DNA from: Nocardiopsis ansamitocini
Lineage (GTDB): Bacteria > Actinomycetota > Actinomycetes > Streptosporangiales > Streptosporangiaceae
Reading direction: 5' to 3'
Length of the DNA stretch: 64,000 nucleotides
NCBI RefSeq assembly: GCF_030268225.1
Contig: NZ_BSQG01000001.1
Coordinates: forward strand, 981,299-1,045,298
Under the pieces are notes generated by a model. It was not told the origin of the DNA, made no database searches, and saw only the letters and a program-made list of their open reading frames with translations. Each line of letters starts with the position of its first letter. Positions within the stretch are counted from its first letter, which is position 1. A program made the translations under genes and the position numbers. This document shows positions 1 to 64,000 of this stretch, one piece after another.

Positions 1-1398
1 GGCGGGATGGGGGTGGGGGTGTCCGGCCACCGGTTGGCCGCCGCCGTGGCGCGGACCGGTCAGCTCGGTGTCGTCTCCGGTGTGGCGCTGGACCTGCTCC
101 TGGCCCGCAGGCTCCAGCGCGGGGACGCCGACGGCTCGCTGCGTCGGGCCCTGTCGCGTTTTCCCGACCAGGGGATGGTCCGGCGCGCCCTGGACCGTTA
201 CCTCGTTCCCGGCGGCATCACGGCCGGGACGCCTTTTCGCCCGGTGCCCCGCCTGGGGTTGCGGGACAACCGACAGCGGACGGAGCTGACCGTCCTGGGC
301 AACTTCGTGGAGGTGTTCCTGGCCAAGGAGGGCCACACCGGTCCGGTGGGGATCAACTACCTGGAGAAGATCCAGTTGGCCACACCGGCCGCGACCTACG
401 GCGCGATGCTGGCGGGGGTGGACTACGTGCTGATGGGCGCGGGCATCCCCGCGGAGATCCCGGCGCTGCTGGACGCGCTGGCCGAGCACCGGCCCGGCGA
501 GGTGTCGGTGACCGTGGAGGGCTCGGCGGCGGGGCAGCGCCATACGGCGTCCCTTGATCCGGCCGAGTTGCTGTCCGGAGCGCACGCGCCGTTGTACCGG
601 CCCCGCTTCCTGGCGATCGTCTCCGCCTCGGTCCTGGCGCAGTACCTGCACCGCTCCCCCGCGACACGTCCGGACGGCTTCGTCGTCGAAGGCCCGTTGG
701 CGGGCGGGCACAGTGCCCCGCCGCGGGGCAGGATGCGCCTGGACGACTGCGGCGAGCCGGTCTACGGCGTCCGTGACGCGGTGGACTCGGCCACGATCGC
801 GGCGCTGGGCCTGCCGTTCTGGCTCGCGGGCGGCTGCGCGACCCCGGAGGCCCTGGCCCGCGCCGAGGCGGAGGGCGCGACCGGGATCCAGGCGGGCACG
901 GTGTTCGCGCTGTGCGCGGAGTCGGGTCTGGAGCCGGCCGTCAAACGGCGCCTGTTGGCCCAGGCGACCGATGGTTCCCTGCGGGTGCGCAACGACCCCC
1001 TGGCGTCGCCGACGGGCTTCCCGTTCAAGGTCGCCGACGGACCGGGGAGCCCCGCGTTGCGGAGCCTGGAGGAGCGTCCGCGACTGTGCGACCTCGGCTA
1101 CCTGCGCACGCCCTACCTGAAGGGGAACGGCGCGGTCGGCTACCGCTGCCCGGCCGAGCCGGTGGACGACTACGTCCGCAAGGGCGGCGCGGTCGAGGAC
1201 ACCGAGGGCAGGCACTGCCTGTGCAACGGGCTGCTGTCGGCGATCGGCCTGGGCCAGACCCGCGCCGACGGCTACGCCGAGCCTCCGCTGGTCACGCTCG
1301 GCCAGACCCTGGACTTCCTCGCGCGGCTGCGGGAGCGCCACCCCGACGGCTACACGGCGGGGCAGGTGGTGGAGCACCTGCTGGGCGAGCGATGGTGA
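1..1398 (+). CDS. Nitronate monooxygenase family protein (5' end cut by window edge)
   Basis: FMN-dependent TIM-barrel enzyme of the nitronate monooxygenase (2-nitropropane dioxygenase) family, which oxidises alkyl nitronates; the real substrate is unknown. The frame is open to base 1, and the two codons before the first ATG (position 7) encode Gly-Gly. This gives the family's N-terminal GGMGVGVSG motif, so the true start lies outside the window. Downstream are NYLEKIQLATPAA, the phosphate-binding-like stretch EGPLAGGHSAPP, and LAGGCATPEAL followed by GIQAGTVFAL, all typical of the fold. The C-terminus carries several Cys residues (RCPAEP, HCLCNG), as in the roughly 470-residue actinobacterial subgroup. 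The gene ends just before a strong hairpin. Family assignment is fairly sure; physiological role is not. Confidence 0.85.
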   Translation, partial: GGMGVGVSGHRLAAAVARTGQLGVVSGVALDLLLARRLQRGDADGSLRRALSRFPDQGMVRRALDRYLVPGGITAGTPFRPVPRLGLRDNRQRTELTVLGNFVEVFLAKEGHTGPVGINYLEKIQLATPAATYGAMLAGVDYVLMGAGIPAEIPALLDALAEHRPGEVSVTVEGSAAGQRHTASLDPAELLSGAHAPLYRPRFLAIVSASVLAQYLHRSPATRPDGFVVEGPLAGGHSAPPRGRMRLDDCGEPVYGVRDAVDSATIAALGLPFWLAGGCATPEALARAEAEGATGIQAGTVFALCAESGLEPAVKRRLLAQATDGSLRVRNDPLASPTGFPFKVADGPGSPALRSLEERPRLCDLGYLRTPYLKGNGAVGYRCPAEPVDDYVRKGGAVEDTEGRHCLCNGLLSAIGLGQTRADGYAEPPLVTLGQTLDFLARLRERHPDGYTAGQVVEHLLGERW

Positions 1399-1436
1399 CC
1401 CTGCGGGTGGGGACGGCGCGTCCCCAGCGGGTGCGC

Positions 1437-1468
1437 GGTGGGTGCCCCGAGGTCTCGGGGCACCCACC
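1437..1468. terminator. Hairpin terminator after nitronate monooxygenase gene
   Basis: Perfect 15-bp inverted repeat (GGTGGGTGCCCCGAG and its complement, 2 nt between the arms) 39 nt after the stop codon at 1398. No U-tract follows. The rest of the gap to 1713 holds a weaker GTGCCGC/GCGGCAC hairpin near 1627 and no convincing gene. Confidence 0.75.
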
Positions 1469-1713
1469 GGCGGGGCGCCGAATCCCCGTTCCCGCCCTCG
1501 GTGCGCGTCCCGGGTCAGCACGCGGTGGTGAAACAGTGCACGGTGCGTGATGCGCATGTGCGCGGTGACGGGCTGCGCCGTATCCGGTCGATCCGGTGAT
1601 GGGTCGGCCCGTCGACCCTCAGGAGGGTGCCGCTGTTGCCCCTGCGGCACGGTAGGGGTTGTGCTCGCCCCCGGGAGGGTGCGTACCTACCTGCTCGGCA
1701 CCTCGGTTCGATC

Positions 1714-2172
1714 CTAGTCGACGAGTTGGGTCGCCCAGTTGGCTTCCTGCACCCTGTTGTCCAGCTCGCGCAGCTCCCGGGCGTGCTCGTCGGCGTCTGC
1801 GCGCAGTTGGCGGACGTCGATCGCGGAGATCGTGCGAATTTCGCTGCGACCGTAGCGGGCGGACCGTGCGGTGCCCGCATCGGCCAGTTCGACACGCAGC
1901 CGGTGCCGCAGCCGCAGGGCGTCGCGCCGGGCCAGGGCGTCGGTCAGGGTGGAACCGTCGGAGAACCGGGTGGCCAGATTGGTGGCGTTGATCCGGCGCA
2001 CCAGTGTCTCGAACTCCTGTGCCAAGGCCGTGTGCTCGGCGAGGAGTTCGTTGGGGTCCTCCGCGGGTTCGGTCCCCTCCTGGTAGTGGGCGTTGGCGAG
2101 CGCACGCTTGGAGACCTCCGCCATGTGGGTGGCCAGGTGGGCCCGGCGGGAAAGAGCCTCGGCAAGGCGCAT
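1714..2172 (-). CDS. DIP1984 family protein (septicolysin-like)
   Basis: 152-residue, highly charged helical protein. The N-terminus MRLAEALSRRAHL and the segment EGTEPAEDPNELLAEH followed by RRINATNLATR match the DIP1984 family, a small soluble actinobacterial and firmicute family often labelled septicolysin. No experimentally secure function is known to me. The start is set at the ATG preceded by GGAG (aaggagacagcac); the frame stays open for 83 more codons upstream but that stretch is Arg/Pro-rich and non-coding in style. The sequence predicts coiled-coil helices throughout, with no signal peptide or membrane segment. It is transcribed divergently from the HsdR-N-like gene at 2533 across a 360-bp gap. 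Confidence 0.8.
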   Translation of the reverse strand: MRLAEALSRRAHLATHMAEVSKRALANAHYQEGTEPAEDPNELLAEHTALAQEFETLVRRINATNLATRFSDGSTLTDALARRDALRLRHRLRVELADAGTARSARYGRSEIRTISAIDVRQLRADADEHARELRELDNRVQEANWATQLVD

Positions 2173-2532
2173 GTGCTGTCTCCTTCGCGAACGGGGAAAG
2201 GACGATCCTATTACCCCGGACCGGTGGCCGCAGCGGGGGCCGTCGGGCCGCCCGCCGGGAGGACCTGCTGTTCTCGACGGGCTCCGCCGTCCCTGTCCTG
2301 CGTCTGGGTGCGGGCACTCCACCGGCGCGGCGTCCACCACTCGAACAGCAAAGCCCTCGATTGGCCACATAGAACCAGATAAAGGACGAATTCTGATCGC
2401 TTTGAGCGACGCGAAGAACACCCACTGTTTACTTCGGGAATTCTCTTTCCCTTTTTCGCCATTCCTGTTCCAAAAAGCTTTCCCAGCGGTTAGCGTTTCT
2501 TCCGAAAGACGCCATATCCGACCGGAGGACGC
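2173..2532. other. Divergent intergenic region, no gene
   Basis: 360 bp between two divergent genes. The right half (2340-2500) is clearly richer in A+T than the flanks and probably carries the promoters of both genes. GGAGG at 2523-2527 is the ribosome-binding site of the gene at 2533. I see no RNA gene or repeat. Confidence 0.5.
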
Positions 2533-3330
2533 ATGAGCGAACAGACGTTGAGCACATCAGGCGCCACAGGCGATTCCCCCGAGAACGGTAATGGCGTCAT
2601 CGTCAAAATGAATGAAAACCCCGGGACGAAAAAATCGTCCACGCCTCGTGCGACCCCCAAGTGGGAAACCGCGGCTCGCGACAGGGTCAAGGCCGCGATC
2701 AGGCGCTACTCCAAGCCCCTGGCCGACCTTGTGGCACGCGACGCCAACGAGGGCGACACCCGACTCCTGGTCACCGATTTCCTGTGCGACGGCCTCGGAT
2801 ATGACAAATACGAGGACCTTACGACCGAATACCAGGTCAAAGGCGAATTCGCGGACTACGGCATCCGCATCGACAAGCAACTGGTCGCTTTCATCGAGGT
2901 GAAACGCTGCAGCCAGAAGCTCAACGTCCGGCACTTGCGCCAAGTACAGATGTACGCGGTGAACGAGGGCGTGGAATGGATGGTGCTGACCAACGGCCAG
3001 GTCTGGCAGGTCTACCACATGACCGGTGGGCTGCCGGTGACGGTCGACCTGGTCTTCGACGTGGACCTGCTTGCGGAGGGCAGTGCCGCCTCGAAGGTGG
3101 ATTCGCTGTTCTATCTCAGCAAGGACGCGTTCAAGCGCAGACTGATCGACGACCTGTGGAAGGCCCGCGCGGCGACCTCCGGGCGATCGCTGGCACAGGT
3201 GCTCCAGAGCGACGCGGTCGTCGACGCCATCCGCAAAGAGGTCCGCCGCCAGACCGGGCACAACGCCGAGGGCAAGGAGATCTGCCGCATCCTGCGCGAA
3301 GAGGTCATCGGCACCGACCTGTTGACCTGA
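2533..3330 (+). CDS. Orphan type I restriction HsdR N-terminal-like nuclease domain protein
   Basis: 265 residues. Residues 1-40 look disordered. From about 45 to 190 the protein resembles the N-terminal PD-(D/E)xK domain of HsdR (HSDR_N families). The likely catalytic set is D108 (ADYGIR), E122 and K124 in the motif FIEVKR, followed by a QVQMYAVNEGVEWMVLTNGQVW segment typical of this domain (shown in part as QMYAVNEG and LTNG). No helicase motor, methylase or specificity subunit is encoded nearby, so this is not a complete restriction system. Such stand-alone proteins are common in actinobacteria and their role is unsettled. The start ATG follows GGAGG by five bases. It may be an active nuclease since the E-x-K core is intact. 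Confidence 0.75.
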   Translation: MSEQTLSTSGATGDSPENGNGVIVKMNENPGTKKSSTPRATPKWETAARDRVKAAIRRYSKPLADLVARDANEGDTRLLVTDFLCDGLGYDKYEDLTTEYQVKGEFADYGIRIDKQLVAFIEVKRCSQKLNVRHLRQVQMYAVNEGVEWMVLTNGQVWQVYHMTGGLPVTVDLVFDVDLLAEGSAASKVDSLFYLSKDAFKRRLIDDLWKARAATSGRSLAQVLQSDAVVDAIRKEVRRQTGHNAEGKEICRILREEVIGTDLLT

Positions 3331-3339
3331 CGTCTTCCT

Positions 3340-3371
3340 CCGGCCGGCCCCGGTGTCCAGGGGCCGGCCGG
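3340..3371. terminator. Bidirectional hairpin terminator
   Basis: Perfect 12-bp stem CCGGCCGGCCCC with an 8-nt loop, between two convergent stop codons (3330 on plus, 3385 on minus). Confidence 0.75.
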
Positions 3372-3384
3372 CTCCTGTCCCGGA

Positions 3385-4137
3385 CTACCGCGCCAGGTAG
3401 CCGCCGTCGATCGGGTAGTAGGCGCCGGTGACGAAACTGGCGGAGTCGCTGGCCAGCCAGCCGACCAGTTCCGCCACCTCGGCGGAGGTGCCGAGCCGGC
3501 CGATCGGGTGTTGGGAGATCAGCGCGTGCATCGCGTCCTGGCCGAGGTTGGCGTCCAGCAGTGGGGTCCGGATGAAACCCGGCCCGACGGCGTTGACCCG
3601 GATGCCCTGCCCCGAGTACTCCAGCGCCGCGTTCTGGGTGAGCCCCACGACCCCGTGTTTGGCGGCGGCGTAGGCACTGGACATCGGAAAGCCCACCGCT
3701 CCCAGCACCGACGCCATGTTGATGATCGAACCGCCCGCACCGCTGTCGAGCATCACCCGCACGGCGGCCCGGGTGCAGTAGAAGACCCCGTCCAGATTGA
3801 CACCGAGCACCCTGCGCCAACTGTCGGTGCTGTAGTCGCCCACGGGGAGGGCCTCTCCCCCGATTCCGGCGTTGTTGACGATGACGTGCAGCCCGCCGAA
3901 CCGCTGGACCGCCTCGGCGACCATGGCGTCCACCGAATCGGGGTCGGCGGTGTCCACCCGGGTGGTGTGCGTCTGCCCGGGAAGGCCGGCGGCCGCGCTC
4001 GCGGCGGCGTCCGCGTCGATGTCGGCGAGGACGACCCTGGCACCGGAGGCCGCGAGCACCCGGGCGCACTCCAGGCCGATCCCCGACCCTGCACCGGTGA
4101 CGATCGCGACCTTGTCGTCGAGTTCGTAGTTCACCAT
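3385..4137 (-). CDS. SDR family oxidoreductase
   Basis: 250-residue classical short-chain dehydrogenase. The cofactor motif TGAGSGIG is at 14-21, NNAG at 88-91, and the catalytic set is S143, Y156 and K160 (YAAAK), so the enzyme should be active. D39 (LADID) after the second strand favours NAD(H) over NADP(H). The C-terminus GAYYPIDGGYLAR is standard for the class. The start is the ATG at 4137, preceded by a G-rich Shine-Dalgarno (aagggggactacgtc); the frame continues 35 codons upstream with no recognisable domain. Substrate cannot be told; there is no pathway partner next to it. Confidence 0.85.
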   Translation of the reverse strand: MVNYELDDKVAIVTGAGSGIGLECARVLAASGARVVLADIDADAAASAAAGLPGQTHTTRVDTADPDSVDAMVAEAVQRFGGLHVIVNNAGIGGEALPVGDYSTDSWRRVLGVNLDGVFYCTRAAVRVMLDSGAGGSIINMASVLGAVGFPMSSAYAAAKHGVVGLTQNAALEYSGQGIRVNAVGPGFIRTPLLDANLGQDAMHALISQHPIGRLGTSAEVAELVGWLASDSASFVTGAYYPIDGGYLAR

Positions 4138-4249
4138 GACGTAGTCCCCCTTGCGCGGCTGTTTCCGCCAGGTAAGCACGGAAGTCTCCGACCAGGGGGA
4201 ACACGGCTCCGCGTGTCGGTGCGGCCGGCTCGGTGCGAGCACAGCAGGG

Positions 4250-5977
4250 CTAGCTCCGCTGTCGGCGGTTCCACTCCTCGACCGCCGCGCGGGTGCGCTG
4301 CGCGCCGCTGCGGATGCTCACGACGGTGTCGATGTCGTCGGCGGTGCGGTTGCGTTCCTTGAGTTTCTCGTACTCGCGCAGGTGCCGCTGGAGTTTCCGG
4401 GGCGGGTCGACGACGGCGGGGGCAGCGGCAGCCAGCTCTTCGCCGAGGCTGGTGATGAGGTTCTCGTTCTCGCTCCTGATCGCGGTGACGCGCTGGGCCT
4501 CCTCGGCCCGCATCTGCTCCATGAGCGCTTCGTCCTGGCGCTCGTGGATACGTCGGCGGCGCGCCTGACGCAGGCGCAGCGCGCTCAGGAGCAGTAGCGG
4601 GGCCCCCAGGGCCAGTGAGGCGACGACCGCCGCGACGACCCAGCCGGCACCGCTCGTTTGCGGGTCGTCCGCCGGCTGCTGTCCCGTCGGGGTGTGCGCA
4701 GGCTCGGCCCCCAGTTGTTCCAGCAGCCCCGACAGGGAGGCCGCCGTTCCGTCGGGGCTGCGGCCGAAGAAGGCCGCGGTGTCCAAGTCATAGGCGCCGC
4801 TGGGCCCCGCGCCGCCGACCAGGCTGCCGTGGACGGACTCGTCACGGATCTCTCCCAGACCGTCCACCCCGTAGACCACTACCGGCTGGTCGAGGTCGCG
4901 GGCGACGGCCGCGGCGACGGCCGGTTCTCCGGCGTTGACCGCTCCGGCCTCGAAGCCTGCGGCCCCTCTGGGGAGGACGGCGACACGCACGGGTTCGTCG
5001 AGCTCGGCGAGTGCCGTGTCGATCCGGTCGCGGGCGGCCTCGTCCACGTCGTGGACGGCGAGCGGATGCAGGTAGAGGTGGGAGTCCGCGAGCCCCCGGG
5101 CCGCACTGTCCAGTACGTCGCCGCCGGCGAGCGCGGCGAATTCGGTGAGCAACGGCTCGACGTCGTCGGCGTCGAGCACGGAACCGCCCGACAGCGCGGA
5201 GCCCAGTTCTGCGGGGTCGGGACCGGTGCTCCCGCTGGCGGGGACCGGCCGGAAGCCGTTGTGCTCCCAGACGAGGAGGAGCGCGGTCCCGCTCGGCTCC
5301 AGGGGGTCCAGCAGCGCCTCGGCGAACGCGTCGTTGTCCCTGACCGTGGCGGGCAGGACGGCCACGCGTGCGCTGTTGATGCCGTTGTAGCGCTGGGCGA
5401 TGCGTTCGGCGTCGATACCGGGCAGCGCGGCGACAGCAGGATGGATGTAGACGGTCTCGGTGTCGGCGGCCTCGCGTACCGCAGGCAGGAGGTCGTCGTC
5501 GAGCACGTCGGGCAGTGCGATGAGCTGCGCACCGGTACCACCGGGGTAGAAGGTGAAGTGGTGGTCGAGGTCGTCCGGATCCGTCCCGCCGCCGACCACC
5601 TGCCATGCCGTCCGGATCGTGGTGGCCCCGGTCGGGGACCGCTCCTCGGTGGTCACCACGTACACCCCGGGATCACCGATCTTCTCGGCGAGGTCGGCGA
5701 CGAGGACGGATGCGTCGCCTCGGCCCAGGAGCGCGGCCCGGACGGGGGTCCGGGCATCGGCGAGCCTGGCCGCGGCGAGCTCGCGGATGCCGGGATCGAG
5801 TTCGGTGGCGTCCGCCGTGTAGAGACCGGGATCGTCGAGCGCGGCGACGGCCTGGTCGAGGACGGCGTCGGCAGAGGCGGCCTGGACCGGAGCGCCCAGG
5901 AACGTCCCCCCTGCCACGAGCAGCAGCGCCAGAAGCCGTGCGCCGGCTCGCTGTCGGTCACCTCGCTGATACGCCAC
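4250..5977 (-). CDS. Secreted/membrane-anchored protein with three TPM-like repeats
   Basis: 575 residues. GTG start after GAGGAGAA. Signal peptide about 1-35 (LLALLLVAGGTFLGAPVQA), large extracytoplasmic part, one membrane span about 445-465, then a basic stop-transfer and a roughly 105-residue cytoplasmic coiled-coil tail rich in Glu, Arg and Gln. The outside part contains three divergent copies of one unit, beginning around LYTADATELDPG, VYIHPAVAALPG and LYLHPLAVHDVD, each followed by a helix and a strand of the type PVRVAVLP. This resembles TPM-fold proteins (TPM_phosphatase/Psb32 group) in arrangement but the match is structural style only. No catalytic residues are evident. Function unknown; an envelope role is likely. 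Confidence 0.65.
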   Translation of the reverse strand: MAYQRGDRQRAGARLLALLLVAGGTFLGAPVQAASADAVLDQAVAALDDPGLYTADATELDPGIRELAAARLADARTPVRAALLGRGDASVLVADLAEKIGDPGVYVVTTEERSPTGATTIRTAWQVVGGGTDPDDLDHHFTFYPGGTGAQLIALPDVLDDDLLPAVREAADTETVYIHPAVAALPGIDAERIAQRYNGINSARVAVLPATVRDNDAFAEALLDPLEPSGTALLLVWEHNGFRPVPASGSTGPDPAELGSALSGGSVLDADDVEPLLTEFAALAGGDVLDSAARGLADSHLYLHPLAVHDVDEAARDRIDTALAELDEPVRVAVLPRGAAGFEAGAVNAGEPAVAAAVARDLDQPVVVYGVDGLGEIRDESVHGSLVGGAGPSGAYDLDTAAFFGRSPDGTAASLSGLLEQLGAEPAHTPTGQQPADDPQTSGAGWVVAAVVASLALGAPLLLLSALRLRQARRRRIHERQDEALMEQMRAEEAQRVTAIRSENENLITSLGEELAAAAPAVVDPPRKLQRHLREYEKLKERNRTADDIDTVVSIRSGAQRTRAAVEEWNRRQRS

Positions 5978-6242
5978 TCGACTTCTCCTCTGCCGCCCGC
6001 TCTCTCGCGCGGATCACGGGGAACATCCCTCGCAGAGTGGATCATAGGATGCCGAAACAGCAGGGCGCCGACCGGAGGGTGAATCCCGGGCGGTGGAGGA
6101 TTCCGGCAGCCGACGCGTATCGGGGCGCATCGCGCGGTGAACCTCCCGCACCGCGCGGCCGGAGCGGCGCGGTGCGGGGCGAAGAAGACGACCGCCGGGC
6201 AAGGGTGGCTTTCCGACGGCCGCCGGTCAGGGAAGGCTGAGC

Positions 6243-6668
6243 CTAGTCGAGCGCGGCGTCCAGGGTGATCGTGGTACCGGAGAGAGCCTGACTGACCGGG
6301 CAACCGGTCTTGGCGTTCTCTGCCGCTTTGGCGAAGTCGTCAGCGGACAGCCCCGGGACCTGTGCGCGCACGGTCAGGTGGATGCCCTTGATGCCCTCAC
6401 CGGGCTGGAAGGTCACCTCGGCCTGGGTGGTGACACGGGTGGGCGGGGTGCCGCCCTGGGACAGGGCGTGGCTGAGGGCCATGGAGAAGCAGGACGAGTG
6501 GGCCGCCCCGATGAGTTCCTCGGGGCTCGTGAGGCCCCCGTGGGACTCCGCGCGGGCCTTCCAGTTGATGGGCTGGTCGGGCAGCCCCGAGGAGTCGAAG
6601 GAGACCGTGCCCTTCCCCTCGGTGAGGCTGCCTTCCCACTGGGTGTGCGCGGTGGAGACGATCGGCAT
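6243..6668 (-). CDS. OsmC family peroxiredoxin
   Basis: 141 residues, full length for OsmC. OsmC/Ohr proteins reduce organic hydroperoxides through two cysteines. Both are present: C60 in AAHSSCFSMALS and C123 in KTGCPVSQAL. The stretch TSPEELIGAAH is the OsmC signature. ATG start follows AGGAG by six bases. The gene is divergent from the GerW-like gene at 6940. The subtype (OsmC rather than Ohr) is judged from PEELIGAAHSSC. Probably a soluble antioxidant enzyme. Confidence 0.9.
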   Translation of the reverse strand: MPIVSTAHTQWEGSLTEGKGTVSFDSSGLPDQPINWKARAESHGGLTSPEELIGAAHSSCFSMALSHALSQGGTPPTRVTTQAEVTFQPGEGIKGIHLTVRAQVPGLSADDFAKAAENAKTGCPVSQALSGTTITLDAALD

Positions 6669-6814
6669 GAGGACTCCTGAGAGTTTCGTTGCTTGTGCAT
6701 TGTCGGCAGGTCGCCCGCTCGGCGTGCTCTCGAAGCGGGCACGGCAACGATCATGCCCGTTTCGCGGCCACTCATCCACCAACGGGGTGGGTCGCGTGTC
6801 CGTGGTGACCGTGA

Positions 6815-6834
6815 ACCCCGTTGTTCGACGGGGT
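6815..6834. promoter_or_regulatory. Inverted repeat between divergent osmC-like and gerW-like genes
   Basis: ACCCCGT and ACGGGGT separated by six bases, lying in the 271-bp divergent gap. It could be an operator for either gene or a chance GC-rich repeat. No regulator gene is next to it. Confidence 0.3.
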
Positions 6835-6939
6835 CCGCACACCTGCTGGAGGAGGTGGGCGAACCGCTCACGTGGTGAGTGGCACGATAGCGGGACGGAT
6901 GGCCGTCCGGCCGCCGTTTCCACGAGACGAGGACGACCT

Positions 6940-7311
6940 ATGAGCCAATCCAGCCCCGCTGTCCCGGCTGAGATCGCGTCCGCGAGCGGTGTCCTGGACT
7001 CCGTCGCCGCCCGGTTGGGTGCGGGGGCGTCGGTGTCGGCGGTGTACGGCGACCCCGTGGAGTGCGAGGGTGTCACGGTGATCCCCGTGGCCCGAACCGG
7101 TTACCGGTTCGACGGTGCCGCGAACCGGGGGCGGGCCCGCGGAAGGGCGTGGGCGGCGCCCGCCGGCTACATCCGGGTCAAGGATGGCGAGGCGCACTTC
7201 ACCCCTATTCGCCCTCCGGTGAAATCCCTGGTCGTACCGCTGGTGCTGCCGCTCGCGCTGATCGGGTGCTGTACCGCGGCGGGCATCGTGCGCATGGTCA
7301 CCCGGCGCTGA
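6940..7311 (+). CDS. GerW/YtfJ-like sporulation family protein
   Basis: 123 residues. The pattern TVIPVARTGYRFDG, a Gly/Arg-rich linker, then PAGYIRVKDGEAHFTPI matches the GerW (YtfJ) family, named for Bacillus spore-associated proteins; actinobacterial members are often linked to differentiation but their activity is unknown. Unlike the Bacillus proteins it ends with one hydrophobic span (about 96-117) and a short basic tail, so it is probably anchored with its bulk in the cytoplasm. ATG start, GAGG upstream. The gene stands alone between a divergent osmC-like gene and a convergent chitinase. Confidence 0.7.
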   Translation: MSQSSPAVPAEIASASGVLDSVAARLGAGASVSAVYGDPVECEGVTVIPVARTGYRFDGAANRGRARGRAWAAPAGYIRVKDGEAHFTPIRPPVKSLVVPLVLPLALIGCCTAAGIVRMVTRR

Positions 7312-7316
7312 GGCGT

Positions 7317-7357
7317 GGGCGGCCGGGCGTGTCCGTAGTGGACCGGCCCGGTCGCCC
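7317..7357. terminator. Bidirectional hairpin terminator
   Basis: 12-bp stem (GGGCGGCCGGGC with GCCCGGTCGCCC, one G-T pair) containing an inner GTCC/GGAC stem, between convergent stop codons at 7311 and 7387. Confidence 0.55.
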
Positions 7358-7386
7358 GCACCTGCGGACGTGAATACGCAGGGTCC

Positions 7387-8505
7387 TCAGCGAAGGTAGG
7401 CGCCGTGCTCCCTGGCGAACTCGTCGCCGTTGAAGCGGTCCCAGTTGATCGACCACGACATCAGGCCGCGCAGCTCGGGATAGGTCTCCTGGGGCTGGTA
7501 GCCGCCGCAGCCGGCCCCCTGCGTCAAGCAGTCCAGGGCTGTGTGCACCTGCGCAACCGGGGTGTGGCCGTTGCCCGCGTTGATGCTGGCGGGCAGGCCG
7601 ATGGCCACCTGGTCCGGGCGCAGCGGCGGGAAGAACCGTTCGGGGTCGCCCGCGACGGCGAACCCTGCCAGCACCATGTCCGCCATGGCCACGTGGAAGT
7701 CTGCCGTGGCCATGGAGTGGTAGGCGCCGTCCAGGCCCATGACGGGACCGGAGTTGTAGTGCTGGACGTGCAGCATGGCGAGGTCGTCGCGCATGGCGTG
7801 GATGACGGGGAGATACGCTCCCGCCCGGGGGTCGGCGCCGCCCCATTGGCCGCTGCCGTAGAACTGGTGGCCGACCTGGACGAAGAAGGTCTCGGGAGCC
7901 ATGGTCAACACGAAGTCGTCGCCGTAGCGCTCGACGAGACCGTCGAGTGCGGCGATCAGGTTGGTGATGACCGGGGTGGTCGGTGCTCGGAAGTCGGTGT
8001 CCCCGGTGTCGAGGAAGAGGGAGTGGCCCTCGAAGTCGACGTCGAGGCCGTCGAGGCCGTACTCGTCGATGATGGCGGAGGCCGAGGAGACAAAGGCGTC
8101 ACGGGCAGCGGGCGTCTCCAACGAGACCTGGCCGTTCTGGCCGCCGACGGACAGCAGGACCTTCTTGCCCGCGTCCTGTTTGGCGCGGATCTGGGCGATG
8201 AACTCGGCTTTGTCCGGCACACCGGGGCACTCACTGGCGGGGCACAGCTCGAACTCCAGTTGGCCGGAGGTCGCGGAGGTGGGCTCGGCGAAGGCCAGGT
8301 TGATGACGTCCCACTCGTCGGGGACGTCTGCCATGTCGACCCAACCGGACCCGTTGGCGAAACTGGCGTGCAGGTAGCCCACGAGGGCCTTGGGCGGGAT
8401 AGCGGCGGCATTCGCCGCGTCGGCCGAGGCCGGGGACGCGGACAGGGAGAGCCCCAGGGTGGCCGTGGCGAGCAGGGCGGCACCGCGGAGGAGGGGACTG
8501 CGCAT
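7387..8505 (-). CDS. Secreted GH18 chitinase
   Basis: 372 residues. Signal peptide about 1-30 (LLATATLGLSLSASPASA). A single family-18 glycoside hydrolase barrel follows: first strand KALVGYLHASF, then KVLLSVGG, and the catalytic DxxDxDxE motif DGLDVDFEG with acid E159 and its helper D157. The conserved Tyr/Trp motifs QHYNSG and LMSWSINWD are present, the last strand holding the substrate-stacking Trp. There is no carbohydrate-binding or fibronectin domain and no linker, so it is a minimal catalytic chitinase acting on soluble or partly degraded chitin. Start ATG follows AAGGAG. A perfect palindrome lies about 90 bp upstream (8593-8607). No DasR-type site is visible. Confidence 0.9.
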   Translation of the reverse strand: MRSPLLRGAALLATATLGLSLSASPASADAANAAAIPPKALVGYLHASFANGSGWVDMADVPDEWDVINLAFAEPTSATSGQLEFELCPASECPGVPDKAEFIAQIRAKQDAGKKVLLSVGGQNGQVSLETPAARDAFVSSASAIIDEYGLDGLDVDFEGHSLFLDTGDTDFRAPTTPVITNLIAALDGLVERYGDDFVLTMAPETFFVQVGHQFYGSGQWGGADPRAGAYLPVIHAMRDDLAMLHVQHYNSGPVMGLDGAYHSMATADFHVAMADMVLAGFAVAGDPERFFPPLRPDQVAIGLPASINAGNGHTPVAQVHTALDCLTQGAGCGGYQPQETYPELRGLMSWSINWDRFNGDEFAREHGAYLR

Positions 8506-8592
8506 TTTCTCGGTCTCCTTCGGTGGGCGAAGCGGGGGGCCGGTGGACGCACCACGCGAGTTGGCCCTGCTCGGCCGCACGCCCCAGCCAAA

Positions 8593-8607
8593 AAGGAAAC
8601 ATTCCTT
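8593..8607. promoter_or_regulatory. Palindrome upstream of chitinase gene
   Basis: AAGGAA-aca-TTCCTT, perfect 6-3-6 inverted repeat, 88 bp before the chitinase start codon in a locally A+T-rich promoter stretch. Candidate operator; the regulator is unknown. Confidence 0.45.
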
Positions 8608-8726
8608 ACATATTGACCGAAAGTAGCTTCGCCATGGCGCATTGTCAACGGCCGAGGCCGCCGCCCCTGCGGCCATAAGGATTCGGCGGGGTCGTGAAAC
8701 ACCTTCCCGCCCCCTGGGCGAAGAGG

Positions 8727-9065
8727 TCAGTGCCGCCCCGGCACCTCCCGGACCGCCTCGGGGAAGCGCCCCTCGTTGATCGCGACCTTCTCGCGCAGGG
8801 CGGCGTCGAGATCGACGTCGAGGACGTCGGCCAGGCGCAGCAGATAGCTGAGCACGTCGGCCATCTCGTGGCGCACCGCGGTCGCCTTGGCCGGGTCCTC
8901 CATCACTCTCGCCGACTCCTCGGAAGTGAGCCACTGGAACTCCGCGGCCAGCTCACCCGCCTCACCGGTCAGTGCCATCGCAAGGTTCTTGGGCGTATGG
9001 AAGGGCTCCCAGTCGCGCCGGGCGGCGAAATCGGCCAGAAGGTCCTGCAGGCTCGGGATACTCAC
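8727..9065 (-). CDS. MazG-like nucleotide pyrophosphohydrolase
   Basis: 112 residues, all-alpha MazG/dCTPase-like fold. The metal-binding ExxE...ExxD set is complete: E35 and E38 in TGEAGELAAEFQW, E67 and D70 in HEMADVLSYLLRLAD. Members hydrolyse (d)NTPs such as dCTP or modified nucleotides to the monophosphate and pyrophosphate. The small size and FHTPKNLAMALTGEAGEL place it with the XTP3-transactivated-protein A (dCTP pyrophosphatase) type rather than two-domain MazG. GTG start with a weak Shine-Dalgarno. Divergent from the MFS gene. Confidence 0.85.
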   Translation of the reverse strand: MSIPSLQDLLADFAARRDWEPFHTPKNLAMALTGEAGELAAEFQWLTSEESARVMEDPAKATAVRHEMADVLSYLLRLADVLDVDLDAALREKVAINEGRFPEAVREVPGRH

Positions 9066-9292
9066 CCGCTACACCTACCACCACCGCCACCGGCGTCGTC
9101 GCACAGCCGTCCCGGAAACCGACGCGGCTCCCCTGCACACCGCCTTCGGTATCCCTTTGCGTATACCGAGGTTGACTCCGTCTCTGCACACGAGGCCGCC
9201 GAACAGGGCAGGAAAAGGGGGCGGAGACCCCCATCCGCACCAGAATGTCCTGCGCATGACGAGCACACTTATTTCATCGGAAAGAGCTTGGT

Positions 9293-9310
9293 GTATACAT
9301 TTATGCATAC
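9293..9310. promoter_or_regulatory. GntR-type operator candidate upstream of MFS gene
   Basis: GTATACAT-tt-ATGCATAC, an 18-bp inverted repeat with one mismatch, 57 bp before the MFS start codon. It contains TGTATACAT, also found within the perfect palindrome upstream of the convergent GntR gene (11382-11391). Confidence 0.55.
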
Positions 9311-9366
9311 GAAAATTGACCGATCTTGACCGCTTCTCCCACCCCCGCGGTCGCGAAAAGGACAGC

Positions 9367-10608
9367 GTGCACCCGCCACCCGCCTCACCGACGTCTCGCA
9401 ACTGGTTCCCTTGGCTGCTGGTAGCAGTCGTCCTCCTCCAGACCGCGCACAACCTCGCGCGACCGTTGATGTCCTACCTGGCGATCTCGCTGGGCGCCGG
9501 CGAGGTCGCGATCGGACTGCTCACCGTCGCCTACTCACTGGTGGCGGTCCTGGCAGCGGTGCCCCTGGGACGCTTCACCGACCGCTATCCCAGCTCGTCC
9601 CTGGTCCTGGGCGCGGGGATCGCGCTGCTGGCCGCCGCCGCCGCGATCCTGGCCGTGGCACCCTCGCTGTGGGTGCTGGCGTTGGGCGGCAGCCTCCTGG
9701 GGCTCGGCCACCTCGTCTTCATCATCGCCGGCCAGGGGTTGATCGCCCGGCAATCGCCCGAGCACCTGCTGGACCGCGACTTCGGTTGGTTCACCGCGGC
9801 CGTCGCAGTGGGCCAGATGATCGGCCCCGGGGTCGCCGGACTGCTGTTGGGAGACGCCTCCGGCACCGGGCTCACCGACCCCAGTCGGGCGGCACTGTGG
9901 ATCGCCGTGGCCACGGCCCTGCTGGCCGCGCCCTGCCTGTTGGGCATCGCCGCGCGGCTCGCGCCGAACCGCACTGCGGGTGCGGGCACCGTGGGCACCG
10001 TGGGCACCCAGCCCAAGGTGAGTCTGCCCTCCATCCTGCGCCGTCCGGGGATCCCGTCCGGGCTCCTGGTGAGCATGGCGCTGCTGGCCTCGGTGGACAT
10101 CCTGGTCGCCTACCTCCCGCTGATCGCCGAACAGCGCGGGATCGCCCCGGTCGTCGCGGGGGCGCTGCTGAGCCTGCGCGCGGTGGCCGCGATCGCGTCG
10201 CGCCTGCTCCTTCCCCTGCTGTTGCGCCGTTGGACCAGGCGCACCCTCATCATGCTCAGCGCGGGCGGGGCGGCGCTCGCACTGGCCTGCGTGCCGCTGC
10301 CCCAGGCCAACCCGGTGACCATGGGTGCGGCGCTGCTGGTCGGTGGCTTCCTGTTGGGGCTCGGGCAACCCTTGACGATGACCAGCGTGGTACGAGCGGT
10401 CCCCGCCTCAGCCCGCAGTACCGCGCTGGCGATCCGGTTGACCAGTAACCGGTTCGGACTGGTGGCGATGCCGGCGGGGGCGGCGCTGATCGCCGGGACC
10501 GGCGGTGCCGCCGGGGCCGTGTGGTTCACCTGCGCGGTCCTGGCGCTGGCCGGCGGCGCGGCCGTGCGCACCCCACCGGACCGGGGGTCAACCGCCGACA
10601 GCGCGTGA
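9367..10608 (+). CDS. MFS transporter
   Basis: 413 residues with about 12 hydrophobic helices and the MFS loop motif PLGRFTDRYPSSS between helices 2 and 3. Two six-helix halves are joined by a short cytoplasmic linker around TQPKVSLPSILRR. Probably a proton-driven exporter of a small molecule or drug. The GTG at 9367 is chosen as start because AAGGA precedes it by five bases; the frame is open further upstream but without coding character, and that sequence contains the candidate operator. The last 21 bp overlap the 3' end of the convergent GntR gene. The shared TGTATACAT element suggests control by that regulator. Confidence 0.85.
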   Translation: MHPPPASPTSRNWFPWLLVAVVLLQTAHNLARPLMSYLAISLGAGEVAIGLLTVAYSLVAVLAAVPLGRFTDRYPSSSLVLGAGIALLAAAAAILAVAPSLWVLALGGSLLGLGHLVFIIAGQGLIARQSPEHLLDRDFGWFTAAVAVGQMIGPGVAGLLLGDASGTGLTDPSRAALWIAVATALLAAPCLLGIAARLAPNRTAGAGTVGTVGTQPKVSLPSILRRPGIPSGLLVSMALLASVDILVAYLPLIAEQRGIAPVVAGALLSLRAVAAIASRLLLPLLLRRWTRRTLIMLSAGGAALALACVPLPQANPVTMGAALLVGGFLLGLGQPLTMTSVVRAVPASARSTALAIRLTSNRFGLVAMPAGAALIAGTGGAAGAVWFTCAVLALAGGAAVRTPPDRGSTADSA

Positions 10609-11331
10609 ACCGGTGGCGGAGTCCGCACCGAGCAGCACGGAACCCGCCACCTCCTCGACCAGTGCGGCCAGGATCGCGTCCAAGCTGATCCGGATGTGCT
10701 CGGCCACCGCGCGGGCCGCACCGTTCTCGTCGTGTTCCCTGATGGCCGCGCAGATGGCCATGTGCTCGGCAGCGGCGTCGAAGGCACGGTCGGGGGTGCG
10801 CCGGACGAGACGGCGCAGCCGCACCTGGTGTCCACCGAGTTCGTGTAGCGCGGTACGCAGATAGGAGTTGCGGGTGGCCTCCGCGACGGCGTCGTCGAAC
10901 TCCTGGCTGAGCGCGTAGTAGGCGGTGAGGTCGCCGACCTCTTCCCTCGGCGTCTCGGCGACCACGCGCAGGCGCTCGTGGAGGTCGGTGAAGACCTCGG
11001 GCGAGCCGTTGCGCGCGGCGAGCCGGGTGGCGTAGATCTCCAGCGCCTCACGCATCTGGAACAGCTCCGCAACACCTTCGACCGAGACCTCGGTGACCAC
11101 CAGTCCGCGCCCCGGCAGCGGGCGCACCAGCCCCTCCCGGACCAGCCTGGCCAACGCCTCCCGGATCGGTGTGCGGGAGGCGCCGACCCTTGAGGCGATC
11201 TCGACCTCGGTCAGCAGCGATCCGGGGGCGAGCCGCCAGGAGACGATCTCCTCCTTGAGCGTCTCGTACACCCGCGTGCCCTGGCGCAAGTCGGCTCTCC
11301 CCGCCGTCTGGCCCCCCTCAACCGTTAGCAC
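10588..11331 (-). CDS. GntR family (FCD domain) transcriptional regulator
   Basis: 247 residues. Winged helix-turn-helix at about 20-80 (EIASRVGASRTPIREALARL), then an all-helical FCD effector domain to about 225. The annotated GTG start has a poor Shine-Dalgarno; a TTG 15 codons in, preceded by GGGGAG, is a credible alternative and keeps the whole DNA-binding domain. The FCD metal-site pattern is partly altered (EFDDAVAEA where FH is usual), while EHMAICAAI is kept. Ligand unknown. Convergent and overlapping with the MFS gene, with palindromes upstream of both, so it most likely represses itself and the exporter. Confidence 0.85.
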   Translation of the reverse strand: MLTVEGGQTAGRADLRQGTRVYETLKEEIVSWRLAPGSLLTEVEIASRVGASRTPIREALARLVREGLVRPLPGRGLVVTEVSVEGVAELFQMREALEIYATRLAARNGSPEVFTDLHERLRVVAETPREEVGDLTAYYALSQEFDDAVAEATRNSYLRTALHELGGHQVRLRRLVRRTPDRAFDAAAEHMAICAAIREHDENGAARAVAEHIRISLDAILAALVEEVAGSVLLGADSATGSRAVGG

Positions 11332-11381
11332 GCTGATGGGAGCGGTCGTATCCGCTCATGCTATTGGCGGGAGCGCACCGA

Positions 11382-11391
11382 ATGTATACAT
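11382..11391. promoter_or_regulatory. GntR operator candidate (autoregulation)
   Basis: Perfect palindrome ATGTATACAT 51 bp upstream of the GntR start codon. The TGTATACA core resembles known FadR/FCD-class operators of the form TNGTATNATACNA. Confidence 0.5.
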
Positions 11392-11419
11392 ACGGTCTCT
11401 TCCAGAACCCCCGCGCGGG

Positions 11420-11967
11420 TTGGGGCGTCGCACCAAGCCGATCCGCCCGTTGGTCAACCAGTACCAGCTCCACGCCGTGCTCCCCGACGGCAGCGAGGGC
11501 CAACTGCCGGCGTTCGCCCAGCAGCAGCGGATGGTCTCAAAGAGCAGGTCACCCTCTACACCGACGGCAGCAAGCGGTGCCCGGTGCTGGGCTTCAAGGC
11601 GCACGGTGTCATCGACCTGGGTGCCGTTTACGACGTGACCGACCACGCCGGCGCCACGGTCGGCCTGTTTCGCAAGGACTTCAAGCAGTCACTGCTGCGG
11701 TCGACCCGGCATGTCGAGCAGCCGGACCTCGGCCGGGTCACCGGCCAGGAGCGCAATGCCGCGATCGGGGTACTGCGCCGCTTCATCGAGGCGTTGTCCT
11801 TCGTTCCGTACCGCTTCGCCTTCACCCTGGACGGGCAGACCGTGTTCTTTGTCGACAAGCGGTGGGGGTTGCGCGATCGGTACACCATCGATATCCACCG
11901 CCCAGGCGTGGGCCGTCGCCTGGCCATCGCCATGGCGGTGGCACTGGACGCGCTCCAGGGCCGTTAG
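11420..11967 (+). pseudogene. Frameshifted LURP-one/scramblase-like protein gene
   Basis: Two pieces of one protein lie in different frames. The first frame gives PLVNQYQLHAVLPDG and LPAFAQQQRM; near 11531-11540 the sense switches to a second frame giving EQVTLYTDGSKRCPVLGFKA, then GAVYDVTDHAGATVGLFRKD, SLLRSTRH and a tail RDRYTIDIHRPG. Together these form the layout I associate with small actinobacterial tubby-C/LURP-one-like proteins (beta-barrel plus central helix), usually about 180-190 residues. A one- or two-base indel would join them. No good start codon or Shine-Dalgarno is seen upstream (TTG at 11420 is only a guess). It is either a decayed gene or a sequencing error. The intact downstream frame is 11584-11967. 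Family naming is tentative. Confidence 0.55.
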
Positions 11968-12122
11968 CGGACCGGCCGTGCCGAGCAGCGCAGAGGGCGC
12001 CCCGGACGGTTCTGTCCACGACGCCACCCGCTCTCCATCCCCACCGTCCGGTCCGCTGACGCACCGGTGGGAGCATGGTGCGGTGCCCGGCACCGGCCGG
12101 GCGGCAGTCGAGAGGCAAGACC

Positions 12123-12590
12123 GTGGACGTTCAGGAGTTGGCCGACCGGGTTCGGGCCGCTAGTTACGGGCCGGCCAGCGCGGAGGCGGTGGAGCGACAG
12201 CTCACCGCGATCGCGGCCCGGCTCACCGAGTACGCCGAGGACTTCGGGTACTCCCCGGATCTGCTCGGGGAGGAACAGGCCGAGGCCCTGGAGGAGGTCT
12301 ACCTCTCTGAACGCGACGTCCCCGAAGTGGACGCCGAACTCATCCGGGAGCTCCACGAATCGCACGAGGCGGGCGCGATCCCGCACAACGACGACATGGC
12401 GGTCCTGGCCGTCGACCCGGCCTACTGGGACGGTTACGCGGTCTTGAGCGCCGCGGACGCCCAGTACAAGGGGCTCCACGCCGTCTACCAGGCGACCGGA
12501 CTGGCCGAGCGTCTGGCCGGGGCCGAGCTGACCGAGGAGTTGGCCGAAGAGATCGCCTGGGAGGTCACCAGCGAGGTCTCCCCGCGCTGA
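12123..12590 (+). CDS. Small acidic protein of unknown function
   Basis: 155 residues, strongly acidic (many Glu/Asp, few Lys), predicted mostly helical, no signal peptide or membrane span. I do not recognise the family. Visible landmarks are EYAEDFGYSPDLLGEEQAEA near the middle-left, AVDPAYWDGYAVL, and a C-terminal Glu/Leu-rich helix. The GTG at 12123 is chosen over an in-frame ATG 16 codons upstream because GAGAGG lies eight bases before it. Codon bias at third positions is typical of real genes here. It lies between the frameshifted remnant and the PI-PLC gene, with no clear operon partner. Confidence 0.65.
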   Translation: MDVQELADRVRAASYGPASAEAVERQLTAIAARLTEYAEDFGYSPDLLGEEQAEALEEVYLSERDVPEVDAELIRELHESHEAGAIPHNDDMAVLAVDPAYWDGYAVLSAADAQYKGLHAVYQATGLAERLAGAELTEELAEEIAWEVTSEVSPR

Positions 12591-12812
12591 CGGGCCCGCA
12601 GCGATCGGGACGCGGGTGACGGAGCGGCGAAAGTCGTACGGGCTCTTCCCCCTGCACGACAGCGATGGCACCATGAGTTACCAGACGATTCCTTTACGTG
12701 CTCGACCGCCATCCTCCCACCCCCGCCTTCCCAGCACCACGCCGTGGCCAACGCCCGCGCGCCGGCTGCCCCTTTCCTGCTGCTCGGCGGGGCCTTCCCC
12801 AAGGAGCTCCCC

Positions 12813-13835
12813 TTGCCCGCGCGCCCCGCTGCACGCCTCCTCGTCGGCGGCCTGACCGTTGCCGCGCTGCTCGCACCTGGTGCGACCGCTCATGCCGACG
12901 GCTCCGCCGACGACGCCGCCTCCGCGACAACGACAGTGGGCCTTCACAACGCCTACGAGAAAGCCAAGTTCGACTACCTCGCCGACGCACTGGACTCCGG
13001 CTCGGGACTGGTGGAGATCGACGTATGGACCGATGACCTGATCGGCGCGTGGCGGGTCAACCACGACCTGGTGGGCCAGCAGAACAATTGTGTCGGCGCC
13101 ACCGATCCGGCCGGACTCCGCTCGGGGAACGCCAACGGTAATCTGCGGGCCTGCCTGACCGACATGCGCACCTGGCACGAAGCGACCCCCGATCACCAGG
13201 CCGTCGTGGTCAAGGTCGAGATGAAGGACGGGTTCTACGGCCGGGGCGGACTGGGTCCCGCCGAATTCGACGACCTGGTGGCCGCGACGCTCGGCGACGC
13301 CGTCTATCGACCGGCGGACCTGCTGGGCGACCACCCCGATCTGGATTCCGCGGCCCGATCGGGCGACTGGGACTCCCTGGCCGGCCGGTTCCTGATCGAA
13401 CTGGTCCCGGGAACCTTCGAGCAGAGAAACCCTTTCGACACCCTGTGGACCGACGAGGAGTACGGGCGGCATCTGCGCGATCTTTCCGAAAACGGCACGC
13501 TCGGCTCCGCAACGGCCTTTCCCGCTGTCCTGGGTGCAGCGTCGGGCGACCCGCGCACCCGCTACCCCGAGGACCTCAGGCCGTGGTTCGTGGTCTTCGA
13601 CGGCAGCGCGACCAGCTATCTGAACGGAATCGACACCGGCTGGTACGTCGAGAACAACTACTTGCTGGTCATGACGGGCGCACACAGTGTGTCACCGGAG
13701 ATCAGCGCGACCGGTCCGAGCGAGCAGGAGGCAGCGGACCGCGTGGCACTGCTGGCAGCGGCCGGGGCGACCACCGTGACCAGCGACTGGTCCGATCTCC
13801 CCACGGTGCTGGGTTCGGTGCTCCCCCGCGGCTAG
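12813..13835 (+). CDS. Secreted phosphatidylinositol-specific phospholipase C-type protein (calcium-dependent class)
   Basis: 340 residues. TTG start directly after AAGGAG (six-base spacing) gives a clean signal peptide (LLVGGLTVAALLAPGATAHA, about 8-28); longer in-frame starts would bury it. The mature protein has the PI-PLC X-type barrel: first catalytic His H45 in GLHNAYEK with N46 as a metal ligand, E68 and D70 in VEIDVW, and second His H84 in WRVNHD. These match the calcium-dependent bacterial PI-PLC group (Streptomyces antibioticus type). Expected reaction: cleavage of phosphatidylinositol, or a similar phosphodiester, to diacylglycerol and an inositol phosphate. Located just before a secreted phospholipase A2 gene, suggesting joint lipid scavenging. 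Confidence 0.8.
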   Translation: MPARPAARLLVGGLTVAALLAPGATAHADGSADDAASATTTVGLHNAYEKAKFDYLADALDSGSGLVEIDVWTDDLIGAWRVNHDLVGQQNNCVGATDPAGLRSGNANGNLRACLTDMRTWHEATPDHQAVVVKVEMKDGFYGRGGLGPAEFDDLVAATLGDAVYRPADLLGDHPDLDSAARSGDWDSLAGRFLIELVPGTFEQRNPFDTLWTDEEYGRHLRDLSENGTLGSATAFPAVLGAASGDPRTRYPEDLRPWFVVFDGSATSYLNGIDTGWYVENNYLLVMTGAHSVSPEISATGPSEQEAADRVALLAAAGATTVTSDWSDLPTVLGSVLPRG

Positions 13836-13861
13836 GACCGCCGGGAGCAGCAGAACTATCC

Positions 13862-13882
13862 GTAACGCTACCAATTCGTTAC
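13862..13882. promoter_or_regulatory. GTAACG/CGTTAC inverted repeat upstream of phospholipase A2 gene
   Basis: GTAACG and CGTTAC separated by nine bases, 95 bp before the phospholipase A2 start. Could be an operator or a weak terminator for the gene ending at 13835. A similar GTAACC/GGTTAC pair lies upstream of the yceI-like gene (15280-15295). Confidence 0.35.
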
Positions 13883-13977
13883 CCTCTGTTTCGAGTGAGG
13901 CTCTTTCGTCAATCCGACCCCATCGTTTATTACTCAGGAGTTAAGTCTTTTACTTCTCAGCGAAAGGCCGACCGCAC

Positions 13978-14508
13978 ATGCGTCTCCCCGCTCGACGCCT
14001 GGCGCAGGCCGTGATCAGCATGATCGCGGCCTGTCTGCTGACCCTCGCCGGAATGGGCGTCGCCCACGCCGCGCTCCCCCCGCAGCAACTGCGCGACGTC
14101 ACCGACCAGTACCTCTTCCAGGCCTCGCTGTCCTCGTTCAGCCAGACCCGGGCGCAGCGGCCCTACGCAGACCAGTTGGACTGGAGTTCCGACGCCTGCT
14201 CGTGGTCGCCGGACGCCCCGCTGGGCTACGACTTCACCAGTAGCTGCCACCGCCACGACTTCGGTTACCGCAACTACAAGCTGCAGTCGCGTTTCAGCGA
14301 GGCCAACCGCCTGCGCATCGACGACAAGTTCCGCGCGGACCTGTACTCGGTCTGCGGCTCCAACTCCGTGTGCCGGGGTGTGGCCAACATCTACTACCAG
14401 GCGGTCCGCCAGTTCGGCGCATCCAGTGCCACCACGGCCGAGGCACTGCAGAAGGCCGAGGTTCAGCACCAGGTGCAGGAGTACGTGGCGCTGCGCACCG
14501 CGGAATAG
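13978..14508 (+). CDS. Secreted prokaryotic phospholipase A2
   Basis: 176 residues. Signal peptide ends at GVAHA (about residue 31). The mature 145-residue domain is the prokaryotic PLA2 fold known from Streptomyces violaceoruber. The motif SSCHRHDFGYRNY gives catalytic H93 and calcium ligand D94; the second acidic residue is in IDDKFRADL (D116/D117). Four cysteines (C74, C90, C126, C132) can form the two disulfides of the family. The enzyme releases the sn-2 fatty acid from glycerophospholipids outside the cell. ATG start with aaagg upstream, after a 140-bp A+T-rich promoter region. Ends at a strong bidirectional terminator. Confidence 0.9.
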   Translation: MRLPARRLAQAVISMIAACLLTLAGMGVAHAALPPQQLRDVTDQYLFQASLSSFSQTRAQRPYADQLDWSSDACSWSPDAPLGYDFTSSCHRHDFGYRNYKLQSRFSEANRLRIDDKFRADLYSVCGSNSVCRGVANIYYQAVRQFGASSATTAEALQKAEVQHQVQEYVALRTAE

Positions 14509-14519
14509 AAGACACCGTT

Positions 14520-14554
14520 CGGGGGCGGGGCACGGTTTGTGTGCCCCGCCCCCG
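14520..14554. terminator. Bidirectional hairpin terminator
   Basis: 14-bp perfect stem (CGGGGGCGGGGCAC and complement) with a 7-nt loop between convergent stop codons at 14508 and 14561. Confidence 0.85.
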
Positions 14555-14560
14555 CTGTCG

Positions 14561-15214
14561 TTATCTCCGTTGTGCGCGGCGGGGCGAGAGGAAGCGCTCG
14601 GTGAAGAACCTGATGTCGGTGTTGATCATGGCCACCTCCAGGTTGATCTCCACCCGGCGGCCGATGAACAGTTTGGCCCCGGGCAGGGGGCCCATCACAT
14701 CCAGGCCGAAATCGAACCGGTCGAGAGTGGCCGTCGCGGAGAAGCAGGCAAGTTCGGCATCGCCGAAAGGATAGGGACACTGTCCGAGGAACCTGCCCCG
14801 CAGCGGGACCGGGAGAGTGACGTCCCTGACCGTGAGATCGCCGTGAAACGTCCAGAGCCCGTCGTCGACCGTGGGCTCGACCCGGTGACCGTGCCAGCTC
14901 AGGACCGGGAAGCGCCCCACGTCCAGGAACTCGGGCGACTTGAGGTGGTCGTCGCGACGGGTGATTCCGGTGTCGATGGCCGTGGCGTCGATGGTGACGC
15001 TGGCCGAACTCTCCTCTGGCTTGTCTGCGACCCACACCACGCCCGACAGGTTGTTGAACCGCCCCCGGACCCGGGCGAGGCCCTGCATCCCCGCGGCGAA
15101 ACCGACGCTGGAGTGCACCGGATCGATGTACCAGGTGTCGGCCTGGGGCACCGACCGTTCGCCGATCGGCTGGAGCAGGTGCAGGCGACCCCCGTCTCTC
15201 TCCTCGATGTCCAT
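14561..15214 (-). CDS. YceI family protein
   Basis: 217 residues. The YceI lipocalin-like barrel runs from about 28 to 195: starts with DTWYIDPVHSSVGFAAG, then RGRFNNLSGVV, SVTIDATAIDTGITRRDDHL and SPEFLDVGRFP, all standard YceI motifs. The family binds isoprenoid-type amphiphiles. There is no signal peptide, so unlike E. coli YceI it is probably cytoplasmic, as in many actinobacterial members. A 27-residue polar N-terminal extension precedes the barrel. ATG at 15214 follows an AAGG Shine-Dalgarno; the frame continues upstream without domain content. Lies downstream of the nei-type gene on the same strand with a 182-bp gap, probably with its own promoter. Confidence 0.85.
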   Translation of the reverse strand: MDIEERDGGRLHLLQPIGERSVPQADTWYIDPVHSSVGFAAGMQGLARVRGRFNNLSGVVWVADKPEESSASVTIDATAIDTGITRRDDHLKSPEFLDVGRFPVLSWHGHRVEPTVDDGLWTFHGDLTVRDVTLPVPLRGRFLGQCPYPFGDAELACFSATATLDRFDFGLDVMGPLPGAKLFIGRRVEINLEVAMINTDIRFFTERFLSPRRAQRR

Positions 15215-15279
15215 TTCGCGGCCTTTCCAGGTCGGTTCCGGACGCGTCCGATCAGACACGCGCGACGCAGGAGAACACC

Positions 15280-15295
15280 GTAACCACCCGGTTAC
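15280..15295. promoter_or_regulatory. GTAACC/GGTTAC inverted repeat upstream of yceI-like gene
   Basis: Perfect 6-4-6 inverted repeat 65 bp before the start codon; candidate operator with half-sites like those at 13862-13882. Confidence 0.35.
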
Positions 15296-15396
15296 CGACA
15301 CCGCACCTTGTCTCCCAAACCCGGGCATAAAGTCGCACGCCACTGCCGACTTGGACAGCTAAATTTGATCCGACGAACCGAATCACACGTGGCCGT

Positions 15397-16278
15397 CTAC
15401 TGAGACTGACATTGCGGACACCAATAAAGGGTCCGGCCGGCTAGTTCTTCCGCCTTGATCGGCGTACTACAGATCCGGCACGGTTCGCCCGTTCGGTAGC
15501 AGACGTAGAAGGCATCGGAGCGGGGTACCGGCCGGGCCGTGGGTTGGGCACGGTGCTCCGGGCGCGTGGTGATGATGCGACCGTCCCGGACGCCGTCCTC
15601 CAACAGGGCGGTCAGATCCGCCCACAGCACCTCCCACTCGGTGAGGTCCACGGCGCGTCCGGGACGATGCGGCTCGATTCCGGAGCGAAACAGCGACTCG
15701 GCCCGGTAGATGTTGCCGATCCCGGCGATGACGTCCTGACGCATCAGGAGGGCGGCGATCGTGGTCCGCGACTTGGCGACCACCGACCATGCCCGCTCGG
15801 GATCGGCGTCGTCGCGCAAGGGATCGGGCCCCAGGCGATCCTGGACGGCCTCCTTGCCCGAAACGTCGATCACTTCACAGGCGGCAGGCCCGCGCAGATC
15901 CGCCCATCCGCTGCGTCCGACGAAGCGGACGCGCACCGCCCCGGTCGGCGACGGGGCGACGACGAACCCGTCCGCCCCGCGCTCCAGGCGCTTGGGTTCG
16001 CTGTTCCCCTGCCGGGGCGCACCGAGACTGTGCTCGCCCTCGGAGTCACCGAACGTCCAGGCACCGTAGAGGCCCAAATGGACGCGCAGCCACGCCCCGG
16101 AGTCGAAACCGAGGAAGAGGTGCTTGCCGTGCGCTTCCGCAACCGCGAGCACCCGGTTGTCGATCAGACGGGCCCCGTCCGCGAACCGTCCTTGCGGGCT
16201 GCTCACCCGCAACCGTTGGCCGCCGTAGGTCTTCGCAAAATGGGTCGCCAGCCGATGCAGTGTGTGGCCTTCGGGCAC
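15397..16278 (-). CDS. nei: Endonuclease VIII-type DNA glycosylase (Fpg/Nei family)
   Basis: 293 residues. Bifunctional base-excision glycosylase/AP lyase family. The start PEGHT provides the catalytic N-terminal Pro and Glu after Met removal; HT in place of the ELP found in Fpg puts it with Nei. The helix-two-turn-helix region contains the motif GIGNIYRAESLFRSG. The C-terminal zinc finger is complete, with Cys pairs in CRIC and CPQC. GTG start, as expected for the invariant MPEG start. It repairs oxidised pyrimidines, acting on DNA in the cytoplasm. It is divergent from the fructose operon regulator with a 250-bp gap. Confidence 0.9.
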   Translation of the reverse strand: MPEGHTLHRLATHFAKTYGGQRLRVSSPQGRFADGARLIDNRVLAVAEAHGKHLFLGFDSGAWLRVHLGLYGAWTFGDSEGEHSLGAPRQGNSEPKRLERGADGFVVAPSPTGAVRVRFVGRSGWADLRGPAACEVIDVSGKEAVQDRLGPDPLRDDADPERAWSVVAKSRTTIAALLMRQDVIAGIGNIYRAESLFRSGIEPHRPGRAVDLTEWEVLWADLTALLEDGVRDGRIITTRPEHRAQPTARPVPRSDAFYVCYRTGEPCRICSTPIKAEELAGRTLYWCPQCQSQ

Positions 16279-16445
16279 CGCGTTCCTCTCCCCCCGTGCC
16301 GCCGGGTGTCGCCGGTGACGTCTGGCACTCTACCGAGGCGTCCGACCAGCGAAGAACACCCCTGAAGCCGACACGAAACCGGCCTTCCGTGACCTCGGGA
16401 AGCATAAAAATAGTGAAGTTTTTTCCGCTACGCACGTCTTTTTCC

Positions 16446-16475
16446 TTGACAAACCCACAGAACCAGACATATTCA
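16446..16475 (+). promoter_or_regulatory. Sigma70-type promoter of the fructose operon
   Basis: TTGACA at 16446-16451 and TATTCA at 16470-16475 with an 18-bp spacer, in an A+T-rich stretch 54 bp before the DeoR gene. Confidence 0.5.
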
Positions 16476-16479
16476 AATA

Positions 16480-16505
16480 GAAACAAACACGAAACGAACC
16501 CGAAC
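16480..16505 (+). promoter_or_regulatory. GAAAC direct repeats, DeoR-type operator candidate
   Basis: Two GAAAC units 11 bp apart (16480 and 16491) followed by GAACC and CGAAC, just downstream of the promoter -10. Direct repeats of this kind are typical for DeoR-family repressors; here they would block transcription start of the regulator's own operon. Confidence 0.45.
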
Positions 16506-16528
16506 TCACACGAAGGTGGGTACGCGCC

Positions 16529-17290
16529 ATGCACGCGGCCGAGCGTCACCAGCGAATTCTGACGCGCGCCCGCGAGGAAGGACGGGTCGAGGTCAAAGAC
16601 CTGGCGTCGCGGCTGTCGGTCACTCCCGAGACCATCCGGCGCGACCTGACCTCCCTTGACCGGCGCGGCCTGCTGCACCGGCTGCACGGCGGCGCAGTAC
16701 CGACCGGTCAATTACCCGCAAATCCGGGAGTCGGCGGACGCGAGGAGACGCGCTCCGCAGAAAAGGGGCGCATCGCCAGGGCTGCCCTGGCCCAGGTCCC
16801 CGACAACGGCACGGTCATCCTCGACTCGGGGACGACCACCGGGCGTATCGCCGACCTGCTCCCCGCCGACCGCGAGTTGACCGTGGTCACCCACTCCGTC
16901 CCAATCGCAGCCAAACTGGCCCGCAACCCTGCCATCACACTCCACCTTCTCGGCGGCCGGGTGCACGGGCGCACAATGGCTGCCGTAGGACCGTGGGCCT
17001 TCGGTGCGCTCGACGGCCTGTTCGTCGACACGGCGTTCATCGGGGCGGACGCGATCTGTGCAACCCGAGGGCTGAGCACCGCGGAAGCGGACGAGGCCCA
17101 GATCAAACGGGCACTGATCACGGCCGCGCGACGCACCGTTCTGCTGGCCGATCGGACCAAGTTCGGTCGGACGGAATCCGCATATTTTTCCCCCATCGAA
17201 GACATCGACCTCGTCATCTGCGACTCGGGCCTGGACACCGGGGTGGCGGAGGAGATCGAGGCGGCCGGACCACGAATCGAGTTCGCATGA
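16529..17290 (+). CDS. DeoR family regulator of fructose operon
   Basis: 253 residues. N-terminal winged helix (about 3-57, RQRI-type start AERHQRILTRARE, then LSVTPETIRRDLTSLDRRGLLHR in parts LSVTPETIRRDL and LHRLHGGA) and a C-terminal DeoR sugar-phosphate sensor domain with NGTVILDSGTTTGRIADLL, LLGGRVHG and FIGADAI. Probably binds fructose 1-phosphate or another hexose phosphate and represses this operon. Its stop codon overlaps the fruK start (ATGA at 17287-17290), so the two are translationally coupled. Preceded by a promoter and GAAAC direct repeats, which argues for autoregulation. The fructose link is inferred from fruK and ptsH downstream. Confidence 0.9.
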   Translation: MHAAERHQRILTRAREEGRVEVKDLASRLSVTPETIRRDLTSLDRRGLLHRLHGGAVPTGQLPANPGVGGREETRSAEKGRIARAALAQVPDNGTVILDSGTTTGRIADLLPADRELTVVTHSVPIAAKLARNPAITLHLLGGRVHGRTMAAVGPWAFGALDGLFVDTAFIGADAICATRGLSTAEADEAQIKRALITAARRTVLLADRTKFGRTESAYFSPIEDIDLVICDSGLDTGVAEEIEAAGPRIEFA

Positions 17291-18237
17291 TCTTGACCGT
17301 CACCCCCAACCCCAGCGTCGACCGAACCCTGGAGATCTCCGCCCTGGAGCGCGGCGAGGTGCTGCGGGCACGTGTCGCCCGGGCCGACCCGGGCGGGAAA
17401 GGGGTCAACGTCTCACGTGCGCTGTGCGGAGCCGGCGTGGAGACCACCGCGATCCTCCCCGTCGGCGGCACCGAGGGAGCCCAGCTCACCGCACTGCTGA
17501 CCGAACGTCAGGTGCCGGCCGTCGCCGTCCCCATCTCCGGATCGACCCGCAGCAACATCACCGTTACCGAGGCAGACGGCACCACGACGAAGCTCAACGT
17601 CACCGGTCCCACGCTCAGCGAGGAAGAGACTGCTGCGCTGCTGGCCGCGGTGGACGCCGAACTCGCCCGCGGCCCGCGCTGGCTGGTGGCCGCAGGCAGT
17701 CTTCCCTCCGGTGCGCACTCCGACTTCTACGTGCGTCTGGCCGAACGGGCAGCAGCACACGGTGTGCCCATCGCCCTGGACACCTCCGAGGCCCCGCTGG
17801 AAAGCGCTGCCAAGCACGGGACGCTGTCCCTGCTCAAGCCCAACCACGAGGAACTGTCCGACCTCCTCGGCCGCCCCCTGCCCACGCTCGGTGACGTCGT
17901 CACCGGCGCACGCGAGGTCCTGAACTGGGGCAACGAAGCAGCACTCGTGACCCTGGGCGGACACGGCGCGCTGCTGGTGCTCAAGGACCAGTGCTGGCTG
18001 GCCAAGGGGCCCTCGGTCGTGCCCCGCAGCACCGTGGGCGCGGGCGACTGCTCCCTTGCCGGCTACCTCTCAGCCGTCGACGCAGCCCCTGAGGACCGGC
18101 TGCGCAACGCGGTTGCCTGGGGCACGGCAGCGGTTGCCCTGCCCGGTACGACCGTGCCCACCGCATCCGAGGTGGACCCCGGTGCCGTGCAGGTCAGCAC
18201 CGACCCCGATCCCGATCTGGTGGTGCGGGAACTCTGA
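17287..18237 (+). CDS. fruK: 1-phosphofructokinase
   Basis: 316 residues, PfkB sugar kinase fold. Converts fructose 1-phosphate and ATP to fructose 1,6-bisphosphate. Start ILTVTPNPSVDRT and the glycine signature GGKGVNVSRAL are diagnostic of FruK/LacC-type enzymes. The catalytic base and anion hole are in STVGAGDCSLAGYL (GAGD Asp), and KPNHEEL is the usual helix near the ATP site. Overlaps the regulator's stop codon by four bases and is followed 73 bp later by the HPr gene. In Streptomyces the same regulator-kinase pair is followed by the fructose EIIABC gene; that gene is absent here. Confidence 0.92.
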   Translation: MILTVTPNPSVDRTLEISALERGEVLRARVARADPGGKGVNVSRALCGAGVETTAILPVGGTEGAQLTALLTERQVPAVAVPISGSTRSNITVTEADGTTTKLNVTGPTLSEEETAALLAAVDAELARGPRWLVAAGSLPSGAHSDFYVRLAERAAAHGVPIALDTSEAPLESAAKHGTLSLLKPNHEELSDLLGRPLPTLGDVVTGAREVLNWGNEAALVTLGGHGALLVLKDQCWLAKGPSVVPRSTVGAGDCSLAGYLSAVDAAPEDRLRNAVAWGTAAVALPGTTVPTASEVDPGAVQVSTDPDPDLVVREL

Positions 18238-18310
18238 CCGCACCCGCCCCGACGACCAACGGCCCGGCACCCGCCGATGCCTGATCCCCCCACTCACACC
18301 AAGGAGAACA

Positions 18311-18580
18311 ATGCCGCAGCGAACCGCCACGATCGGAGCGTCCGTCGGTCTGCACGCCCGCCCCGCCACCCTCTTCGTGCAGGCGGCCACGGCCACCGGA
18401 CTGCCCGTCACCATCGCCAAGGAGGGCGGCGACCCTGTTGACGCCCGCAGCCTGCTGTCCGTCATGGCCCTGGGCGTCGGCAGCGGTGCCAAGGTCGTGC
18501 TGAGCGCCGAGGGAGACGACGCCGACGCCAAGCTCGACGAGCTCGCCCAGCTCCTGGAGACCGACCTGGACGCGGTCTAA
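18311..18580 (+). CDS. ptsH: Phosphocarrier protein HPr
   Basis: 89 residues, full-length HPr. The phosphorylatable His15 lies in VGLHARPAT, and the conserved Ser of the regulatory site is S47 (ARSLLSVMALGV). HPr passes phosphate from enzyme I to sugar-specific EII proteins. Actinobacterial HPrs usually are not regulated by an HPr kinase, so S47 may be structural. ATG with an ideal AAGGAG seven bases upstream. Cotranscribed with the DeoR gene and fruK. No enzyme I or EII gene is in the window, so its partners must be encoded elsewhere. Confidence 0.93.
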   Translation: MPQRTATIGASVGLHARPATLFVQAATATGLPVTIAKEGGDPVDARSLLSVMALGVGSGAKVVLSAEGDDADAKLDELAQLLETDLDAV

Positions 18581-18583
18581 CCC

Positions 18584-18623
18584 CCGGGCCGGTCCCGTTC
18601 CTTCAGGAACGGGACCGGCCCGG
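18584..18623. terminator. Very strong bidirectional hairpin overlapping a stop codon
   Basis: 18-bp perfect GC-rich stem with a 4-nt loop (TTCA). It terminates the fructose operon on the plus strand and the large caspase-helicase gene on the minus strand; the latter's stop codon (18603-18605) lies in the loop and its last six codons form one arm. Confidence 0.85.
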
Positions 18624-21600
18624 AGTGCAGTTCTCGGCAAGGACGATCTCCTTCGCCAGGGCTTCGGGCTCGTGCAGGCAGCGCCAGACCGGAGCGCGGC
18701 GCACCGGCAGCCCCGAGAGCTCGCGCAACCGCCGCTGACGCTTGGCCAGGCCACGCAGTTCCCGACCGTCCCGGGAGCCGTCCAACAGCACCAGGACGGT
18801 GCCGTCGGGAGTGCGCACCCGGAGGTCGACACGATGGCCGTGCACAAAGGACCCGACCACGACCTCGTCCGCCATCCCCTGCAAGATCTGGATCAGGTCG
18901 GCGAGTGTTTCCGGGGGACGCTCGTGCTGCACGTCCGCGACGATCCCGGCCAGATCGGCCAGCACTCCGCCCCGCCACAGCCAAGACGCACGGTCGCCCA
19001 CCACCACGATCCGAGATGCGGCCGTGCCCAGTAACGCAGTCCACTGCTCGACGACGGCCGATGCCGGCGTCAACGGACCGCCGTCGGGACAACTCCCGGA
19101 CAGGACCGGGGAAACCACCACGGCGTCGTAGACGCGGGAGCCGAAGGCGGATGCGGCCGCGACATGGATCTCGCGGGTGAACCGCGAGCACCCCACCAGT
19201 TGGCGCAGCAGGGTGCACTGCGCGCGCGACCCGGCGGCAACCCCCAGGGTCGCGTCCACCGGCAGCAGGGTGTCCAGTTCCTGGAGCACGCCTACCGCCC
19301 GACGGGCCTCCTCCCTGTTGACGTAGGACTCGCCGATCGTCCTCTCGCACTCCCCGGGAACATCGCGCCATTCCACCGCTTGCCCTCCGGCTGCGACGAG
19401 TGTGCGGGAATCGGTGAGAACCGTGAGCCGTCCGCCATAACAGCCGCGGTCGGCCGCGGCCGCGATCAGCGGATGGGAGCCCTCATGCTCGTCCAACCAG
19501 TGCACCCTGCCCCCCGCCCCGGCAGTCGCCCGGGCCAACGCACGGTAGGCGGAGCTTCCCGGCCCGCCGAGAGCGCGTTCGACCAGCCATCGTTCACCGA
19601 GCCCGGCGCGCTCGCGCCGGGTACGCTCCTCGTGCTCGGTCAGCGTCGGAAGAGGCGCCGGGCGGGCGGGATCACCGATGACCAGTGCGCGCTTGGCCCG
19701 ATAGAGCAGCGGCACGACAGCGGCGACATCGGACAGGTCCGCCTCGTCGATGACCACCAGGTCGAACAGTCCCGGCTGCGGTGGCAGGCCGCGGGCCCGG
19801 CCGGTCTGCACCGCCCATGCCGGGACCGCGGTGAGCAATCGTTTGAAGCCCGACCAGGCCGTGTTTCCGGACTGCCAGTTCAAGCATTCCAGGCGGTTCA
19901 GGACCGCTTGCCGTCCTTGGGTCAGCCGGCGGCCCACCACCGCCGAAAGGTAGTCGGCGCTGGAGAGCCGGTGACACCCCGCGACCGCTTCCAGGTCACT
20001 GTAGAGGTCGTCCAACGACGTGGTCCGGTGGTAGCGGTCCAGGGTCGCGCGCCACACCCGCTCGATACGGGCGATCTCACACAGCCGCGCCAGACTGCGG
20101 GAGTCGGTGGACACACCGAGCCCGCGCCGGATGACCGAGCGCCGAAGCGGCCTGAGCAGCCCCCAACCCGCGGCACGCTCGCTTCGACGCAGCCAGTCCT
20201 GGGGGCGTCCGCCTCGAAACAACGTCTCGGGATCCCAGCCGGCGTCGACGACCCTGCCCCGTGCCGTGGCGAGGAGTGCGAGGTCGCGCTCGATCCTGGC
20301 CAGAGCGTCGATGGCGCGCCGGGCGTCACGGATGCCGGTCCAGTCGTCGCGCAGCCCCATCTCCTGCACGGTCGGAACTCCACCGCCGGCGGAACGGGAG
20401 AGCAACGTGTTGAGGACGGCGGATTCACGGCTGAGGTGGCCGGGTTCCCCCGTGCGCACCACCAGATGCTCTACTGTCCTTCCCGCTCGCACGACGAAGT
20501 CGTCAGCGGCCTGGGCCGTTGGAGCTGCGAAAAGCACGGCCTGTCCGGCTGCCACGGCCGTGTGCACCGCTGCAAGGGCGAGTTGGCCGGCGCCGGTTCC
20601 CGGCGGAGCTGCCACGACGGTGAGGCGGCGGTTCATCGCGGAGACCAGTACGCCGGTCTGGGCTTCGCTGAGCCCACCTGCGGCCAGGAGCAGAACCGGG
20701 TCGTCGAGCTCGGGGCGCTGCTCCCCGGCGAGGGCGGACAGCGCGGTACCGCGAAGACGTCCTGGGTCGACGCCCTCTCCGCAGGAACCGTCGAGATCGG
20801 CCAACAGGCCGGCATCGCCGGTGAGGTGGGAGCCGACCCTGAAGAGGATCGCGAGATTGTGCGCCCCGGAACGCGTGTCGTCAGGAGCCAGGGCGGCGGC
20901 GAGCCGCGACGGAAGGATGTCGTCCGCGCGTTCGATGTCCAGGTGGGCGAGCACCCGGCGGGTGGTGGCCGCGAGGTCGGGTACGCCTCTGGCGTCGCGC
21001 TGCTCGTGCCACCACTTGCGCAGACCGGTCAACTCGCTCTCGGTGTAGGCGGTGTCGGCCTCCAGCAGTGCCGGGTTGATCTCGGGGGGCGATACCGCGC
21101 GCAAGCGTTTGACGCCGTTGTCGTCGACGACCTCGGCGTCCACCACGAACAGGGGCGCGGCGGTGCGGTGGTCCGGATTCTCGGTGCGGACCACGACCAG
21201 GGGGTAGCCATAGCGCAGGGTCTCCCTGTTGACACCAGCAGTATGCGCGACCAGGAGCTCTTCGGGGGTTGCTTCGGGAGCCGAACCCGTACCGCTGATG
21301 AGCGTCTCGCGACCTGCCGGGCGAAACGCGTGTCCGTCCGGGACGGCGAGATCCACCAGGTGTTTCAGCACGGCGGTCCGGTCGAGCCCGTCCCGCAGAT
21401 AGGTGAGGAGGGAGAGCCAGCGGGCGTTGGTGAAGGGGGCGTTGGGGTCCTCCCGGTCACCGCGCCCCGAGGTGGAACGCCCCCATCCCGAGGCCGGAGC
21501 GGCGTCCAGTTCGTGGTCGCGGCGCAATCGAAGCGCCCGCGCAGCCAACTCCGCACCGAAAGCGGTCACCTCGGTCTGGGGGTCGGGCCCGTGTCCGGGG

Positions 21601-22568
21601 AACACGCGGGGTCCGGCTGGATCGGTGCACCCGCCGTCGTCGAGTAGGTGGTCGGCGACTGAGACGGTCTCCTCGGCCAGCACGGTGCCGCAGCCCACGG
21701 AACGCAGCTCAACCCGAAGGCGCTCGCGCAGTTCGCCACGGTCGCGGCACTCACCGAGCAGCCCTGCCGTGACCACCGCGACCTCTGCGAGGAAGTCGGC
21801 CTCCGGGCCGCGGGCAGCGCTCAGGGGAGCCGCGGGCCGTTGTTGGACGGGAAGAGAACCGGGAACAGACCGGATGAGTCCGACCGGGGGGACCTCGGTG
21901 ATGAATACCGGGCTCCGCCCGCCCGCGGCATGTTCGGCTAACAATCGCTCCTTGAGATCGTCACTGTCGATCCAGCCGTCCCCGTCGCGGTCACGGGCGG
22001 TTCCGCCCAGGGCTGCGGCGACGACCTGGGCGAAAGAGGCATCGGTTTCTCCTGCCGATGATCCGTTTCCGGCACTGCCGGCGAACACCACGCACGAGGC
22101 GATCGGGAGACATCTGCGCAGGTCGAGTTCGGGAACGGTCTCGGCACGCCCATCGGGGCCGTCGTCGAACCATCCGCTGTACTGGCAGTCCAGGAGCAGC
22201 AGGACGGAACGCGCGGATCCGCGCTCGATCGCCTCGGCCAGGACGTCGAGGGCGACTCCCGCTGTCTCCGGCCGGCGACCGCTGCCAGCGGCGAAGAAGT
22301 GCAGTGAGCCCTCGCCGTTCTTGACGATGCGCCCGCTCAACGCCAGAAGAAGCGTGTCGTCGGGACCCGCTGTGGCGAAAAAGATCCGCAACTCGTCGAC
22401 GAGTCTGGACCGCGAGGGGTCCAGGAGGGTGCGAACGTCGCCGAAGTCCGCACCGACCAAGGCGGACCGCAGCGTCCGGCTGCGCGACCGTGCGTGGTCG
22501 GGGCCGCCGGTGGCCTGATTAGTGCCCTCAACGGCGACCAATAGCGCCCGGCGCTCCCCGGATCTCAT
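18603..22568 (-). CDS. Caspase-like / degenerate SF1-helicase / nuclease-like fusion protein
   Basis: 1321 residues. ATG at 22568 is chosen because GGAGG precedes it by seven bases; a GTG 20 codons upstream has no good site. Residues 5-225 resemble bacterial caspase-like (C14) domains: RRALLVAVEG strand, nucleophile-type C128 in LLLLDCQYSGW, but the usual GHG catalytic His is replaced (LLLALSGRI, R80). An EF-hand-like loop DRDGDGWIDSDD is at 193-204. Residues about 630-1200 look like a UvrD/Upf1-type SF1 helicase: motif I APPGTGAGQL (Lys replaced by A660), motif II VVIDEAD (941-944), motif III VIGDPARP, and a motif VI region lacking the usual Arg (TALLGTAAS). The tail (about 1220-1315) resembles Vsr/MTES-type nuclease domains, also imperfect. 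Two roadblock genes lie upstream on the same strand. Likely a conflict or signalling protein; function inferred, not known. Confidence 0.7.
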   Translation of the reverse strand: MRSGERRALLVAVEGTNQATGGPDHARSRSRTLRSALVGADFGDVRTLLDPSRSRLVDELRIFFATAGPDDTLLLALSGRIVKNGEGSLHFFAAGSGRRPETAGVALDVLAEAIERGSARSVLLLLDCQYSGWFDDGPDGRAETVPELDLRRCLPIASCVVFAGSAGNGSSAGETDASFAQVVAAALGGTARDRDGDGWIDSDDLKERLLAEHAAGGRSPVFITEVPPVGLIRSVPGSLPVQQRPAAPLSAARGPEADFLAEVAVVTAGLLGECRDRGELRERLRVELRSVGCGTVLAEETVSVADHLLDDGGCTDPAGPRVFPGHGPDPQTEVTAFGAELAARALRLRRDHELDAAPASGWGRSTSGRGDREDPNAPFTNARWLSLLTYLRDGLDRTAVLKHLVDLAVPDGHAFRPAGRETLISGTGSAPEATPEELLVAHTAGVNRETLRYGYPLVVVRTENPDHRTAAPLFVVDAEVVDDNGVKRLRAVSPPEINPALLEADTAYTESELTGLRKWWHEQRDARGVPDLAATTRRVLAHLDIERADDILPSRLAAALAPDDTRSGAHNLAILFRVGSHLTGDAGLLADLDGSCGEGVDPGRLRGTALSALAGEQRPELDDPVLLLAAGGLSEAQTGVLVSAMNRRLTVVAAPPGTGAGQLALAAVHTAVAAGQAVLFAAPTAQAADDFVVRAGRTVEHLVVRTGEPGHLSRESAVLNTLLSRSAGGGVPTVQEMGLRDDWTGIRDARRAIDALARIERDLALLATARGRVVDAGWDPETLFRGGRPQDWLRRSERAAGWGLLRPLRRSVIRRGLGVSTDSRSLARLCEIARIERVWRATLDRYHRTTSLDDLYSDLEAVAGCHRLSSADYLSAVVGRRLTQGRQAVLNRLECLNWQSGNTAWSGFKRLLTAVPAWAVQTGRARGLPPQPGLFDLVVIDEADLSDVAAVVPLLYRAKRALVIGDPARPAPLPTLTEHEERTRRERAGLGERWLVERALGGPGSSAYRALARATAGAGGRVHWLDEHEGSHPLIAAAADRGCYGGRLTVLTDSRTLVAAGGQAVEWRDVPGECERTIGESYVNREEARRAVGVLQELDTLLPVDATLGVAAGSRAQCTLLRQLVGCSRFTREIHVAAASAFGSRVYDAVVVSPVLSGSCPDGGPLTPASAVVEQWTALLGTAASRIVVVGDRASWLWRGGVLADLAGIVADVQHERPPETLADLIQILQGMADEVVVGSFVHGHRVDLRVRTPDGTVLVLLDGSRDGRELRGLAKRQRRLRELSGLPVRRAPVWRCLHEPEALAKEIVLAENCTPGRSRS

Positions 22569-22661
22569 GGGCGGGCCTCCCCGCCGTGGTCCGGGATGGA
22601 CGTTCTGTCCGCCGCTACCATGTCGCACCTCTCACTCAACCGAAACCGATCGCAAAATTCA

Positions 22662-22677
22662 GTGATCGATTGATCAC
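22662..22677. promoter_or_regulatory. GTGATC/GATCAC inverted repeat upstream of fusion-protein gene
   Basis: Perfect 6-4-6 inverted repeat 94 bp before the fusion-protein start, inside a 314-bp A+T-enriched gap (22569-22882). It suggests this gene has its own regulated promoter separate from the roadblock pair. No gene is seen in the gap. Confidence 0.45.
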
Positions 22678-22882
22678 GGAAAGCAACCAATTTCATTGTC
22701 GCGATCCGGGATACGGCAGGTGAGAGGTATGGAGAAGACGGCAAGGATCCGACCGGGATCGGCCACTACCTGCGAGAGCGGCATAAACCTGCTAGGCACT
22801 CACCTCCGAGATGTCTCTCATGCAATTGCACGGGCGATTGGCACGCAACGGCGCCAACCGCCCCACGACGGAGGAGGCATGA

Positions 22883-23359
22883 TCAGACCTCCAGGGTCTC
22901 CTCGATACCGCGCAGCCGGTGGCGAGCCATCGCAAGGTTCGACCGACCACGGTCCAACACCATGTAGATGAAGAGCCCCTGCCCCTTACGACTCGCCAGT
23001 GGCCGGATGATGTGGTATTGGGAACCCAGCGTGATCAGGATGTCCTCGATCGAATCATTCAGCCCGAGTTGGTCGATGGTGCGCATCTTGGCCCGGACCA
23101 CCTCGGTGTTTCCGGCCGCGGCCAGTGTGAGGTCCAGCGCCTTACTGGTGGTCAGCGACCCCAGCGACATACCGCTTCCGTAGTCGACGATCGAGGCACC
23201 CACCGCCCCGTCGATGGCCATCATTTCCTTGAGTCCGCTGTCCAGGTTCGCCATGTCGAGTCCTTCGAAAATTGAGGTCGATTCAGCAGGTTCCGGGGAG
23301 TCACCGTGAGGCTCCGGCCGCTTGGTCAGCAGCTTCTCGATACGGCGGAGAAGCCGCAT
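22883..23359 (-). CDS. Roadblock/LC7 domain protein (first of a pair)
   Basis: 158 residues as given. The roadblock/LC7 (MglB-like) domain begins at MANLDSGLKEMMAIDGAVGA and includes IVDYGSGMSLGSL, AAGNTEVVRAKMRTIDQLGL, SIEDILITLGSQYHIIRPL and FIYMVLDRGRSNLAMARH (each cited in part). Such proteins form dimers that act on small Ras-like GTPases or as scaffolds. Two starts are possible: ATG at 23359, two bases after the upstream stop (translational coupling), or ATG at 23254 with an ideal GAAGGA site, giving a 123-residue protein like most homologues. No GTPase gene is nearby. Probably cotranscribed with the next gene. Confidence 0.8.
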   Translation of the reverse strand: MRLLRRIEKLLTKRPEPHGDSPEPAESTSIFEGLDMANLDSGLKEMMAIDGAVGASIVDYGSGMSLGSLTTSKALDLTLAAAGNTEVVRAKMRTIDQLGLNDSIEDILITLGSQYHIIRPLASRKGQGLFIYMVLDRGRSNLAMARHRLRGIEETLEV

Positions 23360-23361
23360 AT

Positions 23362-23934
23362 TCAGGTCGCCTCGGCTCTCACGCCGAGACGGGTACCGCG
23401 CTGGGACACCGGCGGCGCGTAGAGCGACCGCTTCAATGCCCCCAGCACGCGGTGCAGGGTGTGCGCGTCAGGTCGGGTCCGGTCACGAACCGGACTGTGC
23501 GCCAATCGTTGGACATCGTTGCAGCGCCGCGGAAGTACCGGCGCGGCTTCCGCCTCGGCGACGGCGGTGACCCCGCGCACCAGCCGCCCCAGCGCACGCT
23601 GGGCAAGGGCGAGGTTGCCGGTGTCGCGCTCAAGTCGCAGCAACAGAAAACCGCGGTCACCCCCGGGGACTCGGGTGATCGCTGCGATCAGGTATCCCTG
23701 ACGGGCAGTGAGCACCACGTCCTCCAACTGCGTGGCGAAATCACCCGAGGCAGTTTCTGGGTTCTCGACGATGGCGCGCACGAGACCCTCGATTTCCCCG
23801 GCACCCCACCGCGAAACCTCGGATTCGTGGCCGAATTCGGCCACGACGCGACCAGTCGCACATTCCACTAGAGACACACTGCGCGCACCGGGTATGTCCA
23901 GTATTCCCTTCATGTCGTCGTTGATCGCGAGCAC
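23362..23934 (-). CDS. Roadblock/LC7-like protein (second of a pair)
   Basis: 190 residues, GTG start preceded by AAGGA. The N-terminal 120 residues follow the roadblock fold: MKGILDIPGARSVSLVECATG, RVVAEFGH, then DVVLTARQGYLIAAITRV and LLLRLERDTGNLALAQRAL (cited in parts). It has a basic, less ordered 65-residue C-terminal extension absent from its partner. Paralogous in layout to the protein at 22883, and separated from it by two bases, so the two may heterodimerise. An upstream ATG at 23994 in frame is possible but the extra 20 residues are not domain-like. Promoter presumably in the A+T-rich stretch upstream. Confidence 0.75.
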   Translation of the reverse strand: MLAINDDMKGILDIPGARSVSLVECATGRVVAEFGHESEVSRWGAGEIEGLVRAIVENPETASGDFATQLEDVVLTARQGYLIAAITRVPGGDRGFLLLRLERDTGNLALAQRALGRLVRGVTAVAEAEAAPVLPRRCNDVQRLAHSPVRDRTRPDAHTLHRVLGALKRSLYAPPVSQRGTRLGVRAEAT

Positions 23935-24633
23935 CGTGTTCCTTCGCTGTTTCCGAACGACGGCTCGCTCCAAAATGCCGGAGAGCCGTTGCAAACGTCA
24001 TCACTTCGGGACAGCAGCGAGAGTATTCCGATTCCGGGAATCGCGCAGGGGTTCGACCAAAAAAGCAATTCAACGCCGCAGCGTAACCATCAGATCACGC
24101 AATGGAGTAAATCCGGCTCACGATACAGAAATGACGGCCTCCGCCACCGCCGGCACCATCCGACATATCAGACCATGATCACCAAACGAGACGTATATCT
24201 CCCCGGAGGCCGGCCTCGAACACCCATCCACGGCACCCGAAAAACCATCAAAAGAGACGCTTTGAGCTGTGGATACTCAAAAACACCGAGCATCCCCCTC
24301 CGGAACCGGCCATCCAACTCGACTCCACTCGCTCCGCTCGCCCCAAAGTAGGGCACTTGCTTACAGAAAACCTGATCCTTCCACTATCCGGAAGACATTA
24401 AATCGAGTAATCAGCAGACCGTAACCTATAATTCACGTCCGCCGAAGAGAGGGCGAGCACTCGTATCGAATGCACCGGAGAGCATCAGACTGGCGAAAAA
24501 GTTTCAAATGAATACCGTCAGGGATACTGGTAACCACAGCAATTACGAACCTCACTGCGAACATCCCCTGAACCTGACCGGCAATTGCCCCACAGGACAC
24601 ATGGAGCACCTGGCCAGAGCATCGAAAAGCGTC
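23935..24633. other. A+T-enriched gene-free region
   Basis: About 700 bp without a convincing gene; ORFs here lack Shine-Dalgarno sites and coding bias. The stretch 24350-24660 is much richer in A+T than the rest of the window and contains a TATAAT hexamer at 24427-24432. It may hold the promoter for the roadblock pair and the remains of an insertion, or an unannotated RNA. I see no inverted terminal repeats. Confidence 0.4.
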
Positions 24634-26169
24634 TCACTCGTTATCGAGGCCGGATTTTTTCGAGAGAGCCGTGGCACCCGGTGGTTTTTTCAGGGCCAGC
24701 GGAATCTCTCTTTCCAGCATGCGCAAAGCCAACCAGAGCTCGGCCCGGTAATCGGGGTCGTTGAGGTCCCCGGGAAGAAGTTCGCGGATTCGCGTGAGCC
24801 GGTAGCGCAAGGTGTGCCGGTGGACTCCCAGCGCCTCGGCCGCGGCGTCCCATCTTCCCGACGCAGCCAAATAGGCACGCAAAGAGGCCAGGAGGTCGAT
24901 GGCTGAGCGGTGCACGAGCAACGGACGGAGCAGACCGTGCGCCAACCGGCTTCCCGACGGGGTGTCGAGCAGGCCGAGGAAACCGCCTGGCAGGTCCCCG
25001 TGGCGCACGAGTGCGCGCTCCTCGCTGCGCGCGAGGTCGAAGGCGCGTGCGGCCTGGGCCCTCGCGGCCGGAAGCTCGTCGAGGCCCGCGGGTTCGCCCG
25101 CTCCGACCGGCCCCCCCGTGAGCTCGGCCAGTACCCCCGCGGGGTCGGCCCCGGCTCCGCCGACGACCACGAAACACTCGTCGACCACACCGGTCAGACA
25201 GTCGTGGAAACGAGGGTCTCCGGACAACGGGGCAGCACTTCTATCGGTCAGCGCAACCGTCACAGGCTCTCGCGGGAGGGCCGAACGCAGTCCAGCAGTC
25301 CCTGGATCGTTTATCGCCACAGCTCCGTTGAGCAACGCCTCCAGGACGCCCTGGTGCATCTCCAACGCGCCGGGCAGACTGCGCTCCAGTTCCAGGGAAA
25401 GCAGGGAGATGGCCCCGTTGACGAGCATGCGCTCCTCGGCCCCCAGGGCTCGGGGCCCGCCCACGGCGATGAAGCCGTGAATACGTCCCGCTACTCCCAA
25501 CGGCTGTATCGAGACGGTTTGGCCGTCCTGGGACAATGAAGCGCTGGCGGGCTGGCGGGCAGCACCGAGCCTGCGCACTTCCGCGGTCAACCCCGCCCAG
25601 CGCGAAACCGCGTCGGGCGGCCTGGCGTGTCGGGGAGCTCCGTCCGGAGCCAGCAACAGCACCCAGCCGTCCAGCTCCGCACCCAGCCGGTCCACCACGG
25701 CCTCGGCTCCGCGCAAGGCCGCCTGGGTGAGCTGACGCTGTGCATCGAACGCTCTGCTCAATCCCTCGTACTCGTCTTTGGCCAAAAGCCGGGAAACCTC
25801 CTTCCCCACAGCGATGAAGGGGGTCTCCCGTGGAACAGCGATCAGCGGCAGTCCGAGGCGAGCCGCCGCGTCGACCAGTGCTTCCGGCACCTCCTCGTGG
25901 GCGACGCCGCAGCCGAAGCCCAGTCCGGCCACCCCGCGGTCGAGGAGACGGCGCACGTAGTCGTGGGCGGTGTCGTCTTCCTGCGGCCAACGCACCCCGG
26001 TCGTGAGAACGAGTTCGCCGCCCTCCAGATAGGGGGTGGGATCGGTGAGCTCGCTGACCGCCACCCAGCGCACGGTGTTGTCGAGATGGCCGTCCCCGCT
26101 GAGCAGCCGAAGGCGCAGACGTGGGGTCCGCAGGATCGCACCCAGGGTGGGCGGCACAGTGGGCGGCAC
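24634..26169 (-). CDS. PucR family transcriptional regulator (gabT-linked)
   Basis: 511 residues. N-terminal PucR ligand domain (about 8-125) with VRWVAVSELTDPTPYLEGGEL and TTGVRW in part, a central GGDEF-like/PAS-like region, and a C-terminal PucR HTH domain with LAASGRWDAAAEALGVHRHT followed by RYRLTRIREL. PucR regulators activate catabolism of purines, GABA, proline and related compounds. GTG start follows GAGGAG; a 12-bp tandem duplication (two copies of cactgtgccgcc) offers a second GTG four codons later. It is divergent from gabT with a 179-bp gap and therefore most likely controls GABA use. A second PucR is at 35686. Confidence 0.9.
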   Translation of the reverse strand: MPPTVPPTLGAILRTPRLRLRLLSGDGHLDNTVRWVAVSELTDPTPYLEGGELVLTTGVRWPQEDDTAHDYVRRLLDRGVAGLGFGCGVAHEEVPEALVDAAARLGLPLIAVPRETPFIAVGKEVSRLLAKDEYEGLSRAFDAQRQLTQAALRGAEAVVDRLGAELDGWVLLLAPDGAPRHARPPDAVSRWAGLTAEVRRLGAARQPASASLSQDGQTVSIQPLGVAGRIHGFIAVGGPRALGAEERMLVNGAISLLSLELERSLPGALEMHQGVLEALLNGAVAINDPGTAGLRSALPREPVTVALTDRSAAPLSGDPRFHDCLTGVVDECFVVVGGAGADPAGVLAELTGGPVGAGEPAGLDELPAARAQAARAFDLARSEERALVRHGDLPGGFLGLLDTPSGSRLAHGLLRPLLVHRSAIDLLASLRAYLAASGRWDAAAEALGVHRHTLRYRLTRIRELLPGDLNDPDYRAELWLALRMLEREIPLALKKPPGATALSKKSGLDNE

Positions 26170-26348
26170 AGTGGGCTCCTCGTGTCAGGCGGGCGGGGCA
26201 ATCAATCTGCCAAAACGGCTAACAACTCCACGAAATCCTATCCATCCCGGCAATAAGCCAGACCTGTCCCACACCGTAGTGTCAGGGCTGATCAGCACGG
26301 TCGTAGCGCATGCGCCGGGCCCGGTTCACGAGGGAGGAACACAGCATC

Positions 26349-27695
26349 ATGGCCACCAGCAACGCGGGGCTTCCGCAAAAACGCCGGATCGTCACCGAGA
26401 TCCCCGGCCCGAAGTCGAAGGCGCTTCAGGAGCGTCGCAGCAGAGCTGTCGCCAAGGGTGTGGGAAGTGTCCTGCCGGTCTACGTGGAGCGGGCCGACCG
26501 CGGCATCGTCCAGGACATCGACGGCAACGCGTTCATCGACTTCGGCTCGGGCATCGCGGTGACGAACGTGGGCAATGCCAACCCCGAAGTGGTGGCGCGA
26601 GCAAGCGAGCAACTCGCCAGGTTCACGCACACCTGTTTCATGGTCAATCCCTATGAGGGCTACGTGGAGGTCTGCGAGGCCCTCAACCGGATCAGTCCGG
26701 GCACCCACGAGAAGCGCTCGATCCTGCTGAACTCCGGCGCCGAGGCGGTGGAGAACGCGGTCAAGATCGCGCGCAACGCCACCGGACGCCAGGCGGTCGT
26801 GGTGTTCGACCACGCCTACCACGGACGAACCAACCTGACGATGGCACTGACCGCGAAGAACATGCCGTACAAGCAGGGCTTCGGTCCGTTCGCGGGCGAG
26901 GTCTACCGGATGCCGATGGCCTACCCGTTCCGCTGGCCGACCGGGCCCGAGAATTGCGGCCCAGAGGCCGCGGCGCAGGCCATCGACCAGATCACCAAGC
27001 AGATCGGCGCGGAGAACGTGGCCGCTGTGCTCATCGAACCGATCCAGGGCGAGGGCGGTTTCATCGAGCCGGGGGCGGGATTCCTGCCCGCGATCGTCGA
27101 GTTCTGTCGGGCCAATGGGATCGTGTTCGTCGCCGACGAGGTACAGACCGGGTTCGCGCGTACCGGTGACCTCTTCGCGTGCGAGCACGAGGACGTCGTC
27201 CCCGACCTGATCTGCACGGCGAAGGGCATCGCCGGTGGTCTTCCCCTGGCCGCGGTGACCGGACGCTCCGAGCTGATGGACGCCGTGCACGGAGGCGGCT
27301 TGGGCGGTACCTACGGCGGAAACCCTGCGGCATGTGCGGCCGCACTCGCCTCCCTGGAGACGATCGAGAACGACAGGCTCACCGAGCGGGCCCGCGCCAT
27401 CGGCGCGACCATGCTGTCGCGTCTGCGTGCACTGGCCGAACGCCATGATGTGATCGGCGACGTGCGCGGACGCGGTGCGATGATCGCGATCGAGCTGGTG
27501 GCGGGCAACGGTGACCGGACACCCAACCCGACCGTACTGGCCGAGGTCCTGAAGCACTGCCACGCAAACGGCCTCATCCTGCTCAGCGCCGGCACCTACG
27601 GCAACGTGCTGCGGATGCTGCCGCCCCTGGTGATCAGCGACGAACTGCTGGACGAAGGTCTTTCGGTCATCGAGGATGCCTTCGCGCGACTGTAA
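26349..27695 (+). CDS. gabT: 4-aminobutyrate aminotransferase
   Basis: 448 residues, class III PLP aminotransferase. Moves the amino group of GABA to 2-oxoglutarate, giving succinate semialdehyde and glutamate. PLP lysine K292 in CTAKGIAGG, D263 in FVADEVQTGF binding the pyridine nitrogen, LNSGAEAVENAVKIAR at the phosphate site, and the GabT-like start RIVTEIPGPKS. ATG follows GAGGAA. The gene is monocistronic: two strong hairpins follow, and no succinate-semialdehyde dehydrogenase gene is adjacent, so the second step is encoded elsewhere. It could also act on other omega-amino acids. Confidence 0.92.
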   Translation: MATSNAGLPQKRRIVTEIPGPKSKALQERRSRAVAKGVGSVLPVYVERADRGIVQDIDGNAFIDFGSGIAVTNVGNANPEVVARASEQLARFTHTCFMVNPYEGYVEVCEALNRISPGTHEKRSILLNSGAEAVENAVKIARNATGRQAVVVFDHAYHGRTNLTMALTAKNMPYKQGFGPFAGEVYRMPMAYPFRWPTGPENCGPEAAAQAIDQITKQIGAENVAAVLIEPIQGEGGFIEPGAGFLPAIVEFCRANGIVFVADEVQTGFARTGDLFACEHEDVVPDLICTAKGIAGGLPLAAVTGRSELMDAVHGGGLGGTYGGNPAACAAALASLETIENDRLTERARAIGATMLSRLRALAERHDVIGDVRGRGAMIAIELVAGNGDRTPNPTVLAEVLKHCHANGLILLSAGTYGNVLRMLPPLVISDELLDEGLSVIEDAFARL

Positions 27696-27726
27696 CGCGC
27701 CGACTGCCATGCGGGGTGCGGGGAAA

Positions 27727-27780
27727 GGGACCGGGATCGGTCCCTGCGGGGTGGGGCGCCGGAAGGGGGCGCCCCACCCC
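27727..27780. terminator. Double hairpin after gabT
   Basis: Two successive perfect inverted repeats: GGGACCG/CGGTCCC (27727-27744) and a 13-bp stem GGGGTGGGGCGCC with 7-nt loop (27748-27780). Starts 32 bases after the gabT stop. Confidence 0.75.
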
Positions 27781-28319
27781 GTCACGCGTTCCGGGGCAAC
27801 CCTGGTGGATGAGGCTTCGCGGTCTGCCTTGCGAGCTCGTGAACGGCGAACGGTGGGACCTCGGGCCTTGGGTGGTTGATCATTGTCGGGTGGTGGGGAA
27901 TGGATCTCGTGCGGTGGTCATCGGCAACCGCCGGAGTTCGCGTCAGCTGCGGCCAGGTGGCGCATGGCCCTGAGCCCTTTCCGGCCCACGCTGTCGCGTG
28001 GTGAGGGGCGAGGACGGCCTTCACCAGCTCGGTGACGGGGTCGGAAAGGGCTCGGTGTGCGTTGGGCTTCACGGGCGTTCTCGGGAGAGCCCGCGGTCGC
28101 TGTTCGGACCGACACCATGAGCGGTACGGGCGGACATGCCCCGAGGCGCTTGTCCTTGGTCCAGCCCGTCGGCGTTCAGCGGGAGCGGCTGCGCCGAACG
28201 ATCCGCCCCGCGCTCATACGAGATGCTCTACCGGGGGCGGCCTTCGACATCGGGCTGTCCACCGGTCACCGAAGCCGACTCTGTCTGCCGCGTGTCCGAT
28301 GACCATCGAGTTCGCCGGT
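27781..28319. other. Gene-free region after gabT
   Basis: About 540 bp. Several short ORFs exist on both strands but none has a Shine-Dalgarno, coherent codon bias or a recognised domain. It could be a decayed gene. I see nothing I can name. Confidence 0.35.
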
Positions 28320-29249
28320 CTACCGCCCCATCGCCGCCCCTCTGGGTCCCACGTCCGCACGCCGTCCGTCGGCAGCAGGAAGCGGTGCTGGTGGCCAGCT
28401 CATGACCTGGCGCGTGGTACCACCGAGCAGCGCGGTTTTGTCCGATTTGGACAGCTCGGGCTGGTCGAGCAGGTAGTGCAGGCCTTGGGCGTAGGAGTGA
28501 TAACCCGGATACATCGGTACGGGGTCGAAGCCGTGCAACCGTCCGAAAACCCGGTGCTGGTCGGTCGCCCACATGCATCGGTCGGCACCGAACGCGCCGA
28601 GAACCCGCAGCAGGTGAGGCCAGATGTCGGGGTACGGGTACGCCTTGGTGGACAGTGTCGGTGCGCCGGAGAGTTTGACGAAGACGTTCGGTAGTTCTGC
28701 GAGGGCCAGCAAGTGGCCGAGGTCGCGCCACGGAGGGTCGTCGGCCGGGATCAGTGGCGGCTGGTTCAGCCCCATGTGGTCGATTATCAAAGGGAGTTCG
28801 GGATGCGAGCGTGCCACTGTCGCGATGTCGGGGAGTACGCCTGACGCCAGGAGACAGACCGGCATCCGGTGCTGTTCAGCGGCGATCAGTAGTTGCTCGT
28901 AGGCCCCGGCCCGCAGGCGTTCGACGGCATCAGGGGGAAAGGCGAGGTTGACCCGAAGCCCCAGGACGCCTGGTTCCTTGCCTGCACGGGCCACCTGATC
29001 GGCGATGTCGGGTGAGGTCTCGTCGAGGGTCAGTACGGTGGCGAGGCGCCCGGGGTGCCGGGCGACGGCGGCCTCACACCACTCTGCGGGGGCGATTTCC
29101 GGATGGCTGACGAGAATGGCCGCGTCGACGCCTGCTGCGTCCATCTGCGCGAGAACGATCTCAGTCAGCAGGGAGGGGTAGGACTCCTCTCCGTGTGTCC
29201 AATCCGACCAGGGATGTGGCAGATGCAGTTGTGCGTCGATGATGTCCAT
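28320..29249 (-). CDS. Amidohydrolase 2 family protein
   Basis: 309 residues, metal-dependent TIM-barrel hydrolase or decarboxylase of the amidohydrolase-2 type. N-terminal MDIIDAQLHLPHPW supplies the metal-binding motif (the second His of HxH is replaced, DAQLH), IDHMGLNQP gives the central His, and MWATDQHRVFG the C-terminal Asp. Members act on 2-pyrone-dicarboxylate, lactones, aromatic acids and similar; the substrate here is unknown. The last 25 residues are Arg/Gly/Ala-rich and look unstructured. Downstream of, and likely cotranscribed with, the SDR gene (41-bp gap); a LysR regulator is divergent. ATG with AGGAACAGG upstream. Confidence 0.8.
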   Translation of the reverse strand: MDIIDAQLHLPHPWSDWTHGEESYPSLLTEIVLAQMDAAGVDAAILVSHPEIAPAEWCEAAVARHPGRLATVLTLDETSPDIADQVARAGKEPGVLGLRVNLAFPPDAVERLRAGAYEQLLIAAEQHRMPVCLLASGVLPDIATVARSHPELPLIIDHMGLNQPPLIPADDPPWRDLGHLLALAELPNVFVKLSGAPTLSTKAYPYPDIWPHLLRVLGAFGADRCMWATDQHRVFGRLHGFDPVPMYPGYHSYAQGLHYLLDQPELSKSDKTALLGGTTRQVMSWPPAPLPAADGRRADVGPRGAAMGR

Positions 29250-29290
29250 GCAAGACCTGTTCCTGTGGTGTCGATCAAGGGGAGAGGTGT

Positions 29291-30034
29291 TCAGGCCGCG
29301 ATTCCGCTGCCTCCGCCGACGACGATGTTCTGGCCGGTTACGTAGCCGGAGGAGCCGGAGGCGAGGAATGCCACGACTTCGGCGATCTCGCGAGCCGACC
29401 CCATACGCCCGAAGGGGATCCGCGCGGCCATGGCTTCGGTCGCCTCGGCGAGCGCTTCGGGGGGCAGGCCCGACTTCGACCAGATCGGAGTTTCGACGGC
29501 CCCCGGGCTCACCGCGTTGACGCGTATGCGCCGGGGCGCCAGTTCGATTGCCAGTGAAGGGACCATCGCGAGCAGGGCCCCTCTGCTCGCGGCGGTGATG
29601 CTGCCGCCCGCGATGCCGCGAATCGCGCCGATACCCACGGTGAAGACGACCGAGGAGCCGTCTCGGAGCAACGGCAGTGTCTTCTGGAGTGTGAAGAACT
29701 GCCCCCTCGCGTTGGTCGCGAACACGTCATCGTAGGTAGCCTCATCGACCGCCTCCAGCGGCGCGGCGCGGCTGATGCCGGCGTTCAGGAAAAGGACGTC
29801 GAGTTGGCCGAAGCGAGTGCGGACCTCGGAGGCGAGGTGGTCGGTGTCAGAGGTGGAGCGCGAGTCTGCCCGGAGGATGATGACGCCTGCGGGCAGCTCC
29901 TTCCTGGCGGCCGCAAGGGTGTCCGGGTTCTGTCCGGTGACCATCACCCGGTACCCCTGCTGGTGCAGCAGCTCCGCCGACGCCTTACCGATTCCGCTGG
30001 TGCCTCCGGTGATCAGAGCGGTGGGCAAGGGCAT
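29291..30034 (-). CDS. SDR family protein lacking the catalytic Tyr/Lys
   Basis: 247 residues, short-chain dehydrogenase fold. Cofactor motif TGGTSGIG and NAGIS are intact, and the C-terminus GYVTGQNIVVGGGSGIA is standard. The catalytic segment reads GGSITAASRGALLAM where active enzymes have YxxxK: the Tyr is Thr, the Lys is Arg, and the upstream Ser position (VFTVGIGA) is also changed. This is either a non-catalytic SDR or the atypical subgroup that uses other residues. ATG at 30034 with GGAG upstream. First gene of a two-gene unit with the amidohydrolase, under a divergent LysR regulator. Confidence 0.8.
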   Translation of the reverse strand: MPLPTALITGGTSGIGKASAELLHQQGYRVMVTGQNPDTLAAARKELPAGVIILRADSRSTSDTDHLASEVRTRFGQLDVLFLNAGISRAAPLEAVDEATYDDVFATNARGQFFTLQKTLPLLRDGSSVVFTVGIGAIRGIAGGSITAASRGALLAMVPSLAIELAPRRIRVNAVSPGAVETPIWSKSGLPPEALAEATEAMAARIPFGRMGSAREIAEVVAFLASGSSGYVTGQNIVVGGGSGIAA

Positions 30035-30186
30035 GGGGATACTCCGATCGGACGGTGAACCAGAATGTGGAGGAACGCGGCCCCGGGGATCGCCGGGCTG
30101 CCGAATCCCATCCTGCGTCCACCGTCTGTCCCCTGGCCAATGAATGTTCCGCGCTAAGCGATACTCAAGGCGCATCACCTCACGTC

Positions 30187-30207
30187 AAGTGCATGATCCG
30201 CGCACTT
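30187..30207. promoter_or_regulatory. LysR binding site candidate
   Basis: AAGTGC and GCACTT separated by nine bases, 30 bp before the LysR start and in the divergent gap to the SDR gene. The symmetry fits a regulator dimer, although the spacing is T-N13-A rather than the classical T-N11-A. Confidence 0.4.
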
Positions 30208-30236
30208 CTCCCCTTTCTCGGGGGTTAGGCTCAGAT

Positions 30237-31166
30237 ATGCCTGACGTGCCACCGACACCCCCCGACCTGGATCTGAAGTTGGTCCGCTGTTTCACCGTTG
30301 TCGTCGAGCACCGCCACTTCGGTCGCGCCGCAGATGTCCTGCACACCACTCAGCCGTCGCTGAGCCGCCAGATCCTGCGTCTCGAGCGGCAGATGGGGAC
30401 GCGTCTGCTCGACCGCTCCCCACGAGGCACAGAGCTGACCGAGGCCGGTGAGGCATTCCTCCCGCTCGCTCTGATGCTGCTGGCCTCCGCCACCCGGGCT
30501 GTGACACACGCCCGGGGCGCGGCCAGGCCCAGGCGCTTCACCGTCGGCTACACCACCAACCTCATCGTCACCCCGGCCGTCATCGAACTGCGCCGCCGCA
30601 CCCCCTCCGTGGAAGTACGCGCCGCGCACCTGCCGTGGAACCAACCGCGTGAGGCACTGCTCGACAACCGGGTGGACGTGGTTGTGGCCCGGCTGCCGCT
30701 GCGCGCCGAGGGCCTGACCGTGACCGTCCTGAGCGAGGAGGACCGGGCCATCGTGGTCCCCCTCGGCCATCGCCTGGCCGGCCGGAGTTTTGTGACTCTC
30801 GACGACATAGCCGACGAACCCATCCCTCGGACGCCCGACCCGGGCTGGAATGCCTTCTGGCGCATCGACCCCCGGCCCGACGGACGCCCCGCACCCGACG
30901 GACCGCTCATCGACGACGTCGAGGACAAGATCGAACACGTCGCCGCCGGACAGGCTGTCGCGATCGTCCCCGTCGGCGAATACCTCAGCCGCCTGCGTCC
31001 CGGACTCACCACCGTGCCACTGAAGGGAATCGCGCCCAGTCAGGTGGTTCTGGCTACTCGCGCAGACAACCGCGACCGGTTGGTGGCGGCGTTCCGGGAA
31101 CTTGCCGAGCGGCACCTCGCCCGGTCACCCCGAGGCTCCGAATGGGCACCGACACTCAGCCAGTAG
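30237..31166 (+). CDS. LysR family transcriptional regulator
   Basis: 309 residues. N-terminal winged helix (about 10-70) with VVEHRHFGRAADVLHTTQPS and SRQILRLERQMGTRLLDRS in part, then a periplasmic-binding-like effector domain with RFTVGYTTNL and DDVEDKIEHVAAGQAVAIVP. The effector domain is of the type seen in regulators of aromatic or short-chain acid degradation. The ATG at 30237 is used; the Shine-Dalgarno is weak. Divergent from the SDR-amidohydrolase unit and most likely its activator, responding to a pathway intermediate. Confidence 0.88.
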   Translation: MPDVPPTPPDLDLKLVRCFTVVVEHRHFGRAADVLHTTQPSLSRQILRLERQMGTRLLDRSPRGTELTEAGEAFLPLALMLLASATRAVTHARGAARPRRFTVGYTTNLIVTPAVIELRRRTPSVEVRAAHLPWNQPREALLDNRVDVVVARLPLRAEGLTVTVLSEEDRAIVVPLGHRLAGRSFVTLDDIADEPIPRTPDPGWNAFWRIDPRPDGRPAPDGPLIDDVEDKIEHVAAGQAVAIVPVGEYLSRLRPGLTTVPLKGIAPSQVVLATRADNRDRLVAAFRELAERHLARSPRGSEWAPTLSQ

Positions 31167-32031
31167 ACATCTCGGCCCACTCAATGCGCTTCCTGAAGCT
31201 GAAGCAGATCTCACGATGGGGTAGCCCTCGGTCGGAGCCACTTCGGAATCGGACTCCTCGCCCCCGGGGGGACCGAAACGGTCGAGGCATCCGACGCCCG
31301 GCGCTGTCCGTGCCCGTCGTCGTGGCCGACACCCTCACGCCTTTTCCGGGCACCGCCGGAGTCGACCCCGGGACCACGCCTCGGTGTGCGCGAACCTGGC
31401 CCGTTCCCTGCCCAGCAGTGCGTCGGAACCCGTGGGGACGGCTACTGGCCCGGCCGAGGCCCTCCTCACCCTTCGCTCACCTGTCCTTCTGCTTTGGCGA
31501 GGGCAGGGCAAAGACGGCTTTCTGCTGTGGGACACCGGTTGCCGAAGCCGCACCGCCGTGGGATTCGGCTAGCCGACGGACTGCGGCCGGCCCAAAGCCG
31601 GTGCCGCCCGTCGAAGGTCGCGGACGTAATGCATCAGCCCGCGCCACATGCTGGAGGCCATCGGTGACGTGCCGGAGCAGCACGGCTTCTTTTCGGCAGG
31701 GCCACGGTGAACGCCTCGTCGAAGGTGGTCGGGCCGTCCTGGGCGCCCTCGGGCAAGATGCGGATGGCGCTGATCGGGGTGCGGAGTTCCTGCGCGATTC
31801 CGTTAGGGACAGCAATGCCATTGCCATCGAGCTAAATATCCGACATGTCGCCCAGTTTACGAAGTCAATAGTTGATTTTTCACTTTCTCGCTACTTAGAG
31901 TTATTGACGCTAAGCTGCGAGTGACAAAAATTGACTTCAGCTATTCCGGAAGCGCTTCGCATCTGCTTCAATAAAGAGCCGATAACTATTGGCCCGCCAG
32001 ACTGTCCTAAACCACGGGGGGAGCAGGGACG
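31167..32031. other. Long gene-poor region
   Basis: About 865 bp. An open frame (31142-31924) runs through most of it but its translation is Arg/Pro-rich and lacks any domain, and its 5' end overlaps the LysR gene. The last 200 bp (31800-32000) are strikingly A+T-rich and probably contain the promoter of the small gene at 32032. On the minus strand near 31690-31780 a short stretch reads like a protein remnant (RILPEGAQDGPTTFDEAF), possibly decayed coding sequence. Confidence 0.4.
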
Positions 32032-32295
32032 TTGAGCGGTCTGAGCATTATGTGCGATCGCAGCACACCTGACGCCGGAACCGGCGACGACAACTACATC
32101 TTCGATCCAGGGTCACTGACAACCGCGCAGATCATGGGGGATGCCTGCGCGATCTGCTACGTGAAATGGCCACGTCCGCGCGATCCGGTGGGCGCACTTC
32201 CCGACGGCACCGAGGTCTACGGGTGCGCGGAATGTGCGCACTACATGACCGGGCACGACGCGGCCATGTTCGATCACGCCTTCGCTGCGCACTGA
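32032..32295 (+). CDS. Small zinc-ribbon-like protein
   Basis: 87 residues. Two Cys pairs, CAIC and CAEC, about 30 residues apart, form a probable zinc site; the segment CYVKWPRPRDPVGALPDG between them recalls small actinobacterial zinc-ribbon proteins of unknown function. TTG start with a purine-rich gggggagcaggga upstream; ATG at 32050 is an alternative. No signal peptide. It stands alone after an A+T-rich promoter region and is closed by a strong terminator. Function unknown. Confidence 0.65.
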   Translation: MSGLSIMCDRSTPDAGTGDDNYIFDPGSLTTAQIMGDACAICYVKWPRPRDPVGALPDGTEVYGCAECAHYMTGHDAAMFDHAFAAH

Positions 32296-32365
32296 GGGTC
32301 GCCGTCCGATTGCCCCGAGCAACCGGACGGTTCGGTGCCATGCGCGTCAGGCGTTACAACCGAGA

Positions 32366-32408
32366 GGGGTGCTCCGGGTCCAGGGGGAGTGAGGACCCGG
32401 AGCACCCC
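32366..32408. terminator. Strong bidirectional hairpin terminator
   Basis: 16-bp perfect stem GGGGTGCTCCGGGTCC with an 11-nt loop, followed by TTATAG. Closes the small zinc-ribbon gene. The 200 bp after it (to 32612) show no gene. Confidence 0.85.
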
Positions 32409-32612
32409 TTATAGACGCGCCCGCTTCCAGGGGGGAGGAGGGGAAATGAGCGCGCCGCCCCGTTCGTGATCCCGTGCGGGTCACGGGTGCCGGTCGCGGC
32501 GGCCGCCACAAGCCGGTCAACCGAGCACTACGATACTCCGTGTAGTAACGAGAGAACCGTAAGTAGGCCAACTCCGCGCTAATTCGTGCGGTGCGGCCCT
32601 TCCACGCCGGAT

Positions 32613-34115
32613 TCAGCTACTGGTGGGGAAGCCCAGGTTCACTCCGCGATGGCTCGGGTCCACCCAGCGTGCCGTTACCGCCTTGGTCCGGGTATAGAAG
32701 TGCACGCCCTCCACTCCGTGGGCGTGACTGTCGCCGAACAGCGACTTCTTCCATCCACCGAACGAGTAGTAGGCCATGGGCACCGGGATCGGGACGTTGA
32801 TGCCGACCATGCCCACCTCGACCTCGTTCTGGAAACGGCGGGCCGCTCCGCCGTCGTTGGTGAAGATCGCCGTCCCGTTTCCGTAAGGGCTGTCGTTGAC
32901 GAGCCGGATGGCCTCTGCGTAGGAGCCCACCCGCAGCAACGACAGCACCGGACCGAAGATCTCGTCGGTGTAGCAACTCATCTTCGGTGTGACGTGGTCC
33001 AGCAGTGAAGGCCCCAACCAGAAACCGGCCGCCTCTTTGCCCAGGAAGGGGTGCGTCCGCCCGTCGATGGCAAGGGTGGCCCCCTGCCGCACACCCGTCT
33101 CCAGATAGGAGGCGACCCGGTCCCGATGCGCGGCGGTGATCAAAGGGCCCATGTCACTGCGCTCGTCGTCCCCCGGCCCGACTCTCAGCCGCGCCACCCT
33201 CTCCTGGATGCGCTCCAGCAGGTCGTCCGCAATGCCCCCGACAGCGACGATCGCCGAAATCGCCATGCACCGCTCCCCCGCCGAACCGAAGCCCGCCGAG
33301 ACGGCGGCGTCGGCGGCCAGGTCGAGGTCGGCGTCGGGGAGAACCACCATGTGGTTCTTCGCACCGCCCAGTGCCTGGACCCGCTTTCCGGTAGCGGCCG
33401 CGGTGCTGTAGACGTATTGCGCGATCGGGGTGGAGCCCACGAAACTGACCGCTTTGACATCGTCGTGGGCCAGCAACCCGTCCACCGCTTCCTTGTCACC
33501 GTGCACGACGTTGAACACCCCGTCGGGCAGGCCTGCCTCCGCCCACAACTCGGCGATGCGCACAGCGGCGGAGGGGTCTTTCTCGCTGGGTTTGAGGACG
33601 AAGGTGTTGCCACAGGCGATGGCGACGGGAAACATCCACATCGGGACCATGACGGGGAAATTGAAGGGCGAGATCGCGGCCACCACCCCGAGCGGCTGCA
33701 GGATGGAGTAGGCGTCCACCCTGCTGGAGACGTTCTCCGAGTACCCTCCCTTGAGCAAGTGGGGAATGCCGCAGGCGAACTCCACCACTTCCAGGCCCCG
33801 GGCAACCTCACCGGCCGCGTCGGAGACGACCTTGCCGTGCTCGTCGCTGATAAGGCGGGCGAGTTCGTCGCCGGCGGCGTGCAGCAGTTCACGGAACCGG
33901 AACAGTACGGCGGCGCGCTTGGCCAGAGAGGTGTCGCGCCAAGCGGGGAAGGCCGCGCGAGCAGCGGCGACAGCCGCCTCCACCTCGACGGGACCGGCAA
34001 GATCGACGGTGCCGCTGACTCTTCCGGTGGCGGGATTGTAGATGTCCCCTCGACGCCGGGGCTCGCCGGTCCAGGGCTTGTTGTCGATCCAGTGGGTCAC
34101 ATGCTTGGTACTCAA
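32613..34115 (-). CDS. mmsA: CoA-acylating (methyl)malonate-semialdehyde dehydrogenase
   Basis: 500 residues, aldehyde dehydrogenase fold. Oxidises methylmalonate semialdehyde to propionyl-CoA or malonate semialdehyde to acetyl-CoA with NAD and CoA, releasing CO2. Catalytic C283 in GSAGERCMAISAIV; the general-base Glu of ordinary ALDHs is replaced by Asn (LGGAKNHMVV), diagnostic of MmsA. SPFNFPVMVPMWMFPVAIAC and KPSEKDPSA are typical. TTG start at 34115 with AAGGA nine bases upstream. It lies 106 bp downstream of an omega-aminotransferase gene on the same strand, so together they can convert beta-alanine to acetyl-CoA or 3-aminoisobutyrate to propionyl-CoA. Confidence 0.92.
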   Translation of the reverse strand: MSTKHVTHWIDNKPWTGEPRRRGDIYNPATGRVSGTVDLAGPVEVEAAVAAARAAFPAWRDTSLAKRAAVLFRFRELLHAAGDELARLISDEHGKVVSDAAGEVARGLEVVEFACGIPHLLKGGYSENVSSRVDAYSILQPLGVVAAISPFNFPVMVPMWMFPVAIACGNTFVLKPSEKDPSAAVRIAELWAEAGLPDGVFNVVHGDKEAVDGLLAHDDVKAVSFVGSTPIAQYVYSTAAATGKRVQALGGAKNHMVVLPDADLDLAADAAVSAGFGSAGERCMAISAIVAVGGIADDLLERIQERVARLRVGPGDDERSDMGPLITAAHRDRVASYLETGVRQGATLAIDGRTHPFLGKEAAGFWLGPSLLDHVTPKMSCYTDEIFGPVLSLLRVGSYAEAIRLVNDSPYGNGTAIFTNDGGAARRFQNEVEVGMVGINVPIPVPMAYYSFGGWKKSLFGDSHAHGVEGVHFYTRTKAVTARWVDPSHRGVNLGFPTSS

Positions 34116-34221
34116 CAGGGTTGGTCCTTACTGCTTGCTGGGGGTGCGGTCCCGGCGGCCCTGCGGGCAGACCGATCGGAGCGGTCGGCACAGGGGCGGA
34201 CCGCCATACGGGCAGCCGGGG

Positions 34222-35529
34222 TCAGCCGGCCGCGGAGTCGACGCCGGTGATCGCCTCGACCAGGATGGCCGCGCCTTCGGCTGCCTCCTCGGCGCTGAGA
34301 GTGAGGGGAGGTGCCATACGCAGTGTGTGGCCGTGCAGCCCCCCCTTGCCCACGAGCAGCCCGAGCCGACGGGTGCGCTCCAAAACAGCGGCGGCCAGCG
34401 TCGGGCTGGGCGCACCGCTGCCCGGATCCACCATGTCCACGGCGAACATCAGGCCACGACCGCGCACCGCGCCTACCGAGGACAGTTCGGCGAGCGGAGC
34501 GAGGCGTTCGAGGACGAGTGCGCCCTGACGCGCGGCGTTGGCCTGGAGGTCGTGGTCCAGGAGATAGTCCAAAGTGGCGTTGGCCGCAGCGGTGGAGACG
34601 GGGTTGCCCCCGAAGGTGGCCACGCCGTTGGCGGTGAGGCCGTCCATCAGGTCCCCGCGGGCCACCACTCCGCCAATGGCGAAACCGTTGCCCAGGCCCT
34701 TGGCGAAGGTCATCGCATCCGGCGCGACCCCGTGGTTCTCGATTCCCCAGAAGTTTGACCCGGTGCGCCCCCACCCGGTCTGCACCTCATCGGCGACGAA
34801 GAGGATTCCGTGCTCGTCCAAGACCTCTTTGTAGGCGGCCAGCAGACCGTCGGGAGCAGTGGCGAAGCCGCCGACTCCCTGGACCGGCTCGGCGATCAGA
34901 CAGGCGACATCCGGTGCGGTGGCAGTGGCCAGCACGTCTCGGAGGTCGGCGACGCACGCCTCCACGTACGCGGCGTCGGAGAGGGCGGCGAAAGCCGGGC
35001 GGTCCCGATCCGTGCCGTGCAGATAGTGAACGTTGAGAGGGGACAGCGAGGAGTTCTTCCAGCCGCGGTTCCCGGTCACGGCGATCGTGCCGTAGGAGCG
35101 GCCGTGGTAGCTGTTGCGCATCGCAAGGACCTGGTCGGTGCCCCGTGCACAGGTAGCCAGTAGCAGCGCGGTCTCGTTGGCCTCGGTACCGGAATTGGTG
35201 AAGAAGACCTTGGCATCGGGGATCGCGGAGAGCCGGGCGATCTTCTCCGCCAACTCCACCTGGCCACGCAGGAGGTACAGGGTGGAGGTGTGCACGACAC
35301 CTCGGGCGAGCTGTGCCTCCACCGCCTCCCGAACCTCTGCGACGTCGTAGCCGAGTGTGTTGGTGACGATCCCGGCGAAGAAGTCGAGGTAGGTTTTGCC
35401 CTCGGCGTCGACGACCCGGTTTCCCTTGCCGCTGACGATCTCGATGGGCGTTTCGTAGTAGAGGGACAACCACGAGGGCATGACTGCGCGGTGCCGCGCG
35501 AGCAGATCCGACATGGTCCTAAGTCTCAT
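34222..35529 (-). CDS. Class III omega-aminotransferase (beta-alanine/AGXT2-like)
   Basis: 435 residues. PLP-dependent aminotransferase of the AGXT2/beta-alanine-pyruvate branch: LYYETPIEIVSGKG start, FFTNSGTEANETALLLA, D247 in FVADEVQTGWGRTG and PLP lysine K277 in TFAKGLGNGFAIGG. ATG at 35529 is chosen (purine-rich aggagaagactcaggg upstream); a second ATG five codons later is possible. Upstream of mmsA in the same orientation and divergent from a PucR gene, which suggests transamination of beta-alanine or beta-aminoisobutyrate to the semialdehyde used by MmsA. Exact substrate is inferred. Confidence 0.88.
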   Translation of the reverse strand: MRLRTMSDLLARHRAVMPSWLSLYYETPIEIVSGKGNRVVDAEGKTYLDFFAGIVTNTLGYDVAEVREAVEAQLARGVVHTSTLYLLRGQVELAEKIARLSAIPDAKVFFTNSGTEANETALLLATCARGTDQVLAMRNSYHGRSYGTIAVTGNRGWKNSSLSPLNVHYLHGTDRDRPAFAALSDAAYVEACVADLRDVLATATAPDVACLIAEPVQGVGGFATAPDGLLAAYKEVLDEHGILFVADEVQTGWGRTGSNFWGIENHGVAPDAMTFAKGLGNGFAIGGVVARGDLMDGLTANGVATFGGNPVSTAAANATLDYLLDHDLQANAARQGALVLERLAPLAELSSVGAVRGRGLMFAVDMVDPGSGAPSPTLAAAVLERTRRLGLLVGKGGLHGHTLRMAPPLTLSAEEAAEGAAILVEAITGVDSAAG

Positions 35530-35580
35530 CCCTGAGTCTTCTCCTGACCAGCGCCAGGCTGTTGACATCGCGGCAGCGGA

Positions 35581-35597
35581 ATTTACATCATGTAAAT
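35581..35597. promoter_or_regulatory. Perfect 17-bp palindrome, operator candidate
   Basis: ATTTACAT-c-ATGTAAAT, 52 bp before the aminotransferase start and 89 bp before pucR, downstream of TTGACA (35562-35567) that could serve the pucR promoter. Best candidate operator for the PucR regulator or the AsnC regulator nearby. Confidence 0.6.
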
Positions 35598-35685
35598 ACT
35601 GGGGATCATGCTGTAAGCCACAAGGCTGGTCGCGCCCGCTTGCAATAGCCCCGAGCTGGTGTGATGAGCTTTGTACACTCGGCCC

Positions 35686-37296
35686 GTGCTTCCTACACTC
35701 GCCGACGTCCTGGACCTGCCAGCCCTGCAACGTGCCCGGCCGAAGGTCGTGGTGGGCATCGATCTCCTCGACGTGGCCGTGCGCTGGGTACACATCGCCG
35801 AGGTCACCGATCTCGCCCACCTTCTTCGCGGTGGCGAGCTCGTCCTGACCACGGGCATCGCGATGCCCGACGACGACCAGGCACTGCGCCGCTACGTCAC
35901 CGACCTGGCGTCCGTCGGCGTGAGCGGCATCGCCGTGGAACTCGGCCGCAAGTACCACACGCGTCTCCCCGACGCCCTGCTGGACGCGGCGCGGGAGGTC
36001 GGCATGCCGGTCATCTCGCTGGACCGGGAGGCCCGGTTCGTGGAGATCACCGAGGCGGTGCACAGCCGGGTGGTCAGCGAACAGTTGGAAGAGCTGCGCG
36101 AATCGGAGCGGCTGCACGAGGTGTTCACCGAGTTGTCGGTTGAAGGGGCCCGGCCCGACCAGGTACTGCGTGAAGCAGCCCAGTTGTCGGGCTGCCCGGT
36201 GGTACTGGAGAACCTGACCCACCAGATGCTGGGCTGCGACCTCAACGGCGAGGATCCCGGAATCCTGCTCACCGCTTGGGAGAACCGGTCCCGGGCGGTA
36301 CGCACCAGCACGCGCACCGTGCACGACCCGGCGACCGGCTGGTTGGTCACCACAGTGGGCGCGCGGGGGCAGGACTGGGGACGGCTCATCCTGATCTGCG
36401 GCGCCTCCCCCACCCGACGCCAGACGGTCCTGGTGGAACGGGCCGCGACCACACTGGCCCTGGGCCGGCTGCTGGAGCGGCACCAGGAGAGCCTGGAACG
36501 CCAGACGCACCGTACGATCATCGCCGGAATCGTGGACCGTGCCTATTCAGATCCGGAAGAAGCCCTGGTCAGAGCGCGAGCTGTCGGAGTCCCCCTGAAC
36601 GGGCGCAATCTGGTCGGGCTGGTCCTTCGACTGCGCGAAGCCGGAACGGGGTTGGCCACCCAGGCCAGACTCGCCGACACGGCTGAGGCCGCCGCCCGCG
36701 CCTGCCGGGATCTGCGCCTGCCCGCGCTGGTGGGTTCGCTGGACGACGTCCGGGTCGGCATCTTGTTGGAGGTCCCCCCGAAGGAGGGGTTGGACGAATG
36801 CCTGGACCGGCTCGCCGCCCTCCTGCGGGAGCGTGTCGGGGCCGGCTCGGTGATCGCGGTGGGTTCACGCACGGAGAACATCCGGCAGGTCCGACGGTCG
36901 TTCCTGGAAGCCCGGCAGGTCGGTGACGTCGCACTGCGCCAGACCGACGATCGACTCTACTACCGGCTTCCCGACCTGCACGTCCGGGGGCTGCTGCACC
37001 TGTTCCGCGACGACGAGCGCCTTCAGGTGTACGTGGAGCGCGAACTGGGACCACTCCTTGCCTACGACGCACGGCACGATGTGGATCTCACCGAGATGCT
37101 GCGGCACTACCTGGAGTCGGGACGCAACAAGGCACTGGCCTCCTCGCGGGCACACCTGTCCCGGCCCGCGTTCTACGAGCGGCTGCGGCGGATCTCGCAC
37201 GTGTTGGACGTCGACCTGGAGTCGGTGGAGGCGTGCCTGTCGCTGCACGTGGCGCTTCTCGCCCTGGACTCCATCCGGGATCGATTGCCCGGATGA
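35686..37296 (+). CDS. PucR family transcriptional regulator (beta-alanine operon-linked)
   Basis: 536 residues from GTG 35686. The start LPTLADVLDLPAL matches other PucR proteins; a TTG five codons upstream is possible. N-terminal PucR domain with VRWVHIAEVTDLAHLLRGGE and LTTGIAMPDDD in part, a middle GAF/GGDEF-like region (AVRTSTRTVHDPATG to VGILLEVPP), and a C-terminal PucR HTH domain (EMLRHYLESGRNKALASSRA then FYERLRRISHVLD). Divergent from the aminotransferase-mmsA unit with a perfect palindrome between. It should activate that operon on sensing the amino acid or semialdehyde. Same family as the gabT-linked regulator at 24634, with little more than family-level likeness. Confidence 0.9.
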   Translation: MLPTLADVLDLPALQRARPKVVVGIDLLDVAVRWVHIAEVTDLAHLLRGGELVLTTGIAMPDDDQALRRYVTDLASVGVSGIAVELGRKYHTRLPDALLDAAREVGMPVISLDREARFVEITEAVHSRVVSEQLEELRESERLHEVFTELSVEGARPDQVLREAAQLSGCPVVLENLTHQMLGCDLNGEDPGILLTAWENRSRAVRTSTRTVHDPATGWLVTTVGARGQDWGRLILICGASPTRRQTVLVERAATTLALGRLLERHQESLERQTHRTIIAGIVDRAYSDPEEALVRARAVGVPLNGRNLVGLVLRLREAGTGLATQARLADTAEAAARACRDLRLPALVGSLDDVRVGILLEVPPKEGLDECLDRLAALLRERVGAGSVIAVGSRTENIRQVRRSFLEARQVGDVALRQTDDRLYYRLPDLHVRGLLHLFRDDERLQVYVERELGPLLAYDARHDVDLTEMLRHYLESGRNKALASSRAHLSRPAFYERLRRISHVLDVDLESVEACLSLHVALLALDSIRDRLPG

Positions 37297-37336
37297 AGGC
37301 CACTCAGGCTACGGTTACTCAAGGCTGGAGTAGTTT

Positions 37337-37374
37337 TGAATTCGTTGTCGAAGATGCATCAGACAACCAATTCA
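37337..37374. promoter_or_regulatory. Long inverted repeat upstream of AsnC gene
   Basis: Arms TGAATTCGTTGTC and GACAACCAATTCA (13 bp, one mismatch) with a 12-nt spacer, ending 42 bp before the AsnC start, in an A+T-rich promoter. Lrp/AsnC proteins bind palindromes and commonly repress their own genes, so autoregulation is likely. Confidence 0.6.
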
Positions 37375-37415
37375 TGAAAATTTGTCCAGAATAGTGACTA
37401 GAAGCGAGGGAACAG

Positions 37416-37913
37416 GTGGCCGATCAGGCTGAGACAGCGCCCCCCACACGCCGTAACGGGGGGAGCGGCATGGTTCTCGACGACACGGCCAAGCGGATCA
37501 TCGAGCAGCTCCAGCAGGACGGACGCCGTTCGTACGCGGCGATCGGCAAGGCCGTGGGACTGTCCGAAGCAGCGGTACGCCAACGGGTCCAGCGCCTGTT
37601 GGAGGGCGGTGTGGTTCAGGTGGTCGGCGTGACCGATCCGATGATGCTGGGCTTCAGTCGACAGGCCATGATCGGTATCCGATGCAGCGGCGACCTCAAC
37701 ATCGTCGCCGACCAGATCTCCGAGCTGGTGGGCATCGAATACGTGGTCATCACAGCCGGTTCCCTCGACCTGCTGGTGGAGGTCGTGGCGGAGGACGACG
37801 ACCAGCTGCTGGAGATACTCAGTCGGATCAGGGCTGTTCCCACGGTCACCAGTACCGAAAGTTTCCTGTACCTGAAACTGCGCAAGCAGACCTACGCCTG
37901 GGGAACCCGCTAG
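37416..37913 (+). CDS. Lrp/AsnC family transcriptional regulator
   Basis: 165 residues. A 19-residue polar leader, then the Lrp HTH (LDDTAKRIIEQLQQDGRRSY, IGKAVGLSEAAVRQRVQRL in part) and the RAM effector domain ending in ESFLYLKLRKQTYAWGTR. The C-terminal segment TYAWGT is shared with regulators linked to aminotransferase genes in actinobacteria. GTG start with GAGGGA upstream. Its promoter carries a 13-bp-arm inverted repeat. Placed after pucR in the same direction but with its own promoter; it probably co-controls the omega-amino acid genes. Confidence 0.88.
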   Translation: MADQAETAPPTRRNGGSGMVLDDTAKRIIEQLQQDGRRSYAAIGKAVGLSEAAVRQRVQRLLEGGVVQVVGVTDPMMLGFSRQAMIGIRCSGDLNIVADQISELVGIEYVVITAGSLDLLVEVVAEDDDQLLEILSRIRAVPTVTSTESFLYLKLRKQTYAWGTR

Positions 37914-37927
37914 CCGGTCGGGCATTC

Positions 37928-37950
37928 GGGCCGGTACTGTTCCCCGGCCC
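37928..37950. terminator. Short bidirectional hairpin
   Basis: GGGCCGG/CCGGCCC stem with a 9-nt loop between the convergent stop codons of the AsnC gene and the membrane-protein gene. Confidence 0.45.
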
Positions 37951-38417
37951 TACATCAACCCGGCGGCCACACCGGGGGCGTAGACGAGGACGGCGAAACG
38001 TGCAGTGCGGGTCACCATGGTGACCACGACGAACGCCGCCAGTGGCATCCGTACCGTTCCGGCCAGTACCGAGACGACCATGAACGGCGGGACACTGGCG
38101 AAGGAACTCAGCGCCACCAGACCGGCGGTCCACAACGGGCGCCCCTCCGCCTTCTGACGCAGGCTCGCGACCCGCTCCGACCACCGGCCCGGCTTCTCGG
38201 TCTTGCGACGCAGCCAGCCGACGGTGAGCACACCGCGACCGGCATAGTAGTAGGGCACCTTGCCGAGTGTCTGCCCCGCCGCGGCAGCCACCGCCATGGG
38301 CAGCAGCCAACCGTCCTCCAACAGTGCGGCCGCACCGACGAGGTAGACCTCGATGTTGAGAAACGGCAGCAGTGACGCGGCCAACGCGACCAGAAATGCG
38401 AACAGGGTCTCGGTCAC
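37950..38417 (-). CDS. Small DedA/VTT-like membrane protein
   Basis: 155 residues with four or five hydrophobic segments. LPFLNIEVYLVGAAALL, AAAAGQTLGKVPYYYAGRG and SSFASVPPFMVVSVLAG correspond to the re-entrant VTT/SNARE-associated motifs (E, F/Y-x-G-R, and G-x(5)-P patterns) of DedA/YqaA proteins, thought to move phospholipids or maintain the proton gradient. GTG start with AAAGGG upstream. Lies 33 bp downstream of rlmN on the same strand, so probably in one transcript. Confidence 0.75.
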   Translation of the reverse strand: MTETLFAFLVALAASLLPFLNIEVYLVGAAALLEDGWLLPMAVAAAAGQTLGKVPYYYAGRGVLTVGWLRRKTEKPGRWSERVASLRQKAEGRPLWTAGLVALSSFASVPPFMVVSVLAGTVRMPLAAFVVVTMVTRTARFAVLVYAPGVAAGLM

Positions 38418-38450
38418 GGGAAGGCCCTTTCGCGCCGGGCGCGGCCGGGA

Positions 38451-39548
38451 TCAGTTCTCGGCGGCGGCGAGCTGACCGCAGGCTCCGTCGATCTCCTGGC
38501 CGCGCGTATCGCGTACCGTCACCGAAACGCCGTGCGCCTGGATGCGGCGAACGAACTCTCGCTCGTCCTCGGGCCGCGATGCCGTCCACTTGGACCCCGG
38601 GGTGGGGTTGAGGGGGATCAGGTTGACGTGCGCGAGCCGGCCCGCCAGCAACTTGCCCAAGAGGTCGGCACGCCATGCCTGGTCGTTGATGTCACGGATG
38701 AGGGCGTATTCGATGGAGACGCGCCGACCGGTGGTGTCGGAGTAGCGCCATGCGGCGTCCAGCACTTCGCGGACGTTCCACCGGTTGTTGACCGGAACGA
38801 GTTCGTCGCGCAGCTCGTCGTCGGGGGCGTGCAGCGAAACCGCCAGGCGCACCTGGAGACGTTCGGCGATGAGCTTGTCGATCGCGGGCACCAGGCCGAC
38901 CGTGGAGACGGTGACTCCGCGCTGGGAGATCCCCAGACCGCCGGGAACCGGGTCGGTGATGCGCCGTACCGACTCAAGGACGCGCTTGTAGTTGGCGAGG
39001 GGCTCGCCCATACCCATGAAGACGATGTTGCTGATGCGACCCGGACCGCCGGCGATCTCACCGCGCTCCAGGTCGCGTGCGACCGAGACGATCTGGTCCA
39101 CGATCTCGCCGGTGGAGAGGTTGCGGGTGAGGCCGTTCTGGCCAGTGGCGCAGAAGGGGCAGTTCATGCCGCACCCGGCCTGTGAGGACACGCACAGCGT
39201 GACGCGATCGGGATAGCGCATCAGGACCGATTCGAACAGCACGTTGTCAAAGGCCCGCCACAACGTCTTGCGGGTCATGCCGTTGTCGCAGGTGATGTGA
39301 CGCACGACGGTCAACAGGCGCGGCAGCAGCGCCTCCCCCAAGCGTTCACGGGACTCGACGGGAAGGTCGGTCATCTGCGCGGTGTCGGACTCCAGGTGCC
39401 CGAAGTAGTGCTGGGCCAATTGTTTGGCCCGGAACGGCTTCTCGCCGAGCTCGGTCACGACGGCCGCGCGCTCCTCGGGGCCGAGGTCGGCAAGGTGGCG
39501 GGGCGGCTTGGCCCGTCGCGGTCCAACGAAAGTGAGCTCAGCAGGCAT
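38451..39548 (-). CDS. rlmN: Dual-specificity 23S rRNA/tRNA adenine-C2 methyltransferase
   Basis: 365 residues, radical SAM enzyme that methylates C2 of A2503 in 23S rRNA and of A37 in some tRNAs. The iron-sulphur cysteines are C126, C130 and C133 ([13 protein letters not shown]); the methyl-carrying Cys is C357 (EIDGACGQL) and the second catalytic Cys C119 (VTLCVSS). [15 protein letters not shown] is the usual RNA-binding N-domain. ATG at 39548; the longer frame upstream has no domain. Normally close to cdsA-frr in actinobacteria; here two plus-strand genes lie between. Confidence 0.95.
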
Positions 39549-39743
39549 GAAGGGATCCAAGATCGCGGTGAAGGGGCTATAGGGCGGTTTGGGCAGCGGC
39601 GGAGAGGCCGTTCGCGGTACTTTAGGGCCCACTACGACGTTTTTCCGGGTAAGCGGAGGTGCCGCCCATACTGGCACCGGCGTCCATACTATGCGGCGCC
39701 TGGCAGGTACCGTGCGGGTGACGACGAACGACGAGGAGTCACG

Positions 39744-40829
39744 GTGGCCCCAACGCGTATTCTCCTCGACGAGATCAGCCCCTACCTCAGTCGCCGGGTC
39801 ATCGTGGAGTACGACACCCAGACCACCGCGGCCTATCTACTGGACCCGCGCGGGGAGGTTCGGGTTCCGGTCTGGCTGGCCAACCACACCCTGGCCCCCG
39901 ACAGCAGCGACCCCTCCGGGCTGTACGCCGGCAGGGCCCCGCTGATGCCGGCGAACTACACCAAACACCCCCAGGGACGTTCGGCGTTGAACGCCGAGCG
40001 CCTCCGGGCCGTGTGGTTCGAGGAGGGGGACGGAGTCGCGTTGCTGGACGACGACGGCCTGTTGGCGGTCATCCCGGGATGGGCCGAGGCCGACCGCGGC
40101 CTGCCCGGTTACTCACGCGAGGCGATAGGACGCAGTTCCTACGCCTGGGCGCTGGACGACGTGGCCGGGCAGTTGTGGCCGCGCGTGGTGCACGCGGAGG
40201 CGTACTGGTCCTGGCGCGCGGCCTCCGGGGCGTGGCGCAGCGTGCAGCGCTCGGTGTTCAACCACCTGAACCAGGGCGTCGGCCCTCCCGGACACTACTG
40301 GGACGTCTCCGACGGCCACGACCCGCTGATCCGCGTCTCCGAACGTCCGCCGACGCCGGACCGGCCCTACACCGTGCTGAGCACAGTGGGCATGTGCGGG
40401 CAGCGCATGCCCACCCTGGACCGGTACATGGCCGACACCTCCGCCTATGCCCGGATCGAACTGGCGCTGGCCACGACCACGCCACCACACGTCGCCGCCC
40501 GGATCTTCCGCTGGTTGGGCACCTTCCCGTGGCGCGCGGTCACCTGGTTCGGTCCCGGGCACAGCGTGAAGTGGATGGAGGCCGGAGAGGACTCCCCGCT
40601 GCGCGGCAACCACACCGCGGTACTCCTGGTGTCCGATCCCGCCGTACTGTCCGGACCGAGCTGGGCCCCGCCACCGGACCTCTCGGGATTGTCCTTCCAC
40701 GGCGACCCGGTCAACTGGCTGTGGGTCGTCCCCATCACCCGGCCCGAGCACCTGTTCGCCAAGGAGCACGACGCCGAGACCCTGGTGGCCAAACTCGCTG
40801 CCGAGGGCCGCAGCTGGATCCTGGGCTAA
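39744..40829 (+). CDS. Suppressor-of-fused (SUFU) domain protein
   Basis: 361 residues. C-terminal two thirds match the SUFU domain found in many bacterial proteins: [48 protein letters not shown] and [20 protein letters not shown] are its usual blocks. The domain is linked in some bacteria to toxin-immunity proteins, but no toxin gene is adjacent. N-terminal 120 residues contain [18 protein letters not shown] and are less familiar. GTG start six bases after GAGGAG; a TACTAT -10-like hexamer is at 39687-39692. Cytoplasmic, no signal peptide. Confidence 0.75.
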
Positions 40830-40932
40830 GGGCCCGGACGGACACCCCGGCTTCAGCGTCCGGGACTCCCCCTGCCATGGCTAACCTGGGAGCCTGTCCA
40901 CCACCGCGCAAACGAACCGAAAGGTGACCGGC

Positions 40933-41316
40933 GTGTTCCCCTTGCTCGAACGCGGCACCCACGCCTATCTGAGCACCCTGCTGCGCCTGGCCCAACAGGA
41001 AGGGCTGCTGACCTTTCACGAGGGCCACGGCCGGGAGACCTACCGGGTCACCACCCGAGAGGGGCGCCCGGTGACGCTGCCCCCGGAGCAGGTGGTGGCC
41101 TTCTGCGAAGGTTTGTGTGCAGCGCACGCCGCCGCAACCGACGAACATCTGGGATCGCTGGTTCGCGCACTCGACGAGGGCGTGGGAACGGCGCCGTGCT
41201 CGACCTGTCAGGCCCCCAACCCCAAGCACGCCCTGCGCTGCCGCATCTGCGGACAACGCCTGGAGGAACCCGCAGCCGTCACCGAGAGCTCTGCACGGCC
41301 CGATTCCTCCGGCTGA
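40933..41316 (+). CDS. Small protein with C-terminal zinc ribbon
   Basis: 127 residues from GTG 40933 (AAGG eight bases upstream); GTG 40924 is an alternative. The N-terminal part (FPLLERGTHAYLSTLLRLA) is helical and the C-terminus has a zinc ribbon with pairs CSTC and CRIC separated by 12 residues (QAPNPKHALR between). Same strand as, and about 100 bp after, the SUFU gene, so cotranscription is possible. Family not recognised. Confidence 0.65.
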   Translation: MFPLLERGTHAYLSTLLRLAQQEGLLTFHEGHGRETYRVTTREGRPVTLPPEQVVAFCEGLCAAHAAATDEHLGSLVRALDEGVGTAPCSTCQAPNPKHALRCRICGQRLEEPAAVTESSARPDSSG

Positions 41317-41447
41317 CTCCTCGGACGCTGTCCCTCGCCGGGAGGCTCGGTACGGCTCGGCACATCACGCAGCAGGACGTCCGGACGGTATCAACTCGAC
41401 GCAGTGCCGGTGTTTTTACCGTGCTCCCTTCGGATACCAGAATCAAG

Positions 41448-41480
41448 AAGGGGCGGGTGGGCATGCACCACCCGCCCCTT
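41448..41480. terminator. Bidirectional hairpin terminator
   Basis: 13-bp perfect stem AAGGGGCGGGTGG with a 7-nt loop, between the convergent zinc-ribbon gene and cdsA. Confidence 0.85.
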
Positions 41481-41491
41481 CCAAGGATTAC

Positions 41492-42433
41492 TCAACCGCT
41501 GACCGGGAGCAGCAGCGCGAGAACGACCCAGGCGACCGGACCTGCGATGAGCAGGGAGTCCACCCGGTCCAGCAGTCCTCCGTGCCCCGGCATGAACCGG
41601 CCCATGTCCTTGATGCCGAAATCACGCTTGACCAGGGACTCGATCAAGTCGCCCACGGTCGCGGCGAGGACCACCGCCGCCCCCAGGACGATTCCCACCC
41701 ACACCGGCCCGTCCAGCATGAAGTGGACGGTAAGGGCACCCGCGGTCATGCAGGCCAGCACCGATCCGGTGAAGCCCTCCCACGTCTTGTTCGGGCTGAT
41801 GACCGGTGCCATCTTGTGCCGACCGAACAGGATTCCGGCGAAGTACCCACCGATGTCGCTGCTGATCGTCACGATGATGAACGCCATGAGCCGCTGCTGG
41901 CCGTCCTCCGGGGCAGCCAGCAGCAACAGCCAGGTGCTGAGCAGGAACGGCAGGTAGAGCAAGGTGAAGAGATTGGCAGCCGAGTCGCGGACGTAACCGC
42001 TGGCTCCGCCGCGCAACCGCCAGGACAGGGTGATGATGGCGGTGAGCGCCAGCGATCCGACCAGCCAGACCGGACCGCCGAAGAACGCGGCCGCCTGTAT
42101 CACCAGGCCGCCCGCGATGACGGGGATCGGCGACATCTCGATGCCCCGCGCGGTGAAGGCCCGGCGCAGTTCCCGGACGCCCAGAAGCACGGCGATCGAG
42201 GTGATCAGGATGAACGCCGGCGGGAACGGCAGGATGGCCAACAGCACGATCGCGCCCAGCGCAACCCCGCTGCCGATTGCCAGCGGAAGGTTGCGCCCGG
42301 TGCGTACGGGCTGGCCGTCGGGCTTGTGCAGAGCGAACCGCTTGGCGCCGTCCTCGGGGGGAGCGGCGCCGGTGCCACCCGGTTGGGGTGTGTCGCCGGG
42401 AACGATGCCCTCGGTCGCCTCAGAGTTGGACAA
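41492..42433 (-). CDS. cdsA: Phosphatidate cytidylyltransferase
   Basis: 313 residues with about eight membrane helices after a 45-residue polar N-terminus. Makes CDP-diacylglycerol from phosphatidic acid and CTP, the branch point for all phospholipids. The CDS signature is complete: DLIESLVKRDFGIKDMGRFM followed by PGHGGLLDRVDSL, and SPNKTWEGF precedes it. TTG start with GAGGTC upstream, four bases from the frr stop. Last gene of the pyrH-frr-cdsA unit; strong terminator follows. Confidence 0.95.
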   Translation of the reverse strand: MSNSEATEGIVPGDTPQPGGTGAAPPEDGAKRFALHKPDGQPVRTGRNLPLAIGSGVALGAIVLLAILPFPPAFILITSIAVLLGVRELRRAFTARGIEMSPIPVIAGGLVIQAAAFFGGPVWLVGSLALTAIITLSWRLRGGASGYVRDSAANLFTLLYLPFLLSTWLLLLAAPEDGQQRLMAFIIVTISSDIGGYFAGILFGRHKMAPVISPNKTWEGFTGSVLACMTAGALTVHFMLDGPVWVGIVLGAAVVLAATVGDLIESLVKRDFGIKDMGRFMPGHGGLLDRVDSLLIAGPVAWVVLALLLPVSG

Positions 42434-42436
42434 GAA

Positions 42437-42994
42437 TCAGACCTCGAGCAGTTCTGCTTCCTTGTGCTTCAGCAGCTCGTCGATCGACGCGACGTACTTC
42501 TGGGTGAGCTCTTCGAGCTCATCCTGGGCGCGTCGGCCGTCGTCCTCGCCGACCTCGCCGGCCTTGACGGCCTTGTCGAAGGTGTCTTTGGCATGCCGAC
42601 GCACATTGCGGATGGAGACCTTACCGTCCTCGGCCTTGGTCCGCACGACCTTGACGTACTCCTTGCGGCGCTCCTCCGAGAGGTCGGGGAACACCACCCG
42701 GATGATGTTGCCGTCGTTGGCGGGGTTGACGCCGAGGTCGCTGTTGCGGATCGCCTTCTCGATGGCCTGCACCGAACCCTTGTCGAACGGCGAGATGACC
42801 ACCATGCGCGGCTCCGGAACCTGGAAGGAGGCCAGCTGGTTGATCGGGGTCATCGTGCCGTAGTACTCGGCGGCGATCCGGTTGAAGGTGGCCGGGCCGG
42901 GACGCCCGGTACGGATCGAGGCGAAGTCCTCCTTGGCGACAAGGACGGCCTTCTCCATCTTCTCCTCGGCTTCGAGGAGGGTCTCTTCGATCAT
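42437..42994 (-). CDS. frr: Ribosome recycling factor
   Basis: 185 residues, full length. Splits post-termination ribosomes with EF-G. Family motifs: the start [47 protein letters not shown] and [20 protein letters not shown] in part. Two-domain protein of long three-helix bundle and small beta domain. GGGAG Shine-Dalgarno. Between pyrH and cdsA in the conserved order. Confidence 0.97.
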
Positions 42995-43047
42995 TTCGGG
43001 CTCCCGTGTGTCGCTTACCGGCGTTGGTGGAGACTGGGCGACGCGTG

Positions 43048-43815
43048 TCAGGCGTCAGCGGGACACACAATCGTGCCGATCTTCTCCCCCTTCACGGCGC
43101 GGACAATATTGCCCTGCCCCATGAGGTCGAAAACCACGATCGGCAGACCGTTGTCCATGCACAGGCTCACCGCGGTGGCGTCCATGACCTTGAGTCCGCG
43201 GGTGAGCACTTCGTTGTAGTCGAGACGGTCGAACTTCTTGGCGCCCGCATCCTTGCGCGGGTCGGCGTCGTAGACCCCGTCGACCTGGGTTCCCTTGAGC
43301 ACGGCCTGCGCACCGATCTCCAGCGCGCGCTGAGCGGCCGCGGTGTCGGTGGAGAAGAACGGGGCTCCGAGGCCGCCACCGAAAATCACGACGCGGCCCT
43401 TCTCCAGGTGGCGGATGGCCCGTCGCGGAATGTATGCCTCGGCGACCTGGCTCATGTGGATCGCGGTCTGAACCCGGGTGTCGACGCCGAGACGCTCCAG
43501 GAAGTCCTGGAGAGCGAGGCAGTTGATGACGGTGCCGAGCATGCCCATGTAGTCGGCACGGCCGCGCTCCATACCGCCCTCGGACATCTGCGCGCCGCGG
43601 AGCATGTTGCCGCCGCCGATGACCACGGCCACCTGGATGCCCTTGGCGACCGCCTCCGCGATCGCGTCCGCGACGTAGCGGACCACATCCGGAGAGATGC
43701 CGAGCTGCTCGTCGCCGGCGAACGCCTCGCCCGACAGCTTGAGGACGACTCGCCCCCAGCCGGTGTCGTACATGGCAGGTCCGTCTGCTGCGCCCTGCTC
43801 GCCGTTGTCCGGCAT
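43048..43815 (-). CDS. pyrH: Uridylate kinase
   Basis: 255 residues. Phosphorylates UMP to UDP; hexameric amino-acid-kinase fold. [41 protein letters not shown] and [16 protein letters not shown] are diagnostic. ATG at 43815 follows AAGGAGG by seven bases; the open frame continues 24 codons upstream without a better start. Has a 15-residue N-terminal extension beyond the E. coli enzyme. A hairpin separates it from tsf. Confidence 0.97.
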
Positions 43816-43904
43816 CGCGCGGCCTCCTTCTGTTCCCCGGGTGGTACTCCTGCGCGGGTCCGCCCGGATCTCGGAAGGACCTCGCACGGTCCAGATTCAG
43901 CGGA

Positions 43905-43931
43905 GGTGCCGGGGAATCGTTCCCCGGCACC
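43905..43931. terminator. Hairpin between tsf and pyrH
   Basis: 12-bp perfect stem GGTGCCGGGGAA with a TCG loop, just after the tsf stop; probably ends rpsB-tsf transcripts or lowers read-through into pyrH. Confidence 0.75.
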
Positions 43932-43951
43932 CCAGCATCATGTCAAACGTT

Positions 43952-44788
43952 CTAGCTCTGGCCGACCTTGAACCGGACGAAGCTGCGCACGGAGACGCCC
44001 GCCTCGTCCACGATCTTCTGGACGGTCTTCTTGTTCTCCTTGACGAACGGCTGGCCGAGCAGCGTCACGTCCTTGAAGAAGCCGTTGACGCGTCCGTCGA
44101 TGATCTTGGGCAGTGCCTGCTCGGGCTTGCCCTCCTCACGGGCGGTGGCCTCGGCGATACGGCGCTCGTTCTCGACGATCTCGGCAGGAACGTCGTCCTT
44201 GCTCACGTACTTCGGCGCGAGCGCGGCGATCTGCTGCGCGAGGTCCTTGGCGACGTCGGCGTCCGCCTTGTCCAGCTCGACCAGCACACCCAGGGTGGGA
44301 GGCAGGTCGGGGTCGGACTTGTGCATGTAGCTGGCCACGTACTCGCCGTCGATCTTGGCGAAGCGACGGATCTCCAGCTTCTCCCCGATCACCGCGCTGT
44401 TCTCCTCGATGACCTTGGCGACGGTCTTGCCGTCGGCGTAGTCGGAGGCGAGCAGGGCGTCGACATCGACAGGAGAGGTCCGGGCGATGAAGGAAGCGAG
44501 GTCGGCGGCGAGCGCCTGGAACTTGTCGTTCTTGGCGACGAAGTCGGTCTCGCAGTTGAGCTCCAGCAGAACGGCGGAGGTCTCGCCGTCGGCCTGGAGG
44601 ACGACAAGGCCGTTGCCGGCGGTGCGCTCGGCACGCTTGCCGACGTCCTTGGCACCCTTGATGCGCAGTGCCTCGACGGCCTTGTCGAAGTCGCCTTCTG
44701 CTTCCTCGAGGGCCTTCTTGCACGCCATCATGCCGGCGCCGGTGAGGTCGCGCAGCTTCTTGACGTCGGCGGCGGTGTAGTTCGCCAT
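43952..44788 (-). CDS. tsf: Elongation factor Ts
   Basis: 278 residues. Guanine-nucleotide exchange factor for EF-Tu. N-terminal UBA-like domain with [19 protein letters not shown], then the core [16 protein letters not shown] with the TDFV motif that displaces Mg from EF-Tu. The C-terminal [15 protein letters not shown] is standard. 47 bp downstream of rpsB, same operon. Confidence 0.97.
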
Positions 44789-44835
44789 AACTGTTCTCTA
44801 TCCGTAGGAGTGGATCGGCGGGGAAGAGGAGAGCT

Positions 44836-45756
44836 CTAGGCTTCCTTGGACTCGGCCTCGGCGGGGGCCTCGGTCGCGGCCGCAGGCTCCTCAGTGGCCG
44901 GCTCCTCGGCGGGGGTCTCCTCAGCCACGGGCTCCGCGGCGGGGGTCTCCTCGGACTCCGCAGCGGGGGCCTCGGCCGGAGCCTCGCTCTTGCCCTCCAG
45001 CAGCTCGCGCTCCCACTCGGCGAGCGGCTCCTCGGCGGCCTTCTGCTCGCCACTGGCGCCACCGGAGCGAACCAGCAGGCCCTCGGCGACGGCGTCGGCG
45101 ACCACGCGGGTCAGCAGGCTGACGCTGCGGATCGCGTCGTCGTTGCCCGGGATCGGGAAGTCGACCTCGTCGGGGTCGCAGTTGGTGTCGAGGATCGCCA
45201 CGACCGGGATGTTGAGCTTGCGAGCCTCGCTGATCGCGATGTGCTCCTTCTTGGTGTCCACGATCCAGACCGCGCTCGGCACGCGGGCCATGTCGCGGAT
45301 ACCACCGAGGGTGCGCTCCAGCTTCTCCTTCTCGCGACGCAGGCCCAGCAGTTCCTTCTTGGTGAGACCGGAGGCGGCGACGTCGTCGAAGTCGACCTCT
45401 TCCAGCTCCTTGAGGCGCTGGAGGCGCTTGTGCACGGTGGAGAAGTTGGTGAGCATGCCGCCCAGCCAGCGCTGGTTCACGAAGGGCATACCGACGCGGC
45501 GGGCCTGCTCGTCAATGGCTTCCTGAGCCTGCTTCTTCGTTCCGACGAAGAGGATGGTGCCGCCGTGGGCAACCGTCTCCTTGACGAACTCGAAGGCGCG
45601 GTCGATGTAGGCCAGCGACTTCTGCAGGTCGATGATGTAGATGCCGTTGCGCTCGGTGAAGATGAAGCGCTTCATCTTGGGGTTCCAACGACGGGTCTGG
45701 TGCCCGAAGTGGACGCCGCTTTCGAGCAGCTGACGGATCGTCACGACTGTGGCCAT
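44836..45756 (-). CDS. rpsB: 30S ribosomal protein uS2
   Basis: 306 residues. Core (1-250) is a typical S2: [44 protein letters not shown], and [20 protein letters not shown] in part. ATG at 45756 with a GAAAGG site. The last 60 residues are an unusual Ala/Glu/Pro/Thr tail with repeats of the type EETPAEEP, longer than in many actinobacteria. First gene of the rpsB-tsf unit; a 20-bp perfect palindrome lies 158 bp upstream, midway to the divergent peptidase gene. Confidence 0.97.
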
Positions 45757-45913
45757 GACTCGGCCTTTCCTTGATGCGGTGGACGCGAGGCGCCCACCTC
45801 GGTTGTTCCTGACGTCCCGACCGGACCGCCGCGCTTTTGCCCCCGGGTGGGGACTCGGCGCGGACCGTGAGCCCGGTCCTCCACTGGCGGAAGCAAGAGG
45901 ACGCGCGAGATAG

Positions 45914-45933
45914 GTGGTCCAGTACTGGACCAC
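45914..45933. promoter_or_regulatory. Perfect 20-bp palindrome in the rpsB / peptidase divergent gap
   Basis: GTGGTCCAGT followed directly by ACTGGACCAC. It sits almost exactly midway (158 bp each side) between rpsB and the M23 gene in a 335-bp gap. The lack of a loop favours a protein-binding DNA site over an RNA hairpin. Half-site TGGTCCA recalls GntR-type operators; it is not the DasR spacing. Confidence 0.55.
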
Positions 45934-46091
45934 GACAAGATTCTAACCGCCCGCGGGGCCAGCGGCGCCCCTGTCCGCGACCAGGGGCTGCGCAGACCTC
46001 GGAACGCGCTGGCGACCAGGGGCTTCACGGTTGTCCACAGCCACCGGATCAGACCGGACCGTGCCCGGCGAAGCCCCCCAGGATGGTCGCT

Positions 46092-47075
46092 ATGAGATCC
46101 CTTCGCCTGCTGCTCCTGCTGGGGGCGCTGCTACTCGCGGCGCCCACGCCCGTCCTGGCCGACGAGGGCCCCTGGCATTCGCCTCTCCCAGGCGAGATCA
46201 CCGTCCTTCGCGGCTTCGAACCGCCGGAACAGCGCTGGCTCGCCGGCCATCGCGGTGTCGACCTCGCGACGGCTCCGGGGACACGGGTACTGGCCGCGGG
46301 CGAAGGGCTGGTCGGGTTCGCCGGAGTGGTAGCGGGAGTTCCCGTGGTGACGGTCGTGCACGGGAGGCTGCGTACCACTTACCTTCCGGTGGACTCCGGT
46401 CTGCGACGCGGCGATCCGGTGGGGGCTGGAGCTCCCCTCGGCACGCTCTCTTCGGAGCCCCGCCACTGTCCGTTGCGCCCCTGCCTGCACTGGGGTCTGC
46501 TGCACGGGCGCGACTATCTTGATCCGCTGGCGCTGTTGGGCCGGGGCGGGATACGGCTGCTGCCGCTGTCGGACACGTTTTCAGGCCCTCGGATGGGCCT
46601 GGTTGTAGGTGCTGGTCAGCCGCTCGATGGAGACGTGCGTGTAGATCTGGGTGCTGGCCAACGAGGAGTGGCCGAGAATCTCCTGGACGCTGCGCAGATC
46701 GGCGCCACCGTTGAGCAGGTGGGTGGCTGCGCTGTGGCGCAGTCCGTGCGGACCGATGTCGGCACCGCGGACCACCGCCATCTGGTCGTGCACGTCACGG
46801 CGGGCGGTACGTGTGCCCAGCCGGGCTCCCCGTGCCCCCAGGAACAACGCGGGACCGCTCTCCGGCGTGGCCCACCGCGGACGTCCGGCGCCCAGCCAGC
46901 GTTCCAGTGCGACAACCGCGGGATGGCCGATCGGCACCACCCGCTCTTTGGCCCCTTTGCCCAGGACCCGCACAGTACGCCGCTCGCGGTCCAGGTCGTC
47001 CAGGTCCAAACCGCACAATTCAGCGACCCGGACGCCGGTGCCGTACAGGACCTCGACCACCGCACCCCGACGTAG
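46092..47075 (+). CDS. Secreted M23 family metallopeptidase with antisense-overlapping 3' end
   Basis: 327 residues as the frame stands. ATG 46092 (AGGA eight bases before) gives a signal peptide (LRLLLLLGALLLAAPTPVLA). The M23 lysostaphin/LytM-like zinc peptidase domain covers about 25-160: GHRGVDLA supplies the first metal His/Asp, and CLHWGLLHG the active His region. It should cut cell-wall peptide bridges, though the HxH motif is modified (HWG). The recognisable domain ends near 46570; the rest of the frame (about 165 codons) lies antisense within xerC. Because the two frames are in codon register, antisense stops need TTA, CTA or TCA, which are rare here, so the extension may be meaningless or the true stop was lost. 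Confidence 0.75.
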   Translation: MRSLRLLLLLGALLLAAPTPVLADEGPWHSPLPGEITVLRGFEPPEQRWLAGHRGVDLATAPGTRVLAAGEGLVGFAGVVAGVPVVTVVHGRLRTTYLPVDSGLRRGDPVGAGAPLGTLSSEPRHCPLRPCLHWGLLHGRDYLDPLALLGRGGIRLLPLSDTFSGPRMGLVVGAGQPLDGDVRVDLGAGQRGVAENLLDAAQIGATVEQVGGCAVAQSVRTDVGTADHRHLVVHVTAGGTCAQPGSPCPQEQRGTALRRGPPRTSGAQPAFQCDNRGMADRHHPLFGPFAQDPHSTPLAVQVVQVQTAQFSDPDAGAVQDLDHRTPT

Positions 47076-47498
47076 GGCAGCCGGCGAATCGTCGCCGTCC
47101 GCCATGGTCATCGCGGTAACGGCTTGTCTCTCGTCAAGAACGACCGGTAGAACGCGTTGCTGCCGAGGTCTTGACAGCAACGGTCCGGGATCATCGGCGA
47201 GCCGACCGGTACGGCAGAGATAAGCCGTGAAGACACGGGTCGAGGCGATCCGGCGCGCAAGCGTGGCCCGGCTTACGCCGGTGCTGTGCTGGTCCCCGAG
47301 CCAACCGCGTATCGTCGGCAGATCGAGTTCGGAGAGAACAGCACCGGCCGTGCTCAGATGTTCCAGAAGCCCGCGCACATCGGCGAGGTAGGCCCGGACC
47401 GTATGCTCTGATCGCCCGAGTTCGATGGCGAGATGTCGCTCGAAGTCAGCGAGCACCTCAAGGGCTTCCCCGGATGGCGCGGATTCGGAATCGACCAT
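46581..47498 (-). CDS. xerC: Tyrosine recombinase XerC
   Basis: 305 residues, the normal size for XerC. SAM-like core-binding domain (about 10-100, LADFERHLAIELGRSEHTVRA in part LADFERHLA and HTVRAYLADVRGLLEHL) and a catalytic domain with Arg in YGTGVRVAEL, the Lys-containing GKGAKERVVPIG, H-x-x-R in GPHGLRHSAATHLLNGG, and the Tyr nucleophile in SSLASTQIYTHVS. Resolves chromosome dimers at dif with XerD, and is part of this locus in many actinobacteria. ATG at 47498 chosen over a GTG 33 codons upstream; the Shine-Dalgarno is weak. Its 3' half is overlapped by the M23 frame. Confidence 0.93.
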   Translation of the reverse strand: MVDSESAPSGEALEVLADFERHLAIELGRSEHTVRAYLADVRGLLEHLSTAGAVLSELDLPTIRGWLGDQHSTGVSRATLARRIASTRVFTAYLCRTGRLADDPGPLLSRPRQQRVLPVVLDERQAVTAMTMADGDDSPAALRRGAVVEVLYGTGVRVAELCGLDLDDLDRERRTVRVLGKGAKERVVPIGHPAVVALERWLGAGRPRWATPESGPALFLGARGARLGTRTARRDVHDQMAVVRGADIGPHGLRHSAATHLLNGGADLRSVQEILGHSSLASTQIYTHVSIERLTSTYNQAHPRA

Positions 47499-47624
47499 AG
47501 AACCAGACTGCCCTGTTTTGCCCGACACCGAACCAGGACACGCTGCTCTTCGTCGACGACCACGACTTTCCCCACCAGAACCACCGGCCGACGGCAACCG
47601 CCCCGGCCGGTGTGGAGCCCACGG

Positions 47625-47987
47625 TCAGGGAGAAGGCGGCGGGAGAACCGCGACAGCGTCGATCTCCAGCAGGTAGCGAGAGTCGAGAAGGCCGCTCACC
47701 TCGACGAGTGTGGCGGCCGGGCGGGGATGGTGCACCAAGAACTCCGCGAGTACCGAGCGCAGGGCGGCGAGGTCGGCGATGTGACGCAGGTAGTACGTGA
47801 GCTTGACGATGTGACGACGGTCGGCACCATGGGGTTCGAGCGCAGCTTCGAGATTGCGCAGGACCTGACGGGCCTGGGCGATGGCATCGCCTTCGCGAAC
47901 GCTCCCATCCTCCGCCTCGGGAACCTGTCCGGAAACGAAGATCAATGGTCCATCGGCGACCACCGCCGGGCTGTAGCTCTTGCTCAT
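47625..47987 (-). CDS. RidA family protein
   Basis: 120 residues, trimeric chorismate-mutase-like fold. Canonical RidA deaminates reactive enamine/imine intermediates. Features: SYSPAVVADGPLIFVSGQVP, AQARQVLRNLEAALEPHGA, VKLTYYLRHIADL and a C-terminal RYLLEIDAVAVLP. The catalytic Arg of RidA (R in PxRxxV) appears replaced (PRPAATLVEV), so it may belong to one of the Rid subfamilies without that activity. ATG with a poor Shine-Dalgarno; TTG two codons upstream possible. Located between xerC and dprA. Confidence 0.8.
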   Translation of the reverse strand: MSKSYSPAVVADGPLIFVSGQVPEAEDGSVREGDAIAQARQVLRNLEAALEPHGADRRHIVKLTYYLRHIADLAALRSVLAEFLVHHPRPAATLVEVSGLLDSRYLLEIDAVAVLPPPSP

Positions 47988-48162
47988 CGGCAATCGCGGC
48001 GCACGCGCCCCGGTCTGGGCAGGGAAACAGCGCCGCGCCTCCTTTCTCAGCTCCTTGCGGCTGGCTGCCGGCGCAGCACATGCGCCGGCAGCCAGCCGAT
48101 GCAGTATGGGCTACCCGGCCGACACCGTCCTAGTCCCGGATGGCCCCCTGCCGGGGAGGAGA

Positions 48163-49332
48163 TCACCGAACGTCTCTGCCCTGGCTTCCCCGGTGTTTTC
48201 GGGATCTGACACGCCAGCCCGCACCGACTCTCTCGACGTGCCCGGCGGCCGCGAGGAGGCCGAGCCCGCGCAACACAGCGTCGAGATCGAGACCGGTAGC
48301 GGAGGCAACCGCGACCGCGCCGGCCTCCTCGGTTGTGGACAGTGCGGCCACGAGGGTGCGAGCGGTTGCGTCGAGGTCGTCGTGCTCCAACAACGGCGCG
48401 TCGTCCGGACGCAGGTCTGCACCGATGTGACCGACCTGTTCGATGATGTCGTGGGCATCGGTGACGCACACTGCCTGCCAGTCGCGCAGCAGCCGGTGGC
48501 AGCCTGCCGACAGAGCGGAGGTGACCGGCCCGGGTACTGCCATCAATACACGGAGGAGGTCACGGGCATGTGTGGCGGTGTTGATGGCGCCGCTGCGTGT
48601 ACCGGCCTCGACAACCACGGTGCCGGGGGTGAGGGCGGCGATGATCCGATTGCGTACGAGGAACGCTTTACGGGTGGGGACCGCCCCTGGCGGATGCTCG
48701 CTGACCAGGACCCCTCGCTCGGCGATATCGGTGAAAAGCCGATCGTGCCCGCGCGGGTATCCGACATCCAGGCCACAGGCCAGTACGACGACGGTGGCGC
48801 AGCTACCGGCCAACGCCCCCCGGTGGGCGGCGCCGTCGATTCCGTAGGCGCCTCCTGACACCACGCTCCACCCGCGCTCGGAGAGCGTGTGGGAGAGCTC
48901 TCCCGCAACGTGGAGGCCGTATGCGGTAGCGGCCCTTGCTCCGACTACCGCCACGGAGCGCAGGCAGGCATTGCGCAAGTCGTGCGCGCCTCGAACCCAT
49001 AGCGCACAGGGACGGGTCGGGCCGAGTGATTCGAGTTGGCTGGGCCACTCAGGGTCGCTCGGGACCACCAATCGGATACCTGCCTCTGCCGCAAGGGTCA
49101 GCAGTACATCGGTGTCCACTTCCTTGGCCTTCGCCTGCCACCGCCGCAACCGCGCGGCCTTGGCGGGGTCATCGGCTGTCGAGAGGAGCGGGCTCCCGGC
49201 GCGCAGCGCCGACCAGATCAGTTCCGGTGGATGATGCTCCAGGAGTGTGCGCATCAGGGGATCCCCCGGCATGGCGATGGCGGTGAGCCCCGCCCTGGCC
49301 ACGGCGTCGTCGGTGCAGGTTCCGGCGCTCAC
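48163..49332 (-). CDS. dprA: DNA-processing protein DprA
   Basis: 389 residues. Loads RecA onto incoming single-stranded DNA in transformation; in actinomycetes its role is less clear. Rossmann core: SVAVVGARAATAYG, VVSGGAYGIDGAAHRGAL, VLACGLDVGYPRGHDRLF and SEHPPGAVPTRKAFLVRNR in part, and EAGTRSGAINTATHARDLLR. N-terminal 90 residues form a SAM/HhH-like region, and a C-terminal winged-helix follows (LDLDAVLRGLGLLAAAGHVER). GTG start overlaps the upstream gene's stop (GTGA), so they are coupled. Confidence 0.93.
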   Translation of the reverse strand: MSAGTCTDDAVARAGLTAIAMPGDPLMRTLLEHHPPELIWSALRAGSPLLSTADDPAKAARLRRWQAKAKEVDTDVLLTLAAEAGIRLVVPSDPEWPSQLESLGPTRPCALWVRGAHDLRNACLRSVAVVGARAATAYGLHVAGELSHTLSERGWSVVSGGAYGIDGAAHRGALAGSCATVVVLACGLDVGYPRGHDRLFTDIAERGVLVSEHPPGAVPTRKAFLVRNRIIAALTPGTVVVEAGTRSGAINTATHARDLLRVLMAVPGPVTSALSAGCHRLLRDWQAVCVTDAHDIIEQVGHIGADLRPDDAPLLEHDDLDATARTLVAALSTTEEAGAVAVASATGLDLDAVLRGLGLLAAAGHVERVGAGWRVRSRKHRGSQGRDVR

Positions 49333-50858
49333 CGGGCCGTCCCCGACCAAAGCGTGAAGGCGTATCCGGTGTCCTCGGCGTTTGGGGCAGGGCGGTCGCC
49401 CAGATCCGCGATCGTCCAGGCCAATCGAATGATTCGGTCCGCTCCTCGGGCGCTGACCTCGCCCCGATCCATTGCGCGCCCAAGGACACGCAGGGCTTCG
49501 GGCCGGAGCGGGAATCTTCGGCGTAGTTCGGCGCCCGGGATGCCGGCGTTGCAGGACCAGGGAGTACCGGAGAGCCGAGCGGCGGCGCGTTGCCGAGCGT
49601 GGAGGACCCTGGCCGCCACGACCTCGGAGGATTCGGCGCGGACACGGTCGGCCAGGAGCTCGGCCCGTGTCACCGGTGGCAGCTCGACGGTGAGGTCGAC
49701 CCGGTCCAGCAACGGTCCGGAGAGCCTGGCGAGGTAGCGCCGGCGGGTGAGCGAGGAGCAGACACAGGCGGCCCCCGGCTTGCCGCAGGGGCAGGGGTTG
49801 GCCGCGAGCACCAGCTGGAAACGGGCGGGGAAGCGGGCGGTGGCCGCGGCCCGGGCGATCAGGATCTCGCCGCTCTCCAACGGCTGGCGCAGGGAATCGA
49901 GGACACCGCGGGGAAACTCCGGCGCCTCGTCGATGAACAGGATCCCGCAGTGGGAGAGGCTGACTGCGCCGGGGCGCAGTTGGCCGGCACCGCCTCCGAC
50001 GATGGCCGCGCGGGTGGCCGTGTGGTGGGGATCGCAGAAGGGGGGCTCCGTGATCAGCGGCCTGCCGTGGGGCAGGGTGCCCGCGCAGGAGTGGATCGCG
50101 GTGACCTGGATGGAGTCCGCCGTACTGAGCCGGGGAAGGATGGTGGGCAACCGTTCTGCGAGCAGACTCTTGCCCGTGCCGGGCGGCCCCAACAAGAAGG
50201 TGTTGTGACCTCCCGCGGCAGCGATCTCGACCGCTTTGCGGGCGACGGGCTGCCCCAGGACGTCGGCGAGGTCGGGGCGGGGGCCGGGGGCCATGGGCTC
50301 CACCGGCCGGGGTTGTTCGTGGGGAAAGGACTCCGAGACATCGGGGCGGCCGCGTAATCGGGCGACGAGTTCGGCCAGGGAGCCCACTGCGACCACGTCG
50401 GCGTCGGCCACCAGTCCGGCCTCCTCCGCGTTTCCGCGTGCGACGACGACCGTACGTCGACCGCGGCCGGTCTCGGCAAGGACCATGGGCAGCACTCCCC
50501 TGATCGCGCGGGTCCGTCCGTCGAGGGCGAGTTCGGCCAGTAACACGGCGTCGTGGATGCCCTCGACCGGGATGGCCCCGTTGGCGGCGAGGACCGCGGC
50601 GGCGATGCTGAGGTCGAACCCGCTGCCGCGCTTGGGCAGGCTGGCCGGGGACAGGCTGATGGTGATGTGTTCTTCGGGCCATTGCTCGCCGCTGTTGAGT
50701 ATGGCCGCGCGGATGCGGTCACGGGCCTCGCGCAACGCCGCGTCGGGCAGGCCGACGATGGTCAGTCCCGCCGGACCGTTGCCCAGGTGTGCCTCGACCT
50801 CGACGCCGTGGCCCTCCACTCCGAGAAGGGCCACGGCGTGGGTACGCGCCAGAGCCAT
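49329..50858 (-). CDS. YifB/ComM family Mg chelatase-like AAA ATPase
   Basis: 509 residues. ComM is a hexameric helicase promoting branch migration in natural transformation. N-terminal Lon-like domain (VEVEAHLGNGPAGLTIVGLP, SLSPASLPKRGSGFDLSIA in parts), Walker A LLGPPGTGKSLLA, Walker B GILFIDEAPEF, a Cys-rich insert NPCPCGKPGAACVC, and the C-terminal lid domain with GPLLDRVDLTVELPPV. Its ATG follows the yraN stop codon with no gap (TAGATG). yraN-comM-dprA is a conserved cluster. Confidence 0.93.
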   Translation of the reverse strand: MALARTHAVALLGVEGHGVEVEAHLGNGPAGLTIVGLPDAALREARDRIRAAILNSGEQWPEEHITISLSPASLPKRGSGFDLSIAAAVLAANGAIPVEGIHDAVLLAELALDGRTRAIRGVLPMVLAETGRGRRTVVVARGNAEEAGLVADADVVAVGSLAELVARLRGRPDVSESFPHEQPRPVEPMAPGPRPDLADVLGQPVARKAVEIAAAGGHNTFLLGPPGTGKSLLAERLPTILPRLSTADSIQVTAIHSCAGTLPHGRPLITEPPFCDPHHTATRAAIVGGGAGQLRPGAVSLSHCGILFIDEAPEFPRGVLDSLRQPLESGEILIARAAATARFPARFQLVLAANPCPCGKPGAACVCSSLTRRRYLARLSGPLLDRVDLTVELPPVTRAELLADRVRAESSEVVAARVLHARQRAAARLSGTPWSCNAGIPGAELRRRFPLRPEALRVLGRAMDRGEVSARGADRIIRLAWTIADLGDRPAPNAEDTGYAFTLWSGTAR

Positions 50859-51236
50859 CTAGGCCACCCCGCGCTGGTGGCGGACGAACCACCGTCCGCC
50901 GGGGCGCGCCAGCACCCCCAGGACGTCGACACGGATCCTGGCACGCATGTCGTGTCCTCGGGCCCACCGATGGCCGAGGCTGCGCAATCGCGCCCGTCTG
51001 CGATCGTCCACGGCTTCGACAGGACCGCCGAACCGCGTACCGGTCCGGGTCTTGACCTCGACGACCACCAGTGTGGTCCCCCAGCGGGCGACGATATCGA
51101 TCTCGCCGTCGGCACGACGCCAGTTGCGGTCGAGGACGCGCATCCCTGCACGCCTCAGATAGGCCGCTGCGACTTCCTCTCCACGCCGCCCCAGTTCGCG
51201 CCGGTGTCGGGCCTGCGCCTGTGCTCGGGTGAGCAT
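50859..51236 (-). CDS. YraN family (UPF0102) endonuclease-like protein
   Basis: 125 residues. PD-(D/E)xK nuclease fold: [20 protein letters not shown], the acidic core [10 protein letters not shown] and [10 protein letters not shown] with Glu-x-Lys. Biochemical function is not firmly known; context suggests DNA processing. ATG after GGAGG. Its TAG stop is immediately followed by the comM start. Confidence 0.9.
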
Positions 51237-51374
51237 GTGCACCACCTCCGGCTTCCACCATGCGGTGGCGCGGCAGGGGCACGGGACGACGACCGGGCGA
51301 TCTGTGGACAACTATTCCACCGCAGGGAAAGCGGGACCACGCGTCGAGACCGTCACTGATCCGATCGGTACCGG

Positions 51375-51755
51375 TCAGGGGGTTTCGGAACCGTTGGCGG
51401 GCTGATCAGCCCGCGTGTCGACCTCGCCGTCGGGGCGGCCCCGAACAGAGTTGGCCACCTGGCTGAGTTGCCAGCCGTCGTCACCATCGGGATGGCTGCG
51501 GGCTGCTTGGACCCCGGGGGCGTCCAGAGGCGCGTCTGCCGCGGGGACTCCCGCGCGGATGCGGTTCAGCACCTGTTCGCCCTCACCGGGAACTTCCCCG
51601 CGTACCGGGGACTGCGCGGCGGCTCCGTGCGCACCGAGCTCTTCGTTACGGCGTACCGCTCGCTGGCCGGGGTCTGATTCGGGGGTGGCGGGCAGGGGCT
51701 CGGTGCGGGCCTGGTTGGTCCGGGCGGCGTCGGCTCCGGGCTGGTGGTCGTCCAT
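51375..51755 (-). CDS. Low-complexity polar protein, unknown
   Basis: 126 residues, predicted to be disordered, rich in Ala, Gly, Asp, Glu, Pro, Gln and Arg, no hydrophobic core, signal or membrane span. A strong GGAGGG Shine-Dalgarno supports it as a real gene. It lies between yraN and the DUF2469 gene on the same strand. No family is recognised; it could be a lineage-specific insertion. Overlapping ORFs in other frames look like shadows. Confidence 0.5.
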   Translation of the reverse strand: MDDHQPGADAARTNQARTEPLPATPESDPGQRAVRRNEELGAHGAAAQSPVRGEVPGEGEQVLNRIRAGVPAADAPLDAPGVQAARSHPDGDDGWQLSQVANSVRGRPDGEVDTRADQPANGSETP

Positions 51756-51840
51756 GTTCCCTCCAAGGTCATCGGTCCTTGGGTACCGGACTACCCGGTC
51801 GGGGCCGTCTCCACCATCGGTCGCGCCGCCCGGGCCGCTC

Positions 51841-52173
51841 TCACTCCTCGGCCGGGGTGCTGCCGTCGGGAGGGATCTCCAGGTCGGCCTTGGTGATCTC
51901 CTCGACGTTGACGTCCTTGAAGGTCACCACACGGACGTTCTTCACGAACCGGGCCGGGCGGTACATGTCCCAGACCCATGCGTCCTGCATGGCGACCTCG
52001 AAGTACATCTCGCCGTTCTCGGTGGATCGCGGCTGGAGGTCCACGTGGTTGGTGAGATAGAACCTGCGTTCGGTCTCCACCACGTAACTGAACAACCCGA
52101 CGACGTCACGGTATTCGCGATAGAGCTGGAGCTCCATCTCGGCTTCGTACTTCTCCAGGTCCTCAGAACTCAT
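51841..52173 (-). CDS. DUF2469 family protein
   Basis: 110 residues, highly conserved in actinobacteria downstream of lepB/rnhB. MSSEDLEKYEAEMELQLYRE, YVVETERRFYLTNHVDL and ARFVKNVRVVTFKDVNVEE are the family motifs. Function unknown. Here it follows lepB directly. Confidence 0.92.
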   Translation of the reverse strand: MSSEDLEKYEAEMELQLYREYRDVVGLFSYVVETERRFYLTNHVDLQPRSTENGEMYFEVAMQDAWVWDMYRPARFVKNVRVVTFKDVNVEEITKADLEIPPDGSTPAEE

Positions 52174-52289
52174 CGAACAGCTCGCTTTCGTCGTGCCTCT
52201 CCCCGTTTGCGGCCCGGCCCTGCGTGTTTCCGTGCGGGGCCAGGAACGCCCCCAGCACCCATGATGCGGTATGTGTCAACTACCCGCCG

Positions 52290-53297
52290 CTATTCTCGGC
52301 AAGTATCCGGATCTGTGCCGTCGGCGCGACGGCGGGACAGGTAGCCGCGACCGACCAGGTGAACGGGGACCGCGGCGAGGGCCCCGAGTGCCAACGGGGC
52401 AGCCGCAGCCGCGGCGGCGGCGGTCTTCTCGTTGAGTGCGGTGAACGTATCGGGGATGGGAAGTGTCGCGATCCGGTTCAGGGGCCAGACGATGACGAAG
52501 GCACGGCCCACGACGGACTCCTCGGGGACGCTGCCGCCACCGGTGTCGGCCTGGTGCATGCGGGAGTCGTAGGAGACCGCGCGATGGTCGCCCATGACCC
52601 ACAGCCGGCCGTCGGGAACCGTGACCGGGCCGAACTCCTGGTGGGTCTCCAGGCTGCCCGGGTAGAGGTAGGTCTCGTCCAAGGGCGTGCCGTTGACCAG
52701 CACTCGGCCCTGCTCGTCACAGCACTCGACGGTGTCACCGGGAAGACCGATGACGCGCTTGATGTAGTCCTTGCCCGTGGGGGCCACACCGACCTGCTGC
52801 CCGACCCAGTTGAAGAACTTGGAGACGGGGTTGGTCGGCTCCTCGAGAACGACGGTGTTCTGTTCGTCCCAGGAGTCCCCGCCGTTGAAGACGATGACGT
52901 CGCCGCGCTTGATGTCGCGGAACTCGTAGACCAGTTTGTTGACCAAGACCCGGTCACCGACGAGGAGGGTGTCCTCCATCGACTTGGACGGGATGTAGAA
53001 CGCTTGGACAACCCAGGTCTTGATGATGAACGCCAGTACCAAGGCGATCACGATCAGGATGGGGAGTTCTTTCCAGAACGACCCCTGCTTCTCTTCGCCC
53101 GTTTTCTTAGCACTCATGGTGGCGTCCGGGGTCTCCCCTGTGCTGGCCTGTTCGTCTCCTACAACAGCGCTGGCTCCCCCATGCGTGGACATGGGAGAGC
53201 CAGAGTCCTCGACCGGACCACCTGATTGCTCTCGGGTGGTCTCGGGGTCGGTGTCGCTGTTCTCGGTCGGGCGAGAAGGCAGATCGTCGTTGCTCAT
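52290..53297 (-). CDS. lepB: Signal peptidase I
   Basis: 335 residues. Cleaves signal peptides from Sec/Tat exports. A long (about 75 residue) Ser/Thr/Asp/Glu-rich cytoplasmic N-terminus, one membrane span (ELPILIVIALVLAFIIKTWV in part), catalytic Ser S106 (IPSKSMEDTL) and Lys K180 (DYIKRVIGLPGDTV), plus box D/E GDHRAVSYDSR. A second hydrophobic stretch near the C-terminus (AAAAAAAAPLALGALAAVPV) is likely another membrane segment. ATG at 53297 used; an internal ATG 60 codons on would remove the polar leader. No rnhB gene follows. Confidence 0.94.
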   Translation of the reverse strand: MSNDDLPSRPTENSDTDPETTREQSGGPVEDSGSPMSTHGGASAVVGDEQASTGETPDATMSAKKTGEEKQGSFWKELPILIVIALVLAFIIKTWVVQAFYIPSKSMEDTLLVGDRVLVNKLVYEFRDIKRGDVIVFNGGDSWDEQNTVVLEEPTNPVSKFFNWVGQQVGVAPTGKDYIKRVIGLPGDTVECCDEQGRVLVNGTPLDETYLYPGSLETHQEFGPVTVPDGRLWVMGDHRAVSYDSRMHQADTGGGSVPEESVVGRAFVIVWPLNRIATLPIPDTFTALNEKTAAAAAAAAPLALGALAAVPVHLVGRGYLSRRRADGTDPDTCRE

Positions 53298-53371
53298 CGG
53301 CACTGAAGCCTAGCCCAGCCCGATGCCTTACACCGGTAAGACGCCTAACGCGCGAGACGCGAAAACAAAAA

Positions 53372-53731
53372 CTAGCGCTTGACCGGCTCCCGGCGCTCGC
53401 GGATACGAGCGGCCTTGCCGCGCAGGTTGCGCAGGTAGTACAGCTTGGCGCGACGGACGCGACCGCGGGAGACCACCTCGATCTTCTCGATCACGGGGGT
53501 GTGCACCGGGAAGGTGCGCTCCACGCCGACGGCGTAGCTGATCTTGCGAACGGTGAAGGTCTCGCGGCTGCCCGAGCCCTGTCGCCGGATCACAACGCCC
53601 TTGAAGAGCTGGACCCGGGACCGGTTGCCCTCGGTGACCCGAACGTGAACGTTCAGAGTGTCGCCCGGACGGAAGTCGGGCACGTCGGAGCGCAGCTGGG
53701 CCTTCTCAAGCTCCTGAATGGCGGTGTGCAT
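53372..53731 (-). CDS. rplS: 50S ribosomal protein bL19
   Basis: 119 residues, full length. Motifs [48 protein letters not shown] and [15 protein letters not shown]. Sits at the 30S-50S interface. Downstream of trmD in the conserved order, with a 152-bp gap. Confidence 0.97.
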
Positions 53732-53883
53732 CTCAGCGGTTCCTCATCGAAAGCGCGCCGCGGCGACGGATAGCGCTCGCGCGGGCGGATCTGCTGGGTT
53801 CAAAACAAAGGCTGCCTCGTCAAGCGTGCGGCCACCGGGGGCCGACAGCCGCCAGCACAGGCCGACGGTCAGGGGCAACTCGT

Positions 53884-54672
53884 CTAGTCTGCCATAGATT
53901 CGGGGCCGACCTGTAACCGGCGTTCGGCGACGACCTCACGGTCACGACGGTCGAGTCTCTCAGGATCGAGGCGGTCCAGCAGTTCAGGGCGGTTGCGCGC
54001 GGTCTTTCTCAGCGCCTCGTCGCGTCGCCAGCGGTCCACCGCACCGTGGTTGCCCGACAGCAGGACCGGCGGGACCTCCTGGCCCCGCCAGGCCGGTGGC
54101 TTGGTGTAGACCGGCCCCTCGACCAGGTTGTCCATCAGCCCCGGCGCGAAAGAGTCCTGGGCCACGGAGTCGGCGTTGCCCAGGACACCGGGCAACAGCC
54201 GGGAGATCGCCTCAACCATGACCAAGGTGGCCGATTCCCCGCCGTTGAGCACGTAGTCGCCGATGCTGATCTCCTCGACCGGCATACGCAGTGCGGCATC
54301 AGCGGCGACACGGGAGTCGATGCCTTCGTAGCGGCCGCAGGCGAAGACCAGCCAGGGTTCACCGGCCAGGCGCCCCGCGTCGGCCTGAGTGAAAGGCAGC
54401 CCGCTGGGAGTGGGCAGGATCAACCGGGGCGACGCGGCAGGAACCGCGGCACTCACCGCGTCCAGGGCCTCCCCCCAGGGCTCGGGCTTCATCACCATGC
54501 CCGGACCACCGCCGTACGGACTGTCGTCCACGGTGTTGTGCCGGTCGTAGGTCCAGGAGCGCAGGTCGTGCAACCGGACATCGAGCAGACCCGAACGCCG
54601 TGCCTTCCCGATCAGGGAGAGTTCCAGCGGCGTGAAGTAGTCGGGGAAGATCGTGATGATGTCAATGCGCAT
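53884..54672 (-). CDS. trmD: tRNA (guanine37-N1)-methyltransferase
   Basis: 262 residues, SPOUT knot methyltransferase that prevents frameshifting. MRIDIITIFPDYF start, DDSPYGGGPGMVMKPEP, FACGRYEGIDSRV and EISIGDYVLNGGE form the SAM-binding knot; the C-terminal RRDEALRKTARNRPELL is typical. ATG start with a weak Shine-Dalgarno, 25 bp after the rimM stop, so likely coupled. Confidence 0.97.
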   Translation of the reverse strand: MRIDIITIFPDYFTPLELSLIGKARRSGLLDVRLHDLRSWTYDRHNTVDDSPYGGGPGMVMKPEPWGEALDAVSAAVPAASPRLILPTPSGLPFTQADAGRLAGEPWLVFACGRYEGIDSRVAADAALRMPVEEISIGDYVLNGGESATLVMVEAISRLLPGVLGNADSVAQDSFAPGLMDNLVEGPVYTKPPAWRGQEVPPVLLSGNHGAVDRWRRDEALRKTARNRPELLDRLDPERLDRRDREVVAERRLQVGPESMAD

Positions 54673-54697
54673 GGGGACGTGAAAGCTTTCTCGCGGA

Positions 54698-55210
54698 CTA
54701 TTCGCCCAGGTCCAGCAGGCCCGGCGGTGGGTCGACCACGAGGCGTCCGGCCTCGGTGTCGATCTGGGGGACCAGTGCGCGGACAAACGGGATCAGGATC
54801 TCGGTGCCGCCTCCCCCCTTGACCACCAGGACGTCCTGGGCGTTGTGCAGGATGTCGGCGACCACGCCCACGGATTCTCCGTCGACGGTCTGAACCTTCA
54901 ACCCGAGCAACTCGTGGTCGTGGAACTCGTCGGGGTCGTCGACGGGTGCGATATCGGCGGAGTCGACCAGTAGCGCGATTCCGCGCAGGGACTCGGCCTC
55001 GGTGCGGCCTTTGACGCCTTCAAAACGGACCAGCAGCCGACCGGAGTGCTCGCGCATGGCCCTGATCGTGAGCGGCCCGGCGCTCTCGGGGTCGGTGAGC
55101 AGCACGGCGCCAACCCCGAATCGCTCCCCCGGACTGTCGGTGCGCACGTCTACCGAGACCTCGCCACGGACACCGTGGGCGCGGCCGATCCGGCCGACGA
55201 CGAGACGCAA
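54698..55210 (-). CDS. rimM: 16S rRNA processing protein RimM
   Basis: 170 residues. Binds uS19 during 30S maturation. TTG at 55210 is chosen because AAGGAG lies six bases upstream and the protein then begins MRLVVGRIGRAHGVRGEVSV, as other actinobacterial RimMs; the GTG 18 codons upstream is weaker. PRC-barrel C-domain with HDHELLGLKVQTVDGESVG and DVLVVKGGGGTEILIPF. Confidence 0.94.
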   Translation of the reverse strand: MRLVVGRIGRAHGVRGEVSVDVRTDSPGERFGVGAVLLTDPESAGPLTIRAMREHSGRLLVRFEGVKGRTEAESLRGIALLVDSADIAPVDDPDEFHDHELLGLKVQTVDGESVGVVADILHNAQDVLVVKGGGGTEILIPFVRALVPQIDTEAGRLVVDPPPGLLDLGE

Positions 55211-55349
55211 GTGGTTCTCCTTGGGACGGGCAGCCAACTGGCGAACGGGGGCGGATAACGACACCGCGCGGGCAGGGGATCCCTACCCGCGCAGATCGCG
55301 CGCACGACGAGGACACAGCCCGAGCGGGCTTGGGTCCACGCCGCGCGCG

Positions 55350-55592
55350 TCAGCGCACTTCGTGCAGATCCAGCAGATCGACGCGAACGTACCGACCGCC
55401 GGCGAGCGAACCGACAACGGTGCGCAGTGCCTTCGCGGTACGGCCGTTGCGGCCGATCACCTTCCCGAGATCATCGGGGTGGACCCGGACTTCGAGCACC
55501 TTGCCCTTGCGGAACCGCTTGGCCCGCACCTGGACGTCGTCAGGGCTCTCGACGATTCCCTTGACGAGGTGCTCAAGCGCCTCTTCCAACAC
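55350..55592 (-). CDS. KH-domain RNA-binding protein (YlqC/KhpA family)
   Basis: 80 residues. KH domain with the GxxG loop in KVIGRNGRTAKALRTVVG; LEEALEHLVKGIVESPDDV at the start. GTG begins one base after the rpsP stop, indicating translational coupling. KhpA proteins bind many RNAs, often with KhpB/Jag. Confidence 0.92.
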   Translation of the reverse strand: MLEEALEHLVKGIVESPDDVQVRAKRFRKGKVLEVRVHPDDLGKVIGRNGRTAKALRTVVGSLAGGRYVRVDLLDLHEVR

Positions 55593-55593
55593 G

Positions 55594-56046
55594 TCAGGCC
55601 TCGCCCTCGGACTTCTCCGCGGGAGCCTCGGCGGGCTTGTCCTCGGCGGCCGGCTTCTCAGCGGCCTTCTTGGGCTTGCCCTTGCCCTCGGTACCCGGCA
55701 GGACAAGCTCCTTGAGCGCTGCCTGGAAGGCGGCCTCCTGGGCCTCCTTGTCCTTGGGCTCGGCGACCTTCAGCGGCCCCGGAGCCGGCAGGCCCTTGAA
55801 CTTCTGCCAGTCACCGGTGAGCTTGAGGAGGTGCTGAACCGGACCGGTGGGCTGAGCACCCACGGACAGCCAGTACTGCGCCCGCTCGGAGTTCACCTCG
55901 ATGAGGCTCGGCTCCTCCTTGGGGTGGTACTTGCCGATCTCCTCGATCGCCTTTCCGTCACGCTTGGTGCGCGAGTCGGCGATGACGATGCGGTACTGCG
56001 GCGTACGGATCTTTCCCATACGCTTGAGCTTGATCTTGACAGCCAC
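55594..56046 (-). CDS. rpsP: 30S ribosomal protein bS16 with extended tail
   Basis: 150 residues. Core 1-85: [40 protein letters not shown] and [21 protein letters not shown] start with GGGAGAG upstream. A 60-residue Lys/Ala/Glu/Pro tail ([18 protein letters not shown]) follows, longer than in E. coli S16 and typical of actinobacteria. A 270-bp gap to ffh probably holds its promoter. Confidence 0.96.
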
Positions 56047-56316
56047 TGGTGTGGTCTCTCCCGTTAAGGCGGAATGTGCCCGGACCGCATGCACCGCGTG
56101 GGGTTGCGGAACAGCATTGGGGCGGGGACGTGGGCACGGGAGTTAGTTAGAGGGCTGACTCCGCGCGCCGTTAGTCAACACCCAATTGTGCCAGACGATC
56201 GGACGCACGGTGTGCGTCCGAGCCTGGCGTGGCGGAATGCGCGGCTGCGAGCAGCGCACACGCCCCGCCCCGAACGGGCACCCGGCCACGGACATGAGGC
56301 ACGGGTCACCCGCCGG

Positions 56317-57924
56317 CTACTGCTTGGGCAGCTTGAAATCCGAGAGGTCGGGCATCTTTTTGCCACCGAGGCCCGGCGGAAGCCCGGGTGCCCCACCGCC
56401 GAAACCGGGGGGCAGCTGCGGACCCGACTGGTCGGGAGCCGGGCCCTCGGTACGCCGCTTCTCACGCTCGGCAGCCCGTTCGGCCTCCTGCTGCTTGGCC
56501 TTGAGGGGGTTGCCGCTGCGCTGTTTGTTCTTCTTGCCGTTCTTCTTGGCCGCGGCCTTGAGCGCCTTCTTGTTGCGCCCGCCCCCCATGCCCGGCATTC
56601 CCGGCATCCCGGGGATGCCGCCACCGCTCTTCATCTGACGCAGCATCTTCTGCGCCTCGAAGAACCGGGTGACCAGGCCGCTGACATCGCCCACCTGGGT
56701 GCCGGAGCCGTTGGCGATCCGCAGCCGACGGGAACCGTTGATGAGTTTGGGGTTGGCACGCTCCGCCGGGGTCATCGACCGGATGACCGCGGTGATGCGA
56801 TCCAGATCCTTGTCGTCGACGTTGTTGATCTGGTCACGCATCTGCCCCATACCGGGCATCATGCCCAGGAGGTTGCCGATCGGACCGAGCCTGCGAACCA
56901 TCATCATCTGCTGGAGGAAGTCGTCCAGCGTGAAGTCGTCGTCGGAGGCCAGCGTACTGGCCATCTTCTCGACTTCCTCCTGCTCGAACGTGCGCTGCGC
57001 CTGCTCGATCAGGGTGAGCACGTCGCCCATGTCGAGGATGCGCGAAGCCATCCGGTCGGGGTGGAAGAGGTCGAAGTCCTCAAGCTTCTCGCCGGTCGAG
57101 GCGAACATGATCGGCCGACCGGTGATGTGACGGATCGACAGCGCGGCGCCACCACGGGCGTCACCGTCGAGCTTGGTGAGCGCGACCGCGTCGTAGCCGA
57201 CCCCGTCGAGGAACGCCTGCGCGGTGTTGACCGCGTCCTGGCCGATCATGGCGTCGACGACGAAGAGGATCTCGTCGGGGGTGACCGCGTCGCGGATATC
57301 GGCTGCCTGGCGCATCAGCTCGGAGTCGACGCCGAGGCGGCCCGCGGTGTCGATGATGACGATGTTGTGGTTGTTGCGCCGGGCGTGTTCGATCGACTCG
57401 CGCGCCACCTCGACCGGGTCGCCCACACCGTTGCCGGGCTGGGGTGCGAACACCGGAACGCTCGCACGCTGGCCCATCACCTGCAACTGGGTGACGGCGT
57501 TGGGGCGCTGGAGGTCGGCCGCGACGAGGAGAGGAGTGTTGCGCTGGGCACCGAGCCACTTGGCGAGCTTGCCGGCCAGGGTGGTCTTGCCGGCGCCTTG
57601 GAGACCGGCGAGCATGATGACGGTCGGTGGGTTCTTCGCGAACCTGATCTCGCGGGTCTGACCGCCGAGGATCTCGACGAGCTCCTCGTTGACGATCTTG
57701 ATGACCTGCTGCGCCGGGTTCAGCGCCTTGGCGACCTCTTCACCGCGCGCGCGCTCCTTGATCTGCGCGATGAACTCACGCACGACGGGCAGCGCGACGT
57801 CGGCTTCGAGCAGGGCGAGCCGGATCTCTCGCGCGGTCGCGTTGATGTCCTCCTCGGACAGACGGCCTTTGCCGCGCAGCGAGGAGAAGACCGTTGTGAG
57901 CCGGTCGGAAAGCGTCTCGAACAC
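56317..57924 (-). CDS. ffh: Signal recognition particle protein Ffh
   Basis: 535 residues. SRP54 GTPase that targets membrane proteins with 4.5S RNA and FtsY. N domain (MFETLSDRLTTVFSSLRGKG), G domain with P-loop GLQGAGKTT, DTAGRLGVDSELM and TKLDGDARGGAALS, then the Met-rich M domain (FLQQMMMVRRLGPIGNLLGM in part). The C-terminal tail is unusually long and Gly/Pro/Lys-rich (MPGMPGMGGGRNKK). GTG start. A strong hairpin between it and the upstream lipoprotein gene separates their transcripts. Confidence 0.96.
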   Translation of the reverse strand: MFETLSDRLTTVFSSLRGKGRLSEEDINATAREIRLALLEADVALPVVREFIAQIKERARGEEVAKALNPAQQVIKIVNEELVEILGGQTREIRFAKNPPTVIMLAGLQGAGKTTLAGKLAKWLGAQRNTPLLVAADLQRPNAVTQLQVMGQRASVPVFAPQPGNGVGDPVEVARESIEHARRNNHNIVIIDTAGRLGVDSELMRQAADIRDAVTPDEILFVVDAMIGQDAVNTAQAFLDGVGYDAVALTKLDGDARGGAALSIRHITGRPIMFASTGEKLEDFDLFHPDRMASRILDMGDVLTLIEQAQRTFEQEEVEKMASTLASDDDFTLDDFLQQMMMVRRLGPIGNLLGMMPGMGQMRDQINNVDDKDLDRITAVIRSMTPAERANPKLINGSRRLRIANGSGTQVGDVSGLVTRFFEAQKMLRQMKSGGGIPGMPGMPGMGGGRNKKALKAAAKKNGKKNKQRSGNPLKAKQQEAERAAEREKRRTEGPAPDQSGPQLPPGFGGGAPGLPPGLGGKKMPDLSDFKLPKQ

Positions 57925-57997
57925 GGGTGGCCCTGTTCCGTAGTGTCTGCTGGATCGGTCTTCTAGGTTACCCGCCGGGAGTCCCAGGTGGGCCCTG

Positions 57998-58035
57998 CCC
58001 CGGGGCCGACCACGGGTGCGTGGTCGGCCCCGGGG
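57998..58035. terminator. Strong hairpin terminator after lipoprotein gene
   Basis: 16-bp perfect stem CCCCGGGGCCGACCAC with a 6-nt loop, directly after the stop of the minus-strand lipoprotein gene. Confidence 0.85.
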
Positions 58036-58047
58036 CGTCCGGAGGCG

Positions 58048-59247
58048 TCAGTTGCCGGAGGGGCTGGCCTCGGGTGAAGCCTGGGCACCGCCTTCAAGTG
58101 TGGCCTCGCGCTGTTCCTTGACGAGCCCGACGATGGCGTCCTTCGCGTCGCCGGAGAGCGCGCGTGTGGACAACAGGCGGTTCCCGCTGACCTCGTAGCT
58201 CTGCGGGTTGGTGCTGGGAGCGAGCTCGTAGTCGGTGGAGCATGCGAGCTCGACGGTGCCACCGGCCTTGAGCCTGCCGGTCTTGCTGCACTTCTTCTCG
58301 CCGAGCTCCGAGTTGCTGAACGTGCCGTCCATCCGGACGAGAACGGTCGCCTCCCCGCTACCGCCGCCGACGTCCCTGACGGTCCCGGAGATCGTGCACT
58401 TACCACCGGTCTGGCAGCTCATCTCCCCCTCGTCCTCCCATTGGACCTCGATACGGGAGTCACGGGCCGAGCCGAGGTCGTCCTCAGCGATAGCCGCGAG
58501 GTCGTCGTAGACCTTCTCGACGGCGGCTGTGTCGGGGGCTGCGAAGTCGGCCTCGATGCGAGTGGCGAGTCCACCGTCCTCCGGGGCGAGCTCCTCGACC
58601 TGCATTCGGATCAGCGTGTGGGGTTCGTCCTTGGTGACCCAGACCTTTCCCCCGCTGAGGTCGACGCGGTAGGCGACGGTTCCGGCGAGTTTCTCCTCGA
58701 CCGCTTCGGATTCTCCTTCCGGGGCCCGGGCCCGCAGGATGTCGGAGAGTGCGCTCGGCGTGAGCGCGCCTCCCGGGTCGAGGCCGAGTGCGCTGTGACC
58801 AACCCGCACCCAGTGGTCGGCGTAGGAGTCGGAGTCGGGGTTGAACACCCCCTGGTCCAGCCAGTAGCCGTCGCCGGCATCAATGAAGAGCTTGCGGTCG
58901 ACCTCCATGTAGCGAGCGTCTCCGTCGGCCGTCTGGAAGGTGCCCAGCGCGGCTCCGGTGTCGGTAACGGTGAGGTCGGTCTGCACCGGTGCCTCTTCTT
59001 CGTCGCCCGCCGGGGCGAACTGGCCGGTGAGCTGTACCGCGGGGAGCTCGGCCAGCGCGTCGAGCGCGGACTCCAGGATCGGCCCCGCACTGACCGGGGT
59101 CGGCGAAGGGGACGGCTCCGGTCCGCCCGGACGCCAGTCACTGAGATCGATCGCGCACCCGGCGGCGCCGAGTACGAGTACAGCAGTTGCGGCCGCGGTA
59201 GCCGTGGTTCTAGTCGATCGCCGCGACCTGCGAAATGCCGGCGCCAT
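58048..59247 (-). CDS. Putative lipoprotein, LppX/LprG-like fold
   Basis: 399 residues. N-terminus is basic then hydrophobic (TAAATAVLVLGAAGC), ending at a lipobox-like AAGC near residue 31, though the -3 position is Ala rather than the usual Leu. A Pro/Ser linker follows. The part from about 55 to 260 has the pattern of LppX/LolA-like half-barrels (LDALAELPAVQLTGQFA, VWVTKDEPHTLIRMQVEE in part), which carry lipids. The C-terminal part has four Cys (MSCQTGGKCTISGTV, KKCSKTG, VELACSTDYEL) for disulfides and resembles a small beta domain. ATG with AGGAGG. Function unknown; envelope lipid binding is plausible. Confidence 0.7.
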   Translation of the reverse strand: MAPAFRRSRRSTRTTATAAATAVLVLGAAGCAIDLSDWRPGGPEPSPSPTPVSAGPILESALDALAELPAVQLTGQFAPAGDEEEAPVQTDLTVTDTGAALGTFQTADGDARYMEVDRKLFIDAGDGYWLDQGVFNPDSDSYADHWVRVGHSALGLDPGGALTPSALSDILRARAPEGESEAVEEKLAGTVAYRVDLSGGKVWVTKDEPHTLIRMQVEELAPEDGGLATRIEADFAAPDTAAVEKVYDDLAAIAEDDLGSARDSRIEVQWEDEGEMSCQTGGKCTISGTVRDVGGGSGEATVLVRMDGTFSNSELGEKKCSKTGRLKAGGTVELACSTDYELAPSTNPQSYEVSGNRLLSTRALSGDAKDAIVGLVKEQREATLEGGAQASPEASPSGN

Positions 59248-59513
59248 TGTGCCTCCTGGCTCCCGCCAAGGGAAGTAAGGGATCTGTCGTCGAAAAGCTT
59301 GGACGCAGCGGAGTCGGATCCGGTTCTGAGACGGTGCGAAACGACCGCTCAGCCCGATGGCCGGCCCGGGAAGAAGAGGTCCCATCGGGCCGGCAAGCCC
59401 CGGATCTCCGTGTTGAGGCAACAGCCTACCGAACACCTCTGTCCCGGCTCGTTGTGCAAAAGACCAGAGAGGGAGAAATTACCCTTTTTTCCCATTACTC
59501 CGGACAGCAGTAC
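59248..59513. other. Gene-free part of the amt-lipoprotein gap
   Basis: Together with the hairpin at 59514 this makes a 346-bp gap. It contains a CCCGATGG/CCATCGGG inverted repeat (about 59353-59398) and an A-rich/T-rich stretch near 59480. Canonical actinobacterial order places glnK and glnD here; no trace of either is seen. Confidence 0.5.
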
Positions 59514-59542
59514 GGGCCGGCGAGGATGATCCTCGCCGGCCC
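59514..59542. terminator. Hairpin terminator after amt
   Basis: 13-bp perfect stem GGGCCGGCGAGGA with a TGA loop, about 50 bp after the amt stop. Confidence 0.8.
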
Positions 59543-59593
59543 GACTGGCCCCCAACGCTTATGGTGCGGGGTGCGATTTCAACGCTGAAGCCG

Positions 59594-60913
59594 CTAGACC
59601 TGCACCTGCTTTGAGGGCTTCTCCTCGCCCGGAGGCGTCGGCGAGGAGAGCTCCTGCTCGTCCAGCTCCTCGAAGGCGTAGGCCGACTCGGAGTGGAGCT
59701 CGCTGTCGAGACCGTTGGTCTCGACGTGCTCGGGGATACGGAACCCGACGGCGAGGTCGATGACCTTGGCGATCAGCCAGGTGACCCCGAAGGAATAGAC
59801 GATCGTGGCCACGACCGCGATCAACTGGACGACGAAGAACATCGGGCTGCCGCCGAAGAAGATGCCGTCGGGGCCACCGGTGACCGCCGAGGCGAACAGA
59901 CCCAGGGCGAGCGAGCCGATGATGCCGCCGACCATGTGGATGCCGACCACGTCGAGCGCGTCGTCGTACTTGAACTTGAACTTCCAGCTGATGGCGTAGG
60001 CGCAGACACCACCGGAAAGCAGCCCGAGGACAACGGCCCACAGCGGGGTGACGTTGGCCGCGGCGGGCGTGATCGCGACGAGGCCGGCGATGGCACCGGA
60101 GGCGAAGCCGAGCGCGGTGACCTTGCCGTAGCGGATCCGCTCCACCAGCATCCACGCGCCGGTAGCGGCGGCGGTGCAGACCTGGGTGTTGACCAGGGCC
60201 AGGCCGGCGGTGGCGTCGGCGGCGTACGCGGAGCCCGCGTTGAAGCCGAACCAGCCGAACCACAGCAGGGCCGCGCCCAGCAGGACGAAGGGCAGGTTGT
60301 GCGGACGCATGGACTCGGAGCCGAAGCCCTTGCGGCGGCCGAGCACGAAGGTCAGAGCCAGGGCCGCGGCGCCGGCGTTGATGTGCACCGCGGTACCACC
60401 CGCGAAGTCGACGATGCCGACGCCGAACCAGGTTTCGAGCTGGTCGAACCAGCCACCGCCCCAGACCCAGCGGGCGACGGGGAAGTACACGACGAGCGCC
60501 CAGATCGGAACGAAGACCAGCCATGCACCGAACTTGGCACGGTCAGCGATCGCCCCGCTGATCAGCGCAACGGTGATGACCGCGAACATCATCTGGAAGC
60601 CGACGTCGACCAGGAGCGGGTAACCGCCCTCGGCGTCGATCTCTCCGATGAAGCCACCGGAGCCGAAGTCACCGAAGCCACCGATGAAGTGCGTGAGCGG
60701 ACCGTAGCCCTCGCCGTAGGTGAGGGAGTAACCGACCAGCACCCACAGGACACTGACGATCGCGATGCTGGCGAAGCTCATCAGCATCATGTTCAGGACG
60801 CTCTTGGCCCGGGACATACCGCCGTAGAAGAAGGCGAGGCCAGGCGTCATGAGCATCACGAGTGCGGCGCTTATCAGCAGCCACGCAGTCGTTCCGGTAT
60901 CGAGGTTTTCCAC
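59594..60913 (-). CDS. amt: Ammonium transporter
   Basis: 439 residues, eleven predicted membrane helices. Amt/Mep family signature VDFAGGTAVHINAGAAALAL; twin-His pore residues in VHINAG and GIHMVGG; external gate region FQMMFAVITVALISGA. The C-terminal cytoplasmic tail (from RIPEHVETNGLDSELH) is long and acidic (EELDEQELSSP). GTG start four bases after GGAGG. In Streptomyces amtB is followed by glnK-glnD; here a terminator and a lipoprotein gene follow. A GlnR-box-like site is upstream. Confidence 0.95.
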   Translation of the reverse strand: MENLDTGTTAWLLISAALVMLMTPGLAFFYGGMSRAKSVLNMMLMSFASIAIVSVLWVLVGYSLTYGEGYGPLTHFIGGFGDFGSGGFIGEIDAEGGYPLLVDVGFQMMFAVITVALISGAIADRAKFGAWLVFVPIWALVVYFPVARWVWGGGWFDQLETWFGVGIVDFAGGTAVHINAGAAALALTFVLGRRKGFGSESMRPHNLPFVLLGAALLWFGWFGFNAGSAYAADATAGLALVNTQVCTAAATGAWMLVERIRYGKVTALGFASGAIAGLVAITPAAANVTPLWAVVLGLLSGGVCAYAISWKFKFKYDDALDVVGIHMVGGIIGSLALGLFASAVTGGPDGIFFGGSPMFFVVQLIAVVATIVYSFGVTWLIAKVIDLAVGFRIPEHVETNGLDSELHSESAYAFEELDEQELSSPTPPGEEKPSKQVQV

Positions 60914-61318
60914 ATCGCCTCCAGGGTCGTGCGGGGGATACGTACGGGAGTGAGTGGTTCGCTCGGGCGCACCGTTGGGCTCGACGACCAGCTTCCACGA
61001 CCGAAAGCGTCAGCCAGGCGTGTTAATCGGTGCGACCTGCACTGTTGCCGCCAGGTAAAGACATCGGGCATGGCGTTACATGCGAATGAACGCGCAGGTC
61101 AGAGCTTGATCATCTGCCCTCGTTACCACAATGCGATCTATTGGTTTGCTTCGGCCGGAGTCTGCTTGGGGTTAAAACCTGATGAACACAGAGCACGCGC
61201 GGGGGTGAAGGGCGGCGGCGGGCACAAAACCCTGACCGATGTTCGGCTCCTGGGTTCTGTAGATCCGATGATGAACCGTCCATCGGATGAGTGGACATCG
61301 CGAAGGGCGGAAAACAGC
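60914..61318. other. amt upstream region
   Basis: About 400 bp without a gene between ftsY and amt. Locally A+T-enriched around 61010-61180, with GTTAC elements at 61075 and 61122. Likely contains the amt promoter and nitrogen control sites. Confidence 0.5.
61044..61059 (-). promoter_or_regulatory. GlnR-box-like sequence upstream of amt
   Basis: On the minus strand TTTAC-n6-GCAAC, matching the AC-n9-AC spacing of actinobacterial GlnR half-sites, about 130 bp before the amt start. Only one clear 16-bp unit is seen. Confidence 0.35.
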
Positions 61319-61359
61319 GACGGCCCCCACCCCGGCGGTGCGCAAGGGTGGGGGCCGTC
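61319..61359. terminator. Hairpin terminator after ftsY
   Basis: 14-bp perfect stem GACGGCCCCCACCC with a 13-nt loop, 16 bp after the ftsY stop. Confidence 0.8.
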
Positions 61360-61374
61360 CGGATGGGACCGGGA

Positions 61375-62559
61375 TCAGGAAAGTTCGAGGATCGCGTCGA
61401 CGAACGTCTCGGGGTCGAAGGGGGCGAGGTCGTCGGGCCCCTCTCCCAGGCCGACCAGCTTGACCGGCACTCCGAGCTCGCGCTGCACCTGGATGACGAT
61501 GCCCCCCTTGGCGGTGCCGTCCAGCTTGGTCAGGACGATGCCGGTGATGTTGACGACCTCGGCGAAGACCCGCGCCTGACGCAGTCCGTTCTGGCCGGTG
61601 GTGGCGTCCAGGACCAACAGGACCTCGTCGACTTGGGACCGCTTCTCGACGACGCGCTTGACCTTGCCGAGCTCGTCCATCAGGCCGGTTTTGGTGTGCA
61701 GCCGCCCGGCGGTGTCGATGATGACGGTGTCGACGCCGTCGGCGATCCCACGGGTCACCGCGTCGAAGGCGACACTGGCCGGGTCCGCGCCCTCTTCCTT
61801 GCGGATGACCGGGGCTCCCACGCGCTCTCCCCACGTCTGCAGCTGTTCGGCGGCGGCAGCGCGGAAAGTGTCAGCGGCACCCAGCACAGCGGTGTGGCCG
61901 TCGCCGATGATCACCCGTGCGAGCTTGCCCGTGGTGGTGGTCTTGCCGACCCCGTTGACGCCGACCACCATGATCACGGCGGGGCGGTCGCCGTGGGGCT
62001 CCGTGCGCACGGCACGGTCGAGGTCCGGGTTGATATGGGCGACGAGTTCCTCGCGCAACAGCGACCGGACGTCCCCGGGGGTGCGGGTGCCCAGGACCTT
62101 GACCTTGGTGCGCAGGCCCTCAACGATCTGGGAAGCGGAGGTGACACCGACGTCGGCGGTGATAAGGACCTCCTCGATCTCCTCCCAGACGTCCTCGTCG
62201 AGCTTGTCGCTGGACAACAGGGTCAGCAGCCCCCGCCCGAAGGCATTCTGCGACTGGGCCAGCCTGGCGCGCAGTCGGACCAGACGGCCGGCCGAAGGCG
62301 GCGGCGTCTCGATCTGCGGTGCGACCGGCTGGGCGGGCGCGGTCGGCGCGGCGGGCTCGGCGACTGCGGCGGTCGCTCCCCCGTCCTCGGCGGCACCCTC
62401 TTCGACGGTTGCGGGCGGCCGGCCCTCCTGGGTCTGGGGCTCCTCGACCTTGGGCCGCTCCTCGGTCTCCACCGAGTGCCGGGGGCGGATCAGAAACGCG
62501 CCACCGACGACCAACACGGCGATGACGAAGATGACAATGCCAACGATGGTGTATTCCAT
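61375..62559 (-). CDS. ftsY: Signal recognition particle receptor FtsY
   Basis: 394 residues. N-terminal membrane span (IVGIVIFVIAVLVVGGAFLI) followed by an acidic/Pro-Ala A domain, as in actinobacterial FtsY. NG domain: VVGVNGVGKTTTTGKLAR P-loop, DTFRAAAAEQL, DTAGRLHTKTGLMDEL, TKLDGTAKGG and the C-terminal LGEGPDDLAPFDPETFVDAI. ATG after GGAGG. Docks SRP at the membrane; ffh is 3.5 kb downstream. Confidence 0.96.
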   Translation of the reverse strand: MEYTIVGIVIFVIAVLVVGGAFLIRPRHSVETEERPKVEEPQTQEGRPPATVEEGAAEDGGATAAVAEPAAPTAPAQPVAPQIETPPPSAGRLVRLRARLAQSQNAFGRGLLTLLSSDKLDEDVWEEIEEVLITADVGVTSASQIVEGLRTKVKVLGTRTPGDVRSLLREELVAHINPDLDRAVRTEPHGDRPAVIMVVGVNGVGKTTTTGKLARVIIGDGHTAVLGAADTFRAAAAEQLQTWGERVGAPVIRKEEGADPASVAFDAVTRGIADGVDTVIIDTAGRLHTKTGLMDELGKVKRVVEKRSQVDEVLLVLDATTGQNGLRQARVFAEVVNITGIVLTKLDGTAKGGIVIQVQRELGVPVKLVGLGEGPDDLAPFDPETFVDAILELS

Positions 62560-62795
62560 AGCGCCTCCAGTGTCTCAGAACCCGTGCTGGGAGCCGGCAC
62601 CGCACACGAGCCTTCCCCTCGGCTCGTCGGCCGGCGGTGTGCGGACCAGACTGCAGCCGACGCCTCTCGGGCACGGGGCCGGTGCCCGACCCAAATGGTT
62701 GCGCCTCGATGTCTGGGAAGAGACTGCCCCATGGGCGCAGCGGGGAACCCCGGGGTTGCGACGAATCGCACCGAAAGGGCCGGCCCGCGCCGGGC

Positions 62796-63842
62796 TCAGA
62801 CAGCGCTGTGTCGCGTGCTGCGCAGGATGAGGACGAAGAACGGCGCACCGACGAAGGCGGTGACAACGCCGATGGGGAGCTCGGCGGGCGCAATTACCGT
62901 ACGGGCCACGATGTCGGCCGACACCATGAACGCGCCCCCGACGACAAGGGAGACCGGCAGGATCCGACGGTAGTTGGGACCGACCAGACGGCGCACGATG
63001 TGCGGGACCACGATCCCCACGAACCCGATGAGCCCGCTGACGCAGACGGCCGCTGCGGTGGCCAGGGAGGCGGCGGCGATCACGGTCAATCGCACGTGGG
63101 AAGGGTTGAGGCCCAGGCTGTTGGCCTTGTCGTCGCCGAGAGCGAGCAGGTCGAGGAAGTAGCCGCACGGCAACAGCACCAGCAGGGAGACCGCGGCGTA
63201 GGGCGCGATGAGCCACAGGTCGCTCCACCCGCCGCGCCCGAGGCCCCCCATGATCCATGCGTAGACGCGCTGGAGGTCTTGAAGTTCCAACTGCTGGATG
63301 AGCGTCTGCACAGCGGCCAGGAAGGAGGAGACCGCCACCCCGGCCAGGACGAGCGACGCCGACCCGCCACGCCCTGCGGTACTGCCGAGGAAGTAGGCGC
63401 CCATGACGCCGGTGAGCGCACCCACGAACGCCGCCATCGGGATCAGCGGCAGACCGAGGTCGACACCCTGACCGTAGATGATGACCACGGTCGCCCCAAG
63501 GCCGGCGCCGCCGGCAGCGCCCAGCAGATAGGGGTCGGCCAGCGGGTTGCGAAACACTCCCTGGTAGGCGGCTCCGGCGACTGCCAGGAGCGCGCCGACC
63601 ACCGCGCCCATGACGACACGGGGCAACCGCAGTTGGAACAGGACCGCCTGCTGCCGCTCGCCGAGTGGCGACTGCACGTTCAGCCAGGGCACGTGGCTCA
63701 GTAGTTCGCGGACGATGTCGAGGGGGCCGATGCTTGCGGCGCCGGCCCCTACTCCGATGGTCATCGCGGCCAGCAGTACGGCCAGACCACCGAGGGTCCA
63801 CAGCGGTCCGACCAGCACCGACCCCCGCAACACCGTCCGCAT
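62796..63842 (-). CDS. FecCD/BtuC-type ABC transporter permease
   Basis: 348 residues with about ten membrane helices. Permease of iron-siderophore, heme or cobalamin importers. Motifs: RLPRVVMGAVVGALLAVAGA followed by YQGVFRNPLADPYLLG, LALGDDKANSLGLN (EAA-type coupling helix region) and GFVGIVVPHIVRRLVG. ATG start at 63842, five bases after the stop of the upstream binding-protein gene, so they are in one operon. No ATPase gene follows in the 236 bp before ftsY, so the ATPase may lie beyond the right edge or elsewhere. Confidence 0.92.
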   Translation of the reverse strand: MRTVLRGSVLVGPLWTLGGLAVLLAAMTIGVGAGAASIGPLDIVRELLSHVPWLNVQSPLGERQQAVLFQLRLPRVVMGAVVGALLAVAGAAYQGVFRNPLADPYLLGAAGGAGLGATVVIIYGQGVDLGLPLIPMAAFVGALTGVMGAYFLGSTAGRGGSASLVLAGVAVSSFLAAVQTLIQQLELQDLQRVYAWIMGGLGRGGWSDLWLIAPYAAVSLLVLLPCGYFLDLLALGDDKANSLGLNPSHVRLTVIAAASLATAAAVCVSGLIGFVGIVVPHIVRRLVGPNYRRILPVSLVVGGAFMVSADIVARTVIAPAELPIGVVTAFVGAPFFVLILRSTRHSAV

Positions 63843-63847
63843 TGGGG

Positions 63848-64000
63848 CTACTGGCCCTTGGTGGCGTCGATGGCCTGGGCGACGTCCTCTGCGAAGTCGG
63901 CGACGCGCGGCCCCCAGCGCGAGGAGACGTCGGCGTCCAGTTCGATGACGTTGCCGTCCTCGACCGCGGTGACGGAGTCGAAGGCCGGACGCTCGGCGAA
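63848..64000 (-). CDS. ABC transporter substrate-binding protein, C-terminal end
   Basis: The last 50 residues of a larger minus-strand gene cut by the right edge: FAERPAFDSVTAVEDGNVIE then LDADVSSRWGPRVADFAEDV and AQAIDATKGQ. This is the C-terminal lobe end of a type III (BtuF/FepB-like) binding protein: strand with VTAVEDGNVIELD and the final helix. Partner of the FecCD permease five bases downstream. Iron-siderophore or cobalamin-type ligand is inferred from the pair. Confidence 0.85.
   Translation of the reverse strand, partial: FAERPAFDSVTAVEDGNVIELDADVSSRWGPRVADFAEDVAQAIDATKGQ

What the first reader, a model, noticed from the sequence alone, without database searches (positions are those of the whole stretch)
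18603..22568. Caspase-like domain fused to SF1-helicase core and nuclease-like tail
One 1321-residue protein joins a caspase-like N-terminus (C128 in DCQYSG), an SF1-helicase-like middle and a Vsr/MTES-like nuclease-like end. Caspase-like effectors joined to sensing ATPases are a known theme in bacterial conflict systems, but this combination, next to roadblock genes, is not one I recognise as described. Seen: the motifs. Inference: a defence or cell-death role.
Basis: partly seen in the sequence, partly recalled or inferred. Interest (0 to 1): 0.85.

Follow-up and report, generated by a model that had tools for sequence, protein, structure and literature searches.

The report
Disarmed caspase-helicase from a conflict system
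This bacterial protein descends from a predicted self-destruct or defence effector that joined a caspase to a helicase, but it has lost key active-site residues of both parts and has no copy of the usual partner gene beside it, and relatives keep it at a fixed place in the chromosome, so it probably works by binding other molecules rather than by cutting or unwinding.

Summary
The protein is real (minus strand, ATG 22568 to stop 18603, 1321 aa) and has the three parts described: caspase-like, SF1-helicase-like and endonuclease-fold tail. The architecture is not new: 60 of 63 actinobacterial loci with intact helicase motifs have a small EACC1-like gene upstream, as in the EACC1-caspase "System 4" of Kaur et al. 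2020. What is unusual is that the window protein is disarmed. The caspase His is Arg and the catalytic Cys is Gln ("C128" is the neighbouring, non-catalytic cysteine); Walker A has lost Lys and Ser. In its clade all 7 aligned members with a caspase lost both dyad residues and all 26 lost the Walker A Lys. None of 27 disarmed loci, nor the window, has a detectable EACC1-like gene. The clade is monophyletic, lies beside a Nei/Fpg glycosylase gene in 23 of 25 loci, was shown in 36 of 40 genomes of one genus and evolves under purifying selection. A second, less complete disarmament in Jiangellaceae is independent. Best reading: a domesticated, binding-only descendant of a conflict effector, here beside two roadblock-like genes. 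The tail's catalytic status and any partner are unknown.

The parts
18603..22568 (-). disarmed caspase / SF1-helicase / endonuclease-like protein, 1321 aa from ATG 22568 (an upstream in-frame GTG at 22628 gives 1341 aa)
21939..22550 (-). pseudo-caspase domain (residues 27-230, GTG numbering)
   Evidence: NF047832 E 3e-14; hhalign to intact relatives 99.2%; caspase fold Z about 19 in the model of the T. fusca orthologue
22329..22331 (-). codon of R100, where intact relatives have the His of SGHG
18990..21431 (-). pseudo-helicase, residues 400-1213, UPF1/IGHMBP2-like (domain borders set by eye)
20583..20612 (-). degenerate Walker A, AAPPGTGAGQ (intact sister copies: TGAPGTGKSE)
19728..19757 (-). 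Walker B region, VVIDEADLSD: D-E kept in the window protein, in none of the other 25 clade members aligned
19854..20348 (-). helical insert, residues 761-925 (borders set by eye): 10 of the 31 positions newly fixed in the disarmed clade, candidate new binding surface
18606..18989 (-). restriction-endonuclease-fold tail, residues 1214-1341; two conserved Asp but no Lys of (D/E)xK, in relatives with intact helicase as well
22883..23359 (-). RB1, roadblock-like 158 aa; 314 bp upstream of the ATG
   Evidence: no Pfam hit
23362..23994 (-). RB2, roadblock-like 210 aa, 2 bp from RB1; C-terminal PDxxTLxRVLxAL motif shared with orthologues
   Evidence: no Pfam hit
15397..16278 (-). Nei/Fpg-type DNA glycosylase, downstream marker of the conserved locus
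24634..26169 (-). PucR-type regulator, upstream marker of the locus
26310..27695 (+). class III aminotransferase (gabT-like), upstream marker of the locus

Best explanation
A domesticated pseudoenzyme. An ancestral EACC1-caspase-SF1-helicase-endonuclease-like conflict effector in the Nocardiopsidaceae lineage lost its EACC1 partner, its caspase dyad and its ATPase motifs, and was kept as a resident gene at one chromosomal locus. Shown here: the losses, the single origin of the clade, the fixed locus and purifying selection. Inferred: it now acts by binding. The pseudo-caspase would be a docking module (absent from 19 of the 26 aligned clade members). The ATP-dead helicase core would be a rigid scaffold, with its helical insert and the endonuclease-like tail as contact surfaces. 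The roadblock-like pair beside it in some branches, among them the window's, would be its regulatory input in place of EACC1. The output, a regulatory or stress-related complex, is unknown.
For: Walker A Lys absent in 26 of 26 clade members aligned, and both caspase dyad positions changed in 7 of 7 that have the domain. EACC1-like gene upstream in 60 of 63 loci with intact helicase motifs and in 0 of 27 disarmed loci, 22 of them of this clade and 5 of the Jiangellaceae-type group; none among 623 ORFs of the window. Clade one side of a branch, SH-aLRT 100, next to 9 intact rows of the same family, on a tree with motif columns masked. Nei/Fpg gene on the same strand in 23 of 25 loci, against 0 of 69 other loci, within the flanks held. 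Disarmed copy shown by its Walker A in 36 of 40 genomes of one genus. dN/dS 0.15-0.65 per domain in 12 pairs. Of 30 positions lost, 29 lie in the two helicase domains; of 31 newly fixed, 10 lie in the helical insert, the only part with data that is as conserved in the disarmed clade (0.64) as in intact copies of the same family (0.60). Both folds are still predicted for the T. fusca orthologue. Roadblock-like genes upstream in the window, L070, L071 (about 1 kb away), L017 and L050.
Against: No partner or phenotype is known. Roadblock-like genes were not found beside most of the clade, and RB1 was found in 18 of 25 disarmed-copy genomes that I chose; G063, G108, G133, G154, G078, G095 and G165 lack it. 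Neither roadblock-like protein hits Pfam, and a profile comparison with true Robl_LC7 proteins was weak (3.4% probability). dN/dS is higher than in four intact pairs (0.08-0.32), so constraint is partly relaxed. The window protein keeps D-E of Walker B. The tail's two Asp are kept, so it may not be inert. The whole-protein model is of an orthologue 46% identical, not of the window protein.
Confidence: 0.62

Rival explanations
1. Decoy or antidote: the disarmed copy binds EACC1, intact caspase-helicase copies or the invader molecules they sense, and so blocks or tunes the active system (dominant negative).
For: It derives from the sister group of intact copies of the same family. At least 12 genomes carry both forms: G021, G069, G095, G165, G175, G177, G182, G192, G201, G206, G208 and N. 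endophytica (L072, L091); G156 has a broken intact-type copy. Kaur et al. [quoted passage not shown]
Against: The window genome has no other copy and no other hit to caspase_w_EACC1. The four genomes of the Thermobifida genus showed only the disarmed copy. No EACC1-like gene was found beside the 27 disarmed copies tested.
Confidence: 0.2
2. A slowly decaying relic with no function, kept by chance.
For: Motifs are lost, the caspase is missing from 19 of 26 aligned members, and dN/dS is higher than in intact pairs.
Against: Long open frames across the clade (959 codons and more), dN/dS well under 1 in every real domain, presence in 36 of 40 genomes of one genus and newly fixed residues.
Confidence: 0.08
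3. A still active defence or cell-death effector that works through the nuclease-like tail, the pseudo-caspase and pseudo-helicase serving only as sensor and regulator.
For: The tail has an endonuclease fold (3hrl Z 9.7, 3r3p Z 8.8), with two Asp conserved in intact and disarmed copies alike.
Against: No Lys of (D/E)xK; stable inheritance at one locus.
Confidence: 0.1

Closest known systems
EACC1-caspase two-gene conflict system (System 4, Kaur et al. 2020, PMC7159879; passages read)
   Same: N-terminal caspase of the EACC1-associated type followed by a variable effector part; intact sister copies have the small EACC1-like gene just upstream
   Different: No EACC1-like gene, caspase dyad lost, helicase motifs lost, fixed locus beside nei and, in part of the clade, roadblock-like genes
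SF1 helicases of the UPF1/IGHMBP2/Dna2 group
   Same: Two-domain SF1 fold (IGHMBP2 4b3g Z 21.2 over 401 residues, orthologue model); AAA_11 hit
   Different: Walker A Lys and Ser, motif Ia, motif V and the window's motif VI Arg lost (motif roles recalled)
Cyanobacterial pseudo-orthocaspases (PMC6426788; search listing and start of abstract only)
   Same: Bacterial caspase homologues with a lost His-Cys dyad
   Different: Those carry Tyr and Ser; here the two positions hold varied residues in the 7 clade members and the domain is fused to a dead helicase. The Jiangellaceae-type group (His to Tyr in 5 of 5, Cys kept in 4 of 5) is nearer to them
c-FLIP, an animal pseudo-caspase regulator (function recalled; its complex with caspase-8, 3h11, is a row)
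   Same: Caspase fold without protease residues, kept as a binding protein
   Different: Only an analogy; unrelated architecture and organism

Membership tests
EACC1-caspase conflict system | EACC1 gene directly 5' of the caspase gene | tested here: not met
   No profile hit among 623 window ORFs; 0 of 27 disarmed loci against 60 of 63 with intact helicase motifs. That the small gene is EACC1 rests on order, size and a TM-like stretch; no relevant model hit the four scanned in Pfam or the two in NCBIfam
EACC1-caspase conflict system | N-terminal caspase of the EACC1-associated type | tested here: met
   By homology: NF047832 E 3e-14, but 53 bits under the 140-bit cut-off; hhalign 99.2%
EACC1-caspase conflict system | catalytic His-Cys dyad | tested here: not met
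   R100 and Q149
SF1 helicase (active) | Walker A GK[ST] | tested here: not met
   AAPPGTGAGQ
SF1 helicase (active) | Walker B D-E | tested here: met
   DE kept in the window protein, alone among 26 clade members
SF1 helicase (active) | SF1 two-domain fold | tested here: met
   Pfam AAA_11; fold of the T. fusca orthologue
PD-(D/E)XK / Vsr-like nuclease | restriction-endonuclease fold of the tail | tested here: met
   Model pLDDT 86.8, order of helices and strands, 3hrl Z 9.7 over 90 residues; best Foldseek E only 0.004
PD-(D/E)XK / Vsr-like nuclease | catalytic acidic pair plus Lys | tested here: inconclusive
   Asp 1268 and 1283 conserved, Lys absent, in relatives with intact helicase too
Roadblock/LC7 (RB1, RB2) | match to PF03259 | tested here: not met
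   No Pfam hit; colinear but weak to Robl_LC7; homologues elsewhere sit beside a true Robl_LC7 gene in two loci tested
Housekeeping helicase | match to a named helicase equivalog with a working ATPase | tested here: not met
   No NCBIfam helicase model reached its cut-off; Walker A lost

The most novel reading that the evidence does not exclude
A predicted suicidal conflict effector was disarmed and domesticated at least twice in actinobacteria, each time without its EACC1 partner. In the Nocardiopsidaceae lineage it became a resident signalling scaffold whose new surface is the helical insert and whose input was taken over by a roadblock-like switch pair.
Probability: 0.3. Interest if true: 0.78.

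Novelty: new variant of a known kind. Interest (0 to 1): 0.6.

Why it matters
Kaur et al. note inactive domains in such systems and propose decoy roles for them (passages). Here one lineage shows the absence of the partner gene, the protease dyad and the ATPase motif together, followed by stable inheritance at one chromosomal place, with an independent, less complete parallel in another family and intact copies still present in sister species. That makes the step from dangerous effector to resident protein testable, and gives a bacterial case to set beside animal pseudo-caspases.

Tried and rejected
Active caspase with C128 as nucleophile: rejected, because the aligned catalytic position is Gln and the His is Arg. 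Novel architecture: rejected, because intact relatives share it. Housekeeping helicase: rejected. Mobile or patchy gene: not supported for the disarmed clade. One origin of both disarmed groups: rejected by AU test, p 4.1e-5, on the quick tree. Coupled loss across the tree: only 2 independent pairs, cannot reach significance; the Fisher value ignores kinship. Roadblock identity by profile: weak. PADLOC gave only partial hits of the window protein to helicase parts and one caspase model at E 0.04.

Papers: (EACC1 + caspase) gave two papers, of which I read passages. Searches (20 of 82 listed; none; 20 of 32 listed; 13, the same two plus unrelated; 1) showed no further paper on this fusion or on roadblock with caspase in bacteria. 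One search gave pseudo-orthocaspase papers, seen as listing and abstract starts only. I found the disarmed lineage in none of these; subscription papers and preprints are not held.

Rows dropped: merged 11 identical loci; one search left out L109, L111, L142, L146 and L148 (broken or edge ORFs); one search set aside 4 loci without a readable Walker A and those with under 600 bp upstream (L122, L134, L054, L073, L080). In 57 of the 60 the EACC1-like frame ends within 140 bp of the core frame or overlaps it; in L095, L124 and L142 it is 1.0-1.3 kb off because the core frame is broken. Exceptions to the EACC1 rule: L023 (no caspase), L112 (intact, none detected), L127 (caspase dyad lost, helicase intact). 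In one search the caspase columns of L020 and L075 are spurious upstream reading; such columns gave dN/dS 1.01 for two pairs without the domain (L052-L074, L020-L067). In one search my frame choice was wrong for 5 of 40 rows; one search repeated all 40 with tblastn.
Full report
What is there. The finding lies on the minus strand. Residue numbers below count from the GTG. NCBIfam caspase_w_EACC1 matches residues 27-230 (E 3e-14, 53 bits, curated cut-off 140). Pfam AAA_11 (1.3e-7) is over its cut-off, AAA_12 (6e-5) is under it, and no Pfam caspase model hit. IGHMBP2 is the best solved relative by sequence. The tail has no profile hit.

Folds. AlphaFold of the tail (residues 1214-1341, 71-row alignment) has mean pLDDT 86.8 and the helix/strand order of the restriction-endonuclease fold. 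The best PDB matches are NGO0050 (3hrl, Z 9.7, rmsd 2.5 over 90 residues), I-Bth0305I (3r3p, Z 8.8) and the FASTKD4 module (9gek, Z 8.4, rmsd 5.7), with Foldseek E no better than 0.004. The window protein exceeds the size limit, so the whole architecture was modelled on the Thermobifida fusca orthologue (L079, 934 aa, 46% identical; pLDDT 84.8, pTM 0.82). Its residues 1-230 align with caspases and MALT1 (Z about 19) and 247-834 with IGHMBP2 and UPF1 (Z about 20-21).

Relatives. Searches with the window protein gave matches in 9 of 60 relatives and in 25 of 150 genomes of the family, 13 of 68 genera, intact and disarmed forms together. A profile scan of named genomes kept the best 80 of 272 loci, all 80 in Actinomycetota. 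After merging identical loci, 99 relatives plus the window protein were compared. Those with intact helicase motifs typically have SGHG and DCC in the caspase, GK[ST], STNN, DEA, the EH(Y/F)RCHP motif, FQG and TRA. Five of five intact caspase-bearing proteins scanned hit Pfam Peptidase_C14, AAA_11 and AAA_12.

The window protein is disarmed. Walker A reads AAPPGTGAGQ. The STNN, motif V and motif VI Arg positions are changed too; D-E of Walker B is kept, alone among the 26 clade members aligned. In the caspase the His is Arg (R100). The family's invariant Cys is the second of DCC and aligns with the Cys of MALT1's LDMC (its catalytic role is recalled); here it is Gln (Q149). The 7 aligned clade members that have the caspase domain all lost both dyad residues (His to R/T/T/G/Y/T/V, Cys to Q/D/G/H/R/G/G in WIN, L053, L055, L070, L071, L078, L079). 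All 26 lack the Walker A Lys. The tail keeps Asp 1268 and Asp 1283 but has no Lys of (D/E)xK; relatives with an intact helicase look the same, so I do not call the tail dead.

EACC1. The parent is recognisable: Kaur et al. 2020 (PMC7159879, passages read) describe a two-gene system with a 5' small membrane-type gene (EACC1) and a 3' caspase protein with up to 50 alternative C-terminal domains. A profile seeded on four such upstream genes and extended over three rounds found one upstream in 60 of 63 loci with intact helicase motifs and at least 600 bp of upstream sequence, and in 0 of 27 disarmed loci: 22 of the window's clade and 5 of a Jiangellaceae-type group. None of 623 window ORFs hit it. 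That the small gene is EACC1 is inferred from order, size and a TM-like stretch; no relevant model hit those scanned. The three exceptions are L023 (no caspase), L127 (caspase dyad lost, helicase intact) and L112 (intact, none found).

Two events. On a tree with the motif columns removed, the 26 disarmed rows form one side of a branch (SH-aLRT 100), next to 9 intact rows of the same family (joint group 99). Five other rows (four Jiangellaceae and one metagenome bin) form another group (100), next to intact, mostly Streptomyces, rows. Holding the two groups together is rejected (p-AU 4.1e-5). The second group is less fully disarmed: His is Tyr in 5 of 5, the Cys is kept in 4 of 5, and the Walker A Lys is still there in L118, L132 and L135 although Ser/Thr is lost. 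Both groups lack EACC1, but two events cannot give a significant test of coupling. All five of the second group have the same kind of downstream gene (by eye).

Fixed and maintained. The Nei/Fpg gene lies on the same strand near 23 of 25 disarmed clade loci (in L071 5.8 kb away) and was found near none of the 69 other loci within the flanks held; a gabT-like gene of at least 71% identity is nearby in 16 of the 21 loci with more than 1 kb upstream. In genus g68, which holds named Nocardiopsis genomes, 39 of 40 genomes have a match. A disarmed copy was shown by its Walker A in 36 of 40 (32, and G069, G110, G135 and G156); the other four are G190 (no match), G180, G189 and G194. Intact copies were read in 9 of the 40 (8, G069); not every match was fetched. 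At least 12 genomes carry both forms. The window genome has one copy and no other caspase_w_EACC1 hit. Nei-Gojobori dN/dS in 12 disarmed pairs is 0.15-0.65 per domain, 0.31-0.38 for the pseudo-caspase in three Thermobifida-genus pairs; four intact pairs give 0.08-0.32 and two Jiangella pairs 0.13-0.40. The gene is constrained, somewhat less than its intact kin.

Where the new constraint lies. Of 30 positions fixed in intact copies and lost in the disarmed clade, 29 are in the two helicase domains, mostly at helicase motifs. Of 31 newly fixed positions, 10 are in the helical insert (W763, G797, W798, F804, P809, H886 and R901 in all 26 rows). The insert is the only part with data that is at least as conserved in the disarmed clade (0.64) as in 9 intact copies of the family (0.60) (domain borders set by eye). 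I therefore propose a binding surface there; that is inference.

Roadblock-like neighbours. RB2 and RB1 lie 2 bp apart and end 314 bp before the window gene's ATG. Orthologues of both lie upstream in L070 and, about 1 kb away, in L071; one member lies upstream in L017 and L050. L053 and L055, of the genus that holds the named Thermobifida, have only a small ORF with RB2's C-terminal motif (E 1e-4). In other genomes of the family RB1 relatives sit with a DUF4388-like protein and a Robl_LC7 protein (three loci by eye; Robl_LC7 confirmed by Pfam in two), but RB1 and RB2 themselves miss Pfam. RB1 was found in 18 of 25 disarmed-copy genomes that I chose and in 4 of the 38 genomes that have no disarmed copy; kinship is not controlled. 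The link is plausible for some branches, not general.

Reading. The best-supported account is a conflict effector turned resident pseudoenzyme. The losses, clade, locus and constraint are shown; the binding role, the helical surface and the roadblock input are inferred. A decoy role is the main rival; it fits species with both forms but not the window genome or the Thermobifida genus, where only the disarmed form was found.

Noticed in passing
window 16529-18580: A DeoR regulator, a 1-phosphofructokinase-type PfkB and an HPr-domain protein lie between the disarmed gene and nei in the window; in many relatives nei follows directly.
   Followed up: partly
L048 4499-5620; also L053, L055, L059, L066 upstream of the core gene: A protein of about 370-410 aa with signal-like and C-terminal TM-like stretches precedes the disarmed gene in these five loci (cluster 14); function unknown.
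   Followed up: no
L163 5024-7071, L166 4510-6736, L161 4521-7012: A unit of an RB2-like protein, a DUF4388-like protein, a Robl_LC7 protein and an RB1-like protein recurs in these genomes of the window's family; RB1 and RB2 families hit no Pfam model.
   Followed up: partly
L127 7572-11150 (Pseudonocardia lacus): Possible intermediate: caspase dyad lost and no EACC1-like gene found, but helicase motifs intact, so the caspase and EACC1 may go first.
   Followed up: partly
L023 (G038): A relative without caspase and without a detected EACC1-like gene but with an intact helicase.
   Followed up: no
window 12744-13835: A 363 aa ORF with a weak PI-PLC-C1 hit (5e-4, below the cut-off).
   Followed up: no
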